Below are positions 1 to 64,000 of a stretch of DNA of 64,000 nucleotides, one piece after another. Every line of letters starts with the position of its first letter. Positions within the stretch are counted from its first letter, which is position 1. Under the pieces are notes generated by a model. It searched no databases and had not been told where the DNA came from. It saw nothing but the letters and a program-made list of their open reading frames with translations. The position numbers and the translations under genes are program-made. Location: positions 1,798,001 to 1,862,000 of the forward strand of contig NZ_CP059901.1 of the NCBI RefSeq assembly GCF_014127285.1, read 5' to 3'. The stretch is from Mumia sp. ZJ1417 (GTDB lineage: Bacteria > Actinomycetota > Actinomycetes > Propionibacteriales > Nocardioidaceae).

Positions 1-1
1 G

Positions 2-1024
2 GTCCGCCTGCGCAGCGAGTCGATCAGACGCGGGGATCCTATGGACCCTCGGGACGTCGCCGTGAAGGGCGCGATGGATCAGACGTCGTTCAGCGACCGG
101 TTCCTCCCGGCGTTCGGGGGGCGGACGGCGCCGGTGGGGACCCATGAGAATGGGCCCGGTGCGGGAACGCTCGAGGCGACGCCGCACGGAGACGTGCACG
201 TCGCGGTCGGCGGCCGGGTCCCGCTGGGTCTGATGTCACGCTTCGAGACGGCAGGGCAGGACCCCGTGTTCTGGCTGCACCACGCGAACATCGACCGGCT
301 GTGGGAGGTGTGGTTGCGACAGCCCCGCCGCCGCAACCCGCGGGAGCGGCAGTGGCGAGACGCTCGATGGGTCTTTGGAACCGGCGGGACGACGACATCG
401 ATGACGACCGAGCAGGTGATCGACCCTCGTCGGCCACCGCTGGGCTATCGCTACTCCGACATGCCCGAGAGGGGCGCCCGGGAGGCGTTCGGCGAGCCGA
501 CGGGCGAGGGGGAAGAGTTCGGCGAGGAGGAGACGCGTCCTCCTGAGCTGGTCGGAGCATCGAGCGGCCCGGTGCCGATCCGGTCCGGCCCGTCCTCGGT
601 GCCGATCGACGTCAGCGCGCCGCGTGGTCCGCTCGCGCGCCTCGTCGACGAGGCCGGCACGGTGCCGCCCGGCTCCCGGGTCTTCCTCCGGCTCGAGAAC
701 ATCACCGCGACCCGGCTCAGCGCGGGTCCCGTCCTCGTCCACGTGAACGTGCCGGCCGGTACCCGCGCGACGGAGTTCCCTGATCGTGAGGTCGGTCAGC
801 TGCCGATGTTCGGTGTCATCGAGGCATCGCGGCGAAGCGACACCCACAGCGGCAGCGGCAAGAACGCGACGTTCGAGATCACGAAGATCGTGAAGGCGTT
901 GTCCGCAGCCGGTCAGTGGGACCCCAAGAAGCTGACCGTGGCGTTCACGCCCTTGCCCGACAAGTCGGGCCGCACGGAGGAAGGTGACATCTCGGTCGGC
1001 CGCGTGAGCCTCTTCTACTCATGA
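2..1024 (+). CDS. Tyrosinase-family copper enzyme, C-terminal part (5' end outside window)
   Basis: The reading frame is open to the left window edge, so the start and the CuA site are missing. The visible part carries the CuB half of a type-3 copper site. A first pair of histidines sits in TPHGDVH (H49 and H53, counting from the ATG at 41), and the third in DPVFWLHHANIDRLWEVW around residue 80. That motif is the hallmark of tyrosinases/polyphenol oxidases, which hydroxylate monophenols and oxidise diphenols. A C-terminal extension of about 200 residues follows and looks beta-rich; plant-type polyphenol oxidases also carry a C-terminal domain there. No caddie protein (MelC1 type) is seen beside it. 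The stop codon overlaps the ATG of the next gene (ATGA), so the two are probably translationally coupled. The family call is firm; the substrate is not known. Confidence 0.88.
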   Translation, partial: VRLRSESIRRGDPMDPRDVAVKGAMDQTSFSDRFLPAFGGRTAPVGTHENGPGAGTLEATPHGDVHVAVGGRVPLGLMSRFETAGQDPVFWLHHANIDRLWEVWLRQPRRRNPRERQWRDARWVFGTGGTTTSMTTEQVIDPRRPPLGYRYSDMPERGAREAFGEPTGEGEEFGEEETRPPELVGASSGPVPIRSGPSSVPIDVSAPRGPLARLVDEAGTVPPGSRVFLRLENITATRLSAGPVLVHVNVPAGTRATEFPDREVGQLPMFGVIEASRRSDTHSGSGKNATFEITKIVKALSAAGQWDPKKLTVAFTPLPDKSGRTEEGDISVGRVSLFYS

Positions 1025-1776
1025 GCACGGCCGGCCTCGTTGTACGGACGCACTGGTACCACCCCGAGTGGTGTGCCGTGGCGCTCGCTGCCGCGGCATG
1101 GGCATCGCTGCTTGCCGTCGGGCTGGGCGAGCCAGGCCACTTCTTCGGGTCGGGTGAGGTCCACCCTCCGCTGCACGCGCTGTCGCACGCGGCGGTGATG
1201 TCGACGGCGATGATGGTGCCGTTCGTCCTGCCGCAGGTCGCCCATGTCGCGCACACCAGCCTCTGGCCGCGGCGCTACCGGGCCGCGGTCGCCTATCTCG
1301 TCGGCTACCTCGCGGTGTGGACGGTCGTCGCTGCCGTCACGATCACGCTCGGGGGACTCCTGGCCACCGCGATCGGGTGGCGCCCCGCGATCGTGGTCGG
1401 CTTCGCGGTCGCGGTGGTGGCGTACGTCGCTCCTGGCCGCCAACGCCTCGTGCGCCAGTGCGCCATGACGAGGCCGCTCGCGCCGCGTGGGTGGCGCGCT
1501 GATCGTGACTGCGCCCGCTATGGCATGGCGACCGCGAGGCGGTGCGTCGCGACGTGCTGGGTGCTCATGACGGCGGTGATGATCGGGCACGGACTCGTCG
1601 TGATGGCCCTTGCCACTGTGCTCGGCGTGGTCGAGCGCCGACGCGGCGGCAACGTCTCACGAGCGGACGGCGCGCTCGTCGTGGTCGGTCTGGGGCTGCT
1701 CTCGCTCGCGCTCTCGTACGGGGTGGTCGGCGGCGAGGCGCCGTTGCCCGGGCACCCCGCCGAGCACCAGCACTGA
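1021..1776 (+). CDS. DUF2182-type integral membrane protein coupled to tyrosinase
   Basis: A 251-residue polytopic membrane protein. The segment MSTAMMVPFVLPQV around residues 60-73 and the later GMATARRCVATCW...LM block (about residues 162-180) match the DUF2182 family of predicted metal-binding integral membrane proteins. Several hydrophobic helices are visible. The start ATG lies inside the tyrosinase stop (ATGA), implying one transcript and coupled translation. DUF2182 proteins have no settled function. Coupling to a copper enzyme makes a role in copper supply or in handling the oxidised product a reasonable inference, but no Cys/Met-rich copper motif is obvious. Confidence 0.75.
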   Translation: MSTAGLVVRTHWYHPEWCAVALAAAAWASLLAVGLGEPGHFFGSGEVHPPLHALSHAAVMSTAMMVPFVLPQVAHVAHTSLWPRRYRAAVAYLVGYLAVWTVVAAVTITLGGLLATAIGWRPAIVVGFAVAVVAYVAPGRQRLVRQCAMTRPLAPRGWRADRDCARYGMATARRCVATCWVLMTAVMIGHGLVVMALATVLGVVERRRGGNVSRADGALVVVGLGLLSLALSYGVVGGEAPLPGHPAEHQH

Positions 1777-1789
1777 GCGGCCGGGATCG

Positions 1790-2110
1790 TCAGCGCAGGC
1801 TCTCGGGCGACAGCTCCGCAGCGAGGACAGAGGCCTGGTAGGCCGTCAGGATGACCTCGGGAGTGCCCGGTCCGCCGGGAAAGACCAGCGCGAAGGTGGG
1901 CTCGCCGGTCTCAGGATCGACGCCGCTGAGGCTCAGGAAGACCTCCTCGCCGAACGACCGGCAGGGAGCGCCGACCTCGTGGGGTATCGCGCAGAACCGG
2001 ACGCAGGTCGGGTATGGCCAGTCAGGACCCGCGCTGCTCGGCGGAAGGTGCGCGGCGCGCTTGCCGTACGTGACCCCTCCCGGGCTCACGGTCGCAGGGT
2101 CGTCGCTCAT
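1790..2110 (-). CDS. Hypothetical protein, 106 aa
   Basis: A small acidic protein starting MSDDPATVSP at the ATG ending at 2110. It has three cysteines in the middle (CVRFCAIPHEVGAPC, about residues 36-50) and no signal peptide or membrane segment. I do not recognise a family. It lies divergent to the phosphotransferase gene downstream and convergent with the DUF2182 gene. The third-position G/C bias supports it being real. Confidence 0.5.
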   Translation of the reverse strand: MSDDPATVSPGGVTYGKRAAHLPPSSAGPDWPYPTCVRFCAIPHEVGAPCRSFGEEVFLSLSGVDPETGEPTFALVFPGGPGTPEVILTAYQASVLAAELSPESLR

Positions 2111-2192
2111 GCGGACCAGGATGGCGGTTGTCCGGGTCAGTGGTCCAGTGCGTGTGTCTCCAGTGGTGGATCATGCGGCCTACCATCGACCG

Positions 2193-3110
2193 GTGCCCCC
2201 GATGCCTGCCGCCGAGATCGACGTCACCGTGCCGCTCGTGCGAGGCCTCCTTGAGGCCCAGCATCCCGACCTCGCGGCCCTCCCGCTGAGGGTCGTCGCG
2301 AACGGCTGGGACAACGTGGTGCTGCGGCTCGGTGACACGCTGGCGCTCCGGATGCCGCGCCGTGCGCTCGCAGCCGCCCTCGTCCGCCACGAGCAGGAGT
2401 GGTTGCCGGTCCTCGCGCCGCACCTCCCGGCCCGCGTCCCCGCGCCCGTACGCACCGGGAAGCCGAGTGACGGCACCCGCGGGCCGGCGTACCCGTGGGC
2501 GTGGAGCATCGTGCCGTGGTTCCCCGGGCAGGCGGTGGGAGACCTGACCCTCGGCGAGCGCGGAGGACTGATGGAGCCGCTCGCCGCGTTCGTGGTCGCG
2601 CTGCACCGTCCGGCTCCTGCCGAGGCGCCCGCGAGCGCGTACCGGGGAGTGCCGCTCTCTGCGCGCGACGACGGCATGCGCGAACGGCTCGCGACCGGCC
2701 ACGTGCCGTACGCCGACGTGCTCCTCGCCCTCTGGGACCGGCTCCTGCCGACGCCGCCCTGGGACGGGCCCGCGCTGTGGGTCCACGGCGACCTGCACCC
2801 GGCGAACCTGCTGGCCGCGCCGTCCGCGGACGGGTCGCCCACGCTCTCCGCGGTGATCGACTTCGGCGACGTCACGTCCGGCGACCCCGCCAGTGACCTC
2901 GCGACGGCGTGGCTGACGTTCGGGCCGCGGGACCGGGCGGTGTTCCGCCGGCGCGTGTCGGAGGCAGGCTACGCCGACGACGCGACCTGGGACCGTGCTC
3001 TCGCATGGGCAGCGTTGTTCGGGACCCTGCTTGTCACCTCGTCCGACGATGCCCCGATGCTGCGCGCGATCGGCGAGCACACGCTCGCGCAGGTGCTCGC
3101 CGACGCCTGA
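2193..3110 (+). CDS. Aminoglycoside phosphotransferase (APH)-family kinase
   Basis: A small-molecule kinase of the APH/choline-kinase fold. The Brenner-type catalytic motif HGDLHPANLL is near residue 195, followed by the metal-binding IDFGDVTSGDPASDLA about 28 residues later. The N-terminal lobe shows GWDNVVLRLGD...ALRMPR, which supplies the nucleotide-binding lysine/arginine region. The start is taken as GTG 2193 or ATG 2202. The frame is open further upstream, but that part overlaps the divergent hypothetical gene and is not protein-like. Members phosphorylate aminoglycosides, macrolides or metabolites; the sequence does not say which, and resistance should not be assumed. Confidence 0.85.
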   Translation: MPPMPAAEIDVTVPLVRGLLEAQHPDLAALPLRVVANGWDNVVLRLGDTLALRMPRRALAAALVRHEQEWLPVLAPHLPARVPAPVRTGKPSDGTRGPAYPWAWSIVPWFPGQAVGDLTLGERGGLMEPLAAFVVALHRPAPAEAPASAYRGVPLSARDDGMRERLATGHVPYADVLLALWDRLLPTPPWDGPALWVHGDLHPANLLAAPSADGSPTLSAVIDFGDVTSGDPASDLATAWLTFGPRDRAVFRRRVSEAGYADDATWDRALAWAALFGTLLVTSSDDAPMLRAIGEHTLAQVLADA

Positions 3111-3191
3111 GCGCCCTCGACGTCGGCGGCGTCGACGTGGTCTGCTGTGAACCATCCGGCCCCCCAGGACGTGGTAGAGGGCGGAGGTGTC

Positions 3192-3701
3192 ATGTCCGAG
3201 AGCCCCGACGCGGTGATGGAGCGGCTCCACGACGCCCATGCGGAGGCGCTGTGGCGGTTCTGCCTGCGTCTGACCGGGTACGACCGGGCACGGTCGGAGG
3301 ATGTCGTCCAGGAGACCCTGCTCCGCGCCTGGCGTGCAGCGCCGACGCTCGAGCGCTCTCAGGGCTCGGTGCGCGCGTGGCTGTTCACCGTGGCGCGCAA
3401 CATCGTCATCGACGACTGGAGGGCGAGGAAAGTGCGAGGTGAGGTCGTCGTCGCGGACGTGCCCGACGCCGGCGAGTCGGATCGTACGGACCAGCTCTTG
3501 ACCTCCTGGATGGTCGCCGATGCGCTGACACAGCTGTCGGACGAGCACCGCGCCGTCCTTGTGGAGTGCTACTTCCGGGGCGCGTCGGTCGCCGATGCCG
3601 CCACGCGCCTCGGGGTGCCGACCGGGACCGTGAAGTCGCGCACGCACTACGCTCTGCGGGCCTTGCGCCTCGCGCTCGAAGAGAGAGGGGTGACGGCATG
3701 A
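3192..3701 (+). CDS. ECF-subfamily RNA polymerase sigma factor
   Basis: A 169-residue group 4 sigma factor. Region 2 runs from about residue 10 to 75 (ALWRFCLRLTG, SEDVVQETLLRAWR, VRAWLFTVARNIVIDDWRA). Region 4 runs from about residue 105 to 160 (LSDEHRAVLVECYFRG, VADAATRLGVPTGTVKSRTHYALRALR). The start at ATG 3192 is preferred because GGAGG lies just upstream; a longer in-frame start at 3147 is possible. The stop overlaps the ATG of the anti-sigma gene (ATGA), the usual arrangement for a sigma/anti-sigma pair. The pair resembles SigK/RskA-type systems, but the stimulus is unknown. Confidence 0.93.
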   Translation: MSESPDAVMERLHDAHAEALWRFCLRLTGYDRARSEDVVQETLLRAWRAAPTLERSQGSVRAWLFTVARNIVIDDWRARKVRGEVVVADVPDAGESDRTDQLLTSWMVADALTQLSDEHRAVLVECYFRGASVADAATRLGVPTGTVKSRTHYALRALRLALEERGVTA

Positions 3702-4438
3702 CGTGTCCCTACGAGCATCTCGACGGTGCGTACGTCCTGGGATCGCTGTCCACCGCGGACCGGCTCGAGTTTGAGAACCACCTCGCGGGGTGCGAGGCGT
3801 GCCAGCAGGCGGTCCAGGAGCTCGCCGGACTTCCCGGGCTGCTGTCGAAGGTGCCCGTCGACGTCTGGGACCCGCCCGAGACGGACGAGCCCTTGCCCGA
3901 GAGCCTGCGGCCGACCGTCCTGGCGCTCGCCGCACGGCAGCGGCAGCGGCGTCGGTGGGTGAGCGTCGGCATCGCCGCAGCCGCTGCGGTCGCGGTGGTG
4001 GCCGGCGGCTTCGCGGCCGGGGCGCAGTGGGGGAGCCGCGACGAGCCCGCTGCGCAGAACCCCCCGACGAGCCAGCCCACCACCGAGCCGACGAGCCAGC
4101 CCACCACCGAGCCGACGGGCACGCCGATGGTGCCGGCCGAGGAGGAGACCTCGATGACGGCGCAGCTCGCGCTGAGCACCGTCGCGTGGGGGACGAAGCT
4201 GGCGCTCACCTGCAGCTATCCGACGGCAGGACCGTACGAGGGCGAGTACGGCGGTGCGGCGACGTACGCACTGGTCGTCCTCACCCGCGACGGACAGGAA
4301 GAGCATGTGGCGACGTGGCGGGGGCTGCCGGGCAAGACGATGCACCTGACGGCAGCCACCGCGACGCCGCGTGCCGACATCGCGTCAGTGGAGGTGCGCG
4401 ACGCCGACGGATCCGCCGTGCTGCGTACCCCCGCGTGA
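3698..4438 (+). CDS. Membrane-anchored zinc anti-sigma factor (RskA-like)
   Basis: A 246-residue partner of the preceding sigma factor. The N-terminal cytoplasmic domain has the zinc anti-sigma signature HLAGCEACQ (H-x3-C-x2-C) near residue 30, after an upstream Cys/His pair (CPYEHLDGAYVLGSLS). One transmembrane helix follows at about residues 88-110 (GIAAAAAVAVVAGGFAAGA). Next come a Thr/Pro-rich linker made of a short repeat and an extracytoplasmic domain with the WGT...YALVV...TW..LPG pattern of RskA-type C-termini. In this family the inner domain holds the sigma factor until regulated proteolysis releases it. The last 54 bases overlap the convergent gene ending at 4385. Confidence 0.9.
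   Translation: MTCPYEHLDGAYVLGSLSTADRLEFENHLAGCEACQQAVQELAGLPGLLSKVPVDVWDPPETDEPLPESLRPTVLALAARQRQRRRWVSVGIAAAAAVAVVAGGFAAGAQWGSRDEPAAQNPPTSQPTTEPTSQPTTEPTGTPMVPAEEETSMTAQLALSTVAWGTKLALTCSYPTAGPYEGEYGGAATYALVVLTRDGQEEHVATWRGLPGKTMHLTAATATPRADIASVEVRDADGSAVLRTPA
4067..4114 (+). repeat. 24-bp perfect tandem repeat (two copies) in the anti-sigma linker
   Basis: The unit starting acgagccagcccaccacc is present twice in tandem (4067-4090 and 4091-4114). It encodes the TSQPTTEP repeat of the linker just outside the membrane helix. Because the unit is a multiple of three, slippage would change linker length without a frameshift. Confidence 0.95.
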
Positions 4439-4786
4439 GAGGTAGCCCTCGCGTGAGGCGGCGGCGACGGCGAGGATCACGGCGAGCACCTCGCTGATCG
4501 CGGCCACCCATGCGTACCAGCTCCAGCCGGTCTCGACGCCGAACAGGCCGACCGTCGCAGAGATCAGGAACGCCACGAGCGTCGCGAGGCCGAAGCCGGC
4601 GGTGAGGAACAGCGGGATCCAGTGCTTCCAGGTCACGAGCAGGACGGCGATCACGACACCGGCGACGACGTTGACGACGAACAGGCCGCCGACCGTCCCT
4701 TGGTCCTTGACGCCGTCCAGCCACAACCGCAGGTGGACGACTGCGGAGACGAGCACGGTGAGTGCTGCGACGATGCGAATGTTCAT
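4385..4786 (-). CDS. Small polytopic membrane protein, 133 aa
   Basis: It starts MNIRIVAALTVLVSAVVHLRL and has about four hydrophobic helices (roughly residues 5-22, 33-52, 56-78 and 86-106) with a short hydrophilic tail. The start ATG at 4786 overlaps the stop of the upstream fusion gene (ATGA) and has AAGGAA upstream, so it is translated with that gene. Similar small four-helix membrane proteins are common in actinobacteria and mostly uncharacterised. Its position suggests it assists the phosphatidyltransferase/sulfatase fusion; that is inference. Confidence 0.7.
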   Translation of the reverse strand: MNIRIVAALTVLVSAVVHLRLWLDGVKDQGTVGGLFVVNVVAGVVIAVLLVTWKHWIPLFLTAGFGLATLVAFLISATVGLFGVETGWSWYAWVAAISEVLAVILAVAAASREGYLSRGGTQHGGSVGVAHLH

Positions 4787-7128
4787 GACGGGTTCCTTCC
4801 CTCGAGGCTGAATGTTCTGAGGAACGTGTTGCGGAAGCGGTCCATCGGCCAGACGGGCGCGTCCGGAGCGGGGAGAAGCCCGGGCCGCCAGTCCCACCCC
4901 GTGATCGCGCGGAGGACCTGGGGGTCCTGCGCGATCACGGAGACCGGGACGTCGCGCCCGGGGTCGCGGCCGCTCACGGAGCGGTGCGGCTGGTGGTCCC
5001 CGAGAGCGATGACCACCAGATTCGGGTCGCGGTAGTGGTCCAGGTAGGAGACGAGCGCCTGCCAGCTGTAGACGATCGAGCGGCCGTAGAGCTCTCGGAC
5101 CCGGTCGGGATCACCGACGGCCTGGCGGGGTGACAGGCCCTGGGACGGCATGTCGTCGAAGACCGAGCCGTCGCCGACCTCGTCCCAGCCGACCATGCGG
5201 GGGAGCGGGGTCCACGGGTGGTGGCTGGAGACGAGATCGATCTCCGCCATCACCGGTCGGCGATCCTTGCCTGCCAGCTCGAGGCGGTGCAGCGCGGCGA
5301 GCACGTACTGGTCGGGCATCGTCGCATAGCTGAACGCGGGGCCGCGATAGCCCACGTCCGCTGCGCCGTACAGCCGGTCGACGCCGTAGAAGCGCGCGCC
5401 CTGCGGCCACGGCCGCGTCGTGGCAGGTGCGTCGAGCACCGTGCGCCATCCGGCGCGGCCGAACGCCGCGCTGAGCGTGAGGCGCCGCGTGCTCAACAGC
5501 TGGTCGTAGCGCTGCTGGCTGTCGACCCAGAGCCCGGACTGCATCGTGGCGTGGGCCAGCCAGCTCCCTCCGCCGAAGGTCGGCGAGGTGAGGTACGCGC
5601 TGCGCGTCGCATACCCGGCCGCCGTGAGGCGCTGTGTCCCCCGGACCAGCGCCGAGGACACCGCCGGCGAGAAGCGGGAGCCCTCGACGGCGACGCGGCC
5701 GTAGCTCTCGACGAAGACGAGGAGCACATCCTTGCCGCGCAGGGCGGTCAGCAGCCGGTCGGGTGGGACGTTCGCGTACGGATCGTGGCGGATCGCCGCA
5801 CCGAACGCCTTGCGGTCAGCGAGGTCCGCGCGCAGGCGCGTGACCTGGTCGTATGCGGCCGTGGTCGTCGAGGCGGTCGCGACACCGGCGCCGCCGGGGA
5901 TCCGCGCACCCGTCACGGTCGCGCCCACCCAGAGCAGCGCCATGAGCGCAGCGACACCGAGCGCCAGCGCTCGCCGTCCGCGGGCCACGCGGGCCAGGCG
6001 CAGCAGGCTCCACGGCAGCGTCACCGCGAGCGCGACGACGGCCAGCACGAGTGCGGCGACGGCGCCCACCGCCGCGGCTCTGCCGATCGAGTCCACGAGC
6101 ACGCCGAAGCCGGGCCCGAGGTAGTAGCCGTCGTTGAGCAGGTCGAACGGGCGGTCGAAGACGCCCCAGAACACCCCTTCGAGGACCTTGAGCAGGACCA
6201 CGACAGCGATCACGAGCCCAGCGCCGACCGCGGCTGCTCGGGCGGCGCGGGGCGGGACCAGCACCGCCAACCCCAGGAGCACCGCCCCCTCCAGCGGGAC
6301 GCGCAGCAGGCTCGAGGCAGACAGATCGGTCGCGCGGTCGGGAAGGACGAGCGCGGCCCAGACGACGAGGGCTGCCGCCGCCGTCGCTGCCGGTGCGACG
6401 ACTGCCGGCGCGGGACGGGCCGTACGACCGCGGGCGCGGTGCCGCCACAGCCAGCGCACCTGCCACCCGAACGACTCGGAGAGAAGAGCGAGCGCCGCGA
6501 CCAGCACGCCGAGCGCGACCGTACGGGGCAGCACTCCCGCGACGACGACGGTGAGGGCGACACCCTGGACAGCCGCCACGACCTTCGCCCACGGGCGTAC
6601 GGGGGTCGGCTCACGCAGCCAGGGGAGGACGGCCGCCGCGGCCAGCAGGAGGTAGCGCGCCGCCCCGATCACCAGGACCCAGGCAACGGACCAGCCGAGG
6701 GACCGGACGACGGCCACGCTCAGCACGAGGACGAGCAGCGCATCGACCTCCATGTCGAACCGGGCGCCGAGGGTGCTCACGGTGCCGGTACGGCGCGCGA
6801 CGCGGCCGTCGACGAGATCGAGCACGAGGGCGAGTGCCGCGAGGCTGACGAGAACGACGAGGGCGCGACCCCGCAGATCCGTACCGACGGCGAGCGCGGC
6901 CACCGCCACGGTGAGGACCGAGCGGGAGAGCGTGACCGCGTTCGCGGACCCGAACCGCCGCGTCCGCGTCCGTACGAGAGCGCGGCCCAGCAGGACGGCG
7001 ACCCCGACCGCCAGGACGCCGCCGCCGACCCAGCCCACCTCGCTGAGCCCGACCCGCAGGTCGAGCAGCACGACCATCAGCAGCGATGCGGTCAGGCCGA
7101 CCCACGGCCAACGTTGAACCTCCGGCAC
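4783..7128 (-). CDS. Fusion: CDP-alcohol phosphatidyltransferase + sulfatase/alkaline-phosphatase-superfamily membrane enzyme
   Basis: A 781-residue protein joining two enzymes usually encoded separately. Residues about 60-215 carry the complete CDP-alcohol phosphotransferase signature D-x2-D-G-x2-A-R-x8-G-x3-D-x3-D (D104, D107, G108, A111-R112, G121, D125, D129) within membrane helices. Further helices run to about residue 460. The C-terminal third is a periplasm-facing sulfatase-type domain: LLVFVESYGR (metal-binding Glu), SPTFGGGSWLAH (nucleophile Ser/Thr region), EIDLVSSHHPW and ALGDHQPH (metal ligands). LtaS- and Ept-type transferases have this architecture. The start is GTG 7128, directly after GGAGGAG; the longer ATG frame to 7356 runs through the divergent promoter region. 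Inferred role: making and then remodelling a phospho-lipid or phospho-glycan head group. Confidence 0.85.
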   Translation of the reverse strand: MPEVQRWPWVGLTASLLMVVLLDLRVGLSEVGWVGGGVLAVGVAVLLGRALVRTRTRRFGSANAVTLSRSVLTVAVAALAVGTDLRGRALVVLVSLAALALVLDLVDGRVARRTGTVSTLGARFDMEVDALLVLVLSVAVVRSLGWSVAWVLVIGAARYLLLAAAAVLPWLREPTPVRPWAKVVAAVQGVALTVVVAGVLPRTVALGVLVAALALLSESFGWQVRWLWRHRARGRTARPAPAVVAPAATAAAALVVWAALVLPDRATDLSASSLLRVPLEGAVLLGLAVLVPPRAARAAAVGAGLVIAVVVLLKVLEGVFWGVFDRPFDLLNDGYYLGPGFGVLVDSIGRAAAVGAVAALVLAVVALAVTLPWSLLRLARVARGRRALALGVAALMALLWVGATVTGARIPGGAGVATASTTTAAYDQVTRLRADLADRKAFGAAIRHDPYANVPPDRLLTALRGKDVLLVFVESYGRVAVEGSRFSPAVSSALVRGTQRLTAAGYATRSAYLTSPTFGGGSWLAHATMQSGLWVDSQQRYDQLLSTRRLTLSAAFGRAGWRTVLDAPATTRPWPQGARFYGVDRLYGAADVGYRGPAFSYATMPDQYVLAALHRLELAGKDRRPVMAEIDLVSSHHPWTPLPRMVGWDEVGDGSVFDDMPSQGLSPRQAVGDPDRVRELYGRSIVYSWQALVSYLDHYRDPNLVVIALGDHQPHRSVSGRDPGRDVPVSVIAQDPQVLRAITGWDWRPGLLPAPDAPVWPMDRFRNTFLRTFSLEGRNPS

Positions 7129-7225
7129 GGCTCCTCCGTGTTCCTCGGTACATGACCAGAAACGGTCGCGATGACGGATCGGTTCAATCGGGCGGTGTCC
7201 AGCAGGGCAAGGGAGGTTCCCTCCG

Positions 7226-8239
7226 GTGACGAAGCAGGCGCAGGCGTTCTGGGTGCGCAAGCCCGGTGTCGGAGAGCTGCGCGACGCCCGCCTGCGCGAG
7301 CCTGGAGCCGACGAGGTCCTCGTGCGTACGCTGCGCTCGGGCATCAGCCGGGGCACCGAGGCCTTGGTGTTCGGGGGACGGGTCCCGCCCGATCAGTACG
7401 CGACCATGCGCGCCCCCTTCCAGGAGGGCGAGCTCCCCGGCCCCGTGAAGTACGGCTACCTGAACGTCGGCGTCGTCGAGCGCGGGCCCAGCGAGCTGCA
7501 AGACCGGACGGTCTTCTGCCTGTACCCGCACCAGACCGCGTATGTCGCGCCCGCTGCGGCCGTCGCCGTCGTCCCCGAGGGCGTGCCGCCGCAGCGGGCC
7601 GTCCTCGCCGGGACGGTGGAGACGGCGGTGAACGCCCTCTGGGACGCGCGCCCGCTCATGGGGGACCGGATCGCTGTCGTGGGCGCCGGGATGGTCGGGT
7701 GCTGCGTCGCTCGACTCCTCGCCCGCATCCCGGGCGTCGAGGTCACGCTCGTCGACACCGTTGCGGACCGGGCGTCGACGGCCTCGGCGCTGGGAGCAGG
7801 GTTCGCGGCACCGGACGCGGCGGGCGGCGGGTACGACCTCGTCCTCCATGCGAGTGCCACCGCCGCTGGACTCCAGTGCGCTCTCGACCTCCTTGCGACG
7901 GACGGCACCGTCGTCGACCTCAGCTGGTACGGCGACACATCCGTCGAGCTGCGTCTCGGCGGCGCTTTCCACTCCCGACGGCTGAGCATCCGCTCCAGCC
8001 AGGTCGGAACGGTCTCACCCGCGCGCGCCCACCGGCGCTCGACGCAGGATCGTCTCCGCCTTGCCCTCGAGCTGCTGCACGACGACGCGTTCGACGTGCT
8101 GCTGACGGGCCGCTCGCGGTTCGAGGACTTGCCGGTGACGATGGCGCGCCTGGTCTCCGGGGCAGGCGCGCCGTTGTGCCACGTCATCGAGTACGCCAGC
8201 GTCGATCGCGCGAGCGTCGACCAGATCGGCGGCGCGTGA
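7226..8239 (+). CDS. MDR-family (zinc-type alcohol dehydrogenase-like) oxidoreductase
   Basis: A 337-residue medium-chain dehydrogenase/reductase. The N-terminal GroES-like part is followed by a Rossmann fold with [16 protein letters not shown] near residues 153-168 and an acidic residue after the second strand (LVDT) that favours NAD. The usual zinc-site cysteines and histidines are not evident, so it may act without zinc. The GTG start at 7226 has GGGAGG nine bases upstream. It opens a rightward operon in which every following junction overlaps by one to four bases. In related actinobacteria this dehydrogenase precedes a pterin-synthase homologue and a glycosyltransferase; its substrate has not been established to my knowledge. 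Confidence 0.85.
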
Positions 8240-8646
8240 TGTTCGCCGTGACGGTCAGTGACCACGTCATGGTCGCCCACAGCCTGCGCGGGGCGGTGTT
8301 CGGTCCCGCCCAGCGGCTGCACGGCGCGACCTATGTCGTCGAGGCGACCTTTCGTGCCGCGACGCTCGACGACGACGGGGTGGTCGTGGACCTCGGTCGT
8401 GCCGCCGAGGTGCTGCACGCGGCGCTCGCGGCGCTGAACTACCGCAACCTGGACGACGAGCCGGAGCTCGCCGGGACCAACACGACCACGGAGGTCCTGG
8501 CCCGGCTGCTCGCCGACCGGCTGGCGCTGCAGGTCGCGGACGGTGCGCTCGGCCGCCCCGGGGCGGACCTCGACGGGCTCGTCGTGACCCTGCGCGAGTC
8601 GCCGACCGCGTGGGCCACGTACGAGCGAGGGCTGGACGTGCCATGA
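8239..8646 (+). CDS. 6-pyruvoyl-tetrahydropterin synthase / QueD homologue with substituted active site
   Basis: 135 residues, the size and fold pattern of PTPS/6-carboxytetrahydropterin synthase. The first zinc histidine is kept (MVAH, H14), as are LHG (H28), NTTTEVLA around 81-88 and the C-terminal [10 protein letters not shown]. By alignment to E. coli QueD, the second histidine of HGH is alanine (A30), the catalytic cysteine position is alanine (A24), and the Asp-His pair of the LDH motif is Asn-Tyr (N67-Y68). The protein therefore probably cannot bind zinc or act like QueD/PTPS. It may bind a pterin-like molecule or catalyse something else. Its start shares a base with the previous stop (TGATG). 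Confidence 0.85.
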
Positions 8647-9665
8647 CCGTCGTCCACCTCGTCGTCCCCGACGGTATCGACGACCCGCACCGACCGAGCG
8701 GGGGGAACGTGTACGACCGTCGGCTGGCGGGCGCGCTCGAGGCCGGCGGGTGGTCGCTGCGCGAGCATCCGGTGCGAGCACCGCTCGGCGAGGTCCTCGC
8801 GTCGATCCCGGACGGGAGTCTCGTGCTCACCGACGGGCTCGTCACGCGGGGGGCCGGTGCCGTCGTCGGCGCGAACGCCAGCCGTCTGCACGTGGTGGTG
8901 CTGCTGCACGAGCCGATCGGGCCGGACGGCGACGAGCGCGCGGTGCTCGCGTCCGCTGCCGCCGTGGTGACGACGAGCCAGTGGACGGCCGACCGGATCA
9001 CCAACGTGTACGGACTCGCTCCCCAGCACCTCCACGTGGCGTGGCCGGGGGTCGACGAGTCGCTTGCGCATCGGGGGACGGAGGACGGGGGCCGCCTCCT
9101 GTGCGTCGGTGCGGTCTCGGCGGCCAAGGGCCAGCACGATCTCGTCGATGCGCTCGGGTCGTTGACGGACCTGGCGTGGGGGTGCCGCATGGTCGGCTCG
9201 CGGGATGTGGAGCCTCCGTACAGCCGAGCGGTCATGCGCCGCAGCGGCGAGCTCGGGCTCGGCGGGCGTGTGACCTGGACCGGACCGCTCAGAGGTGACC
9301 GGCTCGCCGCCGAGTACGCCTCCGCCGATCTGCTCGTCCTGCCCTCGCGCGCCGAGTCGTACGGGATGGTGGTCACCGAGGCGCTCGCCCGCGCGGTGCC
9401 GGTGGTCGCGGCTTCGGTCGGTGGCGTCGAGGAGGCACTCGGATGCACGGCGGACGGAGCGGCGCCGGGCCTGGTCGTCGACGCGGCCAACCCGGTGGCG
9501 CTCGCCCACGCACTCCGGAGCTGGCTGACCGACGTCGGCCTGCGCACGTGGCTGCGGCGGCACGCGCGGGCACGGCGGGACACGCTCTCGACGTGGGACG
9601 CGACCGCGGAGACCGTCTCCACCGTCCTCGAGGGCGTTCAGCGCCGAGGGGCGGTGCCGTCGTGA
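8643..9665 (+). CDS. Family 4 (GT-B fold) glycosyltransferase
   Basis: 340 residues. The C-terminal donor-binding half shows [20 protein letters not shown] and the E-x7-E type motif in [16 protein letters not shown], typical of GT4 retaining enzymes that use NDP-sugars. The N-terminal half starts [12 protein letters not shown] and includes [11 protein letters not shown], a glycine-rich acceptor-side loop. Start and stop overlap both neighbours (ATGA and GTGA). The acceptor is unknown. Context suggests a GTP-derived heterocycle or a lipid carrier. Confidence 0.88.
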
Positions 9666-10612
9666 GGCGGGCGGCGCTCATCCTCAAGCCCCTCGTCCCG
9701 GCGGCGGTCCTCGTCGTGGTCGTCGCCCACGTCGGTACGGTCCCTTTCCTCGACGGCTTCCGCGCCACGACGCAGTCGTCGGCGGCGCTTGCCGGGGTGT
9801 TCGCCGCGCTCGTCCTCACGGCGCTGAGCACGGTCTGCGCCGCGCGGCGCTGGCAGGTCGTGTCGCGTGAGCTCGGGGCCTCGATCCGTCTCAAGGACGC
9901 CGTGGTCGCGTACTACCGCTCCCAGATCCTCAACGTGACCCTTCCGCTCGGGGTCGCGGGCGACGTCCATCGAGGGCTCGTCCACGGCCGCGACACCGAC
10001 GACACCGCTCGTGGCCTTCGTACCGTCGCGTGGGAGCGGTTCGCGGGGCAGGCCGTGTGCGTCGTGGTCGCGGCCGGCGTGCTCGTGGCGGTGCCGTCCC
10101 CGCTGCGGTCGGCACTCGGGGCCGTACTCGTCGTCGGCGCAGCCGTCGTCTGTGCGGTGCTCGTGACTGCCGCGGCGGTCGTCGCCGTACTGCCCGGCTC
10201 CTGGCGCGGCGTCCTCGCCGGCGACGTACGCCGGGTGTTGCACCGTCCGTCGCCCACCGTGCAGCTCGTCGGGCTGTCGGTCCTCGCCTTCTGCGGGCAC
10301 GTGGCCGTCTTCCTCGTCGCCGTCCGGATCGCCGCGCCGCAGGTCGCCGCGACGGACGCGCTGCCGGCCGCCCTTCTCGTCCTGCTCGCCGCGTCCGTCC
10401 CGATGAGTCTCGCGGGTTGGGGTCCCCGCGAGGGCGTCGCCGCCTGGGCGTTCGCGGCGGGCGGGCTCGGCGCGAGCCAAGGGGTCGAGGTCTCCGTCGT
10501 ATACGGGCTGCTGGCGCTCGTCGCGACGGCTCCCGGGATCGCCGTCCTCCTCAGCGATGCACGCGGGCGGATCCGCCCGGGCCCTTCTCCGATGACGGGA
10601 GCGGTGCGATGA
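9662..10612 (+). CDS. Lysylphosphatidylglycerol-synthetase-type (UPF0104) membrane protein, flippase-like
   Basis: A 316-residue membrane protein with about eight hydrophobic segments. The block AYYRSQILNVTLPLGVAGDVHRG near residues 80-103 and the later VPMSLAGWGPREGVAAWAF match the transmembrane domain shared by lysylphosphatidylglycerol synthase N-termini and UPF0104 proteins. The family has been linked to lipid translocation. There is no aminoacyltransferase domain. The start is GTG 9662 inside the previous stop. With a glycosyltransferase upstream, moving a glycosylated lipid intermediate across the membrane is a plausible role (inference). Confidence 0.8.
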   Translation: MRRAALILKPLVPAAVLVVVVAHVGTVPFLDGFRATTQSSAALAGVFAALVLTALSTVCAARRWQVVSRELGASIRLKDAVVAYYRSQILNVTLPLGVAGDVHRGLVHGRDTDDTARGLRTVAWERFAGQAVCVVVAAGVLVAVPSPLRSALGAVLVVGAAVVCAVLVTAAAVVAVLPGSWRGVLAGDVRRVLHRPSPTVQLVGLSVLAFCGHVAVFLVAVRIAAPQVAATDALPAALLVLLAASVPMSLAGWGPREGVAAWAFAAGGLGASQGVEVSVVYGLLALVATAPGIAVLLSDARGRIRPGPSPMTGAVR

Positions 10613-11301
10613 ACGAGGTCCCGTACACGATCCTGTCGTGCGCAATCACGCTCGACGGCTACCTCGACGACGCAGGGGAGCACCCGCTGCACCTGTCCGG
10701 ACCGGCGGACGTGGACCGTGTCGACGGCATCCGCGCCGAGAGCGACGCGATCCTCGTCGGCGCGGCCACCGTACGCAACGACGACCCGCGCCTGCTCGTC
10801 CGCGCGCGGGAGAGGATCGACGGTCGCCGTCGACGGGGAGCCACCGACTCACCGAAGAAGGTCACCGTGAGCGGGCATGTCAAGCTCGATCCGGCCAGCG
10901 CGTTCTTCACCACCGGCGACGTCGAGAAGCTCGTCTACTGCCCGAGCCTGCGGGTCGACGAGGGACGCCAGGCGTTCGGCGACCTCGCCACCGTCGTCGA
11001 CGGCGGCGAACCGGTCACGATGCGCCACGTCGCGGAGGACCTGTACGAGCGGGGGGTGCGGCGGCTGATGGTCGAGGGCGGCGCGACCGTCCACACGCAG
11101 TTCCTCACCGAGGGGATCGCCGACGAGCTCCAGCTGGTCGTCGCCCCCTTCTTCCTCGGTGACCCACGGGCACGACGCTGGGTCGACGAAGGGGACTACC
11201 CCTGGGGCAACGAGCATCGTGCACGCCTGGTGGAGACGAGGACGCTCGACGACGTCGTGCTCGTCCGCTACGCCTTGTCCGAGCGGGGTGAGGCGGCGTG
11301 A
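10609..11301 (+). CDS. RibD C-terminal-type reductase (dihydrofolate-reductase fold)
   Basis: A 230-residue stand-alone reductase. TILSCAITLDGYLDD at the N-terminus, DAILVGAATVRNDDPRLLVR near residues 46-65, LMVEGGATVH near 147-156 and APFFLGDPRARR match the RibD C-terminal/pyrimidine-reductase family. That family reduces the ribosyl group of diaminopyrimidines derived from GTP, using NADPH. No deaminase domain is present. Its stop overlaps the GTG of the GTP cyclohydrolase II gene, so substrate maker and user are co-translated. That supports a shared GTP-derived pathway but does not prove it is riboflavin. Confidence 0.87.
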   Translation: MNEVPYTILSCAITLDGYLDDAGEHPLHLSGPADVDRVDGIRAESDAILVGAATVRNDDPRLLVRARERIDGRRRRGATDSPKKVTVSGHVKLDPASAFFTTGDVEKLVYCPSLRVDEGRQAFGDLATVVDGGEPVTMRHVAEDLYERGVRRLMVEGGATVHTQFLTEGIADELQLVVAPFFLGDPRARRWVDEGDYPWGNEHRARLVETRTLDDVVLVRYALSERGEAA

Positions 11302-11918
11302 GCGGCAGGCCCCCGCCCGCGGGCGTCCGCGCACGCGTCCCGGTCCCGCTGGCGCTCCCGGACGGCACGACCGTACGCGGCCGCCTGGTGACCTTCGAAG
11401 GCCTCGTCGACGGACGCGAGCACCTCGCCGTCGAGCTGGGTGACCCCGACCGCGAGCCACCTCTCGTACGCCTGCACAGCGAGTGCCTGACCGGCGACGT
11501 GCTCGGGAGCGAACGGTGCGACTGCGGCGCGCAGCTCGCGGAGGCGCTCGCGCAGATCTCCGCTGCCGGGGGAGTGCTGCTCTACCTGCGGCAGGAAGGC
11601 AGGGGGATCGGGCTCTACGCGAAGCTCGACGCGTACCTCCTGCAGGACGCCGGCCTCGACACGTACGACGCGAACGTCGCGCTGGGCTTCGGCGCGGACG
11701 AACGCGACTACACGGTCGCCGCGCAGATGCTCGGTGCGCTCGGTCGTACGTCCGTGCGCCTGCTGACCAACAACCCGGACAAGGCGGACCAGCTCGTACG
11801 GCTCGGGATCGACGTGGTCGCGTGCGTCCCGACCGGGGTGCACCGGCGAGACGCGAACGTGCGCTACCTCGAGGCGAAGGCCCGCCGCGCCGCGCACACG
11901 ATCGAGGTGGCCCGCTGA
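11298..11918 (+). CDS. ribA: GTP cyclohydrolase II (stand-alone RibA)
   Basis: 206 residues, the full length of a stand-alone GTP cyclohydrolase II. The zinc cysteines are in ECLTGDVLGSERCDCGAQL near residues 62-80, the GTP-binding YLRQEGRGIGL is near 95-105, and LLTNNPDK is near 153-160. The enzyme opens GTP to 2,5-diamino-6-ribosylamino-pyrimidinone phosphate with loss of formate and pyrophosphate. No DHBP synthase domain is fused, unlike the bifunctional RibBA common in actinobacterial riboflavin operons, and no ribE/ribH lies nearby. This copy therefore probably serves the surrounding specialised cluster. It is the last gene of the overlapping operon. Confidence 0.93.
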   Translation: MSGRPPPAGVRARVPVPLALPDGTTVRGRLVTFEGLVDGREHLAVELGDPDREPPLVRLHSECLTGDVLGSERCDCGAQLAEALAQISAAGGVLLYLRQEGRGIGLYAKLDAYLLQDAGLDTYDANVALGFGADERDYTVAAQMLGALGRTSVRLLTNNPDKADQLVRLGIDVVACVPTGVHRRDANVRYLEAKARRAAHTIEVAR

Positions 11919-11976
11919 CGCGGGTGGGCGTGCAATCCCCGCCCGTACGGGCGGCTGCGTCGCTACGGTTCGCGGC

Positions 11977-13539
11977 ATGCGACGCGTCGTGGTTCTCGCC
12001 AGCTCGGTAGCCGTCCTGCTCGGCGGCATCTCGGCCCCGGCCGAGGCCGCTGCGGTCCTGCCGACCGGGTTCACCCTCGTCTCCGGCAGCGTGGGTGCCT
12101 CGTACGACTCCACGACGCTGACGCTGACCCAGACGTCCGCGACCGCGATCGTGCACGTCCAAGCCGGCGACGTCGGCGCCGGGAACACCCTGCGCATCAC
12201 GCAGCCGTCGGCCGACAGCCGGCTGCTCCTCAGGGTCGTGGGCAACGCCGTCTCCGCCGTCGCCGGTGCGATCGAGGCCGACGGGCAGCTCGTGCTGGTC
12301 AACCCTTCGGGGATCGTTCTCGCGAGGGGGGCGTCCGTTCGGGCTGGCGGCGTCGTCCTGAGCAGCATGGACGCGCCGAATGTGCAGTTCCTCGCGGGCG
12401 CGCCGACGTTCGCCACGGGCACAGCGACGGGGCCGGTCACGAACCAGGGCCAGGTCGAGAGCCGCGGCATCGCAGCGATGCTCGGATCCTCGACCGTGAC
12501 GAACGATGGACAGGTCGTCGCGCCCGACGGCACCATCGGGTTGGTGTCGTCGAGCAGCGTCGGTGTGACCCTGACGGCGCGCGGGGCCGACGCGATCACC
12601 CCTGCGCCGTCGGCAGGAGCCCTGCCGGAGGGCACGGCGCGCAACACGGGCGTCCTCGACGCGCGCCGCGGCGTCGTTCGCCTGCACAGCGATCGTGCCT
12701 CCGCAGCGACCGCGTCAGCCGGTGTCGTCCTCGCCGCCGACAGCGCGCTCACCGTTCACAGCCTCCGCGTCGACGGCGTCGAGCTCGGTGCGCTTCGCGT
12801 GTCGTGCGCGCTCGGCGGAACGCTGCGGGCCGGCGTGACGATGAACGGGATCCCGCGGGGGCCAGGTGCCGTGACGTCGATCGGAGGTGTCTCCCACACC
12901 TACCGCACGGCGACGGGCGCATTCGACGCCCAGAAGGTCCTGTCCGTCTCGCCGCTGCTGCCGCCGGGCGCCTCGTACGGACCCGGGTCGACGTCCTGCT
13001 CGGCAGGCGTGCTGAACGCGCCGATCCTGCGGGTTGCGGGGACGCCGGCGGTCGGCCGACGGCTGTCGGTCACGGGACGCTGGGGGCCGGTCCCGGTTCG
13101 GCTCGCCTACCAGTGGTTGCGCGACGGTGCGGTGCTTCCTGGCGTGACCGGCGCGACGTACGTGCCCCGCGCATCGGACCGGGGTCATCGCCTCAGCGTG
13201 CGCGTCACTGGCAGCCGCGCGGGCTACGAGACGGCCACGCGGACGAGCAACGCTGTGAGGATCGCCGCCGGAATGCTGACGGCACCGCGTCCCCAGGTCG
13301 CCGGCAAGGGCAAGGTCGGGCGGCGACTCACCGCGAAGGCAGGCCATTGGGGACCGGGCACGGTGACGCTGCGTTACCGCTGGTTCCGTGATGGTGATCC
13401 GATCAGGCGCGCCACGAAGCGTCACTACCGCGTGAAGAAGGCGGACGCGGGCCACCGCCTCACCGTCCGCGTGACCGGCGCGAAGACCGGGTACGGCACC
13501 GCCGTACGGAAGAGCCGAGCCGTCCGGATCACGCGGTAG
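11977..13539 (+). CDS. Secreted protein: filamentous-haemagglutinin (TPS-like) N-domain plus two Ig-like repeats
   Basis: 520 residues with a clear signal peptide (MRRVVVLASSVAVLLGG...APAEAAA, about 25 residues). Residues about 60-200 resemble the haemagglutination-activity/TPS domain: LLLRVVGNAVSAVAGAIEA, then DGQLVLVNPSGIVLARGA with the NPxGI signature, then GGVVLSSMD. A bridging region of about 130 residues is followed by two repeats (about 348-430 and 435-519). Each repeat contains VGRRLxxxxGxWGP, a YQWLRDG/YRWFRDG strand and a D-x-GHRLxVRVTG turn, as in many actinobacterial secreted proteins. No LPXTG or membrane anchor is seen. TPS domains are classically Gram-negative two-partner secretion exoproteins, so their presence here is unusual. 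Confidence 0.8.
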   Translation: MRRVVVLASSVAVLLGGISAPAEAAAVLPTGFTLVSGSVGASYDSTTLTLTQTSATAIVHVQAGDVGAGNTLRITQPSADSRLLLRVVGNAVSAVAGAIEADGQLVLVNPSGIVLARGASVRAGGVVLSSMDAPNVQFLAGAPTFATGTATGPVTNQGQVESRGIAAMLGSSTVTNDGQVVAPDGTIGLVSSSSVGVTLTARGADAITPAPSAGALPEGTARNTGVLDARRGVVRLHSDRASAATASAGVVLAADSALTVHSLRVDGVELGALRVSCALGGTLRAGVTMNGIPRGPGAVTSIGGVSHTYRTATGAFDAQKVLSVSPLLPPGASYGPGSTSCSAGVLNAPILRVAGTPAVGRRLSVTGRWGPVPVRLAYQWLRDGAVLPGVTGATYVPRASDRGHRLSVRVTGSRAGYETATRTSNAVRIAAGMLTAPRPQVAGKGKVGRRLTAKAGHWGPGTVTLRYRWFRDGDPIRRATKRHYRVKKADAGHRLTVRVTGAKTGYGTAVRKSRAVRITR

Positions 13540-13864
13540 GCGTCAACAATCCCCGCTGTGGGGAGCGCTACGGCGTCGCACGCGTGCGTTGTGCCAGCGC
13601 ACCCGGGTGCGCAGGTCTCAGCGCCTTCCGCGCGCGCCCTTCGTGGCACCGGAGCCCGGGACGGTCGTGGGGAACGTGCAGGCGTGGGGTCGTGCCTGGA
13701 GCGCGACGGAGACCCGTTGGCGGCCAGTTCGGCTCGAGGAAGGCCAGCGCTGCAACGGCTTCGCGATGCGTTACCGCCGCCTGTTCGTGGCGGCGTACGC
13801 CTCGGGCCAGAGCATCTTGCTCCAGGTCGGGGGTCACGCACGGGCCACGAGGCGGGTGGGCTGC
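13540..13864 (+). other. Intergenic stretch without a supported gene
   Basis: About 325 bases. Several overlapping frames stay open because of high GC, but none shows a family motif, a good ribosome-binding site or consistent codon bias. A leftward frame starting near 13837 (EQDALARGVRRHEQAAV...) is the least unlikely and could be a gene remnant. No tRNA or strong hairpin is seen. Confidence 0.4.
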
Positions 13865-14254
13865 CTACACAGTCGGGGTCGGCTCGGCGGCGGTCTCGCC
13901 GCAGGCGGCGCAGAGCGTCCGGTACCAGTGGTCGCTGGCACTGCGCCGTCCTGGCGCTCCACAGCTCTCGCAGGTCCTCGAGGAGCGCTTCTCCGCCGAG
14001 GCGATCAGCGCGCGGAACTCGTCATCGACGGCGCGGTGGTCCTCGCAAGGCTCGGCGTAGTAGCGCAGCGACCCGTACTTCTGCTTGACCTGTCGCAACT
14101 CGTACTCCGGGCACACGGCGGCGAGATCGGCGTCGAGCGCGGCGAGCAGCGGGAACCAGCCGCGGTCGCAGTCGATCCACTGCCCCCATCCGTCCGGGAA
14201 GCGCTGGAGCAGGGCACTGAGGGCGTCTTCGGGGAGGTGGCCGCCGTCATCCAT
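13865..14254 (-). CDS. Conserved hypothetical protein with C-terminal Cys4 motif
   Basis: 129 residues. The order RGWFPLLAALDADLAAV, YELRQVKQKYGSLRYYAEP, a middle helix with LIASAEKRS, then TCESCGAPG and TLCAACG matches a widespread uncharacterised family. Members recognise themselves by the KxKFG-GLRYY segment and a zinc-ribbon-like CxxCG...CxxC tail, and they occur in phages, islands and scattered chromosomal sites. The ATG at 14254 is the only reasonable start. It lies in an accessory stretch next to a decayed DUF3800 gene and beyond the 3' end of the tRNA cluster. Confidence 0.65.
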   Translation of the reverse strand: MDDGGHLPEDALSALLQRFPDGWGQWIDCDRGWFPLLAALDADLAAVCPEYELRQVKQKYGSLRYYAEPCEDHRAVDDEFRALIASAEKRSSRTCESCGAPGRRSASDHWYRTLCAACGETAAEPTPTV

Positions 14255-14389
14255 GCGCTCGATTGTGCGCCACTGCCGCCGGAAGGCGGAAGGTGCACCT
14301 TCACCGTGTGCTGGCCCTCAAGGTCCGTCGCGGGCGACCCATCCGCGTTCGGTGAGGACCGCGATGGGGCGGAGTGCAGCCTGCTTGGT

Positions 14390-14860
14390 GAGGAACGTGG
14401 AGGACGCAAGCTTGCAGTCACTGGAGCGCGCGCTCGACGACGTTGTCCACGCCGCATACGAGGCGTACCCGGACGTTCGCCCCGACAGTGAGCTCCACGG
14501 ACACCCGCGCGCGCGTATCGGCACCTACGCGCACGCCTTCCAAGCCCTCGCGGACCACGACGTGTCGATCATCCTGCGCGGGCTGGACTGCAAGCGGCAG
14601 CGAGCTCGCTACGTACGGCCTGACCCGCCGCACGAGGTCGTCCTGCAGCACGTGATGGAACGCGTGAACGCGTACGCGAAGGACAGAGGCGAGTGCGTGC
14701 TTCTCATCGCCGATGAAGTCCACGAGCACGAACGCCACCGCGCGAACCTCCGTGACTTCCGGTCACTCGGAACGCCTGGCTACCGCAGCTCAAAGTTGCC
14801 GGCCATCGTGGACGCGATTCACTTTGCGCCCTCCTGCTTCAGCAGACTCCTCGGGGCACC
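14390..14860 (+). pseudogene. DUF3800 protein remnant (N- and C-terminus lost)
   Basis: The frame reads LQSLERALDDVVHAAYEAYP, then SELHGHPRARIGTYAHAFQALAD, then ECVLLIADEVHEHERHRANLRDFR, then GTPGYRSSKLPAIVDAIHFAPS...SRLLG. This is the middle and late part of a DUF3800 protein (RNase-H-like fold, frequent in phages and defence or mobile loci). The N-terminal DESGD strand expected about 40 residues earlier is absent, and after SRLLG the expected LADLxAY helix is replaced by unrelated sequence. No good start codon or ribosome-binding site is seen. Confidence 0.65.
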
Positions 14861-15207
14861 ATCCGCTCGGCGCTCTGCTCTACACCGATCAGCGCGTCGC
14901 TTGGCGAGCAGGGCCGTACGGCCAGACAGGCATCGACGTCTTGCACGGCTCGTACACGATCGAGCGGCTCGACGACAAACTCGGCGCATTTCTGCTGACC
15001 GTCAAGGCCGACGAGTCCGTCGCCGGGTTCCAGCCTGCTCAACTCATCCTGCCGATCGCGATCGAAGTTGAGTACCTGGCCGCGAACATCGCCCACGCGA
15101 CGGGCTCGCCCTGGGAGTACCACGAGGCGTTCGTCGAACTTGACGGACTCTCGCTCATCGCCGACCCCTCGCCGAGATACGCCGGCCTGCTCATGGCAGC
15201 GATCTAG
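14857..15207 (+). CDS. Hypothetical reading frame, possibly a fragment
   Basis: Frame ending DPSPRYAGLLMAAI. The stretch from YTDQRVAWRAGPYGQ onward (GIDVLHGSYTIERLDDKLGAF, AQLILPIAIEVEYLAANIAHATG) looks like genuine protein. No convincing start codon is present in the first 30 codons, and the frame begins where the DUF3800 remnant breaks off. I do not recognise a family. It may be the 3' part of another gene joined here by a deletion. Confidence 0.35.
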   Translation, partial: HHPLGALLYTDQRVAWRAGPYGQTGIDVLHGSYTIERLDDKLGAFLLTVKADESVAGFQPAQLILPIAIEVEYLAANIAHATGSPWEYHEAFVELDGLSLIADPSPRYAGLLMAAI

Positions 15208-15233
15208 AGCCGCTGCACGTCGCCCGCGTCCAC

Positions 15234-15377
15234 TCACACGTACGGCACCTCTAGCCGCTCGTCGTCGACCGCCACACACACGTGCTGCCCGCGCCACCGG
15301 ATCGCCGGCGCGCGGACCCACGACACCCTGTCGAGCTCGAAGTGGAGCCACACCATGACGGGCACCGGATCGCGCAT
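15234..15377 (-). CDS. Possible 47-aa hypothetical protein
   Basis: A short frame beginning MRDPVPVMVWLHFEL and ending DDERLEVPYV. Its composition and codon third positions look coding, unlike the competing longer frames across the same bases, which are Ser/Arg-rich. The frame is closed by a stop about 20 codons upstream. No family is recognised. It may be a remnant in the accessory stretch beside the tRNA cluster. Confidence 0.35.
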   Translation of the reverse strand: MRDPVPVMVWLHFELDRVSWVRAPAIRWRGQHVCVAVDDERLEVPYV

Positions 15378-15620
15378 GGACAGGATGCGCCGGACGTTGC
15401 CCGTGGCCGTTGCGATCCCTCAGCGGCCACGACTCGATACGCACCTGCCACGCCGAACGGGCAGGCGGGTCCGGCGCCGAGTGGTAGGGGCAGGGTGCGG
15501 GTCATCTGCGCCTCGGTGTTCGCGTGGCGAGTGTCACGGTCACGCCATTGCCCATGCCAGGGACGACGTGGGCGACAGCGGCTCCATTGCCCACGTGCTG
15601 TCCATACGGGGGAACGAGAA

Positions 15621-15655
15621 GGCCCCCGATCCTGCGTTTCCGCAGGTCAGGGGCC
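15621..15655 (-). terminator. Hairpin terminator of the tRNA Gly-Cys-Val transcript
   Basis: Arms ggcccccgatcctgcg and cgcaggtcaggggcc pair almost fully around a tttc loop. In the leftward direction the hairpin follows the 3' end of tRNA-Val by about 15 bases and is followed by TTCTCGTTCC, the same tail found after the second tRNA-Val terminator at 17640-17675. Confidence 0.75.
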
Positions 15656-15669
15656 GTTTCCATTTCTGG

Positions 15670-15741
15670 TGGGCGATACTGGGTTTGAACCAGTGACCTC
15701 TTCCGTGTCAGGGAAGCGCGCTACCGCTGCGCCAATCGCCC
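15670..15741 (-). tRNA. tRNA-Val (anticodon GAC)
   Basis: The complement folds as a cloverleaf: acceptor GGGCGAT/ATCGCCC, anticodon arm CTTCC-CTGACAC-GGAAG giving anticodon GAC, and T-arm CTGGTTCAAACCCAG. Discriminator A is followed by an encoded CCA (15667-15669). It is the last gene of a leftward Gly-Cys-Val tRNA cluster. Confidence 0.95.
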
Positions 15742-15780
15742 GTGAGCCCGAGGGACTCGTCAGGAGCGTGAGCCCCATCG

Positions 15781-15851
15781 AGGTGGAGACGGGATTTGAA
15801 CCCGTGTAAACGGATTTGCAGTCCGTTGCCTCGCCTCTCGGCCACTCCACC
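15781..15851 (-). tRNA. tRNA-Cys (anticodon GCA)
   Basis: Acceptor GGTGGAG/CTCCACC, anticodon arm ACGGA-CTGCAAA-TCCGT giving anticodon GCA, and discriminator U as expected for cysteine tRNAs. CCA is not encoded. It is the middle gene of the leftward tRNA cluster. Confidence 0.95.
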
Positions 15852-15894
15852 GGACATCTAGGATGTCTGAGAAGGGGCCCTGGGACCCACTCCG

Positions 15895-15966
15895 AGCGGA
15901 CGACGGGATTCGAACCCGCGACCCTCACCTTGGCAAGGTGATGCTCTACCACTGAGCCACGTCCGC
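15895..15966 (-). tRNA. tRNA-Gly (anticodon GCC)
   Basis: Acceptor GCGGACG/CGTCCGC, anticodon arm TCACC-TTGCCAA-GGTGA giving anticodon GCC, and discriminator U. CCA is not encoded. It is the first gene of the leftward Gly-Cys-Val cluster. Confidence 0.95.
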
Positions 15967-16059
15967 GCTTTCCGGGCTTCCCCGGTGCGAGAGAAACATT
16001 AGCGGATGGGGTGAGGGCGTCCAAACGGGGGGTACCCCTCGGCGCGTTAACGTGGTCAC

Positions 16060-16893
16060 ATGCGCGCGTGGATCAACGGAAGAACACTGGAATCACCGGA
16101 CCAGCCAGCCCTCAGAGTCCTCGATCACGGGCTCGTCGTCGGCGACGGAGTCTTCGAGACCGTGAAGGTGGTCGACGGTCAGCCGTTCGCCCTCACGCGA
16201 CATCTCGAACGACTCGCACGCTCGGCGGCCGGTCTCGGGATCGGCGAGCCTGACCTCGACCTCGTACGGGCGGGGGTGGAGGCGACCGTCGAAGGGCAGG
16301 AGCTGCCGTTCGGCCGCATCCGCATCACGATCACGTCCGGGCCGGGCCCGCTCGGCTCGCCGCGCGGGAACCAGGGGCAAACTCTCGTCGTCGTCACCGA
16401 GCCTGCAGCCCGCCCCGAGTCCACGACCGCGATCGCGACCGTGCCGTGGGTACGCAACGAGCGGGGTGCCCTCAGCGGCCTCAAGACGACCTCGTACGCG
16501 GAGAACGCGCTCATGGTCGAGTATGCCCTCCGACAGGGCGCGTCGGAGGCTGTGATGGCCAACACCGCCGGTCTGCTGTGCGAGGGCACGGGCTCCTGCA
16601 TCTTCTACGTGCTCGACGGGCAGCTCGTGACGCCGACGCTGGAGTCGGGTTGCCTGGCCGGCGTTACGCGCGCTCTCGTGCTGGAGTGGTGCCGCGATGA
16701 GATCGACGTGGTGGAGCGGGACGAGCCGATCGAGGTGCTGCAGCGGGCCGAGGAGATCTTCCTCGCAGGGACGACCCGCGACGTCCAGGGCATCCATCGC
16801 GTGGACGACCGACCGCTCGCGGCGCCCGGCCCGGTCACGTCGCTGGCTGCGTCGATCTTTGCGCAGCGCTCGAAGGAGCAGGTCGACCCGTGA
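16060..16893 (+). CDS. Class IV PLP aminotransferase (aminodeoxychorismate lyase / branched-chain aminotransferase type)
   Basis: 277 residues of the fold-type IV PLP family. The N-terminus MRAWINGR...HGLVVGDGVFETVKV is typical. The PLP lysine lies in SGLKTTSYAENALM near residue 145. TAGLLCEGTGSCIFYV near 168-185 and LAGVTRALVLEW near 205 bind the cofactor phosphate, and EIFLAGTTRDVQGIHRV closes the site. By length and motifs the best guesses are aminodeoxychorismate lyase (PabC, folate synthesis) or a D-amino-acid/branched-chain aminotransferase; the sequence alone does not separate them. Its 3' end overlaps the convergent membrane-protein gene by 59 bases. Confidence 0.85.
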   Translation: MRAWINGRTLESPDQPALRVLDHGLVVGDGVFETVKVVDGQPFALTRHLERLARSAAGLGIGEPDLDLVRAGVEATVEGQELPFGRIRITITSGPGPLGSPRGNQGQTLVVVTEPAARPESTTAIATVPWVRNERGALSGLKTTSYAENALMVEYALRQGASEAVMANTAGLLCEGTGSCIFYVLDGQLVTPTLESGCLAGVTRALVLEWCRDEIDVVERDEPIEVLQRAEEIFLAGTTRDVQGIHRVDDRPLAAPGPVTSLAASIFAQRSKEQVDP

Positions 16894-17506
16894 CGGGCTC
16901 CTCGTGCACGCGGCCGCTCCGCACGGCCGCGTGCACGAGGAGCGCGCCGATGACGGCGCCGAGCGAGCCGAGCGAAAGGTCGCCAAGGGTGTCGGTGTAG
17001 GCCGTCTCGAGCTCGGGGGAGTGGCGGACGAACGCCACGTACTCGCCGAGCTCCCAGCCGATCGCCGTCACCGGACCGAACGCGAGAGCCCGCTCGACGA
17101 CAGCGCCGAGCGCGGCGTCACGCGGGAGGGTCAGGACGACGAATCCGGCGGTGAGCAGGCCCCAGTTCATGAAGTGCATCCAGTCGTCGAACCACCGGAC
17201 CGAGTCGAACAAGTCCAGCCGGTTGCCGAGGGTGTCGGTGAGCCAGGGGAGGGTGACCAGGAGGTCGCCGAGCCAGGGGTACGCCCGTCCGCGCGGGCGC
17301 CACAGCCACCACCAGAGCAGCGGGACGATGGCAGCCCCGAGCGGGTAGGCCACCGCGCGGAAGCCCATCGCCTTGTCCCGAAGGTTGCCCAGATCGGGGT
17401 AGGCGACGGCGACGACGAGGAGGACGACGAGGAGGATCTTGGCGGCGACGTCGAGCGTCGCCACGAGCGGGCGCGACGACGTCGACCCGGTTTGCGGAGT
17501 GGCCAT
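16835..17506 (-). CDS. Membrane protein, DUF2238/YjdF-like
   Basis: 223 residues with about five hydrophobic segments. Conserved-looking polar blocks sit between them: FDSVRWFDDWMHFMNWGLL near residue 105, GWELGEYVAF near 155 and YTDTLGDLSLGSLGAVIGAL near 172-190. This order of D..D..HF, E..E and Y.DT..DL is the pattern of YjdF/DUF2238 membrane proteins, whose function is unknown. The ATG at 17506 is 50 bases from the divergent tRNA-Val gene. Confidence 0.6.
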   Translation of the reverse strand: MATPQTGSTSSRPLVATLDVAAKILLVVLLVVAVAYPDLGNLRDKAMGFRAVAYPLGAAIVPLLWWWLWRPRGRAYPWLGDLLVTLPWLTDTLGNRLDLFDSVRWFDDWMHFMNWGLLTAGFVVLTLPRDAALGAVVERALAFGPVTAIGWELGEYVAFVRHSPELETAYTDTLGDLSLGSLGAVIGALLVHAAVRSGRVHEEPVTGRPAPSSAAQRSTQPAT

Positions 17507-17556
17507 GCGCGTACGCTAGTCTCTGTGAAGTCCCTGCTGAGACGGGACGGCACAGC

Positions 17557-17628
17557 GGGCGATTGGCGCAGTGGTAGCGCGCTTCGTTCACACCGAAGAG
17601 GTCACTGGTTCGAACCCAGTATCGCCCA
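17557..17628 (+). tRNA. tRNA-Val (anticodon CAC)
   Basis: Cloverleaf with acceptor GGGCGAT/ATCGCCC, anticodon arm CTTCG-TTCACAC-CGAAG giving anticodon CAC, and T-arm CTGGTTCGAACCCAG. CCA is not encoded. A degenerate genomic island begins just beyond its 3' end, so it is the probable integration target. Confidence 0.95.
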
Positions 17629-17639
17629 CCCTCGACATA

Positions 17640-17675
17640 CAGCCTCTGACCTGCAGGAATGCAGATCAGAGGCTG
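17640..17675 (+). terminator. Hairpin terminator after tRNA-Val(CAC)
   Basis: Arms cagcctctgacctgca and tgcagatcagaggctg (one mismatch) around ggaa, starting 12 bases after the tRNA and followed by ttctcgttcc. An inverted partial copy of one arm (tgcaggtcagag) appears near the right end of the island at 30293-30304. Confidence 0.75.
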
Positions 17676-17689
17676 TTCTCGTTCCGAGG

Positions 17690-17716
17690 TTGCATCGGAT
17701 ATGCATCGGATGTACC
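17690..17716. repeat. 27-bp direct repeat, left copy
   Basis: The sequence beginning ttgcatcggatatgcatcg is identical at 17690-17716 and 30212-30238. Each copy contains GCATCGGAT twice with 11-base spacing. Paired copies just inside both ends of an island fit the arm-type binding sites of a tyrosine integrase or excisionase (inference). Confidence 0.9.
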
Positions 17717-17722
17717 CGGTTC

Positions 17723-17936
17723 TCATTCGCCTGCTCTGGCGCTCGGGATGCGACGCCCAGACGCCTCGAGGTCGTTGAGACGAACCCGAATGGACCGCGG
17801 CCCGAAACGGTAGGCCGGCAGGGTTCCGGCTGAGATCCGACGGCGAAGGGTCTTCACGGATTGGCCGACGATGTCTGCCGCATCGGTGAGTGACAGGTAC
17901 GGGTTGTCGTCAGTGGGGTGGTGAGCGGTTGGCCAT
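17723..17936 (-). pseudogene. Excisionase-type helix-turn-helix protein, frameshifted
   Basis: After the strong site AAGAAGGAG and the ATG at 17936, the frame reads MANRSPPH and stops. One base out of frame the sequence continues DDNPYLSLTDAADIVGQSVKTLRRR, then SAGTLPAYRFGPRSIRVRLNDLEA, to a stop at 17723. That is the excisionase/MerR-like HTH domain of actinobacterial integrative elements. Removing one G from the GGGG run at 17914-17917 restores one protein of about 70 residues. Such a gene normally directs excision and sits next to the integrase and tRNA; the integrase is missing here. Confidence 0.7.
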
Positions 17937-18015
17937 GGCCCGACTCCTTCTTGCGTCGTGGCGGGTGGGTCTTGTCTCGTAGGTGGTCATGACGCGCCAG
18001 TGGGGATCACGGCGT

Positions 18016-19332
18016 TCACGTCTCGAGACCGCGACCTCCGCGACGGGCCTCGGGCCGGTGGATCAGGGCGGAGTGAAGGTCGACCCGGGTCGGCCCTGGG
18101 GTCGCGGCCGGAGCTGTGGCGTGGGGACGTAGTCGTTCTCGCACGGTGCGGACCACGGCGAGGTCGGTGGCCGTCGCTACCGGAACGAATCGTTCCCGCA
18201 TCGGCTGGACGAGGTCTCCACCGCGCCCGACCAAGCGGGGCAGCGTGACGCGCTTGACGAAGGAGCCGCGCTCGATGCCGTGCTCGACGACGTCGGCGAT
18301 CCGGTCGTCGAGCCGGTTGAACAACAACTGGAAGCCGGAGAGGACACGTGGCTCGACGATCGTGTGCCGGGTCAGCGCGCGCACGCGTGCGACGACGTGG
18401 GGCGCCCTCGGCGGCCGCGAGGCCGCCCTTGCCGACGAGCCCGGTGATCTCACGGAGTTGCTGCTGGATCAGGAAGTAGATCTCTGCCCGGTTCACCCAC
18501 TTGTCGCCAGACGCGGATCGATCCGCGCGGCGAAGGGGGTCAGGTGGTGCGAGCGGAGTCGTTGGGAGTCCACGACCAGGCGCAGGTTGATCGCGGAGGG
18601 CGTGGACCTCATCCGGATCACCAGGTTGTGCTCGGCCTGCAACACGCCCACGATGCCGGGCCGGACCGGGTCGGGGAGGACCTTCGTCTTGGGCCGCCAG
18701 CCCAGGTGGTCGACGGAGTAGTCGGGTTGGCCGAGGTTGACGTCGAGCGCCGCCGCGAGCGACGCCCAGCCCAGGCGCGGGCCATCTTGCAGCGGCTCCC
18801 AGCCGGGGATCATCGTGTAGCGCCGATCCAGTACCACCAGGGCTTGGGTCAAGGCGGCGATGTCGCCGACGAGGGCCTGGGCCTGGTTGGCGGTCATGCG
18901 TACGGCGGTCTCGATCGAGGTGTCGTGCTCGGCGAGTGCCGCTGCTCGTGCTGCTTGCCGCCAGTGCTCGACCATCGCGTTGGGATGCGGGGTCGTCAGT
19001 GCCTCGGACGTCGCGATGTGCGCCGACGACTGCCGCGTGGCGACGTCGATCGCGCGTGCGAGCTCGCCCGCCGCTGTCAGCGGTCCCGATACGCCGACGG
19101 ATCGGAAGGGGTTCGGATCCGCCGCTGGCAGGTTGGAGAAGACGACGGGCCGTGCTGCTCGCATGGCCTGGTTCATCCAGACGAGGACGCTCTGCCGGTA
19201 CTCGCGGATGCGGCCTCCGAGCTCGGCTCGCGATTCCCGGGTCGGCCCCCCGAGCTTCTGCTGCACCCGGTGCTGTCTCAGTAACGCCGCGAGCTCCTCG
19301 CGCATGGCGGCGCCGGCCTCGCCGTACATCAC
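18016..19332 (-). pseudogene. Large hypothetical island protein broken by two frameshifts
   Basis: Three consecutive leftward frames make up one protein of about 430 residues. The first is 19332 to about 18500 (REELAALLRQHRVQQKLGG through INLRLVVDSQRLRSHHLTPF). The second is about 18500-18400 (WVNRAEIYFLIQQQLREITGLV). The third is about 18420-18016 (APHVVARVRALTRHTIVEPRV, FNRLDDRIADVVEHGIERGSF). Codon bias follows the frame through each switch, so these are real interruptions of one gene rather than three genes. No enzyme motif is recognised. It has the look of an uncharacterised protein of actinobacterial integrative elements. Confidence 0.55.
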
Positions 19333-19626
19333 ACACCTCCACGACCGAGGCGTCGTCGAGCATGACCAGGACGAGTTCGAGGCTCAGTGGATCGACGCCG
19401 CGTCGCTGGAGTTCCTCGATCGCGTCCGTCGCGCCGGCGAGCAGGTTGCGCGGTCCGCCGACGTTCCATCGGAGTGGATGGCAGGGGAGTCGTCGGCGTG
19501 GATGCGGTCCAGCTCGATGAGCACGTGCTCGTAGGCCGACGAGGCATCGATCGAGGAGGCCTGATCGGCGAGCGCGGCGAGGGACGACCTCGCGCGAGCC
19601 AGGGTGAGCGCGTGGGGGAGAAGCAC
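19329..19626 (-). pseudogene. Small island gene with frameshift
   Basis: It starts MLLPHALTLARARSSLAALAD at 19626 and is protein-like up to ELDRIHADD near 19490. The coding signal then moves to another frame: GGPRNLLAGATDAIEELQRRGVD and ELVLVMLDDASVVEV, close to the start of the next leftward gene. Joined, it would be a protein of about 100 residues. No family is recognised. Confidence 0.45.
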
Positions 19627-19741
19627 GACCGGCTCCTTCCGTGGGTTGCTTCGATGGTTGTTCGTCCAGGTCCCACTGAGCCTGGCGGGTCGATGCCTTT
19701 GGATGGCTACGCCCGCATTGAGGCCATGGGGCGTTGGTGGC

Positions 19742-20185
19742 TCAATCGGACGGCGTCTGGCTCACCTGTGCTTCGATGCGGCGTCGCCGCAGCACGTCCG
19801 CGCGAACGAACGCCTCAAAGTGCCGGTCGCGGTCCTGGATTGCGACCCAGTCGCGCAGCCGGCGCCGGGCGTCGTTGAAGTCGCGCCGCCAGGAGTTCGG
19901 TGCGGACGGTGATGCCGTCTGGTGGTAGCAGCTGAGCCAGTGCGTATGGAGGGCCGAGAGTTCCCAGACCAGCTCGTCGTGGAGGTAGTAGAACGGCGGA
20001 ACGATCGAGGGCGGCAGCCCGTGGCTGTCCTTCAGCCACTTCACCCATTGATCGAGGTCGTGCCACTCGTAGTGGGCTTCGTCGGCGGTCAGTTGGTTCC
20101 AGTTGATCGGCGCCGGAAGCTCGTCGCGGAGGAGGTTGAGGGGCGTCGTCGAGCCGGGAGCTTCGTCCTCGGCGTAGGTGTCCAT
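19742..20185 (-). CDS. Mobile-element hypothetical protein (DUF4913-like)
   Basis: 147 residues beginning MDTYAEDEAPGS. The body has NWNQLTADEAHYEWHDLDQWVKWL, LPPSIVPPFYYLHDELVWELSALH and SWRRDFNDARRRLRDWV. The Trp-rich pattern (ruler helix with DQWV.WL, then P.FYYLH..LVWELSALH) is that of proteins carried by actinobacterial integrative elements, near or within DUF4913. Its function is unknown. It lies directly after the broken ssb gene and probably shared its transcript. Confidence 0.55.
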   Translation of the reverse strand: MDTYAEDEAPGSTTPLNLLRDELPAPINWNQLTADEAHYEWHDLDQWVKWLKDSHGLPPSIVPPFYYLHDELVWELSALHTHWLSCYHQTASPSAPNSWRRDFNDARRRLRDWVAIQDRDRHFEAFVRADVLRRRRIEAQVSQTPSD

Positions 20186-20197
20186 AACGCGCCTGGG

Positions 20198-20616
20198 TCA
20201 GAGGCCGACCGCGGGGCTGGGCAGCCCGCTGGTTGGCTGCAGGGGCGACTCGACCGAGTTAAGACGGCGGCGCTGGACCCGGTAGGCCGTCTTGGTGGCG
20301 TTGTGTCCGATCGTGCGGGCGACGAACTCCTCACGGATCTCGCCGGTGCGCTCGGCCTCGAACTCATGGATGTGACCGCTGGCCACGAACAAGTCCCCGC
20401 GGCGGAAACTGCGTAGAGCTCACGAGCGGTGCTCTCGAACGCGACCATGTCGTGGAAGGTCGGGTCGAGCTTGATGAAGCCCCCGTCAACATCCTTGCGC
20501 CACTGCTCCACCCCGACGCGAAGACGGCAGCACTCCGCACCGGCGCCGCCGGTGAAGTGCAACTCGGGCGACGAGGCGACGAAGCCGACCAGGCTCGTCT
20601 GGGTTGGAATGGACAT
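20198..20616 (-). pseudogene. ssb: Single-stranded DNA-binding protein, frameshifted
   Basis: It starts MSIPTQTSLVGFVASSPELHF at 20616 after GGGAGGAG. The OB-fold pattern of an element-type SSB is clear: CRLRVGVEQWRKD, then FIKLDPTFHDMVAFESTARELYA. At about 20405 the coding signal shifts one base. It continues in a second frame as FRRGDLFVASGHIHEFEAERTGEI, VARTIGHNATKTAYRVQRR, to a stop at 20198. Reading TAC GCA GT then TTC CGC CGC GGG GAC shows where one base was lost. Integrative elements carry such ssb copies for replication or transfer. Confidence 0.75.
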
Positions 20617-20795
20617 TACTGGCTCCTCCCTGCGAGCAGCCCTGGTCCTGTGGGCTGCGTTCACCAGGTAGGTGCGCTCCGCGTGCCGGTCCTACGGTCA
20701 CCTAGAGATTCGGCCGGCCGACGGACATAGGCGGGGGAAAGACCTACCTGGTCGAGGGCACTACTCGCGGCAGATGACGCGGATCCTCGAGGTGC

Positions 20796-21305
20796 TTAGT
20801 CGTCTGACGCAACAAGCAGGGTGAGCAGCGCAGTGGCGCGATCGATGACCACGAACTCATGGAAGCCCGCGTGCCCAACGACCCACCCCCAGTCGTGCTC
20901 GGCGGTCTCTCCGAGGTCAGTCAGCCGAAGGATCGAGTCACCGTGCAGTCTCGCCAGAACCTCTGCACCCAACTTCGCTTCAACCTCTGACCCATCTTCG
21001 TGAGGAACGACCCAGCCAGCGACCCAGTTTCGGAGTTCCTGACGGGCAGCGTTGGCGGAAACGGGCTCGAACTGGCCTGGTGTGATCGCTTCCAGCTGGT
21101 ACGGGCCGTGCAAGGCGTGGTGCGTCTGCTCGGTCGGGTCTTGACCGGCGTAGTGGTCGTGATACTGCTCGTGCCGGAGCAGGTCACGAAGCACGAGGTA
21201 GTCCGATACTTCAGGTCGGATGCTGAAGAGCTTCAGATCGACCCAAGTGTTGTTCGGCCGAAAGTGCACAAGGTCGTGGCTCACGAACGTGACCGACTCG
21301 GACAT
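20796..21305 (-). CDS. Hypothetical protein, 169 aa
   Basis: It begins MSESVTFVSHDLVHFRPNNTWVDLK at the ATG ending at 21305; the frame is open further upstream but that part is not protein-like. Acidic, soluble, no signal peptide. Recognisable stretches include LRDLLRHEQYHDHYAG near residue 42, GPYQLEAITPGQFEPVS near 70 and a GHAGFHEFVVIDRA tail. HEQYH resembles a zinc-protease HExxH only superficially (the second position differs). No family is recognised. Confidence 0.55.
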   Translation of the reverse strand: MSESVTFVSHDLVHFRPNNTWVDLKLFSIRPEVSDYLVLRDLLRHEQYHDHYAGQDPTEQTHHALHGPYQLEAITPGQFEPVSANAARQELRNWVAGWVVPHEDGSEVEAKLGAEVLARLHGDSILRLTDLGETAEHDWGWVVGHAGFHEFVVIDRATALLTLLVASDD

Positions 21306-21463
21306 GGGCGAAGTCTCGCACCGCACTCTCGTCGGCATGAGTGTGCAACTCGAGGGCGCGCCGACAGGCGGACGCGTATCGCGACTCGCGCGGATCGCGG
21401 CGTGAGCGGGCCGGTCATGGTAACTGCGGCGAGCCGTCGGGTTTGATCGAAGATCCGCCCAAC

Positions 21464-22090
21464 TCAGCGTGACGGAGGCACGCTCTGGTCTCGAGCCGCG
21501 CTGTTGCGGATGTAGAACGTCCGCGCCTTGGCACGATTGCCGCAGATATCCATGGAGCACCACGACCTCTGCCTGTTACGAGAGTGGTCATAGAAGGCCC
21601 ACCGACAACTCGCATCCCGACAGGCCTTGAGTCGGCTCCAGGTCCCTGCGGCAGTGGCCTCGGAGACGACGGAGAGCAGCGTGGCGAGGGCTGCCTCCAC
21701 TGGCTCCTGCGCGGCGGGGACCAGGCGAGGCTGGCCGCCAGCGAGGTCGAGGACCAGCGTTAGGCCGATCGAGACCTCTGCGAACCGCGCTCGTGCTGCG
21801 GGGTCGAGCCCGTCAGGACGCGCGCCGACGACCGCCTCGCCGTTGTTGTCGGCAATGCTGGCCCGCAGCCCTTCGCGCACTAGCTCCGCCCGACGGCGCT
21901 GGGAGTCGCTGACGTGGCAGTCCCCGGGAGCCAGACCTCGGGCGCTCAACCAGTCTCGCAACTGCTCGGGTGTCCCGATGTCGTCGCGGTCCTCGCGACG
22001 GGTGTTGATGAACTCTTCGACGAGCCGAAGCGGCCCCGGAGCCGTGCCAACAGGATCGTTGTCGGGACGGCGGGCAACATCTGACTCCAT
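21464..22090 (-). CDS. CGNR zinc-finger (ABATE-domain) transcriptional regulator
   Basis: 208 residues. An N-terminal ABATE-type helical domain (VEEFINTRR...DDIGTPEQLRDWLSARGL, about 25-50) is followed by the C-terminal CGNR zinc finger. That finger reads CRDASCRWAFYDHSRNRQRSWCSMDICGNRAKARTFY in the last 45 residues (key cysteines C-x4-C, then C-x4-C within CSMDICGNR). These proteins are putative stress or metabolite-responsive regulators. It is divergent to the VOC gene, with 78 bases between the two starts, which suggests local control of that gene. Confidence 0.85.
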   Translation of the reverse strand: MESDVARRPDNDPVGTAPGPLRLVEEFINTRREDRDDIGTPEQLRDWLSARGLAPGDCHVSDSQRRRAELVREGLRASIADNNGEAVVGARPDGLDPAARARFAEVSIGLTLVLDLAGGQPRLVPAAQEPVEAALATLLSVVSEATAAGTWSRLKACRDASCRWAFYDHSRNRQRSWCSMDICGNRAKARTFYIRNSAARDQSVPPSR

Positions 22091-22168
22091 GCACGGAGTC
22101 TAACTGGCTATTGCCGATAGATGGTGATTGAACTAGCGTAAGGCGTTCACTGGTTAGATTGGAGAGCA

Positions 22169-22510
22169 ATGAGCATCCGTATCGGAAACGTCTGTATCGA
22201 CACGAACGACCTGTCGCGGGGGACCACCTTCTGGCAGGCGGTTACGGGATACCAGGTCGCGTCCTCGGACGAGGCGACCACCTATCTCGAAGACCCGGAC
22301 AAGCGCGGAGTCGGCTTGTCCCTCCAAGCGGTGGGTGAGCGTCGAACAGGCAAGAACCGCCTGCATCTGGACCTGTTCACCGACGACCTCGTCGGCGAAG
22401 TGGACCGACTTCGTGGGCTCGGGGCGACCGAGGTGCGCCGGTTCGACGACGAGGGGTGGGTCGTTCTCGCAGACGTCGATCAGAACGAGTTCTGCGTCGT
22501 CGCGGTCTGA
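22169..22510 (+). CDS. VOC-superfamily (glyoxalase/bleomycin-resistance fold) protein
   Basis: 113 residues, one VOC module pair. The N-terminal IRIGNVCIDTNDLSRGTTFWQAVTG, central RLHLDLFTDDL and C-terminal DDEGWVVLADVDQNEFCVV give the beta-alpha-beta-beta-beta repeats with possible metal ligands (His in HLDL, Glu in NEFCV). The small size is typical of stand-alone antibiotic-binding or lyase-like members. It is divergent from the CGNR regulator and has a strong terminator right after its stop. Confidence 0.85.
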   Translation: MSIRIGNVCIDTNDLSRGTTFWQAVTGYQVASSDEATTYLEDPDKRGVGLSLQAVGERRTGKNRLHLDLFTDDLVGEVDRLRGLGATEVRRFDDEGWVVLADVDQNEFCVVAV

Positions 22511-22532
22511 GCTCTCAGTCGAGGGCTTCGTG

Positions 22533-22560
22533 TCCGGGCCGCCTCACCCGGCGGCCCGGA
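22533..22560 (+). terminator. Perfect GC hairpin after the VOC gene
   Basis: tccgggccgcc and ggcggcccgga form 11 perfect pairs around a six-base loop, starting 23 bases after the VOC stop. There is no T-run, as is common in actinobacteria. Confidence 0.75.
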
Positions 22561-23206
22561 CCCGAGTCCGATCGAGGATCCACGCGCGACCGGAAGTGGG
22601 CGTGCCGCGTGAGCGGTCCTGGGCACACTCGATCATTGGAGGTCCGTGGCGTTGCCAAACGCTCAGCAAGTGGCCCGAGGTGGGCCGTCAACTCCGGTGG
22701 CTCGTGCGCTTGGAACGCTGTGCTGGGAATGCGAAGCTCGTGGTGGCCACATCGATCGCGAGATCGCCCATGTGTCGGACCCGGTGACACGAGGGCCGCT
22801 GTGATCGTCGATCGGCTGCACTGCCCGGTGGTGCGAACGATCCGCTCGGCCCCGATTTGCGCGCCGACCCTGCACGTGAATCGCTTAAGGACAATCAGGC
22901 GACGTCGAGATCGCCCCGCGAGCTATGTCCGCGGAGGTCCAGATCCGGAGGAGTACGGGGTGCAATGCTGGGACCCGCTGCGCGTGCACGGCGTGAGCCG
23001 CCGACGCGGTAGACGCGCCACTCGCGATCCACAGCCAGCCGATGAGGCGCCGATGCCGGCCCAAGGGGACCAGCGGTACGGCTCGGTCGGAGCGCACGCC
23101 CGTGGCGCCGAAGTGCGGGTTGTCGTCAAACCGCAGACGCATTGACATCGGGCTCGCTCTGCGGTGAGCCGCTCATCAACTGATGCCCTGTCCCGGACGC
23201 CTGCAG
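22561..23206 (-). other. About 650 bases without a supported gene
   Basis: Several short frames are open, for example a leftward one at 22885-23148 starting MSMRLRFDDNPHFGATG. None shows a family motif, a matched ribosome-binding site and steady codon bias together. Given the surrounding ruins this may be decayed coding sequence. No tRNA or inverted repeat stands out. Confidence 0.4.
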
Positions 23207-24409
23207 CTACTTGTCGGTGGTGCGAGTGGCAATGGTTACCAGCAGCGCCGCGCCAATGGCGACGGCGCCGGCGACGGTGACGCCCGTCCAGCCGATCAAC
23301 GACATCAGGACGCCGCCGAGCGCCGCCCCCGCGGTGCCGCCGACGAAGTAGACGGCCATGTAGGCACTGTTGAACTGGGCGGGACGGGTCGGATCCAGGC
23401 TGAGTACTCGGGACTGGTTCGCAACCTGGGCAGCGAACAGACCGGCATCGAACAGCGCCAGCGAGACGAGCAGCAGCGGAGTCGTCTCGAGGCTGAACCC
23501 CATCACCAAACTGCATGCACCAGCTAGAAGGAGACCCGAGAGTACGACTCTCGCCGAGCCGACGCGGTCTGCCAGTCGGCCGGAGATGCGGGTGGCGAGA
23601 ACGCCGAGCAGCCCGGCTAGCGAGTAGAGCCCAATGGTGCCGGGTGACAACGAGTGGGGTGGGCGCGCGAGCGCGAGCGATAGCCCGACCCAGACCAGGC
23701 TGAACGAGAAGAACCACAGCGCTCCCGAGACGGCAGAAAGGCGGAGCGCACGGTTTGTCCACGCCAGCCGCGGCAACGAAGCCACCACGTTGGCGTATCC
23801 CTTCGAAGGGGTCAGGGAATCGCGCGGTAGCGTCGTCAGAGCACCCACGCCGAGGAGCACGCTGACGACGGCGAAGTCGGCGAGCATCATCCGCCACCCC
23901 ACCCACTCCGCCAGAGCACCACCCACGATCCTTCCCAGAACGATCCCGGCGGATATCCCCGCCGTCACCGTGCCGACCGCGCGGCCGCGGCGCGAGACGT
24001 CCGTGTACCTCCCAACGAGGCTGGTCATCTGCGCACCGGTGCTCGCGCACAGGCCGGAGACGAACAGTCCGAGTCCGAGCATCACGGGCCCGGACGCCAC
24101 GGCGGCCAATGCCAGTGCGCCACCGAGCACAGCCAGGTGGGACGCGATCAGTCGGTTCGAACGCGACCGGTCGGCGAGCGGGACTAGCAGCACCAGGCCA
24201 AGAAAGTAGCCCGCGATCGGAAGACCAGCGACCACACCCACCACCGAGAGTGACGAGTCGATGTCGTCCGCCACCGTAGGCAGCACGGGCTGCAGCACAT
24301 AGCTCGTCGAGGTGGCGACCGCCGCGGCTAGCGTCAACACGCCGATAGCGAAGCCGCCGAGACGACGGCTCGGATTGGACAGCTGCAGAGCCGAGGAAAT
24401 CTGGGTCAC
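23207..24409 (-). CDS. MFS transporter (drug/metabolite efflux type)
   Basis: 400 residues and twelve apparent transmembrane helices. The loop 2-3 signature is VPLADRSRSNRLIASH near residues 76-91, and the corresponding loop in the second half is SGRLADRVGSARVVLSG. The order SYVLQPVLPTVADDI...IAGYFLGLVLLVPLADR places it among YnfM/arabinose-efflux-like permeases. The start ATG at 24409 is followed by a short hydrophilic tail before helix 1. Substrate unknown. There is no regulator immediately adjacent. Confidence 0.85.
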   Translation of the reverse strand: MTQISSALQLSNPSRRLGGFAIGVLTLAAAVATSTSYVLQPVLPTVADDIDSSLSVVGVVAGLPIAGYFLGLVLLVPLADRSRSNRLIASHLAVLGGALALAAVASGPVMLGLGLFVSGLCASTGAQMTSLVGRYTDVSRRGRAVGTVTAGISAGIVLGRIVGGALAEWVGWRMMLADFAVVSVLLGVGALTTLPRDSLTPSKGYANVVASLPRLAWTNRALRLSAVSGALWFFSFSLVWVGLSLALARPPHSLSPGTIGLYSLAGLLGVLATRISGRLADRVGSARVVLSGLLLAGACSLVMGFSLETTPLLLVSLALFDAGLFAAQVANQSRVLSLDPTRPAQFNSAYMAVYFVGGTAGAALGGVLMSLIGWTGVTVAGAVAIGAALLVTIATRTTDK

Positions 24410-24535
24410 GCGAGGACGATAAGAGTGGTGGACAGGCTAACGCTGGCGCAAAACAGACATCACCACCCCTCGACGGACCCAGCGATGTTTCACCGTGGAG
24501 CTCATGGAAGGGCGTGACCTGCTGCTCTACGACCT

Positions 24536-24706
24536 TCACCCGCTCTGCCCCGGATCCGACCGCGCCACCAGCCGCGCCACATACAACCGGTAGACCGACT
24601 GCGGGGCGCGAGTGAGCATCCCCGCGGCGAGGACGGCACGATGGGCTCCTGATTCGGTGCCGCGCATGCGGCAACCGAGAGCCTTGTCGTCACGCGTGGA
24701 AACCAT
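24536..24706 (-). pseudogene. Short C-terminal remnant of an unknown protein
   Basis: The frame MVSTRDDKALGCRMRGTES, then GAHRAVLAAGMLTRAPQSVYRLY, ending DPGQSG is protein-like. The coding signal continues upstream of this Met to about 24770 (IAALGSPAKREALAY) without a start, which suggests the 3' end of a longer gene whose 5' part is lost. No family is recognised. Confidence 0.35.
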
Positions 24707-24973
24707 GTAGGCGAGGGCCTCGCGCTTGGCTGGCGACCCAAGCGCGGCGATGGATCCGATGGTGCTAGATGTCTAGCACGTGACCGCCGAGAACCTCTAC
24801 GACTCGGCTTCCAGCGCGTAGTCCGGGCAGAGCCCACTGGGACCGAGCTCCTCAATCCGCAGGGTGCAGCCCGCTACTCGGCCGGTTCGACCAGGTCTAC
24901 AGGCGGGGGAATGACGCAGTGCCGCTCTCTATTCGGGCCCTTGGAAAGAGAGCCGCGGATCTCGAATTCCTGT

Positions 24974-25717
24974 CTAACGGATGATGTTCGCGGTCGCTGC
25001 TGAGAGCTCGTCCGGGGTGGGCGTCCACAACCGGGCGGGCCTGAACCGAGCCGGCGGCTCGTTGATTGCCAGGGCCGCCGAGTTGGTGCCGTCGCAGACC
25101 CGCATCAACGGACCCGTCGAAGGAAACGAGTAGTCGTCGAAGGTCGTGTCCGCTACACGACCGACGACCCAGGCCAGTGTTTGCGTGGACATCGCTTCGT
25201 TGGCCGACTGCGCGAACCGCTCGGCCTCGGCCCCAGTGAGCCTGACCCGCTCGATCGGTCTCATCGGCGGGCGATTTTCCAACGGTTCCCACAGCAGTGC
25301 TGCGCTCGGGCTGATGGGAAGCAGAATTTCGTCTGCCACGCCGAAGCCTGAGGGCGCTGTCGAGGCGAAGTGGACGATCCGGCCCGGCGGCGGGTGCCGG
25401 CCGCGCTTGCCCTTCTTCGTCTTGCGCAGCCACTTCTCCATTCGCAGCTCGACGTCTGCGTCGGTGACGTAGCAGTCGTCGACGTGGAAGGCGCCCGCCG
25501 GTGAGTTAAGCACGACCGGTTCGTCGCAGATGAAGAGCTGGGGGACGTCGAGGCGTATCAGCGCCAAGGGTCGGCAGGCGAAGAAGGGCAGGAGCCTCTC
25601 GGCCGACTTGCTCGTCATGTCGATGAGTTCGTTTTGGTGCGGAGCGACGGTGATGCTGCGGAGTCCCTCTTCGGGACATGACCGCGGGCCATCGTTTGTA
25701 ATACCACTCTGCCTGCA
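24974..25717 (-). pseudogene. DUF4238 protein, N-terminus lost/frameshifted
   Basis: The C-terminal part is intact: LIRLDVPQLFICDEPVVL, then GVADEILLPISPSAALLWEP, then VADTTFDDYSFPS. This is the late half of DUF4238 proteins, with the conserved D.PV and ADEI..P.SP motifs. The expected N-terminal segment (HxxP..YL..F) is absent. Upstream of about 25680 the coding signal lies in another frame (EIELQAEWYYKRWPAV), indicating a frameshift or deletion. DUF4238 genes are frequent in phages, islands and defence-gene neighbourhoods. Confidence 0.55.
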
Positions 25718-25825
25718 ACTCGATCTCGCGTCGTCGCCGAGGTGTTCGCGTCGCCTGGAAGGACGCGAACTGAGCGAGGCGCGCGACATCCTCACCGGTA
25801 TCTACAACGCTACTGGTGGGAGCCC

Positions 25826-26191
25826 ATGAGTAAGGCCTACAACGTCATGGCGGCGACCTGTCCCAGCCGCACCGTGCTGCACCGCATAGGCGCCCGATGG
25901 ACGGTCTTCGTCGTCAACGCCCTAGCCGCGGGGCCGATGCGGTTCACCGAGCTCAAGGCGCACATCCGTGGCATCACGCCGAAGGCCTTGACCGAGACGC
26001 TCCGTGCGATGGAGTACGACGAACTGGTCTCGCGCGCCGACCACGGCGGCAACCCGCCGCACGTGGAGTACGCGCTGACCCCGCTCGGTCACTCCCTCCT
26101 CGGCCCGCTGCGGGCAGTCCGTGAGTGGGCCGAGACCCACGTCCCGGATATCGAGTCTGCCCGTGCTGCAAGAACAACGCCCGGCCCGTGA
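25826..26191 (+). CDS. HxlR-family transcriptional regulator
   Basis: 121 residues, the standard size. CPSRTVLHRIGARWTVFVVNAL supplies the conserved N-terminal cysteine and the GxxWT core, and GPMRFTELKAHIRGITPKALTETLRAMEYDELVSR is the winged helix. PHVEYALTPLGHSLLGPL forms the wing and last helix. HxlR-type regulators respond to aldehydes, disulfide stress or quinones, often through the N-terminal Cys. The start is ATG 25826 with GGGAG upstream. Its likely partner gene has gone: what follows is decayed. Confidence 0.9.
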   Translation: MSKAYNVMAATCPSRTVLHRIGARWTVFVVNALAAGPMRFTELKAHIRGITPKALTETLRAMEYDELVSRADHGGNPPHVEYALTPLGHSLLGPLRAVREWAETHVPDIESARAARTTPGP

Positions 26192-26354
26192 AGAGGCAGT
26201 AGCCGACGTACGTCGAGACGAGCAGCCACGGCCTGCTGCGTCGGAACTCAGACCCCTGTCAGCGTTTTAAGGTTCTGGTAGTGCCGTGAGACTAGACCGC
26301 GTCGAGCTGGCGAACATGTCCGAAGGTGGACTGACGGGTCGGTCCTTCCCTCGT

Positions 26355-26455
26355 TCGAGGCGCAGCCCGGACACGCGTCGAGTGCCCATGGTGGGAATGC
26401 CTGCCTGCTCCGGGGTGACCAGGCCCCGACGGGCTCGCAGGTACTCGCCCAAGGT
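26355..26455 (-). pseudogene. Remnant of an XRE/MmyB-type regulator N-terminus
   Basis: Leftward frame LGEYLRARRGLVTPEQAGIP, then TRRVSGLRLE, matching the start of the HTH domain of MmyB-like regulators (LGxxLRARRxxLxPExxGLP...RRxxGLRREEVA). Coding similarity ends after about 33 residues, so only a fragment remains. Confidence 0.5.
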
Positions 26456-26475
26456 GGGGCCCGCGCCACGGGCGA

Positions 26476-26575
26476 ATGCGGATCTCCGCCCTCCCCGCGG
26501 AGGCGTTCCGAGATGGTTGGTTCCGCACCGGCGACCTCGCCCGCGCGGACGACGCCGGGCCATCTACCTGCACGG
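26476..26575 (+). pseudogene. Remnant of an AMP-dependent acyl-CoA synthetase
   Basis: AFRDGWFRTGDLARADDAG matches the hinge motif of adenylating enzymes (GWFRTGDLA). In the next frame IYLHGADAQ follows, corresponding to IYLHGRxxD. Only about 30 codons survive, directly before the acyl-CoA dehydrogenase remnant. Confidence 0.55.
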
Positions 26576-26596
26576 CGCTGACGCCCAGCGCAAGGG

Positions 26597-27358
26597 GTGC
26601 CGGACCTGTCGACGGGCCGGCGGCTCGCCTGCTTCGGCCTGACGGAGCCCGACAGTGGCTCGGACCCTGCCAGCCTCCGGACCCGCGCGATACGCCGCGG
26701 CACCGACTACGTCATCAATGGCTCCAAGATTTTCATCACGAATGGTACCTGGGCCGACGTGTGCCTAGTATTCGCTCGCACCGGCGAAGACGGCCCGCGC
26801 CGGCAAGCTCGGCCTCCGTGGCCAGGCCACGGCCGACATCACATTTGCTGACGTCGTCGTGCCGGCCGAAGCCTTGGTCGGCGAGGAGGAAGTGGCTTCC
26901 AGATCGCCATGAAGGCCCTCGACCGTGGACGGATCTCGGTCGCCGCAGGCTGTGGTGGAATCGTCCAAGGGTCGCTCGAGGCGGCGGTGGAGTACGCCGG
27001 ACAGCGACCCCAGTTCGGCAGGCCTATCGCTGCGTTCCAGCTCGCGCAGGAGATGATCGCCCAGATGTCGGTAGACGCCGACGCTGCGCGTCTCGTCACC
27101 TGGAACGCCGCCGACTTGCTCGCGGCGGGCCGTCTGTTCGGGACCGCTGCTTCCAAGGCCAAGCTCTTCGCGTCCGAGGCCGCGGTCCGCGCAGCGAACC
27201 TTGCCGTCCAGGTCTTCGGCGGCTACGGATTCATCGACGAGTACCCGGTCGAGAAGTACCTGCGCGGCGCGCGGGTGATGACCCTCTATGAAGGCACCTC
27301 ACAGATACAGAAGTTGCTCATCGGACGAGCTGAGACTGGCGTCAGCGCGTTCACCTGA
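26597..27358 (+). pseudogene. Acyl-CoA dehydrogenase, N-terminus lost, frameshifted
   Basis: A first frame (26597-26800) has RRLACFGLTEPDSGSDPASL, VINGSKIFITNGTWADVCLV: the middle domain that packs on FAD. The frame then shifts near 26800 (GLRGQATADITFADVVVPAE) and again near 26890. From 26909 a 149-residue frame carries the C-terminal helical domain: KALDRGRISVAAGCGGIVQG, RPQFGRPIAAFQLAQEMIA, FGGYGFIDEYPVEKYLRGA and LYEGTSQIQKLLI. All conserved C-terminal motifs are present, so decay is recent. The N-terminal helical domain is missing. Confidence 0.8.
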
Positions 27359-27398
27359 GAAGGAGAACACCCACCTTGCCCGGACCTGGAGATCGAAG

Positions 27399-28025
27399 TT
27401 GAACCGCTCTGCCTTCGTATACGCCGCCGCCCGCACGCCGTTCGGCCTCTTCAGTGGTGCCACGGCCGAAGTGCGCCCGGACGCGCCGCGGCGGTTGCTG
27501 CCACCCGGCGTACTGGCGAAGACGCCGAGGCTGGATCGGGGACGTGGTGTGGGAGTGCACCAACCAGGCCGGTGAGGACAACCGCAACGTCGGCCGGATG
27601 GCCGTCCTGCTGGCTGGCCGGCCTGTCACTATGCCCGCGACGACCTTGAACCGGCACTGCGGCTCATCCCTCGACGCCGCGATCTTCGGGTCGCCCGCCA
27701 TCGAGTCCGGCGACGCCGACATCGTCGCCACGGGGGCGTGGAGTCGATGACCCGCGCGCCGTGGGTGCTTCCCAAGCCATCCCGAAGGTTCCCCGCCGGC
27801 AACGTCACCGCGGTTTCCACCACGCTCGGCTGGCCTGGTCAACGAGAACATGCCTCCGGCGTCGACGGTGTCGCTGGGTGAGGCCAACGAGCTGCTCGGC
27901 TAGAGGTTCGCCATCGTCCGCAGCGCCAGAACGAGTTCGCGGCCCGCTCGCACAATCTCGCCGACGCTGCGTGAAGCGCGGGCTTCTACGACGACCCCGT
28001 CGTGCTCGTCCCAGGCGTCGACCTC
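27399..28025 (+). pseudogene. Acetyl-CoA acyltransferase (thiolase) N-terminal half, multiply broken
   Basis: Frame 1 gives FVYAAARTPFGLFSG and LAKTPRLD. Frame 2 gives DVVWECTNQAGEDNRNVGRMAVLLAG and TTLNRHCGSSLDAAIFG, which holds the nucleophilic cysteine (HCGSS). Frame 3 gives MTRAPWVLPKPSRRFPAGN. Later pieces are VSLGEANELLG and GFYDDPVVLVPGVDL. At least four frame switches and an in-frame TAG at 27901 occur. The C-terminal half is absent; the gene runs into an IS481-type transposase remnant. Confidence 0.8.
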
Positions 28026-28039
28026 GAATGAACCGGCGT

Positions 28040-28390
28040 CGACCAAGGCCTAGCCGGGTCAGGTGCCGAGTCATCGTACGACGGTTGATCCGATAGCCGA
28101 GGGCGGCGAGTTCGTCGGTGATGCGCTTGGCAAACCACTTGTGCTTGCGCCGCCCTGTCTCGACCTGCTCGATCACCCATGCGGGCGTCGAGTTGGACTC
28201 CGGTGCGGCGTCGAGGGCCGGTCCAGAAGCCCGGGCCTCACCATGCCGTCGCCATCGGTTGACCCACTTCGAACCGCAGGCACGCGAGATGCCCATCTCG
28301 GCGGCGACGTGAGCGATCGGGCGAGTTCGGCACCCCGTCGATGAGCCGCCGCCGGTCCTCGAGGTTCAGCGGAGCATTCGCGTGAGTCAC
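28040..28390 (-). mobile_element. IS481-family transposase N-terminal relic
   Basis: Leftward from GTG 28390: VTHANAPLNLEDRRRLIDG, then after a frameshift near 28320 GISRACGSKWVNRWRRHGEA, TPAWVIEQVETGRRKHKWFAKRITDELAALGYRINRRTMTRHLTRLGLGRRRF (28230-28060). This is the HTH part of IS481-type transposases. The DDE catalytic core is absent and the match stops where the thiolase remnant begins, so neither is complete. The GTG start overlaps the stop of the Cmx-like gene by four bases. Confidence 0.8.
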
Positions 28391-29571
28391 CCGACGACCT
28401 CGACACTCCGGCTCCGCGGTGCGATGAGACGCAGCGATGGCAGCAACATGAGCAAGGCGATCCCGGTCAAGGCAGTCGCCACCCACACAGGACCAAGGTC
28501 GGTAGCACCCGACAGCGCTATGGCCCCGATTGCCGGGCCGGCGGCGGCTCCGATGTTGAGCGCGGCGGTTGCATAGGAACCTCCCATGGTGGGCGCTTCG
28601 GACGCCGCATAGAGCACACGCGTGATGAGGGTGCTTCCCACAGCGAACGCCAAAGCACCCTGGACGAAGACCAGGATCAATAGAGGCAGGGGGTGCGCCG
28701 CGAGCATTGCGAGAGCCAGCCATCCCAGGAGCAGGATGGGAGTGGCCACACCGAGAGTCAGGCGAGAGTGTCGGTCGGAGAGTCGACCGGCGGCAGTGAC
28801 TCCGACGAAGGATCCGATGCCGAACAGGACCAGGGCCAGCGGCACCCACACCTCATCCAGTCCAGCGGTCTCGGTCACGACGGGTGCGAGGAACGTGAAG
28901 GCGGCGAAGGTGCCGCCGTTAACCAGCGCTCCGAGCAGCATCGCCATGAGCAAACGGGGGGCTCGGAGCTGGGCGAGTTCGGAAGCCAGAGACGCACCAC
29001 CATCGGACCCTTCCGGAGCTCGCTCCGTGCGGGGGCGGATCCCGCTGAGGATGCCGACTGCTGCGGGGACGCATAGCAGCGCGACTGCCCAGAACGTCGC
29101 TCGCCAGCCCATGGAGGTGCCGAGCAGTGCGCCCGCGGGGACGCCTGCGACGGTTGCGGCCGTCGTACCGGACAGAAGTACCGCCAGGGCACGTCCCTTC
29201 TGGTTCGGGGCCACAAGTCGGGTCGCGGTGCTGAGTGCGACCGCCAAGAAACCGGCGTAGGCGATCGCGGCCAAGACACGGGTGGCGAACAGCATGGAAA
29301 AGGACGGTGTCGTTGCGGCGAGGACGTGACAGAGAGCGAAGACCGCCACGCATCCAAGGAGCGCGGTCCGTGCGGGCCACCGACGGGCGAAGGCAGCCAT
29401 GATGGGTGCGCCAACGATCATCCCGACCGCGAAGGCCGAAGTGAGCAGTCCAGCGGCCCCGACTGAGACGTCGAGGCTGGTGGCGATGTCCGGCACGAGG
29501 CCGGCGAGCATGAATTCTGAGGTGCCCATGGCGAAGACCGCGAGGGCAAGCAAGTAGAGAGCGAGAGGCAT
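28387..29571 (-). CDS. Cmx-type MFS exporter (chloramphenicol efflux family)
   Basis: 394 residues and twelve helices. The N-terminus MPLALYLLALAVFAMGTSEFML, then GLLTSAFAVGMIVGAPIMAAF, ALSTATRLVAPNQKGRALAVLLSGTT and the C-terminal STLITRVLYAASEAPTMGGSYATAALNIGAAAGP closely follow the Cmx/CmlR proteins of corynebacteria and streptomycetes. Those export chloramphenicol. The start is the ATG at 29571; the frame is open upstream and includes an in-frame leader-like stretch. Whether this copy confers resistance cannot be told from sequence. It sits in the island, consistent with acquisition. Confidence 0.88.
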   Translation of the reverse strand: MPLALYLLALAVFAMGTSEFMLAGLVPDIATSLDVSVGAAGLLTSAFAVGMIVGAPIMAAFARRWPARTALLGCVAVFALCHVLAATTPSFSMLFATRVLAAIAYAGFLAVALSTATRLVAPNQKGRALAVLLSGTTAATVAGVPAGALLGTSMGWRATFWAVALLCVPAAVGILSGIRPRTERAPEGSDGGASLASELAQLRAPRLLMAMLLGALVNGGTFAAFTFLAPVVTETAGLDEVWVPLALVLFGIGSFVGVTAAGRLSDRHSRLTLGVATPILLLGWLALAMLAAHPLPLLILVFVQGALAFAVGSTLITRVLYAASEAPTMGGSYATAALNIGAAAGPAIGAIALSGATDLGPVWVATALTGIALLMLLPSLRLIAPRSRSVEVVG

Positions 29572-29944
29572 CGAGTTACTCCGAGGTAAGAAACGAAACA
29601 GAAGGCGTCTCGTCACCACGGCCAGCTCCCGATGGGATACCCGAACAGCCGCCCACACGCACAGCGGGTGGGCGGGCGGGCGGGAGGCTAAAACCTCAGT
29701 GGCTCAGGGGGCTGACGGCGTGACCGAAAGCCCCCACAGCGTCCGATTCGGGGCTCGACACGGACATCACTCTACTGATGATCACCCGGCATCCGCACAT
29801 CCCTTTTGGATGCCGGCGGGGAAGCGGCAGGTGCCTGTGAAGTTTCGGTCTACTCACGTCGAAACCTGAGATGCAACGAGGGCCCCGGCAAAGCCGGAGC
29901 CCTCGTTCTCGAACGGTGAGTTCGAGCTCTACGTGTACAAGTGA
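29572..29944 (-). promoter_or_regulatory. Leader region upstream of the Cmx-like exporter
   Basis: About 370 bases without another gene. It holds a nine-base-pair hairpin (ccggcatcc at 29786-29794 with ggatgccgg at 29808-29816) and a run of gggc repeats (29667-29683). Known chloramphenicol-exporter genes are often controlled by translation attenuation in the leader. The hairpin could take part, but no clear leader peptide with a ribosome-stall site is seen. Confidence 0.35.
29875..29907 (-). terminator. Hairpin terminator downstream of the 90-aa hypothetical gene
   Basis: aacgagggccccggc and gccggagccctcgtt pair over 15 positions (one mismatch) around aaa. It lies 38 bases past the stop of the leftward gene ending at 29945. 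Confidence 0.75.
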
Positions 29945-30217
29945 CTATATGTCGTAGATCTGGCGCATCCGGCCCCGCTGCTCAGCCGTTATCTCAGGTA
30001 GCTCGGGGAGCCCGGCGCCCGTCAGCTGCCGTGGTGGCTGGACGTCGCCGTAGGCGTCTTCGGCCCACTCGATTTTCTCTAGGGCCGCGAGGACGTCCCA
30101 TCTGAACGTGTCTTTCGAGATCGTGAGGTGGTTGCCGACAGCGGAGGTGGCCAACATGGTCACAACTCGGTCAGCCCATGGGAGCCCTGGTTCGCCTCCT
30201 GCGGCGACTTCTTGCAT
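29945..30217 (-). CDS. Hypothetical protein, 90 aa, at island right end
   Basis: It begins MQEVAAGGEPGLPWADRVV; the ATG lies inside the right copy of the 27-bp direct repeat. The protein is soluble (NHLTISKDTFRWDVLAALEKIEWAEDAYGD). No family is recognised. A start inside a repeat that also occurs at the other island end suggests the coding region was created or truncated by the integration event, or that the true start is downstream. Confidence 0.45.
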   Translation of the reverse strand: MQEVAAGGEPGLPWADRVVTMLATSAVGNHLTISKDTFRWDVLAALEKIEWAEDAYGDVQPPRQLTGAGLPELPEITAEQRGRMRQIYDI

Positions 30218-30238
30218 CGGATATGCATCGGATGTACC
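30212..30238. repeat. 27-bp direct repeat, right copy
   Basis: Identical to 17690-17716; two GCATCGGAT units at 11-base spacing. It lies 112 bases inside the candidate right attachment segment at 30350-30364. Confidence 0.9.
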
Positions 30239-30636
30239 GGGATATCTGGCCTTCGGTGACCAGCTGTGACCACACGTTCGGGGGTGTGTTTGTGCAGGTC
30301 AGAGCCTAGTTTGCGAGGTCAGGAAGGAGAAGTGCCAGATGCTTGCGACCTGGTTCGAACCCAGCACTCCCACAGCCGCGGTCAGGCCCTGCACCAGACC
30401 GTCTATTGCCCTCCCGGCGAGGAACACGGGCAGGTGCCGCGCCGGACTTCTTCATGGAGCACCTCGCCATGCTCCAACGACGAGGTGCAGCCGCGCTCTG
30501 TGGTCGCCGGTGACGCGGATGCGGTGGGTGACCTGACCTGCTCGCCGACGGTCGCATGAACGGGCTCGACATCAAGGAGCTCAGGCTCAAGCGGGCCGAA
30601 CCCCTCGAGTGACGCCGACGACGAGGACGGAACCGG
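30239..30636. other. About 400 bases without a supported gene, contains the candidate right attachment segment
   Basis: No frame here has family motifs. Visible elements are an inverted partial copy of the tRNA-Val terminator arm (30293-30304) and the 15-base tRNA T-arm match at 30350-30364. A short protein-like piece (FFMEHLAMLQRR near 30450, DIKELRLKRAEPLE near 30570-30610) may be further gene debris. Confidence 0.4.
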
Positions 30637-31503
30637 TCATCGGCCGTCGTCCTTGCGGCCCCATCCGATGTTGAGGGGGGCCGTGAGAACGGCAACACCG
30701 GCTTCACCCGCCCGGTTGCGGATCGTCTCGTCCAAGGCGGAACGCATCCTGGCGCGATCATGCTCGCTGACGCCGACGTCGTCCAGGATGATCCCGGTGA
30801 TCGGGTTGCTGGAGAGCATCCAGTCCCAGGCTTCCTGGCCCGTGGACAACATGAGTCGTTCCTGCTGGGTGGTGTCGACCTGCACATTCTGGAGGCCCGC
30901 GGCGACAAGGCGCTCGCTCAGGACGTCGGGGTCGGAGAGCTGGAACTCCAACGGGGGTGGATCGGGCAGCCCTTCGAAGTCGGGGGCTACGGTCTGCAGG
31001 GCCGAGATGAAGCCCTGCAGAGCCTCGAATTCCGCGGGCGAGCCGTAAGCGATGACCAGGACATGCCCGCCGGCCTTGGTCACCCGCACCATCTCGCACA
31101 GGGCCTCCGCCTGGTCCGGGACGAGCATGACCCCGAACTGGGACCCGGTCACGTCGAAGCGATCGTCCTCGAGATCGAGGGCGTGGGCGTCCATCACCCG
31201 TGCGGTGGCGTTGGTGAGTCCCTCGGTGCGGGCTCGTTCCTCGAACTGGGTGACCATCGCCGGCGCCCAATCGGTCGCCAGGACGGTGGCTCCCAGGCGG
31301 GCGGCGGCCAGTCCCAGGCCGCCCGGGCCCGCGGCGACGTCGAGGAACGCTTCGTCAGGAGTCAGCCCGACCAGGCGAAGTGCAGCGGCTGAGAGCGACT
31401 GCTCGCCCGGCGCGACGTGCTCGGCGTACGCGGCTGCGATCGCGTCCCACGCCTCGGCAGGCGCGAACTCCGCGTGCTCGGCGGAGGTGTCGTGGACGGT
31501 CAT
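30637..31503 (-). CDS. Class I SAM-dependent methyltransferase
   Basis: 288 residues. Motif I is FLDVAAGPGGLGLAAARLGA near residue 53, followed by an acidic motif II (LATDWAPAMV) and VMDAHALDLEDDRFDVTGSQFG (motif III-IV), as in UbiE/COQ5-like small-molecule methyltransferases. The C-terminal part has ERLVAAGLQNVQVDTT and a domain that probably sets the substrate. The start is the ATG at 31503 with AAGGGGG upstream. Substrate unknown. It is divergent to the LuxR-type regulator at 31684, which may control it. Confidence 0.85.
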   Translation of the reverse strand: MTVHDTSAEHAEFAPAEAWDAIAAAYAEHVAPGEQSLSAAALRLVGLTPDEAFLDVAAGPGGLGLAAARLGATVLATDWAPAMVTQFEERARTEGLTNATARVMDAHALDLEDDRFDVTGSQFGVMLVPDQAEALCEMVRVTKAGGHVLVIAYGSPAEFEALQGFISALQTVAPDFEGLPDPPPLEFQLSDPDVLSERLVAAGLQNVQVDTTQQERLMLSTGQEAWDWMLSSNPITGIILDDVGVSEHDRARMRSALDETIRNRAGEAGVAVLTAPLNIGWGRKDDGR

Positions 31504-31683
31504 CTCAGTGACCCCCTTCGGCGTCGTGGGCTTCCGCAATCTCAGCCCGGGTGTCGGTTGTGATCGACGCTAGGCGGCGGAGACGCGGGTGTGCATCGGA
31601 CGAACCAACCAGCACAGTGGACCGACAATGGGTAGGACGGCCGATGCGTTGCCGCCGTTCGCCTGGCTCGAAGGTCGCCGGGA

Positions 31684-33339
31684 GTGCCGTCGGACAGGGA
31701 GGTGTCCCGCGTGGGCGTGGTCGAGGATCTGGTGCGGGCGCGAAGGGACTTCGAGCAGGGGGAGTGGGCTGCCGCCCTCGACATCTGGTCGGACTCCGCG
31801 CCCGACGAGATGAGCGCGGACGACCTGCACGCAGCCGGGCTGGCGGCGTACCTGCTGGGGCGCCGTGACGCCTGTGTCGACTTCCACCAGCGCAGCTTCG
31901 CGCTGTACGAGCAGGCGGGGGAGACGTCTGGTGCGATGCGCTGCTGCTTCCACCTCGCGATGATCTTCGGCAGTGGCGGTGAGCATGCGCTGGAGAGTGG
32001 CTGGACCACCCGCGCCGAGCGGCTGCTCCAGGGCGTGGACGACGACGCGGTCGAGCATGGATATGTCGCTCTCCTGCACATGTACCGCCACCTGGGAGCG
32101 GGGGACGTTCCCGCCGCGGCTGAGTCCGCGCAAGAGGTCACCGTCGTGGGGAGGCGGTGCCGGGACGCCGACCTGCTCGCACTCGGCCTGAGCAGCCAGG
32201 GAAGGCTCGCGATCTACTCGGGTCGTGTCGGCGACGGGTTGGCGCTCCTTGACGAGGCGATGGTCGGTGCTGCGGCTCATGAGCTGACGCCGGTGGTCTT
32301 CGGCCACGTCTACTGTGCCGCCATCGAGGGGTGCCAGGAAATTGCCGACTTCGGCCGCGTGGCCGAGTGGACGTCGGGCCTGCACCGTTGGTGCAGCGCG
32401 CAGCCCGGCCTCGTGGCTTTCACCGGCCAGTGCTCGGTGCACCGAGGACAGCTGATGCGCGTGCATGGCGCCTGGCCCGAGGCGCTGGACGAGTTCGGGA
32501 GCGCGATCGACCGCTACCGCCTGGCCGACTCGCCGGCCGCGATAGGTCTCGCGGAGTCCGAGCGGGGGGACGTCCTACGCCAGTGTGGGGAGTACGACGA
32601 GGCCGAGGCGGCCTACCAGCGGTCGAGTGAGCACGGTCACGACCCGCAGCCAGGGCTGGCGCTGCTGTGGCTCGCGCAGGGGGCGGACGACGCCGCGCTG
32701 GTCGCCGTACGGCGGCTCGTCGCCGAGGAGTCGGAGCTGGTCGCCGAGTGCCGGCTGCTGCCACCGGCGGTCGACGTCCTGGTCACCGCTGGCGCCCTGG
32801 AGGAGGCCCGTGCCGTCGTCGCCCGGCTGCACCGCGTGGCCGCGCACGTGGGCACCGAGGCGCTGCATGCGTACGCGGCGTTCGCCTCGGGCCTGACGGA
32901 GCTCGCCTCGGGACACGCCGCTGGGGCATTGCCCCTCCTGCGCAAGGCGCGCCAGCTCTGGACCCGTGCGCAGAACCCCTACGAAGTCGCGCGAGTGCGA
33001 CTCGTGACTGGTCGCGCCCTGGGCGAGCTCGGGGATGCACAGTCTGCTCGCCAGGAGCTAGAGACCGCGCGCGCCACGTTCCGCGAGCTGGGGGCGGCGC
33101 CGTCCACCGCGGAGGCCGACCGACTGCTGCGCCCGGCTGACCGTCCGGCTGGTCTGACGGAACGCGAGGTCGAAGTCCTGCGATTGGTCGCGTCTGGCCG
33201 GACCAACACCCAGATCGCGAGGGCGCTGGTGCTGAGCGAGAAGACGGTGGCTCGCCACCTCTCGAACATCTTCGTCAAGTTGCAGGTCGAGTCCCGCACG
33301 GCCGCGGCGGCGTACGCCTTCGAGCACCGACTCGTGTAG
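31684..33339 (+). CDS. TPR-LuxR transcriptional regulator (first paralogue)
   Basis: About 551 residues from GTG 31684; GTGs at 31702 or 31711 are alternative starts. The long N-terminal part is a chain of TPR-like helix pairs with repeated A/L spacing (for example [27 protein letters not shown] and [16 protein letters not shown]), usually a ligand or protein sensor. The C-terminal 65 residues are a Lux[44 protein letters not shown]. There is no LAL-type ATPase at the N-terminus. A close paralogue lies at 35932-37503 on the other side of the cobalt transporter genes. Confidence 0.85.
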
Positions 33340-33373
33340 GCGCTGACACCGTCTGTCGCAATCGGACCGCCCG

Positions 33374-34114
33374 TCACACCGTCCGCGGGTCGAACCCGAA
33401 CGGCAGCTCGAGTCGATGGGCGCGCATGAAGTCCTCGTCGGCGAGCAGCTTCCGAGTGTCGCTGTCGGCGACCACGATCCCGTCGGTGAGCACGACGGAC
33501 CGTGGGCACAGCTCCAGGGCGTACGGGAGGTCGTGCGTCACCATCAGAACGGTGACCGACAGCGACCGCACGATGTCGGCGAGCTCGCGACGCGCCATCG
33601 GGTCGAGGTTCGAGGACGGTTCGTCCAGCACCAGGATCTCCGGCTCCATCGCCAGGACCGTGGCGACGGCCACCCGTCGCCGCTGCCCGAACGAGAGATG
33701 GTGCGGCGGGTGGTCGGCGTATGCGGCCATGCCGACCTGCTCCAACGCGTGCTGGACCCGACGTTCGAGGTCCTCGCCCCGTAGTCCGTGGTTGGCCGGG
33801 CCGAAGGCGACGTCGTCGCGGACGGTGGCGGAGAACAGCTGGTCGTCGGGATCCTGGAAGACGATGCCGACGCGCCGCCGGATCTCCCGGAAGTTCCGCT
33901 TCTCGACGGCCAGGCCCGAGACCGCGACCGTGCCGGCGCCGGGGAGCAGGATTCCGTTGAGGTGCAGAACGAGCGTGGTCTTGCCCGCGCCGTTTGGCCC
34001 CAGGAGGGCGACCCGCTCACCGGCATGGATGTGCAAGTCCACGCCGTACAGGACCTGGCTGCCGTCGGGGTAGGCGTAGGCCAGCCCCCGGACGTCGATC
34101 ACTGGGACGCTCAC
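33374..34114 (-). CDS. cbiO: Cobalt/nickel ECF transporter ATPase (CbiO)
   Basis: 246 residues. Walker A is LLGPNGAGKTTL near residue 35, the Q-loop is IVFQDPDDQLFSATVRDDVAFGP (the QDPDDQLF motif is characteristic of ECF-type ATPases), the signature is HLSFGQRRRVAVAT and Walker B is ILVLDEPSSNLD, with a switch histidine in VTHDLPY. It powers uptake with CbiQ and the substrate-binding CbiM. The start is GTG 34114, overlapping the cbiQ stop (GTGA). It is the last gene of the leftward cbiM-cbiN-cbiQ-cbiO operon. Confidence 0.93.
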   Translation of the reverse strand: MSVPVIDVRGLAYAYPDGSQVLYGVDLHIHAGERVALLGPNGAGKTTLVLHLNGILLPGAGTVAVSGLAVEKRNFREIRRRVGIVFQDPDDQLFSATVRDDVAFGPANHGLRGEDLERRVQHALEQVGMAAYADHPPHHLSFGQRRRVAVATVLAMEPEILVLDEPSSNLDPMARRELADIVRSLSVTVLMVTHDLPYALELCPRSVVLTDGIVVADSDTRKLLADEDFMRAHRLELPFGFDPRTV

Positions 34115-34782
34115 GACCCACCACCGTGCGGGTCGTGACCACGCGACAGCATCGCGAGGTGGACCCGTTCGCCGCGCTCGTACGAACGGATGAAGAGCGC
34201 CGAGGCGGTACGACCGAGCACCCCCCACTGGCGGAACGAAGAGGCGCGAAACCCCCGTGACTCGCGCGCGATGCGCATGCGGCGCATCTCGTCGGTGACG
34301 ACGTCGAGGTAACGAATCATGAAGGACATGATCTGGACCATCTCGTGAGGCAGTCGCAGCCGACCCAGGCCGGCAAGGAGGTGGTGCGGTTCGGTGGTCG
34401 CCGCGAGCGTCAGGCTCGCCACGACGCCGATCGTCGCCTTCATCAGCAACGACGCGGCCGCCTCGAGCCCGTGCTCACTCACTGTCAGGCCGAGGAACGT
34501 CGTCTGCGGTCCGGTCGCGATGAACGGCATGAGGACTGCGAACACGACGAATGGGACCTCCACGAGCATCCTTGGGAGCAGGAAGCCGAACGGCACGCGC
34601 GCCACGACGATCAGCGCGAGCAGGAGGGTGGCGTAGACCCCGAAGACGGGGTACGCCGACCCCGGAGTGGCGACGACGACGATCATGAACCCCAGCAGCG
34701 CAAGGACCTTGAGGTGTGCGGGGACGCGGTGGACCGGGGAGTCTCCCGAGAAGTACAACCTGTGTCCGTGCGCTGCGGCCAT
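34111..34782 (-). CDS. cbiQ: Cobalt/nickel ECF transporter transmembrane coupling protein (CbiQ)
   Basis: 223 residues with about five helices. The coupling motifs of EcfT/CbiQ are present: RIARESRGFRAS near residue 185 (A-R-G type coupling helix) and an earlier LRLPHEMVQIMSFMIRYLDVV block. The start is taken as ATG 34782, thirteen bases after the cbiN stop; a longer frame to 34839 would overlap cbiN. It joins CbiO to the substrate-specific CbiM/CbiN. Confidence 0.88.
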   Translation of the reverse strand: MAAAHGHRLYFSGDSPVHRVPAHLKVLALLGFMIVVVATPGSAYPVFGVYATLLLALIVVARVPFGFLLPRMLVEVPFVVFAVLMPFIATGPQTTFLGLTVSEHGLEAAASLLMKATIGVVASLTLAATTEPHHLLAGLGRLRLPHEMVQIMSFMIRYLDVVTDEMRRMRIARESRGFRASSFRQWGVLGRTASALFIRSYERGERVHLAMLSRGHDPHGGGS

Positions 34783-34795
34783 CTCGAGGCGGGTC

Positions 34796-35119
34796 TCAGG
34801 CGGAGTGATGGCTGCGGCGTCGCGCGACCAGGGCGACACCCCCGGCGATCACCAGGACCAGGACGGTACCGGTGACGCCGGCGACCGCGCCGGAGAGTCG
34901 GGGGTCGTCGACGCCCTTGGTCGAGTAGTCCTCCATCGGGCTGCCGGCTGAGGACTTGTGCTCCTTCGCTGTGTCGAACCCCTTGTCGGTGGCGACGTAC
35001 TCGAGCCCGTCCGGGCGGCTCGAGGCGTAGTAGCTGACGAAACCGGCGAGCACGAGTGCGATCAGCAGACCGACGAGGACGACGGCGGGGGTCGAGACCG
35101 ACTTCCGGTGTGACCTCAT
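34796..35119 (-). CDS. cbiN: PDGLE-domain protein (CbiN-like component)
   Basis: 107 residues: a positively charged start MRSHRKSVS, a first membrane helix ([20 protein letters not shown]), an outer loop with the diagnostic [14 protein letters not shown], and a second helix ([18 protein letters not shown]). This topology of two helices with a PDGLE loop is that of CbiN/NikN-type small subunits. The ATG overlaps the cbiM stop (ATGA). Confidence 0.88.
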
Positions 35120-35811
35120 GCCGCCGACCCGCTCGGATGGCGCAGCTCGAGGGTCCGCGTCTCCATGGCAGGGCGTGCGCCGTACACGAGGTCGGGGCGC
35201 ACCGCGAGCACGGTGCTGACGACGAGCCCGGTGATGAATGCCTCGCCCACCCCGATCAGGCTGTGCCAGCCGACCATCGCGGTGGCGAGAGATCCCAGCG
35301 GGATCGGCGCCTCGCCGCCGATGGCGTAGAGGCCGGTGAACGCGAGAGAGGCGACTGGGACCGAGACCAGCGCGGCGAGCGCCGCAGCCGGGGCGACCGA
35401 GGTCAGCCGGTTCGGCAGCACGGCCCGGAGCAGCAGGAAGACGAGCCATCCGACCCCCACGCCGACGAGCGCCATCAGCGTGATGTTGGTGCCGAGGGCC
35501 GTGATGCCCCCGTCGGCGAAGAGGAGGCACTGGACCAGCAGAACCGTGCTGATGCACAGCACCGCGGTCCAGGGCCCGACCAGGACGGCCGCGAGAACAC
35601 CGCCGAGGAGGTGCCCGCTCGTACCGGCGCCGACCGGGAAGTTGATCATCTGTGTCGCGAACACGAATGCCGACACCAGTCCCGCCATCGGGGCAGTCCG
35701 TTCGTCCAGCTCACGGCGCGCGCCCCGGAGGGCGAGGCCGACGCCGACGACGGCGACGACACCCGTGGCAACCGAGGTCGGCGCGTCCAGAAAGCCGTCG
35801 GGTACGTGCAT
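35116..35811 (-). CDS. cbiM: Cobalt/nickel ECF substrate-binding protein (CbiM)
   Basis: 231 residues. The N-terminus [17 protein letters not shown] carries the metal-binding Met-His pair invariant in CbiM/Nik[34 protein letters not shown] is the central conserved block (the histidine in TSGHLLGG also binds metal), and [15 protein letters not shown] is the late motif. Seven-helix core. The start is ATG 35811, first gene of the operon. No cobalamin or NiCo riboswitch is recognisable in the 120 bases before the divergent regulator. Co versus Ni specificity cannot be read from sequence. Confidence 0.92.
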
Positions 35812-35931
35812 CTGTCGACTGTACGGCGAGGGGTCCGGCCGGGCCATCCGACACGAAACGGCCCTCGTGCAGGTGCCGTGGCATTCGTCAACGGAGCACC
35901 ACGGTGCCCTGCGCGGTCGTACGCTGAGCAC

Positions 35932-37503
35932 GTGCCGGACTGGCCTGCAGAGTACGAGACGTTGCGCGACGCCGACCGCGAGCACGATCTGCCGGCCGAG
36001 GACCTCGAGCGCCTCGCGGTCGCTGCCTTCATGCTCGGCCGCGACGACGAGGTCGTGCCGTTGCGCGAGCGTGCCCTGCACGACTACGTCGCGGGCGGAC
36101 GCCGTGCGGACGCCGTCGTGTGCGGGTTCTGGATCGGGTGGCACCTGATGATGCGCGGCGACATCGCGCAGGCGCAGGGATGGACGGCGCGATTGCGGCG
36201 GCTCGCGGACGACAACGACCCGCGGGTGCAGGGCATGCTGGCGCAGCAGGCCGCGGTGGCACGCATGTGGGGCGGAGACCCCGCCGGCGCGCTCCCGGAC
36301 TTCGAGCGCTCGGTCGAGATCGCGGCGCGTGAACGCGAGACCGACGTCCTGGTGCTCGCGCTGCTCGGACGTGGGCGGTGCCTGCACCTGCTCGGCCGCG
36401 ACGCGGAGTGCACGGCCGTGATGGACGAGGCGATGACCTACGTCTCCGCGGGCCGGGTCCAGCCTCAGGTCGCCGGCCTGCTGTACTGCGCGGTCATCGA
36501 CATGTGCATGGGCCACTTCGACCTCGCGCGTGCGCAGGAGTGGACGCGCGCCCTGACCGCGTGGGTCGACGAGCACCGCGGTGCCGTCGCCTACCGCGGG
36601 ACCTGTCTCGTCCACCGTGCGGAGATCCTTCAGCTGCGGGGCAACTGGAGCGAGGCCGCCGAGCGAGCCGACGAGGCGTGCGTGCTCCTCGACGTACGGC
36701 CGGAGCCGGCCGTGGCCGCGGCCCACTACCGCGTGGGCGAGCTCGCGCGACTGCGCGGACGCCTGGCCGACGCGGAGGCGGCGTACCAGCGCGCGTCGGA
36801 GCTCGGCCTCGAGGTCCAACCCGGACTTGCGCTCCTGCGGCTGGCCCAGGGGAGGCCCGATGTGGCGCTGGCCGGCCTCGATCGCGTGCTCGGGGAAGAA
36901 TCTGACGATCCCCGTGCACGTCCGCTGCAGCTCGCGGCACGGGTCGAGATCTGCCTCGCTATGGCCGACGTCGGAGCGGCCGAGGACGCCGCCGTCTCGC
37001 TCGCATCGATGGGCGGACCCGACGCTCCGCCGTTCCTGCGGGCGCTCGTCGAGCACGCGAGCGGCGCCGTCCTCCTCGCTCGTGGGGACGCGCGAGCAGC
37101 GTTGCCGAGACTGCGACGGGCCTGGACGCTCTGGCGCGACGTCGATGCGCCGTACGAGGCGGCACGGGCACGCAGCCTCGTCGCGCGGGCCTGCGACGCT
37201 CTGGGGGACACCGACGCCGCCGTGATGGAGGCCGACGCCGCACGCGCGGCGCTCGACCGGCTGGGAGCCGTGGGGACCCCCTTCGGCGTCGCAGGCGACG
37301 CCGCGGCGTCCGGCCCCCTCTCCCCGCGTGAGCTGGAGGTGCTCCGGTTGGTCGCGACCGGTGCGACGAACCGTGCCATCGCGGCCGAGCTCGTCCTCTC
37401 GGAGAAGACCGTCGCGCGGCACCTGAGCAACATCTTCGGCAAGCTCGCACTCCCGAACCGTGCCGCCGCGACCGCGTACGCCTTCGAGCACCGCCTCGTC
37501 TGA
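35932..37503 (+). CDS. TPR-LuxR transcriptional regulator (second paralogue)
   Basis: 523 residues from GTG 35932; the frame is open far upstream but that part only shadows cbiM. N-terminal TPR-like helices (for example [58 protein letters not shown]) resemble the first paralogue closely, including the QPGLALL.LAQG segment. The C-terminal LuxR HTH is [43 protein letters not shown], and both proteins end AYAFEHRLV. It is divergent to cbiM (120 bases) and 110 bases upstream of the flavin oxidoreductase, so it may control either. Confidence 0.87.
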
Positions 37504-37613
37504 GCACCTCGTGGGCAGAACTACCCATGTGCCCGGCGTCGGATTGGTGCGTCCGACGGAAGCGGCGCCGCTCCTTGCGCTCCTAGCGTCGAACCCGACG
37601 ACGAGGGGGAGCC

Positions 37614-38765
37614 ATGAGCACGCAGGGAACCGAGACGCAGGGCAGCGAACAGAAGGTTGGCACGGTCGTGATCGGTGCCGGTCAGGCCGGGCTGGTGATG
37701 GGATACCGCCTCCAGTGCGCCGACGAGGACTTCGTGGTCCTGGAGGCGGCGCCTCGGGTCGGCGACTCGTGGCGCCGCCGGTACGACTCGCTGCGGCTCT
37801 TCAGCCTGCCGCGGTATGCGAGCCTGCCGGGCTGGCGGATCCCCGCGCGGGGGTTCCCGACGCGCGACGAGATGGCCGACTATCTGGAGGCGTACGCGCG
37901 CCGTTTCGAGATCCCGGTCAGGACCGGCGAGCCGGTCCGCCGGGTGACCCGCGAGGGGGAGGGGTTCCGGGTGGAGACGGACGCGGGGCCTTACCTCGCC
38001 GACAAGGTCGTCGTCACCACCGGCGCGCACGCGGTTCCGATCGTCCCCGCGCTCGCGGCGGACCTCGATCCCGCCGTCCGGCAGATCCACTCGCTCGACT
38101 ACCGCGGACCGGTCCAGCTCGCGCCCGGCGGCGTCCTGGTGGTCGGTGCCGGCAACTCCGGGACTGACGTCGCGCTCGAGGCCGCGGACGCCGGGCATCG
38201 GACCTGGCTCGCCGGACGGCACCCCGGTCAGGTCCCCTTCGACATCGACGGCGTCGCCGGCCGCGTGATGACGCCGATCGTGATGTTCGTGTTTCGGCGC
38301 GTGCTCACGCGGCGCACGCCGATGGGGCGACGCTTCATGGCGAAGGCCGAGGGCCACGGCGTGATGCTCGTCCGCAACAAGCTGGCCGATCTCGAGGACG
38401 CTGGGGTCGTCCAGATCGACAGGATCGAGTCGGTCGTGGGTGGCCGGGCGGTCTCGTGCGACGACGAGGCGCCCGACGTGTCGACGGTCGTCTGGTGCAC
38501 CGGGTCGCGTCCGGACCACCGGTTCCTGGACGTGCCCGGTGCCTTCGGCGACGACGGCGAGGCCCTCCACGACCGCGGCGTCTCGTCGGTGCCCGGCCTG
38601 TCCTTCCTCGGGCTCGAGCTCCAGTACGCGGTCTCCTCGGCGATGATCCAGGGCGTCGACCGCGACGCCCGCCATCTCCTCCGCAGGATGCGTGCCGCGC
38701 AGCCCGCGCGCCGCGATTCGCGGGACGTCGCACCCGAGCCGGTTGCTCCGGTGACGGGGGCGTGA
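37614..38765 (+). CDS. FAD/NAD(P)-dependent monooxygenase-like oxidoreductase
   Basis: 383 residues of the CzcO/flavin-monooxygenase-like group. The FAD dinucleotide fold is VVIGAGQAGLVMGYRL near residue 18, a DSWRRRYDSLRLFSLPRY segment follows, and the NADPH fold is VLVVGAGNSGTDVALEAADAG near residue 180. VVWCTGSRPDH is the third FAD contact. Substrates of this group include amines, ketones and sulfides. It lies directly downstream of a TPR-LuxR regulator, an arrangement often seen in actinobacteria, so regulation by that protein is likely (inference). Confidence 0.88.
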   Translation: MSTQGTETQGSEQKVGTVVIGAGQAGLVMGYRLQCADEDFVVLEAAPRVGDSWRRRYDSLRLFSLPRYASLPGWRIPARGFPTRDEMADYLEAYARRFEIPVRTGEPVRRVTREGEGFRVETDAGPYLADKVVVTTGAHAVPIVPALAADLDPAVRQIHSLDYRGPVQLAPGGVLVVGAGNSGTDVALEAADAGHRTWLAGRHPGQVPFDIDGVAGRVMTPIVMFVFRRVLTRRTPMGRRFMAKAEGHGVMLVRNKLADLEDAGVVQIDRIESVVGGRAVSCDDEAPDVSTVVWCTGSRPDHRFLDVPGAFGDDGEALHDRGVSSVPGLSFLGLELQYAVSSAMIQGVDRDARHLLRRMRAAQPARRDSRDVAPEPVAPVTGA

Positions 38766-38792
38766 CGCTCGGCGCCATCTCTGTCGCGGCGC

Positions 38793-38984
38793 TTGCGACG
38801 CCGTGGATACGTGGAACCTGACCGCGCTCGTCGTGACTCCTGGGCCTTGGTCACCCTGCTCCTCGGCATCGGCGTCGGCATCGGTGTCGACCTCGTCTTC
38901 CGTGACGACGTCAACCTCCTCGCGCCCCTCGGTCGCGTCTACATCAATCTCCTTCTGGCTGGCTGGCTGGCTGGTTGGCGCTGA
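38793..38984 (+). pseudogene. N-terminal remnant of a dicarboxylate/cation symporter-like protein
   Basis: The frame gives ALVTLLLGIGVGIGVDLVF and DVNLLAPLGRVYINLLLAGW, matching helix 1 and the following LLxPLGxxxINLLK segment of DAACS (GltP-type) symporters. It then ends in a ctgg-repeat (38955-38976) and a stop, about 350 residues short. Neighbouring sequence before thrS shows no continuation. It is probably the residue of a deletion. Confidence 0.4.
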
Positions 38985-39057
38985 ATCGGGTGCGCGGCGT
39001 GACGGCCGGGGCGGATAGCATCGAGCCAACCCGTCTCGAACGTCCCGAAGGAGCACC

Positions 39058-41055
39058 GTGTCCGAGCTCAACGTCACCGTCGTCGGTCCCGCGCGTCGAC
39101 AGGACCGCGCCTTGGCGACGGGTACGAAGGCGTGGGAGCTCTTCGCCGAGGATCCCGACGTCATCGCCGTGAAGGTCGACGGAGCCCTCAAGGACCTCTC
39201 GTACGACCTCGAGCCCGGCGACACGATCGAGCCCGTCGCCATCTCCAGCAAGGACGGTCGCGACATCCTGCGCCACTCGACGGCGCACGTGATGGCGCAG
39301 GCGGTCCAGGACCTGTTCCCCGCGGCCAAGCTCGGCATCGGCCCGCCAGTCGAAGACGGCTTCTACTACGACTTCGACGTCGAGACGCCGTTCACCCCTG
39401 AGGACCTCGAGAAGATCGAGTCCCGGATGCGCAAGATCGTCAAGGAGAACCAGCGGTTCTCGCGTCGCCCGATCGACGACGACGAGGCGCGCGTCGAGCT
39501 CGCGGACGAGCCGTACAAGCTCGAGCTGATCGGCCTCAAGAGCACCGCCGGCGACGGCGACCTGGAGGGTGCGGCCGAGGGCGCGAGCGTCGAGGTCGGC
39601 TCCGGCGGGCTCACGATGTACGACAACCTCAACCGCAAGGGCGAGGTCGCCTGGACCGACCTATGTCGCGGCCCGCACCTGCCGACGACCAAGCGCATCC
39701 CGGCATTCACGCTGATGCGCAGCGCCGCCGCGTACTGGCGGGGCAGCGAGAAGAACAAGCAGCTCCAGCGCATCTACGGCACCGCCTGGGAGAGCAAGGA
39801 GGCGCTCGCCGAGCACCTCCACCGCATCGAGGAGGCGCAGCGTCGCGACCACCGCAGGCTCGGCAACGAGCTCGACCTCTACTCGTTCCCCGACCTCATC
39901 GGCCCGGGGCTGCCGGTCTTCCACCCCAAGGGTGGCGTGATCAAGCGCGAGATGGAGGACTACGTCCGCCGGCGCCACATCGAGGAGGGTTTCTCCTACG
40001 TCGGCACCCCGCACATCGCCAAGGAGGACCTCTACTTCACGTCGGGCCACCTGCCGTACTACGGCGAGGGCATGTTCCCCCCGATGGACGTCGACGGTCA
40101 GAACTACCGCCTCAAGGCGATGAACTGCCCGATGCACAACCTCATCTACTCCTCGCGAGGCCGCTCGTACCGTGAGCTGCCCCTGCGCCTCTTCGAGTTC
40201 GGCACGGTCTACCGCGACGAGAAGTCGGGCGTCCTGCAGGGCCTGACCCGTGTGCGCATGATCAGTCAGGACGACTCCCACTCGTACGTCACCGAGGAGG
40301 GGGCCGCCGACGAGGTCCGCCACCTGCTCGACTTCATCCTCGGACTGCTGCGCGACTTCGGGCTCGACGACTACTACATCGAGCTGTCGACGCGCGACGA
40401 CCAGAACCTCGAGAAGTTCATCGGCTCCGACGAGGAGTGGGAGGTCGCGACCAAGGTCCTCCACGACGTCGCGGTCGCCAGCGGTCTCGAGCTGGTGCCC
40501 GACCCGGGTGGTGCCGCCTTCTACGGCCCCAAGATCTCCGTCCAGACCCGCGACGCCATCGGCCGGACGTGGCAGATGTCGACGATCCAGTACGACTTCA
40601 ACCAGCCGAAGCGCTTCGGCCTGGAGTACACCGCGGCGGACGGCTCCCGCAAGCAGCCGGTGATGATCCACTCGGCGAAGTTCGGGTCGATCGAGCGGTT
40701 CCTCGGCGTGCTCGTCGAGCACTACGCGGGCGCCTTCCCTCCGTGGCTGGCACCCGTCCAGGTCGTCGCGATCCCGATCGCGGAGCGCCACGTCGACTAC
40801 CTGTACGAGGTCGCTGCGCGCCTGAAGGCGCACGGGATCCGGGTGGAGGTCGACGAGTCTGACGAGCGGATGCAGAAGAAGATCCGTACCGCCCAGACCC
40901 AGAAGGTCCCGTTCATGCTGATCGCGGGCGACGACGACGTCGAGGCCGGTGCCGTCTCCTTCCGCTACCGCAGCGGCGACCAGGACAACGGCGTGGACGT
41001 GGACGACGCGGTCGCACGGATCGTCCAGGCGGTCACCGACCGGGTTCAGGTATGA
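39058..41055 (+). CDS. thrS: Threonyl-tRNA synthetase
   Basis: 665 residues in the full bacterial arrangement. An N-terminal TGS domain (about 1-65) is followed by the editing domain with [11 protein letters not shown] near residue 78 and the CRGPHLPTT segment near 203. The class II core has MNCPMHNLI near 358 (zinc cysteine), [22 protein letters not shown] (motif 2) and [16 protein letters not shown] (motif 3). The anticodon-binding domain starts at [17 protein letters not shown]. The start is GTG 39058. It leads a coupled operon: the stop overlaps the HIT gene by four bases. Confidence 0.97.
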
Positions 41056-41594
41056 CCTCGGAGGTCGGGGCGGGTGATCCGTGGGGCCGTCCCGATGCGG
41101 GATTCGAGGGGTTCGACCGTCTGTGGACCCCTCACCGGATGGCGTACATCACCGATGAGGGTCCGCGCGAGGAGGGCTGCCCGTTCTGCCGGATGCAGGA
41201 GCGCGCCGACGACGAGACGCTGATCGTCGCGCGGGGAGCGCACGTGTACGCGGTGCTCAACCTGCACCCGTACAACCCGGGCCACCTCATGGTCGTCACC
41301 AACCGGCACGTGGGCGAGCTCGAGGAGCTCTCCGACGACGAGGCGCACGAGCTGACCGCGATGACCCAGCAGGCCGTGCGGGTCCTCAAGCGGGTGAGCG
41401 GGCCGGCGGCGTTCAACGTCGGTCTCAACCTCGGCGCGGTCGCCGGCGGGTCGTTGTCGCAACACCTCCACCAGCACGTCGTGCCGCGATGGATGGGCGA
41501 CTCCAACTACATCACCGTCACGGGACACACCAAGGTGCTGCCGCAGCTGCTCGCCGAGACCCGTGACCTGCTCGTGAAGGCGTGGGACGCCTGA
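41052..41594 (+). CDS. HIT-family nucleotide hydrolase/phosphorylase
   Basis: 180 residues. The histidine triad [10 protein letters not shown] lies near residue 138, preceded by the CPFC pair (GCPFCRM) and [19 protein letters not shown]. In actinobacteria this gene regularly lies between thrS and pgsA; the Mycobacterium homologue is described as an AP4A phosphorylase-type HIT protein. Overlaps on both sides (ATGA with thrS, TGATG with pgsA) show coupled translation. Confidence 0.92.
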
Positions 41595-42202
41595 TGCTCG
41601 AACGCTTCCGGGCGACCTGGGCCAAGATCATGAGCCCGATCGCCGACCTGTTCCTCAAGCTGGGCATCAGCCCCGACGTCGTGACGTTCGTCGGCACGCT
41701 GGGCGTCACGGCCGGTGCGCTGTGGTTCTTCCCGCGAGGCGAGTTCTTCGTCGGTGTCCTCGTCGTGACCGCCTTCGTCTTCTCCGACATGGTCGACGGC
41801 CTGATGGCCCGCAAGTCGGGTCGCTCGAGCGCATGGGGCGCGTTCCTCGACTCGACGCTCGACCGGATCGGCGATGCGGCGATCTTCGGCGGCCTGGTCC
41901 TCTGGTACGCCGGTGACGGCAACGACCTCCTGATGACGAGCGTCGCGCTGTGGTGCCTCGTCGGAGGCCAGCTCACCTCGTACGCGCGAGCGCGCGCCGA
42001 GGCGCTCGGCATGGAGGCCAAGGGCGGGATCGCCGAGCGGTCCGACCGACTGGTCGCGGTGCTCGCGATGACCGGTCTCTCGGGTCTGTTCGACCTTCCC
42101 GTGCTGAGGACGATCGTGCTGTGGACTCTCGCGGTGGCGAGCACCATCACCGTCGTGCAACGGATCCTCATGGTTCGCAGACAGGCGCTGGCGCAGGCAT
42201 GA
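41594..42202 (+). CDS. pgsA: Phosphatidylinositol phosphate synthase (CDP-alcohol phosphatidyltransferase)
   Basis: 202 residues, six helices. The complete CDP-alcohol phosphotransferase motif is DMVDGLMARKSGRSSAWGAF followed by LDSTLDR near residues 72-97 (D-x2-D-G-x2-A-R-x8-G-x3-D-x3-D). By position between the HIT gene and patA-pimA it corresponds to the mycobacterial PI-phosphate synthase that joins CDP-diacylglycerol and inositol-3-phosphate. The start ATG shares a base with the HIT stop. Confidence 0.92.
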   Translation: MLERFRATWAKIMSPIADLFLKLGISPDVVTFVGTLGVTAGALWFFPRGEFFVGVLVVTAFVFSDMVDGLMARKSGRSSAWGAFLDSTLDRIGDAAIFGGLVLWYAGDGNDLLMTSVALWCLVGGQLTSYARARAEALGMEAKGGIAERSDRLVAVLAMTGLSGLFDLPVLRTIVLWTLAVASTITVVQRILMVRRQALAQA

Positions 42203-43161
42203 TCCGACCCACCCAGGCCGCAAGGACGGCGGTCGCGAGGACCCGCACCCACGTCGAGGCGGCGGCGTACCGGGCTGGGTGGAACCTCGCCGTGCACGTC
42301 CCGCAGCCCGTGGTCGACCGAGCGCTGCGGGTGACTGCCGACCAGCTGTACGGCCGTGGCGGCAGCGGCATCGAGCGCCTCCGCTCGAACCTTGCGCGCG
42401 CGGTGCCGGACGCCGATGCGGCCACGCTCGACGCGGTGACGCGCGACGCCATGCGGTCTTACCTGCGCTATTGGGGCGAGGTGTTCCGCCTGCCGCGCTT
42501 CACCGGCGACGTCGCGGCCGTCGACGACGCGATCGTGGTCGACCATGCCGAGCGTGTGTACGCGTTGCGCGACGCGGGGCGCGGGATGATCGCGGCGCTG
42601 CCGCACATGGGCAACTGGGACCTCATGGGGGCGTGGGCGTGCACCCACGAGGTCCCGCTGATGACGGTGATGGAGCGGCTCAAGCCCGAGCGCCTGTACG
42701 ACGAGTTCGTGGCGTTCCGTGAGCGCATCGGCATGACCGTGCTCCCGCTGACCGGTGGCCCGCCAACGATGCCGCAGCTCGCTGAGCACCTGCGGGCGGG
42801 CGGGTTCGTATGCCTGCTCGCCGACCGCGACATGTCGCGCAGCGGGATCCCCGTCGACCTGCTCGGCGAGAAGGCGCGGATGCCGGTGGGCCCCGCCCTC
42901 CTCGCGCAGCAGACGGGTGCGACGCTGTTCGTGGCGACCTCGCGCTACGACGACGACGCGGGCCGGCTGCGCATGACCGTGCACGAGCCGATCGAGACGC
43001 GGTCGGGCGAGGACGGCCTGGTGGCGATGACGCAGGACGTCGCCGACGTCTTCACCACCGACATCCGGCGCAGTCCCGCCGACTGGCACATGCTGCAGCG
43101 CGTCTTCGAGGTGGACCGGCGCGACGACGGAGGGCGGCCGGGCAAGGGGGGAGCACGATGA
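42199..43161 (+). CDS. patA: Phosphatidylinositol mannoside acyltransferase (PatA/HtrB-like)
   Basis: 320 residues of the LpxL/HtrB acyltransferase family. The catalytic H-x4-D is in LPHMGNWDLMGAWA near residue 134, with the downstream CLLADRDMSRSGIPVDLLG motif near 215 and PVGPALLAQQTGATLF. In actinobacteria this gene between pgsA and pimA acylates the mannose of PIMs. ATGA overlaps join it to both neighbours. Confidence 0.92.
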   Translation: MIRPTQAARTAVARTRTHVEAAAYRAGWNLAVHVPQPVVDRALRVTADQLYGRGGSGIERLRSNLARAVPDADAATLDAVTRDAMRSYLRYWGEVFRLPRFTGDVAAVDDAIVVDHAERVYALRDAGRGMIAALPHMGNWDLMGAWACTHEVPLMTVMERLKPERLYDEFVAFRERIGMTVLPLTGGPPTMPQLAEHLRAGGFVCLLADRDMSRSGIPVDLLGEKARMPVGPALLAQQTGATLFVATSRYDDDAGRLRMTVHEPIETRSGEDGLVAMTQDVADVFTTDIRRSPADWHMLQRVFEVDRRDDGGRPGKGGAR

Positions 43162-44264
43162 GGATCGGGATGGTCTGCCCGTACTCGTTCGACGTGCCAG
43201 GCGGCGTCCAGAACCACGTCCTGGACCTGACGCGCTCGATGAGCGAGCTGGGGGTCGACGTCTCCGTGCTCGCCCCGGCCGCGGACGACGACGACCTTCC
43301 CTCGTACGTGACGCCGGCCGGGCGTGCGCTGCCCGTCCGCTACAACGGCGCGGTCGCGCGGGTGTCCTTCGGACCGATCGCGATGGCGCGGACCCGGCGC
43401 TGGCTGCGCGACGGCAACTTCGACGTCCTCCACGTGCACGACCCGGCGACGCCGAGCGTGTCGCTGATCGCGTTGAGCCTGGCCAGCGGCGTCTCGATCG
43501 CCACGATCCACACGTCGATCGGCCGCTCGCGGGCCCTGGCGGCGACTGAGCCGCTGCTGCGTCCGGCGATGGAGAAGCTGAGCGCGCGCATCACCGTCTC
43601 GCGCGAGGCGCAGCGTGTGGTCGCGCACTACCAGGGCGGCGACTCCGTCATCATCCCCAACGGCCTGTTCGTCGACGACTTCAGCGGGACAGAGCGCCGT
43701 GCTGGAGAGAGCTCGACCTTCTCCTTGCTGTTCCTCGGTCGGTTCGAGGAGACCCGCAAGGGACTCCCGGTCCTGCTGGACGCGCTCCCGGCGGTGATCG
43801 AGAGGTTCCCGGGCCTGCGGCTCATCGTTGCAGGGGCCGGCGATCCGCGCGTCGGCACTGCGATGGTGCCCGAGCGCCTGCGTGAGCACGTCGAGGTCGT
43901 CGGGCGCGTCTCCGACGAGGAGCGTGCGCGGCTGCTGTCGGAGGCGGATGTCTACGTCGCCCCGAACACCGGGGGAGAGAGCTTCGGGATCGTGCTCATC
44001 GAGGCGATGGCCGCCGGAGCCCCGGTGGTCGCCAGCGACATCAGGGCGTTCGCCGACGTGCTCGAGGACGGGCGCCTGGGCGCGCTGTTCGCCAACGAGG
44101 ACCCGGTCTCGCTCGCCAAGACGCTGGTCGACGCTCTCGACGACCCCGGACGCGAGGAGCGCGCGGGGGTGGCACGCGAGGCCGTACGGCGGTACGACTG
44201 GAGTGTGGTCGCTCCCCAGGTGATCAGCGTGTACGAGACCGTGCTGGGAGGAGGCGGAGCATGA
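43158..44264 (+). CDS. pimA: Phosphatidylinositol alpha-mannosyltransferase
   Basis: 368 residues, GT4 family. The N-terminus MRIGMVCPYSFDVPGGVQNHV is the PimA signature with the glycine-rich loop. Further blocks are VLHVHDPATPSVSLIAL, LLFLGRFEETRKGLPVLLDAL, and the E-x7-E motif in GGESFGIVLIEAMAAG. It uses GDP-mannose to start PIM synthesis at the inner face of the membrane. Its product is the substrate of the co-translated acyltransferase. Confidence 0.95.
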   Translation: MRIGMVCPYSFDVPGGVQNHVLDLTRSMSELGVDVSVLAPAADDDDLPSYVTPAGRALPVRYNGAVARVSFGPIAMARTRRWLRDGNFDVLHVHDPATPSVSLIALSLASGVSIATIHTSIGRSRALAATEPLLRPAMEKLSARITVSREAQRVVAHYQGGDSVIIPNGLFVDDFSGTERRAGESSTFSLLFLGRFEETRKGLPVLLDALPAVIERFPGLRLIVAGAGDPRVGTAMVPERLREHVEVVGRVSDEERARLLSEADVYVAPNTGGESFGIVLIEAMAAGAPVVASDIRAFADVLEDGRLGALFANEDPVSLAKTLVDALDDPGREERAGVAREAVRRYDWSVVAPQVISVYETVLGGGGA

Positions 44265-44863
44265 GCACCCTGGAGTGGGTTCTCGTCATCGGGGCGGTCG
44301 TCGCCGCGATCACGGTCGCGCTGTCGTCGACGGCGGGTCGGCTCGACCGGCTGCACATCCGCCTCGCCACCGCCCAGGCCTCGCTCGATCGGCAGCTTCT
44401 CGACCGCTCGACCTGCCTGCGCAACGTCGCGACCAGCGGCGTCCTCGACCCCGCGAGCGCACTCGTCGCCGTGGAGGCCGCCGACGCCGCCCGCGCCGCG
44501 ATCGGCCAGGTCGACCAGGAGGAGCGCGAGACGGCGCTGAGCGAGGTCATGCGGACCGTCTTCGGTGACGCCGACGACGTCGACGCCCTGTGGGCCTCGG
44601 CCGACGAGCCGCAACGCGAGATGCTCGGCGACCTCGGCGACGCCTGCGAGCGCGTCCAGCTCGCCCACCGCTTCCACGACGACCTGGTCGCGCGCACCGA
44701 GCGCATGCGCCGCAAGCGGATCGTCCGCTGGGCCCGGCTGGCAGGGCATGCGCCCTGGCCGTACCGGATGGCCTTCGACGACACCCCGCCCCCGCACCTC
44801 GTCGGCAAGGAGCGCCCGATCGCCGGACCGGATCAGGAGTCCTCCGCCGCGGACGTACGATGA
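44261..44863 (+). CDS. Membrane-anchored hypothetical protein in the PIM operon
   Basis: 200 residues. One N-terminal transmembrane helix ([21 protein letters not shown]) is followed by a long mostly helical soluble part ([53 protein letters not shown]) and a charged, proline-rich tail. It resembles LemA-like helical proteins in outline only. Mycobacteria have a membrane protein gene in the same place after pimA. The ATG overlaps the pimA stop. Function unknown; a role in organising the PIM enzymes is inference. Confidence 0.7.
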
Positions 44864-44897
44864 GGCCGACTCCGCCGTCCGACCCGAGGTGACACCG

Positions 44898-45827
44898 ATG
44901 ACCGAGCACGCGACCACTCCTGCCGACACCGCCCAGAGCGTCGACCAGGGCACCGGCACGGCCCGCGTGAAGCGTGGCATGGCCGAGATGCTGAAGGGCG
45001 GCGTCATCATGGACGTCGTCGACGCGGAGCAGGCCAAGATCGCCGAGGACGCCGGCGCGGTCGCCGTGATGGCGCTCGAGCGCGTCCCGGCCGACATCCG
45101 CGCGCAGGGCGGCGTGGCGCGGATGAGCGACCCGGACCTGATCGACGGGATCATCGAGGCGGTGTCGATCCCGGTGATGGCCAAGGCGCGGATCGGTCAC
45201 TTCGTCGAGGCGCAGGTGCTGCAGTCGCTCGGGGTGGACTACATCGACGAGTCCGAGGTGCTGACGCCGGCCGACTACGCCCACCACATCGACAAGTGGG
45301 CGTTCACCGTGCCGTTCGTGTGCGGCGCGACCAACCTCGGCGAGGCGCTCCGCCGCATCACCGAGGGCGCGGCGATGATCCGCTCCAAGGGCGAGGCCGG
45401 CACCGGCGACGTCTCCAACGCCACGACGCACATGCGGACGCTGCGCGACCAGATCCGGCGCCTGCAAAACCTGCCCGCAGACGAGCTGTACGTGGCGGCC
45501 AAGGAGCTCCAGGCCCCGTACGAGCTGGTCAAGGAGGTCGCGGCCGCGGGCAAGCTCCCGGTCGTGCTGTTCACCGCCGGCGGCATCGCGACCCCGGCCG
45601 ACGCGGCGATGATGATGCAGCTGGGCGCCGAGGGTGTCTTCGTCGGCTCGGGCATCTTCAAGTCCGGCAACCCGGCCGAGCGGGCGACGGCGATCGTGAA
45701 GGCGACGACCTACTTCGACGACCCCGACGTGATTGCGAAGGTCTCCCGCGGGCTCGGAGAGGCGATGGTCGGGATCAACGTCGAGGACGTCCCGGAGCCG
45801 CACCGGCTCGCCGAGCGTGGCTGGTGA
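44898..45827 (+). CDS. pdxS: Pyridoxal 5'-phosphate synthase, lyase subunit
   Basis: 309 residues with the highly conserved PdxS sequence. The start ATG 44898 precedes a variable tail, then [44 protein letters not shown] (the lysine that binds ribose 5-phosphate is close by), [30 protein letters not shown] and [10 protein letters not shown]. It forms PLP from ribose-5-P, glyceraldehyde-3-P and ammonia supplied by PdxT, which is encoded one gene further on. Confidence 0.97.
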
Positions 45828-45831
45828 GCGC

Positions 45832-46416
45832 GTGCCCTTCTTCTCGGCCCCGAAGCTGACCGACGCCGAGGCCCTGCGCAGCTACGCGCGGGTCCTCGTA
45901 CGGGCGGGTCTGACCGCGCCGGACGCCTGGGTACGGGACGTCGCCGTCGCTGCTCGCGAGGACGCCGGGCTCGACGACCCCGAAGGCGAGGCCCAGCGCC
46001 TGGTCGACGACGCGCGGCAGGCGCTCGCCGAGGAGCAGGCGACCTGGCCGCCCCGTACGGACTACGACGCCCTCCAGGCTGCGCTCGCGAGCCTGGAGTC
46101 CGCGGGCCTGGTCGTCCTCCAGGGCGTCGACGACCACTGGGCCGCAGCCGCCGTTCTGCGCGGGCCGTCCGGGCAGGGGAGCGCCGTACGAGGCGTCGTC
46201 TGGTTCACTCCGTCGGACGTCTGGCACGCCGTCGACCACGGCATGCTCGAGTTGAACGCGTGGCATCCAGACTCCGCGAACATCGCGGACGGCGATCCGC
46301 TCTGCGAGGAGGTGCTCGCCGCGCTCGACGCGCACGGTCTGGCGGCGCACTTCGACGAGGGCCGTATCGAGGTCCGAGCCTTCTGGCACCGGCGCGCGGG
46401 CGGCGGCGACGCGTGA
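45832..46416 (+). CDS. Hypothetical protein between pdxS and pdxT (DUF6891-like)
   Basis: 194 residues from GTG 45832. The first part ([26 protein letters not shown]) is helical. The second part has [69 protein letters not shown] and a terminal AFWHRR. This order resembles proteins annotated DUF6891. In mycobacteria the gene between pdxS and pdxT is a thioesterase, so this position is variable. The stop overlaps the pdxT GTG. Function unknown. Confidence 0.6.
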
Positions 46417-47015
46417 GCGCCGTGCGCGTCGGCGTCCTCGCGCTGCAGGGGGACGTCAGGGAGCACCTGCGCATGCTGGCCGACAGCGGTGCCGAGCCGT
46501 CGACCGTACGACGGACGAGCGAGCTGGCAGCGGTCGACGCGCTCGTCGTCCCCGGTGGCGAGTCGACCACGATCGACAAGCTGTCGCGGGCCTTCGACCT
46601 GCGCGAGCCGATCCGGGAGCGGATCGCCGCGGGGATGCCGGTCCTCGGCACCTGCGCCGGCATGATCATGCTTGCCGACCGGATCGAGGGCGGCGCTGCG
46701 GGCCAGCAGACGTTCGGAGGGCTCGACGTCACGGTGCGGCGCAACGCGTTCGGGCGGCAGGTCGACTCCTTCGAGACCGACCTGCGCGTCGAAGGGCTCG
46801 ACGCGCCGATGCACGCGGTGTTCATCCGTGCCCCGTGGGTCGAGAGCTGCGGTCCCGGCGTCGAGGTGCTCGCGAGCGTCGACCGGGGCGAGGACGGCGC
46901 GCACCCCGTAGTAGTCCGCCAAGGCGTGCTGCTTGCCGCGTCGTTCCATCCCGAGGTCGGGCACGACGACCGCCTGCACCGCATGTTCGTCCGTACGGTG
47001 CACGCGGCGCGCTGA
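46413..47015 (+). CDS. pdxT: Pyridoxal 5'-phosphate synthase, glutaminase subunit
   Basis: 200 residues. [28 protein letters not shown] near residue 48, [10 protein letters not shown] with the nucleophilic cysteine near 80, FIRAPWVE near 140 and [13 protein letters not shown] with the catalytic His-x-Glu near 178. It hydrolyses glutamine and channels ammonia to PdxS. GTG start in the stop of the preceding gene (GTGA). Confidence 0.96.
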
Positions 47016-47148
47016 TCTGACCCCAGGCGCGGGGGAGCGGTCGCGCCCGCCGGTGGCGCGAGTGACGTCACACCCGCGGGCGATAGGATCGAGGGCGGTC
47101 GCGAGACGCGATCGTCCCGCAGTCGTAGAGCGAGAGCAGGTGGATCCC

Positions 47149-47910
47149 GTGTCAGGCCACTCCAAGTGGGCGACCACCAAGCACAAGAAGGCGGTCATCG
47201 ACGCCAAGCGCGGCAAGATGTTCGCCAAGTTGATCAAGAACATCGAGGTCGCCGCGCGCACCGGTGGACCCGACCCCACGGGCAACCCGACGCTCTACGA
47301 CGCCATCCAGAAGGCCAAGAAGTCCTCGGTCCCCAACGACAACATCGACCGTGCGGTCAAGCGCGGCGGCGGGCTCGACGGCGCAGGTGTCGACTACACG
47401 ACGATCATGTACGAGGGCTACGCCCCCGGTGGTGTCGCGCTGCTCATCGAGTGCCTCACCGACAACAAGAACCGCGCGGCCATGGAGGTCCGTACGGCGA
47501 TGACCCGCAACGGCGGCAACATGGCCGATCCAGGCTCGGTCTCCTACATGTTCTCCCGCAAGGGCGTCGTCATCGTCCCGGCCGAGCAGGAGGGCAAGAC
47601 CCTCACCGAGGACGACGTCGTCGAGGTCGTGCTCGACGCCGGCGCCGAGGACGTCAACGACCATGACGGCTCGTTCGAGGTGATCAGCGAGGCCGGTGAC
47701 GTCGTCGCCGTCCGTACGGCGCTGCAGGACGCAGGCATCGACTATGACTCCGCCGAGTCGTCGTTCGTGCCGTCGATGACGGTCGAGGTCGACGCCGACG
47801 CCGCTGGCAAGGTGCTCCGTCTCATCGACGCGCTCGAGGACTGCGACGACGTCCAGAACGTCTTCGCCAACTTCGACGCCTCCGACGAGGTCATGGCGCA
47901 GGTCGGCTGA
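47149..47910 (+). CDS. yebC: YebC/PmpR-family DNA-binding protein
   Basis: 253 residues with the invariant start [44 protein letters not shown] in the middle and [13 protein letters not shown]. The GTG at 47149 is chosen because the family always begins M-SGHSKW; a GTG nine bases earlier is also in frame. It lies beside pdxT and close to ruvCAB, the usual actinobacterial order. Homologues act as transcription regulators or in translation of difficult sequences. Confidence 0.95.
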
Positions 47911-47933
47911 CCGGGGCCGGCGGAGATCCCCCG

Positions 47934-48404
47934 ATGAAGGTCCGTGACGCCGACGGCGTGAAGTGGCGCGTGCGGCGGCGGTGGATGCCGTGGCGGATGC
48001 GCACCAAAGAGCTGCTCGACTATCTGCCTCCCACCGGCGGAGGGGGCTCGTACCTCCCCGACGACCCGATCCTGCTGACCCTGTGGCTGGTCTTCCTCCT
48101 GCCCGTGCTGATGCTCGGTGCGATCTGCATGATGGTGTTCGGCCTGGAGCTCGCGATCCTGCTCATGCTGCTGCCCGTCGTGGCGCTCGCCCGGGCGGTG
48201 TTCTTCGGGTGGACGATCGTCGTCTGCCGCGGCGGCACCGTCGTCGGGACGGAGCGCGTCAAGGGCTGGCGAGCCTCACGGGCGCGCATCCGGGCCCTCA
48301 TCGAGGACATCAGCCGTCGCCCGCGGACGACGCTCGTCGACACGTCCGGTGACCCGTACCAGCTCGGCCCGGACTGGCAGGGCAGCTCGGGCGTTTCGTC
48401 CTGA
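47934..48404 (+). CDS. Membrane protein of unknown function, 156 aa
   Basis: It starts MKVRDADGVKWRVRRRWMPWRMRTKE, a basic segment, then a Gly-rich turn (PPTGGGGSYLPDDP). Two hydrophobic helices follow (ILLTLWLVFLLPVLMLGAICMMV and LAILLMLLPVVALARAVFFG), with a soluble tail ending in GDPYQLGPDWQG. No family is recognised. Related proteins with a W-x-V-R-R-R-W-x-PW start occur beside yebC/ruvC in several actinobacteria (from memory, not checked). Confidence 0.65.
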   Translation: MKVRDADGVKWRVRRRWMPWRMRTKELLDYLPPTGGGGSYLPDDPILLTLWLVFLLPVLMLGAICMMVFGLELAILLMLLPVVALARAVFFGWTIVVCRGGTVVGTERVKGWRASRARIRALIEDISRRPRTTLVDTSGDPYQLGPDWQGSSGVSS

Positions 48405-48442
48405 TCTCTTCCGCCCGCACGGTCGCGGTGTCACGATGAGGC

Positions 48443-48826
48443 ATGGACATCCTGCGGACGGGAGGGACGTTCTGGCGGATCGCCCGGCGGCGGCGCGCCA
48501 ACGTCGATGACCCTGTGCCGTGGATGCCGGAGTTCGCCGGCGGCGTGGCCGAGCCACCCACCTCGTCCGAGCTGGGGCGCCGCCCGATCGTCGTGACCTG
48601 CAACGGCGTCGTGATGCACGTGGAGCCCGCGCCGGGCCGCCGCGACACGGAGCGCCGGATCAAGGAGATCGCCGAGGCCCTGTACGCCCTGCCGTGGGCC
48701 GCCAGCACGGCGGACGATCCGTCGCACGTGCCGTACGGCCCGCGTCTCAGCCTCGGCACGACCAGCGCGTGGGGCGAACCTGGGCGCGGCCCGGGCTACA
48801 CCTTCATCGGGTTCGGACCCCCGTGA
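48443..48826 (+). CDS. Hypothetical protein, tandem duplicate copy 1
   Basis: 127 residues: MDILRTGGTFWRIARRRRAN, VPWMPEFAGGVAEP, RRPIVVTCNGVVMHVEPAPGRRDTE, ERRIKEIAEALYALPWAAS, then a Gly-rich tail ending GYTFIGFGPP. No signal peptide. No family is recognised. It is duplicated in the next gene with near-identical DNA over most of its length, including about 20 bases before the start. Confidence 0.65.
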   Translation: MDILRTGGTFWRIARRRRANVDDPVPWMPEFAGGVAEPPTSSELGRRPIVVTCNGVVMHVEPAPGRRDTERRIKEIAEALYALPWAASTADDPSHVPYGPRLSLGTTSAWGEPGRGPGYTFIGFGPP

Positions 48827-48885
48827 TCGGTTGACGCATTCTCCCGATCTCTTCCACTCGCACCGTCCCGGAGCCAGGATGACCC

Positions 48886-49311
48886 ATGGACATCTTGCGA
48901 GCGGGAGGCACGTTCTGGCGGATCGCACGTCGGCGGCGCACTGACTTCGGTGATCCTGTGCCGTGGATGCCGGAGTTCGCCGGCGCGGCGGCCGGACCAC
49001 CAGCGGTGGCCGAGCTCGGATGGCGCCCGATCGTTGTGACTTGCAACGGCGTCGTGATGCACGTGGAGCCCGCGCCGGGGCGCCGCGACACGGAGCGCCG
49101 GATCAAGGAGATCGCGAAGGCGCTGTACGCCCTGCCGTGGGGTGCGAGCACGGTAGACGACCCGTCGCACGCGCCGTACCGTCCCCGACGCAGCCCGGGC
49201 ACCAGGGGAGGCTGGGGTGCGCCAGGGCAGGGGGCGGGACACTCCGACCGCGGCATCGGCGGCGGCGGTGGATTCGGCGGCGGCGACGGCGGTGGCGGTG
49301 GCGACGGCTGA
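48886..49311 (+). CDS. Hypothetical protein, tandem duplicate copy 2
   Basis: 141 residues: MDILRAGGTFWRIARRRRTD, VPWMPEFAGAAAGP, RPIVVTCNGVVMHVEPAPGRRDTE, ERRIKEIAKALYALPWGAS. The tail differs from copy 1 and ends in a poly-Gly/Asp stretch (GIGGGGGFGGGDGGGGGDG). Both genes have a similar upstream sequence (gatctcttcc followed by c-g-c-a-c and atg after about 40 bases), so the duplicated unit included the promoter side. Confidence 0.65.
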   Translation: MDILRAGGTFWRIARRRRTDFGDPVPWMPEFAGAAAGPPAVAELGWRPIVVTCNGVVMHVEPAPGRRDTERRIKEIAKALYALPWGASTVDDPSHAPYRPRRSPGTRGGWGAPGQGAGHSDRGIGGGGGFGGGDGGGGGDG

Positions 49312-49380
49312 CGTGTAGTGCGGCGCCGGCTGGGTACCCCTCCTCTGTAACGGAGAACCGATCTTGAGGAGATGACTGCG

Positions 49381-49554
49381 ATGGGTCTCGACGACAAGCT
49401 CAGCAACAAGGGCGAGGACCTCAAGGGCAAGGCCAAGGAGACCGCCGGCAAGGCGCGCGGTGACGAGGCGCAGGAGGCCGAGGGCAAGGGCGACCAGTCG
49501 AAGTCTGATCTGAAGCAGGCCGGCGAGAAGGTCAAGGACGCCTTCAAGAAGTAG
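49381..49554 (+). CDS. CsbD-family stress protein
   Basis: 57 residues from ATG 49381 (MGLDDKLSNKGEDLKGKAKE). The repeated pattern K-x-x-D-LKGKAKETAGKARGD...KGDQSKSDLKQAGEKVKDAF is the CsbD-like fold, hydrophilic and heat-stable. Homologues are induced by general stress in Bacillus and enterobacteria. GAGGAG lies nine bases before this ATG; an earlier ATG at 49372 is too close to it. A strong terminator follows. Confidence 0.88.
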   Translation: MGLDDKLSNKGEDLKGKAKETAGKARGDEAQEAEGKGDQSKSDLKQAGEKVKDAFKK

Positions 49555-49573
49555 TTGCTCCGCCACCGCCGTA

Positions 49574-49609
49574 CCGACGACCCCTCCGCCCCGGCGGAGG
49601 GGTCGTCGG
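49574..49609 (+). terminator. Perfect 17-bp hairpin after csbD
   Basis: ccgacgacccctccgcc pairs fully with ggcggaggggtcgtcgg around a two-base loop, starting 20 bases after the csbD stop. Confidence 0.85.
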
Positions 49610-49698
49610 CGTCCTCGGCGCGTCGGCTCACCCGCTGGGCCGGTCGCCGCTAGGGTGTCGAACATGTGTTCGCTGTGGTGTGCGCCGGGAGGCCGCGC

Positions 49699-50322
49699 GT
49701 GACGGCCATGATCCGCGTCCTGGGCGTCGACCCCGGCCTGACGCGGTGCGGCGTCGGCGTCGTCGAAGGACGCGTCGGACGACCGCTGCGGGCGATCGCC
49801 GTGGACGTGATCCGGACTCCCGCGGGCGACGACGTCGCGTTGCGCCTGCTCGCGATCGAGCGCGCGCTGTCGGAGGCGATCGAGACGTACGAGCCCGACG
49901 TCGTCGCCGTCGAGCGCGTCTTCAGCCAGAACAACGTCTCCACGGTCATGGGCACCGCGCAGGCCAGCGGCGTCGCGATGGTCGCCGCCGCGCGCCGCGG
50001 TCTCCCCGTCGCGCTCCACACGCCGAGCGAGGTGAAGGCCGCCGTCACCGGCAGCGGCCGCGCTGACAAGGCCCAGGTCACCGCCATGGTCACGCGGATC
50101 CTCGGCCTGGAGGTGGCGCCGAGGCCCGCTGACGCCGCGGATGCACTCGCGCTCGCCATCTGCCACGTATGGCGTGGCACCTCGGTCAACCGGCTCGATG
50201 CCGCGCTCGCCGCCGCCCGGAAGCCGAGCGGCCCGACCCGTACCGCCGCCGAGCCCATCCGTTCACGGATCCCCAGCAGCCCCCCTGCTGCCCCCGCTCC
50301 CCACAGAAGGAAGGCCCGATGA
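49699..50322 (+). CDS. ruvC: Holliday junction resolvase RuvC
   Basis: 207 residues from GTG 49699 (GGGAGG just upstream; ATG 49708 is the alternative). [17 protein letters not shown] holds the first catalytic Asp, [11 protein letters not shown] the Glu, and [13 protein letters not shown] the last two acidic residues. The tail after residue 175 is a long Pro/Ala/Arg extension ([14 protein letters not shown]) beyond the usual 170-180 residues. It cuts Holliday junctions delivered by RuvAB, encoded next with overlapping codons. Confidence 0.95.
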
Positions 50323-50942
50323 TCGCCTTCGTCCGCGGCACGGTCGCCGCCACCGCCCTCGACTCCGCCGTGCTCGACGTCGGCGGCATCGGCATGCTCG
50401 TCCAGTGCACGCCCGGCACCCTCGCCGGCTTGCGGCACGGCGAGCAGGCGCAGGTGGCGACGAGCCTGGTGGTGCGCGAGGACTCGATGACGCTGTACGG
50501 GTTCGGGGACGACGACGAGCGCGACACGTTCGAGCTCGCCCAGACCGCGAGCGGTGTCGGCCCGAAGGTCGCCCAGGCGATCATCGCCGTGCTCGGCCCC
50601 GAGGGGCTGCGACGGGCGATCGCCGAGGAGGACTTCAAGTCGCTCACGAAGGTGCCTGGCATCGGGACCAAGGGAGCGCAGCGGATCGTGCTGGAGCTCA
50701 AGGACCGCATCGGCGCCGTACGCACGGTGGCGGCTCCCGCCGCAGCGGCCGCCGCTCCGGGCGAGGCCGACTGGCGTCCCCAGGTCCACGGTGCGCTCGT
50801 CGGCCTGGGATGGAGCGCCCGCGAGGCCGATAACGCCGTCGCTGCTGTCGTGGCCGTCGCCGCCGAGCAGGTCGAGAACGCCGGGACGGTCGACGTGTCC
50901 GTCCTGCTGCGCGCAGCCCTGCGTACGCTCTCGAAGGCATGA
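50319..50942 (+). CDS. ruvA: Holliday junction branch-migration protein RuvA
   Basis: 207 residues. The OB-fold N-terminus is [23 protein letters not shown], the two helix-hairpin-helix motifs are [14 protein letters not shown] and [16 protein letters not shown] near residues 70-125, an Ala-rich linker follows, and the C-terminal RuvB-binding domain is [19 protein letters not shown]. It binds four-way junctions and loads RuvB. The ATG overlaps the ruvC stop. Confidence 0.95.
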
Positions 50943-50959
50943 GGGAGGAGCCCGCACCC

Positions 50960-52042
50960 ATGGACGACCATGATCTCGACGCCCGACACCTCGACGCCGC
51001 CGAGCAGGCTGAGCTCGAAGCACGGCTCGTACGCCCCGAGGTCGTCTCGGAGGAGCAGGCGTACGAGGCGGCGCTGCGGCCGCGCTCGCTCGAGGAGCTG
51101 ATCGGCCAGGAGCGTGTCCGCGAGCAGCTCACGCTCGTCCTGACCGCGGCCCGCGGCCGCGGGCGCACCCCCGACCACGTCCTTCTCTCCGGTCCACCGG
51201 GGCTCGGCAAGACGACGCTGGCGATGATCATCGCGGCCGAGCTCGGCACGTCGCTGCGGCTCACCAGTGGCCCGGCGATCCAGCACGCCGGCGACCTCGC
51301 AGCGATTCTCTCGGGCATCAACGAGGGCGACGTCCTCTTCGTCGACGAGATCCACCGCATGTCGCGGCCCGCCGAGGAGCTGCTCTACATGGCGATGGAG
51401 GACTTCCGGGTCGACGTCATCATCGGCAAGGGCCCAGGGGCGACAGCGATCCCGCTGCAGATCCCGCAGTTCACCCTCGTCGGTGCGACGACGCGCGCGG
51501 GGCTCCTGCCCGGGCCGCTGCGTGACCGGTTCGGGTTCACCGCGCAGCTGGAGTATTACGAGGCGAGCGAGCTCCACCGCATCGTCGAGCGCTCCGCCGC
51601 GCTCCTCGGTGTGCAGACCACCCCCAAGGGCGGCCTCGAGATCGCCTCGCGCTCCCGTGGGACCCCGCGTATCGCCAACCGTCTCCTGCGCCGCGTGCGC
51701 GACTACGCAGAGGTGCGGGGGAGCGGTGTCGTCGACCTCGACATCGCCCATCGTGCCCTCGACCTGTACGAGGTCGACCGGCTCGGGCTCGACCGCCTCG
51801 ACCGCGCCGTCCTGGACGCGCTCTGCCGCAGCTTCGCGGGCGGGCCGGTAGGGGTGTCGACGTTGGCCGTCGCCGTGGGGGAGGAGCGCGAGACGGTCGA
51901 GGAGGTGGCCGAGCCGTTCCTCGTACGACAGGGGTTCTTGGCACGGACGCCGCGGGGCCGGGTCGCGACGCCCGCCGCATGGGAGCACCTCGGGCTGCGG
52001 GCGCCGAGGCCGGCGACCGATCCCACGCTGCCGTTGGACTGA
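50960..52042 (+). CDS. ruvB: Holliday junction helicase RuvB
   Basis: 360 residues. Walker A is [18 protein letters not shown], Walker B is [19 protein letters not shown], sensor 1 is [21 protein letters not shown], and the winged-helix C-terminus has [20 protein letters not shown]. The start is placed at ATG 50960 because GGGAGGAG ends nine bases before it. The ATG at 50939 overlapping the ruvA stop is also possible and would add seven residues. Confidence 0.95.
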
Positions 52043-52104
52043 GGGGCGACCGCTAGACTTTCCTACGCACGACATAGCGCCCGACCATCACGCCTGGAGC
52101 CACC

Positions 52105-52434
52105 GTGAACGACGTTGCAGCCCTGCTGCCGATCATCTTGCTCGTCCTCGTCTTCTACTTCTTCATCATGCGGCCGCAGAGCAAGCGGCGCCGCGAGTTC
52201 GTCGACATGCAGCAGAAGGTGCAGATCGGGTCGCGCGTGATGATCACGAGCGGCATCTTCGGCACCGTCGTGGGGCTCGGTGACGACTCGATGACGCTGT
52301 CGGTCGCGCCGGGTGTCGAGATCGAGGTCCACCGCAACGTGGTCGCGAAGATCATCGACGACTCCGCGACGCCCGCGGTCGACGAGACCGCCGAGCCGGC
52401 CGAGCGTCCCCAGGACGAGAACGGCACCGCCTGA
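52105..52434 (+). CDS. yajC: Preprotein translocase accessory subunit YajC
   Basis: 109 residues: a single N-terminal helix (LLPIILLVLVFYFFIM) followed directly by the diagnostic RPQSKRRREF and QIGSRVMITSGIFGTVVGLGDD. It is a small partner of SecDF in protein export. GTG start at 52105. Its stop shares a base with the apt start, leaving no room for the secD and secF genes that normally follow. Confidence 0.93.
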   Translation: MNDVAALLPIILLVLVFYFFIMRPQSKRRREFVDMQQKVQIGSRVMITSGIFGTVVGLGDDSMTLSVAPGVEIEVHRNVVAKIIDDSATPAVDETAEPAERPQDENGTA

Positions 52435-52973
52435 TGCCGTCGAGCCTCACCGAGGCGCTCGACACTCTCGTCCGTGACATCGCGGACTGGCCTGACGCGG
52501 GGGTCGTCTTTCGTGACGTGACCCCGCTGCTCGCCGACCCAGAGGGGCTGCGGCTTACTGTCGAGGGTCTGGCCGCCGCCGGCCGCGAGATCGCCGCCGG
52601 CGACATCGACAAGGTCGTCGGCATCGAGGCGCGCGGGTTCATCTTCGGGACCCCTGTCGCCCTCGCGCTCGGCGCCGGGTTCGTCCCGGCCCGCAAGGCC
52701 GGCAAGCTGCCGGCTGCGACGTACGGGGTCGAGTACGACCTCGAGTACGGCTCGGCGACCGTCGAGATCCACCAGGACGCGCTCGCGCCGGGCGACCGCG
52801 TCGTCGTCGTCGACGACGTCCTCGCCACCGGCGGCACGATGGCGGCGGTCGACGAGCTGATCTCGCGGGCCGGCGCCAAGGTCGTCGCCAACATCGTCGT
52901 CCTCGAGATCGGTGCTCTGGGCGGCCGTGCGCGCTTGTCACACGACCGCTTCGGGGCGCTGCGGACGTACTGA
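52434..52973 (+). CDS. apt: Adenine phosphoribosyltransferase
   Basis: 179 residues. FRDVTPLLADPEGLRLTVEGL at the start, VVGIEARGFIFGTPVALALGAGFVPARKAGKLP in the middle (adenine and pyrophosphate binding) and the PRPP motif VVVVDDVLATGGTMAAV near residue 122. It salvages adenine to AMP. ATG in the overlap TGATG with yajC. Usual actinobacterial neighbour of relA. Confidence 0.95.
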   Translation: MPSSLTEALDTLVRDIADWPDAGVVFRDVTPLLADPEGLRLTVEGLAAAGREIAAGDIDKVVGIEARGFIFGTPVALALGAGFVPARKAGKLPAATYGVEYDLEYGSATVEIHQDALAPGDRVVVVDDVLATGGTMAAVDELISRAGAKVVANIVVLEIGALGGRARLSHDRFGALRTY

Positions 52974-53004
52974 CCGGTCGGGCGCCCGGGCGGTGCCCGG
53001 TACG

Positions 53005-53109
53005 ATGCTGCGCGTGAGCCCTGAGAGCACCAAGCTGGTCGCCGTCGTCGTCGTTGTCGCCCTCGTCCTCGCAGGCGGCGCGACCGTCTTCGCGATGCTG
53101 CTCGGATAG
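53005..53109 (+). CDS. Possible 34-aa single-helix membrane protein
   Basis: The frame MLRVSPESTKLVAVVVVVAL, then VLAGGATVFAMLLG ends at 53109. One membrane helix and almost no soluble part. A GTG at 53014 is an alternative start. It lies between apt and relA, is too short for reliable coding statistics and has no recognised family, but the uninterrupted helix and the short closed frame make it worth listing. Confidence 0.4.
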   Translation: MLRVSPESTKLVAVVVVVALVLAGGATVFAMLLG

Positions 53110-53190
53110 TCCACCGCTCCTGCGGGACCGCCGCACGGTCCTGGCCGTTGCCCCCTAGGATGGCGGCCTACGATGGAGGCGGAGGTGCCT

Positions 53191-55491
53191 GTGGCCGATC
53201 GAGCGCGGACCGAGTCAGAGCCTCGCAAGGAGTCCGTCCCGACTCCGGCGAGGGTGCGATCCCGCCTGGCCAGGCTCGGCAGCGGCCGCTCGTCGGCGGA
53301 CAACCCTGTCGTTCTCGACCCGCTTCTGCGCATCGTCCGCACCAACCATCCCAAGGCCGACGCGACGGTCATCGTCCGCGCTTACAAGATCGCGGCCAAG
53401 ATGCACCGCGGCCAGAAGCGCAAGAGCGGCGACCCCTACATCACGCATCCGCTGGCGGTCTCGACGATCCTGGCCGAGCTCGGCATGACGCCGCCGACGA
53501 TCGTGGCGGCGCTGCTGCACGACACCGTCGAGGACACCCCCTACACGCTCGACCAGCTCACCAAGGACTTCGGCGCGGAGGTCGCGCGTCTGGTCGACGG
53601 GGTGACCAAGCTCGACAAGGTCCGGTACGGCGAGAACGCCGAGGCTGAGACGATCCGCAAGATGATCGTGGCGATGAGCCGCGACATCCGGGTTCTCATC
53701 ATCAAGCTCGCCGACCGCCTCCATAACATGCGGACGCTGCGCTATCTCCGCCAGGACAAGCAGGAGCGCAAGGCTCGCGAGACGATCGAGATCTACGCGC
53801 CGCTGGCCCACAGGCTCGGCATGAACACCATCAAGTGGGAGCTCGAGGACCTCTCGTTCGCGACGCTCCACCCCAAGGTGTACGACGAGATCGTGCGACT
53901 GGTCGCCGATCGGGCGCCGTCTCGCGAGGACTTCATGTCCCAGGTGATCACCCAGGTGACCGAGGACCTCAAGAACGCCAAGATCAAGGCGAAAGTCACC
54001 GGCCGCCCGAAGCACTACTACTCGATCTACCAGAAGATGATCGTGCGAGGCCGCGACTTCGCCGACATCTACGACCTGGTCGGCATCCGCGTGCTCGTCG
54101 AGTCGGTCGCGGAGTGCTACGGCGTCCTCGGTGTGGTCCACGCCCGCTGGAACCCTGTGCCCGGGCGGTTCAAGGACTACATCGCGATCCCGAAGTTCAA
54201 CATGTACCAGTCGCTGCACACGACGGTCGTGGGCCCGCAGGGCAAGGCGGTCGAGCTCCAGATCCGGACGCAGCAGATGCACCGCCGCGCCGAGTACGGT
54301 GTCGCCGCCCACTGGAAGTACAAGGAGGACGGCGGCAAGGGTGCTGCCGACTCCGGTGGTTCGGGCACGGACGACCTCTCCTGGATCCGGCAGCTGCTGG
54401 AGTGGCAGCAGGAGAACGAGGAGTCCCAGGACTTCCTCGAGAGCCTCCGCTTCGACCTGTCCGACCAGGTGTACGTCTACACGCCGCGCGGCGACGTCAT
54501 CGGGCTGCCGGCGGGGTCGACGCCGATCGACTTCGCGTACGCGGTCCACACCGAGGTCGGGCACACCACGATCGGCGCACGCGTCAACGGCCGTCTCGTG
54601 TCGTTGGAGTCCAAGCTCGAGAACGGCGACGCGGTCGAGGTCTTCACCTCGAAGGCTCCCGGCGCGGGGCCGAGCCGCGACTGGCTCGAGTTCGTCAAGA
54701 GTCCACGCGCCCGCAACAAGATCAAGCAGTGGTTCACCAAGGAGCGCCGGGACGAGGCGATCGAGCGGGGCAAGGACGCGCTGACCCGCCAGATGCGCAA
54801 GGAGGGCCTGCCGCTGCAGCGACTCCTCAAGCACGAGACGCTCGCGACGGTGGCGAAGGACCTGCACCTTGCTGACGTGTCGTCCCTGTACGCGGCGGTG
54901 GGCGAGGGGCGGGTCGGCCCTCAGAACGTCGTGGAGCGGGTGCTCGCGCTGCTCGGCGGCGAGGAGGGGGCGAGCGAGGACCTCGCCGAGGCCGTCATCG
55001 TCCCCGACGAGTCGTCGCGGCGTCGCCGGGTACGCCGCGGTGATGCCGGCGTCATCGTGAAGGGCATGGACGGCTCGGTGGCCATCAAGCTGGCGCGCTG
55101 CTGCACGCCGGTGCCGGGCGACGAGATCATCGGCTTCGTCACGCGCGCACAGGGAGTCTCGGTGCACCGGCGTACCTGCACGAACGCCTCGAGCCTGCTC
55201 AAGGAGGAGGAGCGCCTCGTCGACGTCGAGTGGGCTCCGAGCGCGTCGAGCATGTTCCTCGTCGCGATCCAGGTCGAGGCGCTCGATCGGGCGCGGCTGC
55301 TGTCGGACCTCACCCGTGTGCTGTCCGACCAGCACGTCAACATCTTGTCGGCGTCGCTGTCGACGGGGCGCGACCGCGTCGCGAAGTCGACCTTCACGTT
55401 CGAGATGGGCGACCCCGCGCACCTCGGTCACGTGCTGAAGGCCGTCCGTACGGTCGAAGGCGTCTTCGACGTCTACCGCGTCAACCAGTAG
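53191..55491 (+). CDS. relA: Bifunctional (p)ppGpp synthetase/hydrolase
   Basis: 766 residues from GTG 53191 (GGAGG upstream; ATG 53173 would add six). The HD hydrolase site is [12 protein letters not shown]...[10 protein letters not shown] near residues 90-118. The synthetase domain has [38 protein letters not shown] and [24 protein letters not shown]. It continues with a TGS domain ([24 protein letters not shown]), a zinc-finger-like [16 protein letters not shown] and a C-terminal ACT domain. RFKD in the synthetase loop is the form found in bifunctional Rel enzymes. It sets the stringent-response alarmone level. Confidence 0.97.
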
Positions 55492-55496
55492 CGCCA

Positions 55497-55529
55497 AGCC
55501 TTTCGGCGCTACTCGACCACCGAAAGGCT
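55497..55529. terminator. Bidirectional hairpin between relA and the DUF349 gene
   Basis: agcctttcgg (55497-55506) and ccgaaaggct (55520-55529) pair perfectly; flanking gcc and ggc extend the stem past one mismatch. It sits between the two convergent stops at 55491 and 55545 and could end both transcripts. Confidence 0.75.
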
Positions 55530-55544
55530 CGGCGCGGCCTTGCG

Positions 55545-56789
55545 TCAGGTCAGGTCTTCGGCGGACTTCCGGGCTTGGTCGAGCCAGGCCTGGCGGGCCT
55601 CCAGCGACTCCTGCAGCTCCTTGAGCTTGCGGTCGTTGCCGGCCGCCTTCGCGGCGTCCACCTGGGCCTCGAGGTCGGCGACCGCCTTCTCGAGCTTGCT
55701 GACGGTGTCGTCGACGCGGGCCTTGGTCTCGGGGTTGGAGCGTCGCCACTCGTCGTCGACGGCGTTGGAGATGGCCTTCTCGACGGCACGAAGCCGACCC
55801 TCGAGCTCCTTGATCTGCGCCCGCGGAACCTTGCCGGCCGCCTCCCACCGCTCGGTGATGCCGCGCCACGCGGTCCGGGCGGCGTCGAGATCGGTGATGG
55901 GGAGGAGCGCCTCGGCCTCGACGAGGATCTGCTGCTTCACCTCGGCGTTGGAGGCGTACTCGGCGTCGAGCGCCGCATTGGCGGCGTCCCTTCCCCCGAA
56001 GAACGTGTCCTGGGCGCCGCGGAACTTCTTCCACAGGCGGTCGTCGATGCCGCGCGGCGCAGGACCGGCGGCCTTCCACTGCGCCATCAGGTCGCGGAAC
56101 TTGCCGGCGGTCGGCCCCCACTCGGTCGACTCGGCGAGCGCCTCAGCCTCGACGACCAGCTTCTCCTTGATCTTCTGGGCCTGACCGCGCTTCTCGTTCT
56201 GCTCGGCGAAGTGCGCCTTGCGGCGGCGCGTGTACGCCGTACGGGCCGTGGAGAACCGGTGCCACAGCTCGTCGTCGACCGCCTTGTCGAGGCGGGGGAG
56301 CGACTTCCACTGCTCGAGCATCTCGCGCAGCCGGTCGGCGCCGTGACGCCAGTCGTCGGAGGTGGCGATCTGCTCAGCGGTCCGTGCGATCTCCTCCTTC
56401 TGGACGGCCGCCTCGGCAGCGCGCTCGGCACGCTGGGCCTTGCGGCGCTCGCGCTGGGCCTCGATCACCGGGGCAAGGGCGTCGAGCCGGTCGCTCAGCG
56501 CCTCTAGGTCCCCGACGGCCGCCGCGTTGTCGACGGCTTCGCGCACCTGCGCGACGGCGCGCCGGGCGTCGTCGGGGGAGAGGCTGTCGGAGGCGATGCG
56601 CTTCTCGAGGAGCTCGACCTCGACGGCCAGCCCCTCGTACCGGCGGGTGAAGAGCGCCATGGCCTCGGCTGGATCACCGTCAGGCCATTGGCCGACGACC
56701 CGCTCGCCTTCGCGCGTGCGGACATAGACCGTCCCCTGGTCGTCGATGCGGCCCCAGGCCTCAGCAGGGTTCGAGGGAATCTCGCTCAC
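55545..56789 (-). CDS. DUF349-domain protein
   Basis: 414 residues, almost entirely helical and highly charged. The N-terminal piece (GRIDDQGTVYVRTREGERVVGQWPDG) is a small beta unit. Then come DUF349 repeats recognised by the W-K/R...R..D..LW..F..A sequence: QWKSLPRLDKAVDDELWHRFSTAR, QWKAAGPAPRGIDDRLWKKFRGAQ and RWEAAGKVPRAQIKELEGRL. A coiled coil ends it. The start is GTG 56789 after GGTGGAG. DUF349 proteins have been linked to DNA-damage, ribosome or stress phenotypes, but no activity is established. It is divergent to the MBL-hisS-aspS operon. Confidence 0.88.
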   Translation of the reverse strand: MSEIPSNPAEAWGRIDDQGTVYVRTREGERVVGQWPDGDPAEAMALFTRRYEGLAVEVELLEKRIASDSLSPDDARRAVAQVREAVDNAAAVGDLEALSDRLDALAPVIEAQRERRKAQRAERAAEAAVQKEEIARTAEQIATSDDWRHGADRLREMLEQWKSLPRLDKAVDDELWHRFSTARTAYTRRRKAHFAEQNEKRGQAQKIKEKLVVEAEALAESTEWGPTAGKFRDLMAQWKAAGPAPRGIDDRLWKKFRGAQDTFFGGRDAANAALDAEYASNAEVKQQILVEAEALLPITDLDAARTAWRGITERWEAAGKVPRAQIKELEGRLRAVEKAISNAVDDEWRRSNPETKARVDDTVSKLEKAVADLEAQVDAAKAAGNDRKLKELQESLEARQAWLDQARKSAEDLT

Positions 56790-56944
56790 GTCTCCACCTT
56801 GTCGCTTGTGTCGGGCACAGTCTAGGAGCACATCGGGCCGAAGGCGTCGAAGTCCGGACGATGGTCGCCTATGCGCCCGTGCGTCCTGGTCGTCGACCCC
56901 CAGCGATTCGCAGGCGCTGCGGCCGCTCGCGTACGCTGTCCCGT

Positions 56945-57655
56945 GTGCTGATCGCCGCTTTTCCCGCTGGCCCGCTGGCGGCCAACTGCTACTTCGTGGG
57001 GCGCGGACCCGGTGCCGAGTGCGTGATCGTCGATCCCGGCATGGACTCGCTCACGGGCATCCGCAACGTCGTCACCGAGCAGAACCTCACCCCAGTCGCC
57101 GTCTTCGTGACCCATGGCCACTTCGACCACATGTGGCAGGCGGCCGACGTCGCCGCGGAGTACGACGTGCCGGTGTGGATCCATCCCGCCGACCGTCACC
57201 TCCTCGCCGACCCGATGGCGGCGATCTCGAACGAGTCGGCGTCGATGCTGCGCGCCCAGTTCGGGCTGGAGGACGTCCCCGAGTTCCACGAGCCCGCCGA
57301 CGTCCGTGACGCCACCGACGGCACAGTGATCGAGGCCGCGGGCCTGCGGTTCACGGTCGACCACGTGCCGGGTCACACGCCGGGCACTGTCGTCTACCGC
57401 GTCGACTACACGGGCGACGAGCCTGTCTCCCAGGTCGCGTTCACCGGCGACTTCCTGTTCGCCGGCTCGATCGGCCGTACGGATCTCGTCGGTGGAGACA
57501 TGGACGAGATGGCCGCGAGCCTGCGGTCGTTCATGGGGCTCCCGGACGACGTCACCGTGCTCCCCGGACACGGCGGCCAGTCGTCGGTCGGGCGCGAGCG
57601 CGCGACCAACCCCTTCGTCGCGCAGTACGCGCCCAGCGGTGGAGAGGAAGCCTGA
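56945..57655 (+). CDS. Metallo-beta-lactamase-fold hydrolase (glyoxalase II-like)
   Basis: 236 residues. The metal site THGHFDHMW (H-x-H-x-D-H) is near residue 57, with HVPGHTPGTVVY near 140, FTGDFLFAGSIGRTDL near 165 and LPGHGG near 205: all ligands of a binuclear MBL enzyme. Start GTG 56945. It precedes hisS with only one base between stop and start, the usual actinobacterial arrangement. Likely a thioester hydrolase; substrate unknown. Confidence 0.9.
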   Translation: MLIAAFPAGPLAANCYFVGRGPGAECVIVDPGMDSLTGIRNVVTEQNLTPVAVFVTHGHFDHMWQAADVAAEYDVPVWIHPADRHLLADPMAAISNESASMLRAQFGLEDVPEFHEPADVRDATDGTVIEAAGLRFTVDHVPGHTPGTVVYRVDYTGDEPVSQVAFTGDFLFAGSIGRTDLVGGDMDEMAASLRSFMGLPDDVTVLPGHGGQSSVGRERATNPFVAQYAPSGGEEA

Positions 57656-57656
57656 C

Positions 57657-59012
57657 GTGGCACGTCCGACACCACTGTCCGGGTTCCCGGAGTTCCTCCC
57701 CGCCGACCGCTTCGCCGAGCAGCACGTGCTCGACCACCTGCGGCGCACCTTCGAGCTGCACGGGTTCGCGTCGGTCGAGACCCGCGCGGTCGAGACGATG
57801 GACCAGCTCCTGCGCAAGGGCGAGATCGACAAGGAGGTCTACGTCCTGCGACGCCTCCAGGCGGCCGACTCCGAGGGCGACGCCGGGATCGGCCTCCACT
57901 ACGACCTGACCGTGCCGTTCGCGCGGTACGTCCTCGAGAACGCCGGCAAGCTCGAGTTCCCGTTCCGGCGCTATCAGATCCAGAAGGTGTGGCGGGGCGA
58001 GCGTCCGCAGGAGGGCCGCTTCCGCGAGTTCGTGCAGGCCGACATCGATGTGGTCGCCAAGGACGAGCTGCCGTTCCACTTCGACGTCGAGATCGCGACG
58101 GTGATGGCCGAGGCGCTCTCGGGTCTGCCGGTGCCGCCGCTGCGCATCCAGGTCAACAACCGCAAGCTTCTCGAAGGCTTCTACCGTGGCCTCGGCGTCG
58201 AAGACACCGCTGCCGTCATGCGGGTCATGGACAAGCTCGACAAGCTGCCCGAGGACACGATCCGCGAGCTGCTCGCCAAGGAGGGGCTCGACCCCGCGCA
58301 GTCGTCGAAGTGCCTCGCGCTCGCCGCCATCCGTAGCCGCGACTCGTCCTTCGCCGGCCAGGTCCGGGCGCTCGGCGTGAGCGACCCCCTGCTCGACGAG
58401 GGCATCGACGAGCTGACCCAGCTCGTGGACGCGCTCGCCCAGGTGAGGCTGGAGGGCGTCTCGGTGACCGCCGACCTGCGGATCGCGCGCGGGCTCGACT
58501 ACTACACGGGCACCGTCTTCGAGACCGAGCTGGAGGGCTTCGAGCACCTCGGCTCGATCTGCTCCGGCGGTCGGTACGAGAAGCTCGCCGACGACGGCCG
58601 CAACGTCTACCCGGGCGTCGGCATCTCGCTCGGAGTGACCCGACTGCTGGTCCCGCTGGTCTCGCGCGGCCACCTCACCACCTCACGCGCCGTCCCGTCG
58701 GCCGTCCTCGTGGCTCTTGTCGACGAGGAGTCGCGTCCGGCGAGCAACGCGATCGCCGGACGACTGCGCGCCCGGGGCATCCCCACCGAGGTCGCTGCCT
58801 CGCCGCAGAAGTTCGGCAAGCAGATCCGGTACGCCGAGCGCCGCGGCATCCCGTACGTCTGGTTCCCCGCGGCCGGCGACGGAGCCGACCAGGTGAAGGA
58901 CATCCGCAGCGGCGACCAGGCCGATGCCGACGGCGACACCTGGACCCCGCCCGCGGACGATCTCCGCCCTGCCGTCATCACCCCACTCGACACCCGAGGA
59001 GCAACATCGTGA
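57657..59012 (+). CDS. hisS: Histidyl-tRNA synthetase
   Basis: 451 residues of a class II synthetase. Motif 2 is the region [21 protein letters not shown] followed by VQADIDVV near residue 115-140, the histidine-specific [10 protein letters not shown] is near 280, and motif 3 is [13 protein letters not shown]. The ATP/His pocket [13 protein letters not shown] is near 80. The motif 2 context ([22 protein letters not shown]) is the longer-form HisRS type. The C-terminal anticodon domain has [14 protein letters not shown] and [14 protein letters not shown] start; its stop overlaps aspS (GTGA). Confidence 0.93.
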
Positions 59013-60787
59013 TCCGCACCCACGACGCAGGGAGCCTGCGCGCCACCGACGCCGGGACCCGCGTCACGCTGGCCGGCTGGGTGGCGCGACGCCGCGACCA
59101 CGGGGGAGTGGCCTTCATCGACCTGCGCGACGCGTCCGGCGTCGCCCAGGTCGTGATCCGCGACGAAGAGGTTGCGCGCCCGCTGCGCAGCGAGTTCTGC
59201 CTCAAGGTCGTCGGCACCGTCGAGCTGCGTCCCGAGGGCAACGACAACCCCAACCTTCCGACCGGTGAGATCGAGGTGATCGCCGACACCGTGGAGGTCC
59301 TCAGCGAGTCGGCGCCGCTGCCGTTCCCGGTCGAGGAGTTCCACGCGAGCCCGGTGGGCGAGGAGGTCCGCCTCAAGTACCGCTACCTCGACCTGCGCCG
59401 GGCCGAGATGGCCAAGAACCTGCGGACTCGCGCCGCCGTCACCCGGATCATCCGCGAGGTGATGGCCGAGCACGACTTCCTGGAGTTCGAGACCCCGAAC
59501 CTCACGGCGTCGACGCCTGAGGGCGCGCGCGACTTCCTCGTACCGGCCCGGACGCGTCCCGGCACCTGGTACGCGCTGCCGCAGTCGCCGCAGCTGTTCA
59601 AGCAGCTGCTCATGGTCGCGGGGATGGAGCGCTACTACCAGATCGCGCGATGCTTCCGCGACGAGGACAGCCGGGCCGACCGTCAGCCCGAGTTCACCCA
59701 GCTCGACATCGAGATGAGCTTCCTCGAGGAGGAGGACGTCTACGCTCTCACCGAAGAGATCCTCGCGCGCATCTGGCGCGAGATCCTCGGGTACGAGATC
59801 ACGCTGCCGATCCCGCGGATGTCGTTCGCCGAGGCCGTCGCGCGCTTCGGCATCGACCGTCCCGACATGCGGTTCGGCTGCGAGCTTGTGGACTTCACCG
59901 ACTACTTCACGGACACGCCCTTCCGCGTGTTCGCGCCGAAGGGTCGCCACTGGCACGTGGGCGCGGTCGTGATGCCCGGCGGCGCCGACCAGCCGCGCCG
60001 CACGCTCGACGCGTGGCAGGAGTTCGCGAAGGCACGCGGCGCGAAGGGGCTGGCGTACGTGCTCGTGAACGAGGACGGAACCCTCGGCGGGCCGGTCGCC
60101 AAGAACCTGTCCGAGTCCGAGCGCGAGGGCCTCGTGGCGCACGCGGGCGCGAAGCCCGGTGACTGCATTTTCTTTGCGGCCGACCAGTACAACACCGCCA
60201 AGGCGCTGCTCGCGGCGGTCCGCGTGGAGATCGGCGAGCGCTGCGGCCTGATCGACCACGACCGGTGGGAGTTCTTGTGGGTCAACGACGCGCCGATGTT
60301 CGAGTACGTCGGTGACGACTCGCACGAGGCCTGGACGTCGATCCACCACCCGTTCACGGCTCCCGCGCCCGAGTACGCCGACACGTTCGACAAGGACCCG
60401 GGCACCGCGCTGAGCCAGGCGTACGACATCACGCTCAACGGCAACGAGCTCGGTGGCGGCTCGATCCGTATCCACCGCTCGGAGATGCAAGAGCGGGTCT
60501 TCGAGGTGCTCGGGCTGACCCCGGAGCAGGCGCAGGGGCAGTTCGGCTTCCTGCTCGAGGCGTTCCAGTTCGGTCCGCCCCCGCATGGCGGCATCGCCCT
60601 CGGTATCGACCGTGTGGTGGCGTTGCTGACCGGCGCCGACACGATCCGCGACGTCATCGCCTTCCCGAAGACGGCCTCGGGCGCTGACCCGCTGACCGGT
60701 GCGCCTGCGCCGATCACGGCAGCGCAGCGCAAGGAGGCGGGCGTCGACGCGCCGCCGCCGGAGCCGAAGTCCTCGCCGGCCGAGTAG
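59009..60787 (+). CDS. aspS: Aspartyl-tRNA synthetase
   Basis: 592 residues in the bacterial arrangement. An N-terminal OB-fold anticodon domain ([22 protein letters not shown]) comes first. Motif 1 is [23 protein letters not shown], the flipping loop and motif 2 are [30 protein letters not shown], the GAD insertion runs about residues 290-430, and motif 3 is [17 protein letters not shown] proline/alanine tail follows. GTG start at 59009. Whether it is discriminating or also charges tRNA-Asn cannot be told without checking for asnS elsewhere. Confidence 0.96.
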
Positions 60788-60808
60788 GCGGTGGCGCGGC
60801 GGGCTCGC

Positions 60809-61435
60809 TCAACTGGCAGTGGAGGTTGACGCGGGGATGGGGTGCAGCGTCGCGGCGATGGCGTCGAACAGGAGCACCAGCTCGTCGCGCAGCGGCATCG
60901 TCGTCGTCGCGAAGGTGAGCAGGCCGAAGTGGGTGGCGTCCAGGCGCACGACGAAGTCGACGCTGAGGGTGTTGACCGGTTGCGGCTGGTCGGGGAACAG
61001 ATCGGTCGCGACCTCCTCGCGCACCCGGCGCAGCGCGCCGTGCTCGCCGACGTCGACGAACCCGACGTCGACCGCGGCGTCGCCCTCCCGAAAGTCCATC
61101 AGCAGCGTGTTGGCGAGCGAGTCGGTGTCCTCGACGACGAACTCGGTGGCGACCAGGCTGGCGCTGACCAGGGCACCGGCGATGGGCTCGAACAGCGAGT
61201 GCAGGTAGCGGGCTCCCTGGCGGTGAGCCTGGTCGCACTGCCCGCGCAACGTCCGCTCGATCTCGATGCGCGTGGTGATGAGCTCGTCGCGGGGCTTGCC
61301 TTCGAGTGCGGCGTCGACCAGCCCCGTGATCGCCCGCGGCGCCTGCTCGGGGTCGGTCGGCAGCGAGATCCAGCCCGCTGGCAGGATCACCCGCCAGCCC
61401 GGTGCCACCTCGACGGTGCGTTCGCGTGTGTTCAC
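60809..61435 (-). CDS. Hypothetical protein, 208 aa, end of coupled cluster
   Basis: GTG start at 61435 overlapping the previous stop (GTGA). Soluble: TVEVAPGWRVILPAGWISLPTD, IEIERTLRGQCDQAHRQGARYLHSLFEP, LSVDFVVRLDATHFGLLTFATTTMPLRDELVLLFDAI. The start (…APGWRVILPAGWISLP) looks like a beta strand followed by helices, and the final part like a beta sheet with the T-x-P-LRDEL-x-LFDAI ending seen in proteins that score similarity to PsbP/DUF1795-like domains. No signal peptide. Function unknown. Confidence 0.6.
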   Translation of the reverse strand: MNTRERTVEVAPGWRVILPAGWISLPTDPEQAPRAITGLVDAALEGKPRDELITTRIEIERTLRGQCDQAHRQGARYLHSLFEPIAGALVSASLVATEFVVEDTDSLANTLLMDFREGDAAVDVGFVDVGEHGALRRVREEVATDLFPDQPQPVNTLSVDFVVRLDATHFGLLTFATTTMPLRDELVLLFDAIAATLHPIPASTSTAS

Positions 61436-61995
61436 AGTCCCTCGATCCCCGCGGCGAGCTCCTCGAACGAGGGCTGCACCCGGTAGGAGGTGAGCAGGTC
61501 GGACTGGTAGGCCGCCAGTTGGTAGCAGATCCCCTGGTCCGGCCGCGACCACAGCACCATCAGGTGCTCGTGCACCTCGTCGCCCACGAACGGCCGGAAC
61601 ACGACGTTCACCGCGGTACCGGACTTGGTCTCCATCTCGGTGATCTCGGGTCCGGAGAACACCGGTTCGTCGCCGACGATCTGGGCCACGAGGTGCGCGG
61701 CGTCCAGGGCGGGGCTCGCGGGGAACGCCCGCAGGACCGCGTATGCCGACAGCCGCGACAGATCGTCGGGCTCGGTGGTCATCACCCAGCCGGCCAGGTT
61801 GAGCACCTGGCTCGCGTCCGCGTCGGCGTTGGCGCGCAGCAGGCTGGCCCGAACGCCGAGCATGAACGCGATCGAGTCGACGACCTCGCGGGCGTCGCCG
61901 AAGCGTTCGCGCCACCGAACGTCCAGGCTGTCGGCGTCGGCGTCGAGCGGGATCGGAACCCAGTCGACGTGTCCCGTGGCCTCGATGTCACTCAA
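61432..61995 (-). CDS. Hypothetical protein, 187 aa, TTG start
   Basis: The TTG at 61995 is the start: it overlaps the previous stop (TTGA) and AGGAG lies eight bases upstream. Soluble: HVDWVPIPLDADADSLDVRWRER, FMLGVRASLLRANADADASQVLNLAGWVMT, RPFVGDEVHEHLMVLWSRPDQGICYQLAAYQSD. It resembles the following gene in layout (helical N-part, beta C-part) without clear sequence identity. No family is recognised. Confidence 0.6.
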   Translation of the reverse strand: MSDIEATGHVDWVPIPLDADADSLDVRWRERFGDAREVVDSIAFMLGVRASLLRANADADASQVLNLAGWVMTTEPDDLSRLSAYAVLRAFPASPALDAAHLVAQIVGDEPVFSGPEITEMETKSGTAVNVVFRPFVGDEVHEHLMVLWSRPDQGICYQLAAYQSDLLTSYRVQPSFEELAAGIEGL

Positions 61996-63311
61996 CGTGC
62001 ACGCTCCTGCTCGTACTGTCCATGATCGCGTCCGACGCTGCGGCGCCACCTTTGCTGGCTGACCGCGCCCCACAGCACCGCCAGGACACAGGCGACGCCC
62101 GCGGCGACGAGGAGCCAGCCGAAGGCGTCGACCTTCGCCCCTGGACCGAGCGGTGCGACCAACCCGAGGACTGCGGCCAGACCACAGACGATCGGGACGC
62201 TGAGGCCCAGTGCTCCGGACTCTCGTTCGGTCAGCTCCCACCCTGCCCGGCCATCGATCGGCCGCAATGGAGTCGTCGCACCGGTGCCGACCTCGGCGTC
62301 AAGCCTCCCAGCCGTGACCTCGATGCCGGCCGTCTCGCAGCAGGCGCGCAACCGGTCCGCATCGGCGGTGGCGGGCACCAGCTCAGCGGTGTCGAATCCT
62401 GCCAACAGCGCGCCCTCGGCATCTCGCAGGTGCACCTGTGCGGCTCCGAGCTCGACCAGCGCCACCCCGCCCGTGGCCGGTCCACGAAGCCAGATCTCCT
62501 GAGCCTCGTACGGGCGGACGATCACGACGTCGTCATGCCCGAACTGCACCTGCGTCCCGGCAACGCCGCCAGGCACGTCGTACACCGACCGTCCGGCTGC
62601 CTCGAGCGGGGTGCGGGTGAGACGTCGGAATGCCAGGCGGCTTCGTACGAGGCCGGCGGTGGCGGCGACCGCGAGCAGGCAGGCCACGGCGTGCGGCCAC
62701 GCGGGCCAGTCCACGCCGGCCTGCAAGGCGACCAGGACGATGACGACGGACACCACGGCCATCGTCCAGACGAGCCGGGCGAGCCTCAGCTGCCGACGTT
62801 GCGGCCGCAGCAGGACCCGGCTCTCCGCGGCCCGCTGCGTCCGGTCGAGCGGGGGGCCCTCCTGCAGAGTCAGCCCCAGCGCGCGGACCAGTGCCGCCGC
62901 ACCGGAGGCCCGCAGAGCGTCGCTCGCAGGGGCTCCCGGCGGCACGACGTCGAGGAGCGGCACGGTGATCACCGGTCCGTCCGGGCCGGACAGGACCAGC
63001 GCGCCGCTGGGGGCGAGAGCCTCCTGACGGTCCCGCTCGGCCTCGATCCGGCGCACCACCCCAGACGCGGGCACCTGTCGGAGCAGGCTCTCGTCGGCAG
63101 GGTCGGCGGGCCACCGCCGTAGCGACCGCAGCTCGCTGTGGGTGCGCGGATGTGCGCGGGTGAGTGAGGCGGCCGTCCCCAGGAGCCGTGGCTCGGCGTC
63201 CGAGTCGTGGAGCCACAGCTCACCGCCGTCGGCGACGAGGCGGACGTGGCGCGCAGCGGGGATCGACAAGCCCCGTCCCGTCGCCCAGCTCACCTGGTGG
63301 GTCTCAGTCAT
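61992..63311 (-). CDS. Membrane-anchored hypothetical protein, 439 aa
   Basis: The N-terminal soluble half (GELWLHDSDAEPRLLGTAASL, SSG-type P-x-x-VP loops) precedes two membrane helices (MAVVSVVIVLVALQAGVDW and WPHAVACLLAVAATAGLV, about 185-230). A soluble beta-rich part follows (QVQFGHDDVVIVRPYEAQEIWL, GGVALVELGAAQVHL), then two more helices near 380-420. The ATG overlaps the upstream stop (ATGA). The repeated 'sensor strand + helix pair' layout suggests a membrane scaffold rather than an enzyme. No family is recognised. Confidence 0.65.
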   Translation of the reverse strand: MTETHQVSWATGRGLSIPAARHVRLVADGGELWLHDSDAEPRLLGTAASLTRAHPRTHSELRSLRRWPADPADESLLRQVPASGVVRRIEAERDRQEALAPSGALVLSGPDGPVITVPLLDVVPPGAPASDALRASGAAALVRALGLTLQEGPPLDRTQRAAESRVLLRPQRRQLRLARLVWTMAVVSVVIVLVALQAGVDWPAWPHAVACLLAVAATAGLVRSRLAFRRLTRTPLEAAGRSVYDVPGGVAGTQVQFGHDDVVIVRPYEAQEIWLRGPATGGVALVELGAAQVHLRDAEGALLAGFDTAELVPATADADRLRACCETAGIEVTAGRLDAEVGTGATTPLRPIDGRAGWELTERESGALGLSVPIVCGLAAVLGLVAPLGPGAKVDAFGWLLVAAGVACVLAVLWGAVSQQRWRRSVGRDHGQYEQERAR

Positions 63312-64000
63312 TGAGGATCTTTGCCGCTGATCGTGTCGAACGTCTCAGGGAGCTTCGGGACCGACCCGACGGCGTCACGGACCTTGTTGGCGAAGTCGGT
63401 GGTGAACACGATCTGCTCGATCTTGATGTTGCGCGCGACCTTGTCGAGCTGCAGGGCATGGGCGGCGTCGTCGGTGGCGCGGCGCAGTGCGGCGAGCTGC
63501 TGGTTCAGCCCGGCCAGCTCGCGGCCACCGTTGCGCAGACTCTCGGCGACCGTGGCCGGCAGCTTCGTCGGGGCGGTGTTGATGAGCCCGATCAGGTCGT
63601 CGGCGGCACGTTGGCCCTCCTGCGCCGCGGCGCCGGTCAGCTTCTGCGTCCAGCGCGCGAGGTTGTTGCTCGGGTTGCTGATCTTCAGGGCGTTGTTGAA
63701 CTGCGTCACCTTGCCACTGATGAGCCTGTTCAGTGCAGCGGCCTTGGTCGTCTGGCTCAGGCGCGAGGCGACCTGCGGCGCGAGGCTCTTGATCCCGCGC
63801 AGCGCAGCGGACGCAGCCTTGCCGCCCACGAGCGACAGAGCGACATCCACGAGGGCCCATCCGACGTCGGCACCGCTGTAGTGCCCGGTGTCGGCTGCGT
63901 ACAGAAGCAGCGTGCCGGCCAGGATCGCGACGCTGAGGACGATAGCGGCGACGACGAGCGCGAAGGGTGCGCCGATCGTGAACACCAGCACGAGGATCAG
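63308..64000 (-). CDS. Membrane-plus-helical hypothetical protein, 5' end outside window
   Basis: The frame is open to the right window edge. The visible part begins with two hydrophobic helices (ILVLVFTIGAPFALVVAAIVL and SVAILAGTLLLYAAD), then a mostly helical, Ala/Leu-rich region (GKAASAALRGIKSLAPQVASRL, LISGKVTQFNNALKIS, AVAESLRNGGRELAGLNQQLA) and a short tail ending DTISGKDPQ. Helical Ala-rich carriers with a hydrophobic patch at the start of such a coupled set occur among type VII secretion-associated and polymorphic-toxin loci; that link is inference. Confidence 0.6.
   Translation of the reverse strand: MILVLVFTIGAPFALVVAAIVLSVAILAGTLLLYAADTGHYSGADVGWALVDVALSLVGGKAASAALRGIKSLAPQVASRLSQTTKAAALNRLISGKVTQFNNALKISNPSNNLARWTQKLTGAAAQEGQRAADDLIGLINTAPTKLPATVAESLRNGGRELAGLNQQLAALRRATDDAAHALQLDKVARNIKIEQIVFTTDFANKVRDAVGSVPKLPETFDTISGKDPQ

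Follow-up and report, generated by a model that had tools for sequence, protein, structure and literature searches.

Streptomyces coelicolor encodes SCO6650, a PTPS-IV protein of solved structure (3d7j), and SCO6655, which we take to yield FAPy because Met replaces Tyr at its switch residue; no pathway for either was found in the literature accessible to us. PTPS-I, PTPS-II, and PTPS-III proteins combine Cys or Glu with HGH in the motifs CxxxHGH, CxxxxxHGH, and ExxHGH, and the PTPS-IV neighborhood corresponds to AGeNNT cluster-node 62, with PF00925 and PF01872 as neighbors (PMC5445326). The parts of that account drawn on here give no product, name those two neighbors only, and term PF00925 FolE2; the section on the node contains no two-form split and no creatininase, methyltransferase, GT4, or CDP-alcohol genes (PMC5445326). 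BrbF, a creatininase-family enzyme of Sinorhizobium meliloti, deformylates the FAPy nucleotide and serves riboflavin synthesis, its partner cyclohydrolase being described as unknown in the part of that article drawn on here (PMC9478397).

We analyzed a related locus in a window of 64,000 nt from Mumia sp. ZJ1417 (NZ_CP059901.1, positions 1,798,001–1,862,000, forward strand). Like cluster-node 62, it combines a PTPS protein bearing the FGPAQ signature with PF00925 and PF01872 neighbors (PMC5445326). It differs from the S. coelicolor SCO6650/SCO6655 case in having neither methyltransferase nor creatininase, its RibA keeps the switch Tyr and thus belongs to another form than SCO6655, and, unlike the BrbF case, it holds no creatininase-family gene. 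We lean toward reading the locus as a dedicated pathway fed by GTP, with a two-form first step and membrane-directed late steps. A preliminary description of this DNA had proposed co-conservation, entry from GTP, and a role outside riboflavin synthesis, all of which find support in gene families and comparison, and had treated eight genes as a fixed set, which does not hold. Its remark that no product has been assigned agrees with the literature accessible to our search.

Organization of the Locus

The eight open reading frames that had been placed between 4385 and 11918 are all present there. On the + strand lie a BchC-like MDR-family oxidoreductase (7226–8239), a PTPS-IV T-fold protein (8239–8646), a GT4 glycosyltransferase (8643–9665; PF00534/PF13692, 88 bits), a UPF0104/LPG_synthase_TM membrane protein (9662–10612; PF03706, 70 bits), a stand-alone RibD_C reductase with no deaminase domain (10609–11301; PF01872, 131 bits), and a stand-alone GTP cyclohydrolase II (GCH II; RibA) with the switch Tyr kept (11298–11918; PF00925, 191 bits). 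The MDR protein matches TIGR01202 (5.6e-14) and ADH_zinc_N (27.6 bits, Pfam cut-off 31.8), both under their cut-offs, and has kin in NCBIfam and the PDB. The tight rightward junctions, described as overlaps of 1–4 bases, are all seen in the sequence: MDR and PTPS share 1 base (8239), and the PTPS/GT4, GT4/UPF0104, UPF0104/RibD, and RibD/RibA pairs share 4 bases each.

The leftward pair, which also overlaps by 4 bases, comprises a fusion of a CDP-alcohol phosphatidyltransferase (PF01066, 54 bits) with a membrane-anchored sulfatase-like domain (4783–7128, − strand) and a small membrane protein of 133 aa (4385–4786, − strand). The latter has no family match in Pfam or NCBIfam and tblastn matches in 6 other loci (E ≤ 1e-3). 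The divergent intergenic region of 97 bp (7129–7225, read from the sequence, no strand) holds if the GTG starts at 7128 and 7226 are right; our own gene caller starts the fusion at 7077 instead of 7128. A consensus scan of 4300–12000 detected no sigma-70-like promoter or terminator.

The window PTPS (PF01242, 86 bits) aligns with its homologue SCO6650 (3d7j) over 132 residues (E = 6e-50). Its FGPAQ signature occupies residues 21–25; among 147 aligned main-branch rows, F, G, P, and A are conserved at 100% and Q at 97%, and Ala replaces the second His in 99% (156/173 sequences entered the conservation analysis). The protein does not show the combination of Cys or Glu with HGH that marks PTPS/QueD enzymes of types I, II, and III. 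Given the roles that we presume for the HGH, Cys, and DH residues, inspection bears out its description as active-site-less, with HGA for HGH, no Cys in the motif, and NY where kin have DH.

Just left of 4385 lie an ECF sigma factor (3147–3701, + strand; Pfam Sigma70_r2/r4) and a zf-HC2 anti-sigma factor (3698–4438, + strand; PF13490, scanned as the longer frame 3566–4438), which were absent from the preliminary description. A sigma orthologue of at least 64% identity occurs within ~6 kb of PTPS in 7/9 same-family genomes with the locus and, at that identity, in 0/28 same-family genomes without it; zf-HC2 anti-sigma homologues adjoin the locus in 6 relatives. The pair (3147–4438) travels with the locus in Mumia's family (Nocardioidaceae), an observation new here, and probably controls it there.

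Conservation among Relatives

We picked 168 loci by their PTPS gene and counted the anchor genes that tblastn matched (E ≤ 1e-5) no farther than 12 kb from it, so an unrelated nearby glycosyltransferase or methyltransferase could count. The samples are best matches of the window PTPS (80/173 among the matches listed), and close kin are therefore over-represented. Genes beyond the named anchors come from a simple GC-based caller that can miss genes, for example, many creatininases that tblastn found.

MDR (167/168) and GT4 (165/168) accompany PTPS in nearly all loci, so the grouping is more than chance, and the lack of co-conservation that the preliminary description had named as telling against it did not hold. 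Gene order and the other members vary, however: UPF0104 was found in 130/168 loci, the CDP-alcohol phosphotransferase in 129/168, a methyltransferase in 126/168, RibA in 118/168, creatininase in 84/168, RibD in 69/168, the sulfatase-like part in 38/168, and the small membrane protein in 7. Most relatives thus carry a methyltransferase that is missing from the window locus, a contrast also new here. Two proteobacterial plasmids, as newly observed here, have the core as well, and its presence on the gammaproteobacterial one counts toward the pathway reading that we favor. Single shared reading frames join RibA to RibD in 6 loci, the CDP-alcohol and sulfatase-like parts in 15 (window included), and GT4 to the methyltransferase in L193 and, by Pfam, in L131.

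Two Forms of the Locus

The window RibA retains C54, C65, C67, Y105, D126, and R128 (E. coli numbering), GCH II residues whose roles we presume, with three zinc Cys, Tyr105 as the switch, and Asp126 and Arg128. We classed the switch residue by alignment in 117/118 RibA proteins, setting aside that of L030, whose degenerate GCHII domain yielded no motif, as belonging to neither class. The Tyr is lost in 85 loci and kept in 32, window included. A creatininase lies within the stretch in 84/85 Tyr-lost loci and ~13 kb off in the remaining one (L185); tblastn found none within the stretch in the 32 Tyr-kept loci, and none without RibA among the 168 loci. The relatives therefore split into two forms, by RibA Tyr and creatininase, a division that is new here and rests on few evolutionary changes.

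The pairing appeared in the first sample (creatininase with 52/52 Tyr-lost and 0/14 Tyr-kept RibA) and again in the second (32/33 and 0/18), in which 48/51 RibA proteins are <97% identical to the first; one second-sample genome, G055, overlaps the earlier data as partial locus L008. The RibA tree needs a single change to account for it and the MDR+PTPS tree three, so we set aside the large counts as independent evidence, the Fisher value ignoring relatedness. A separate recruitment of RibA for each form, hinted at by the free tree, was likewise dropped, as a single clade was compatible with the AU test (p 0.615). GCH II domains outside the locus keep the Tyr in 24/24 cases read (6/30 loci with such a domain yielded no motif in extraction), and distant creatininase kin (39–41% identity) occur elsewhere in 3/7 Tyr-kept genomes checked.

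Because the pairing with RibA is strict and BrbF offers a precedent, we infer that the creatininase may be the missing FAPy deformylase of Tyr-lost loci; the likeness to BrbF, which deformylates the FAPy nucleotide, is at the family level (PMC9478397). Alternatively, the creatininase could have a different role, such as acting on an amide later in the pathway, with Tyr loss in its loci a lineage accident. The single change on the RibA tree would fit this, as would the best model match, MftE (148.1 bits for the best of four proteins, under the cut-off of 172; archaeal ArfB matches poorly, at 38.8 against 180). We nevertheless consider it unlikely, if the most serious of the alternatives, as one Pseudonocardia clade (support 96) unites GCHII-RibD fusions that keep the Tyr and have no creatininase with Tyr-lost kin that do have it, and the switch position in the Tyr-lost clade is M/H/L/Q/C, never Y, while C54, C65, C67, D126, and R128 are invariant in 117/117 RibA proteins.

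RibA and RibD at the Locus

The best NCBIfam model for the window RibD_C is TIGR01508, and diaminopyrimidine reductase 6p8c is among its nearest solved structures. Like these stand-alone enzymes, it is a reductase without a deaminase; unlike true TIGR01508 members, it scores under the cut-off (124.5 vs 186.45 bits). The deaminase motif is found in 0/69 locus RibD reading frames and is present in the genome's canonical RibD. Families and comparison thus back the proposed entry from GTP through GCH II and a deaminase-free reductase. RibD occurs in 10/85 Tyr-lost loci, and an unlinked homologue was found in 12/12 checked genomes without in-locus RibD (3 also without locus RibA). The idea that RibD is exclusive to locus-bearing genomes was weakened by a homologue in 7/46 relatives without the locus.

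RibA and RibD could instead be mere feeders or passengers. The true unit would then be MDR-PTPS-GT4-methyltransferase, making a glycoconjugate with a base that does not derive from GTP or is supplied by a different pterin pathway. No RibA match was seen in the proteobacterial loci: the Neorhizobium plasmid has MDR-PTPS-GT-methyltransferase with no RibA or RibD match, and the gammaproteobacterial one (Thiodictyon) has the core without RibA. RibA is absent from 50/168 stretches, some ended by contig ends, L126, L192, and L195 have neither gene, and three stretches of Streptomyces plasmids carry PTPS-IV genes but none of the other anchors. We judge this reading improbable, given that RibD is kept with MDR-PTPS in 22/22 deep-branch loci (L128–L149) and in Thiodictyon, and that the RibA/creatininase pairing is strict inside the locus.

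Membrane-Associated Genes

The CDP-alcohol phosphotransferase motif DxxDGxxARx8Gx3Dx3D is intact in the window protein and in 127/129 reading frames, which suggests lipid chemistry. The sulfatase-like half of the window protein has no Pfam match, and a stand-alone homologue in L030 matches PF00884 below threshold (20 vs 25 bits); the predicted model of fusion residues 201–781 has a mean pLDDT of 85. The two parts are separate genes in, for example, L030, L035, and L043. From gene families and fusions, the product may be glycosylated and membrane-directed or lipid-linked.

Toxoflavin synthesis also begins with GCH II and a RibD-type enzyme, as at the window locus, and the locus is patchy (2/6 same-genus genomes), both of which would suit a diffusible, toxoflavin-like or lumazine-like GTP-derived specialized metabolite with membrane genes for export or self-protection; the near-universal phosphotransferase motif makes this quite improbable. 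A second, back-up riboflavin supply is less probable still: GCH II and the reductase are of riboflavin type, and the locus GCH II, as the only copy in 3/34 genomes (G045, G632, and G682), may also serve riboflavin there, but the Mumia genome has canonical RibD (with deaminase), RibBA, and RibH ~93 kb away (from ~105 kb after window base 1), which argues that the locus is not for riboflavin synthesis, Pfam finds no deaminase, RibH, or RibE among locus genes, and we know of no role for PTPS-IV or the glycosyltransferase in that synthesis. Both the claim that no other riboflavin gene is present at the locus and the view that these are not the organism's only riboflavin genes thus hold.

Proposed Pathway

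In the GTP-drawing pathway that we favor, RibA would open GTP to 2,5-diamino-6-ribosylamino-4(3H)-pyrimidinone 5'-phosphate (DARoPP), a step strongly indicated by family. The window RibA keeps its switch Tyr and so should deformylate alone; the sister-form RibA, having lost it, is expected to go no further than the formylated FAPy nucleotide, whose deformylation would fall to the creatininase-family hydrolase. The stand-alone RibD_C, judged by family, would turn the ribosyl into a ribityl group without deamination. PTPS-IV, with no catalytic Cys and an altered zinc site, may hold the pyrimidine or a derived pterin while MDR acts, and condensation to a pteridine is possible. GT4 would add a sugar and, in most relatives though not in the window, the methyltransferase would act on the same molecule. 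At the membrane, the product could then be positioned or modified through the UPF0104 protein, the CDP-alcohol phosphotransferase, and the sulfatase-like domain.

More tentatively, the locus may represent a previously unrecognized class of pyrimidines or pteridines, membrane-directed, glycosylated, and in most cases methylated, which actinobacteria and some proteobacteria would derive from GTP via borrowed riboflavin steps. The first step would come in two interchangeable designs, with GCH II either deformylating its own product or, in switched form, relying on a deformylase of the creatininase type. The proposed pairing identifies which enzyme would be expected to act on FAPy, the puzzling product of SCO6655. 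A one-residue rule predicts the product of each RibA, and a small gene set to delete is now defined. If the proposal is true, a new class of GTP-derived metabolites would open to discovery.

Gene content of the locus and its relation to riboflavin synthesis

The eight open reading frames, junction overlaps, and 97-bp divergent gap given in the preliminary description are all present in the window sequence, with gene families assigned using NCBIfam and Pfam. The window PTPS homologue carries FGPAQ followed by HGA where HGH is expected, and SCO6650 (3d7j, E 6e-50) is the sole PDB sequence matching it at E <= 1e-3. Our search for locus genes (tblastn, E <= 1e-5, within 12 kb of PTPS) found no methyltransferase (MT) match in the window locus.

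Elsewhere on the 4.19-Mb contig carrying the window (1,798,001–1,862,000), a single long frame (1,905,219–1,906,322) encodes another GCH II domain together with a DHBP synthase domain. It is adjoined by RibH and a RibD with deaminase and reductase domains and lies ~93 kb from the locus. The locus ribA and RibD genes, which might have been the organism's only riboflavin genes, are not, and the window locus is not the riboflavin pathway. GCH II is matched at least twice in 23 of 34 genomes from our samples and once in the other 11. For three of these 11 (G045, G632, and G682), the only GCH II is the locus copy, which may therefore also serve riboflavin. In genome G185, a stand-alone RibD unlinked to the locus neighbors a third copy of GCH II (G185:C1:5057618-5059497), possibly a separate supply pair.

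Conservation, gene order, and distribution

Sample 1 comprised 80 named loci (the best 80 of 173 PTPS matches) and the window (n = 81); sample 2 comprised 87 loci excised from further genomes. The expected co-conservation around PTPS holds nearly everywhere for MDR (81/81 of these best matches plus window, 86/87 in sample 2) and GT4 (81/81, 84/87), but RibA (67/81, 51/87), RibD (21/81, 48/87), and the sulfatase-like gene (14/81, 24/87) occur in only part of the loci. Matches to MT (74/81, 52/87), UPF0104 (74/81, 56/87), CDP-alcohol transferase (CDP-OH; 74/81, 55/87), and creatininase (52/81, 32/87) were also counted; all absences are upper bounds because some loci end at contig ends.

Frequently, CDP-OH is divergent from MDR-PTPS-GT4-MT-UPF0104, followed by creatininase and RibA or by RibA and RibD; in Actinomadura-type loci, RibA and CDP-OH lie upstream on the same strand. 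Of loci L128–L149, a deep branch (PTPS 36–47% identical), 21/22 show the order RibD-MDR-PTPS-GT4 with a divergent gene from one cluster, and their PTPS has HGH in the six rows aligned. The divergent gene is FolB by Pfam (123 bits) in the one locus tested; this FolB may either belong to the pathway as well or be the ordinary folate gene. Single ORFs combine RibA with RibD (6 loci), CDP-OH with the sulfatase-like domain (15, window included), and GT4 with MT (L193). Six GT4 ORFs among 17 deep-branch loci exceed 560 aa, and Pfam resolves that of L131 as GT4 plus methyltransferase. The fused ORFs hint at shared substrates.

PTPS matched in 12/58 relatives at E <= 1e-40 (14/58 at 1e-3) and, at E <= 1e-15, in 32/396 genomes across the phylum and 57/394 across the class, the window genome counted in both; within the genus, 2/6 genomes match, the window among the six. 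A Thiodictyon plasmid carries MDR-PTPS-GT4-MT, cytochrome b, RibD, CDP-OH, and a sulfatase-like stretch absent from the listed gene table, and a Neorhizobium plasmid carries MDR-PTPS-GT-MT; RibA had no match on either. The creatininase form occurs on a publicly annotated Streptomyces fungicidicus plasmid. PTPS-IV genes on other Streptomyces plasmids (L227, L229, and L230) stand in a second, unlike context of cupin, MBL-fold, sigma factor, and BTAD regulator genes, with no match to the other locus genes in those stretches.

ECF sigma (3147–3701) and anti-sigma (3698–4438) genes adjoin the window locus and recur beside it in relatives in varying orientation. A sigma orthologue of at least 64% identity is found in 7/9 same-family genomes with the locus and 0/28 without (best there 61%). 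Farther out lie an APH-family phosphotransferase (1851–3110), with a 71% identical match on the other side of the same-genus locus L109, and a tyrosinase-like gene overlapping by 4 bases with the PpoB2 copper chaperone family gene that comes after it (41–1776). Directly downstream, a TPS secretion domain protein (11977–13539) had no match in L003–L098; only the window's own copy (L002) matched.

Two forms of RibA and the creatininase-family gene

The residue equivalent to E. coli Tyr105 reportedly (Spoonamore 2006) determines if the GCH II reaction ends with the formylated FAPy nucleotide. In 117 aligned RibA sequences, C54, C65, C67, D126, and R128 are invariant, and the residue at position 105 is Met in 56, Tyr in 32, His in 20, Leu in 6, Gln in 2, and Cys in 1. 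A creatininase-family gene lies within the stretch in 84/85 Tyr-lost loci and 0/32 Tyr-kept loci; in the remaining Tyr-lost locus, L185, it lies ~13 kb from PTPS. Sample 2, scored once sample 1 had revealed the rule, gave 32/33 and 0/18, respectively, with 3/51 of its RibA rows being copies (>=97%) of sample 1. Genome-wide, six Tyr-lost genomes had creatininase matches at E <= 6.8e-81, and seven Tyr-kept genomes had no close copy (four had nothing at E <= 1e-10; three had distant matches of 39–41% identity). The family motifs E.HG and HAGE.ETS are each kept in 81/84 creatininases. The creatininase-family BrbF of Sinorhizobium meliloti deformylates the same FAPy nucleotide (PMC9478397). PMC3509567, which cites Spoonamore 2006, states of GCH II in Streptomyces only that its activities changed.

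The PTPS-IV neighborhood is already in print (PMC5445326), and a paralogue review (PMC5041015) names PTPS-IV solely as a class. Neither a locus product nor the RibA/creatininase pairing was found in the text covered by our search of the open-licence literature, and we do not claim priority.

The stand-alone reductase

The deaminase motif is absent from all 69 locus RibD ORFs, and only 10/85 Tyr-lost loci include RibD. All 12 genomes checked that lack in-locus RibD (nine Tyr-lost, three without locus RibA) have an unlinked RibD homologue; none was found at E <= 1e-18 in three genomes with divergent in-locus RibD, nor in four same-genus genomes without the locus. Among 58 relatives, it occurs in 11/12 with the locus versus 7/46 without and is thus enriched in, but not exclusive to, locus-bearing genomes.

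Independence of the pairing

Tyr loss is a single change on the RibA tree. The MDR+PTPS tree gives three changes of each trait with L185 corrected (four for creatininase if uncorrected), and supported branches force at least two of them; these changes are too few for a sign test to reach significance. By eye, the GCHII half of the GCHII-RibD fusion in L030 (Pseudonocardia bannensis) keeps the Cys positions, but Ser replaces the switch Tyr and His replaces Arg128; it is probably inactive. The informative example is a single Pseudonocardia clade, in which four rows combine Tyr-lost RibA with creatininase and three have a Tyr-kept GCHII-RibD fusion without creatininase.
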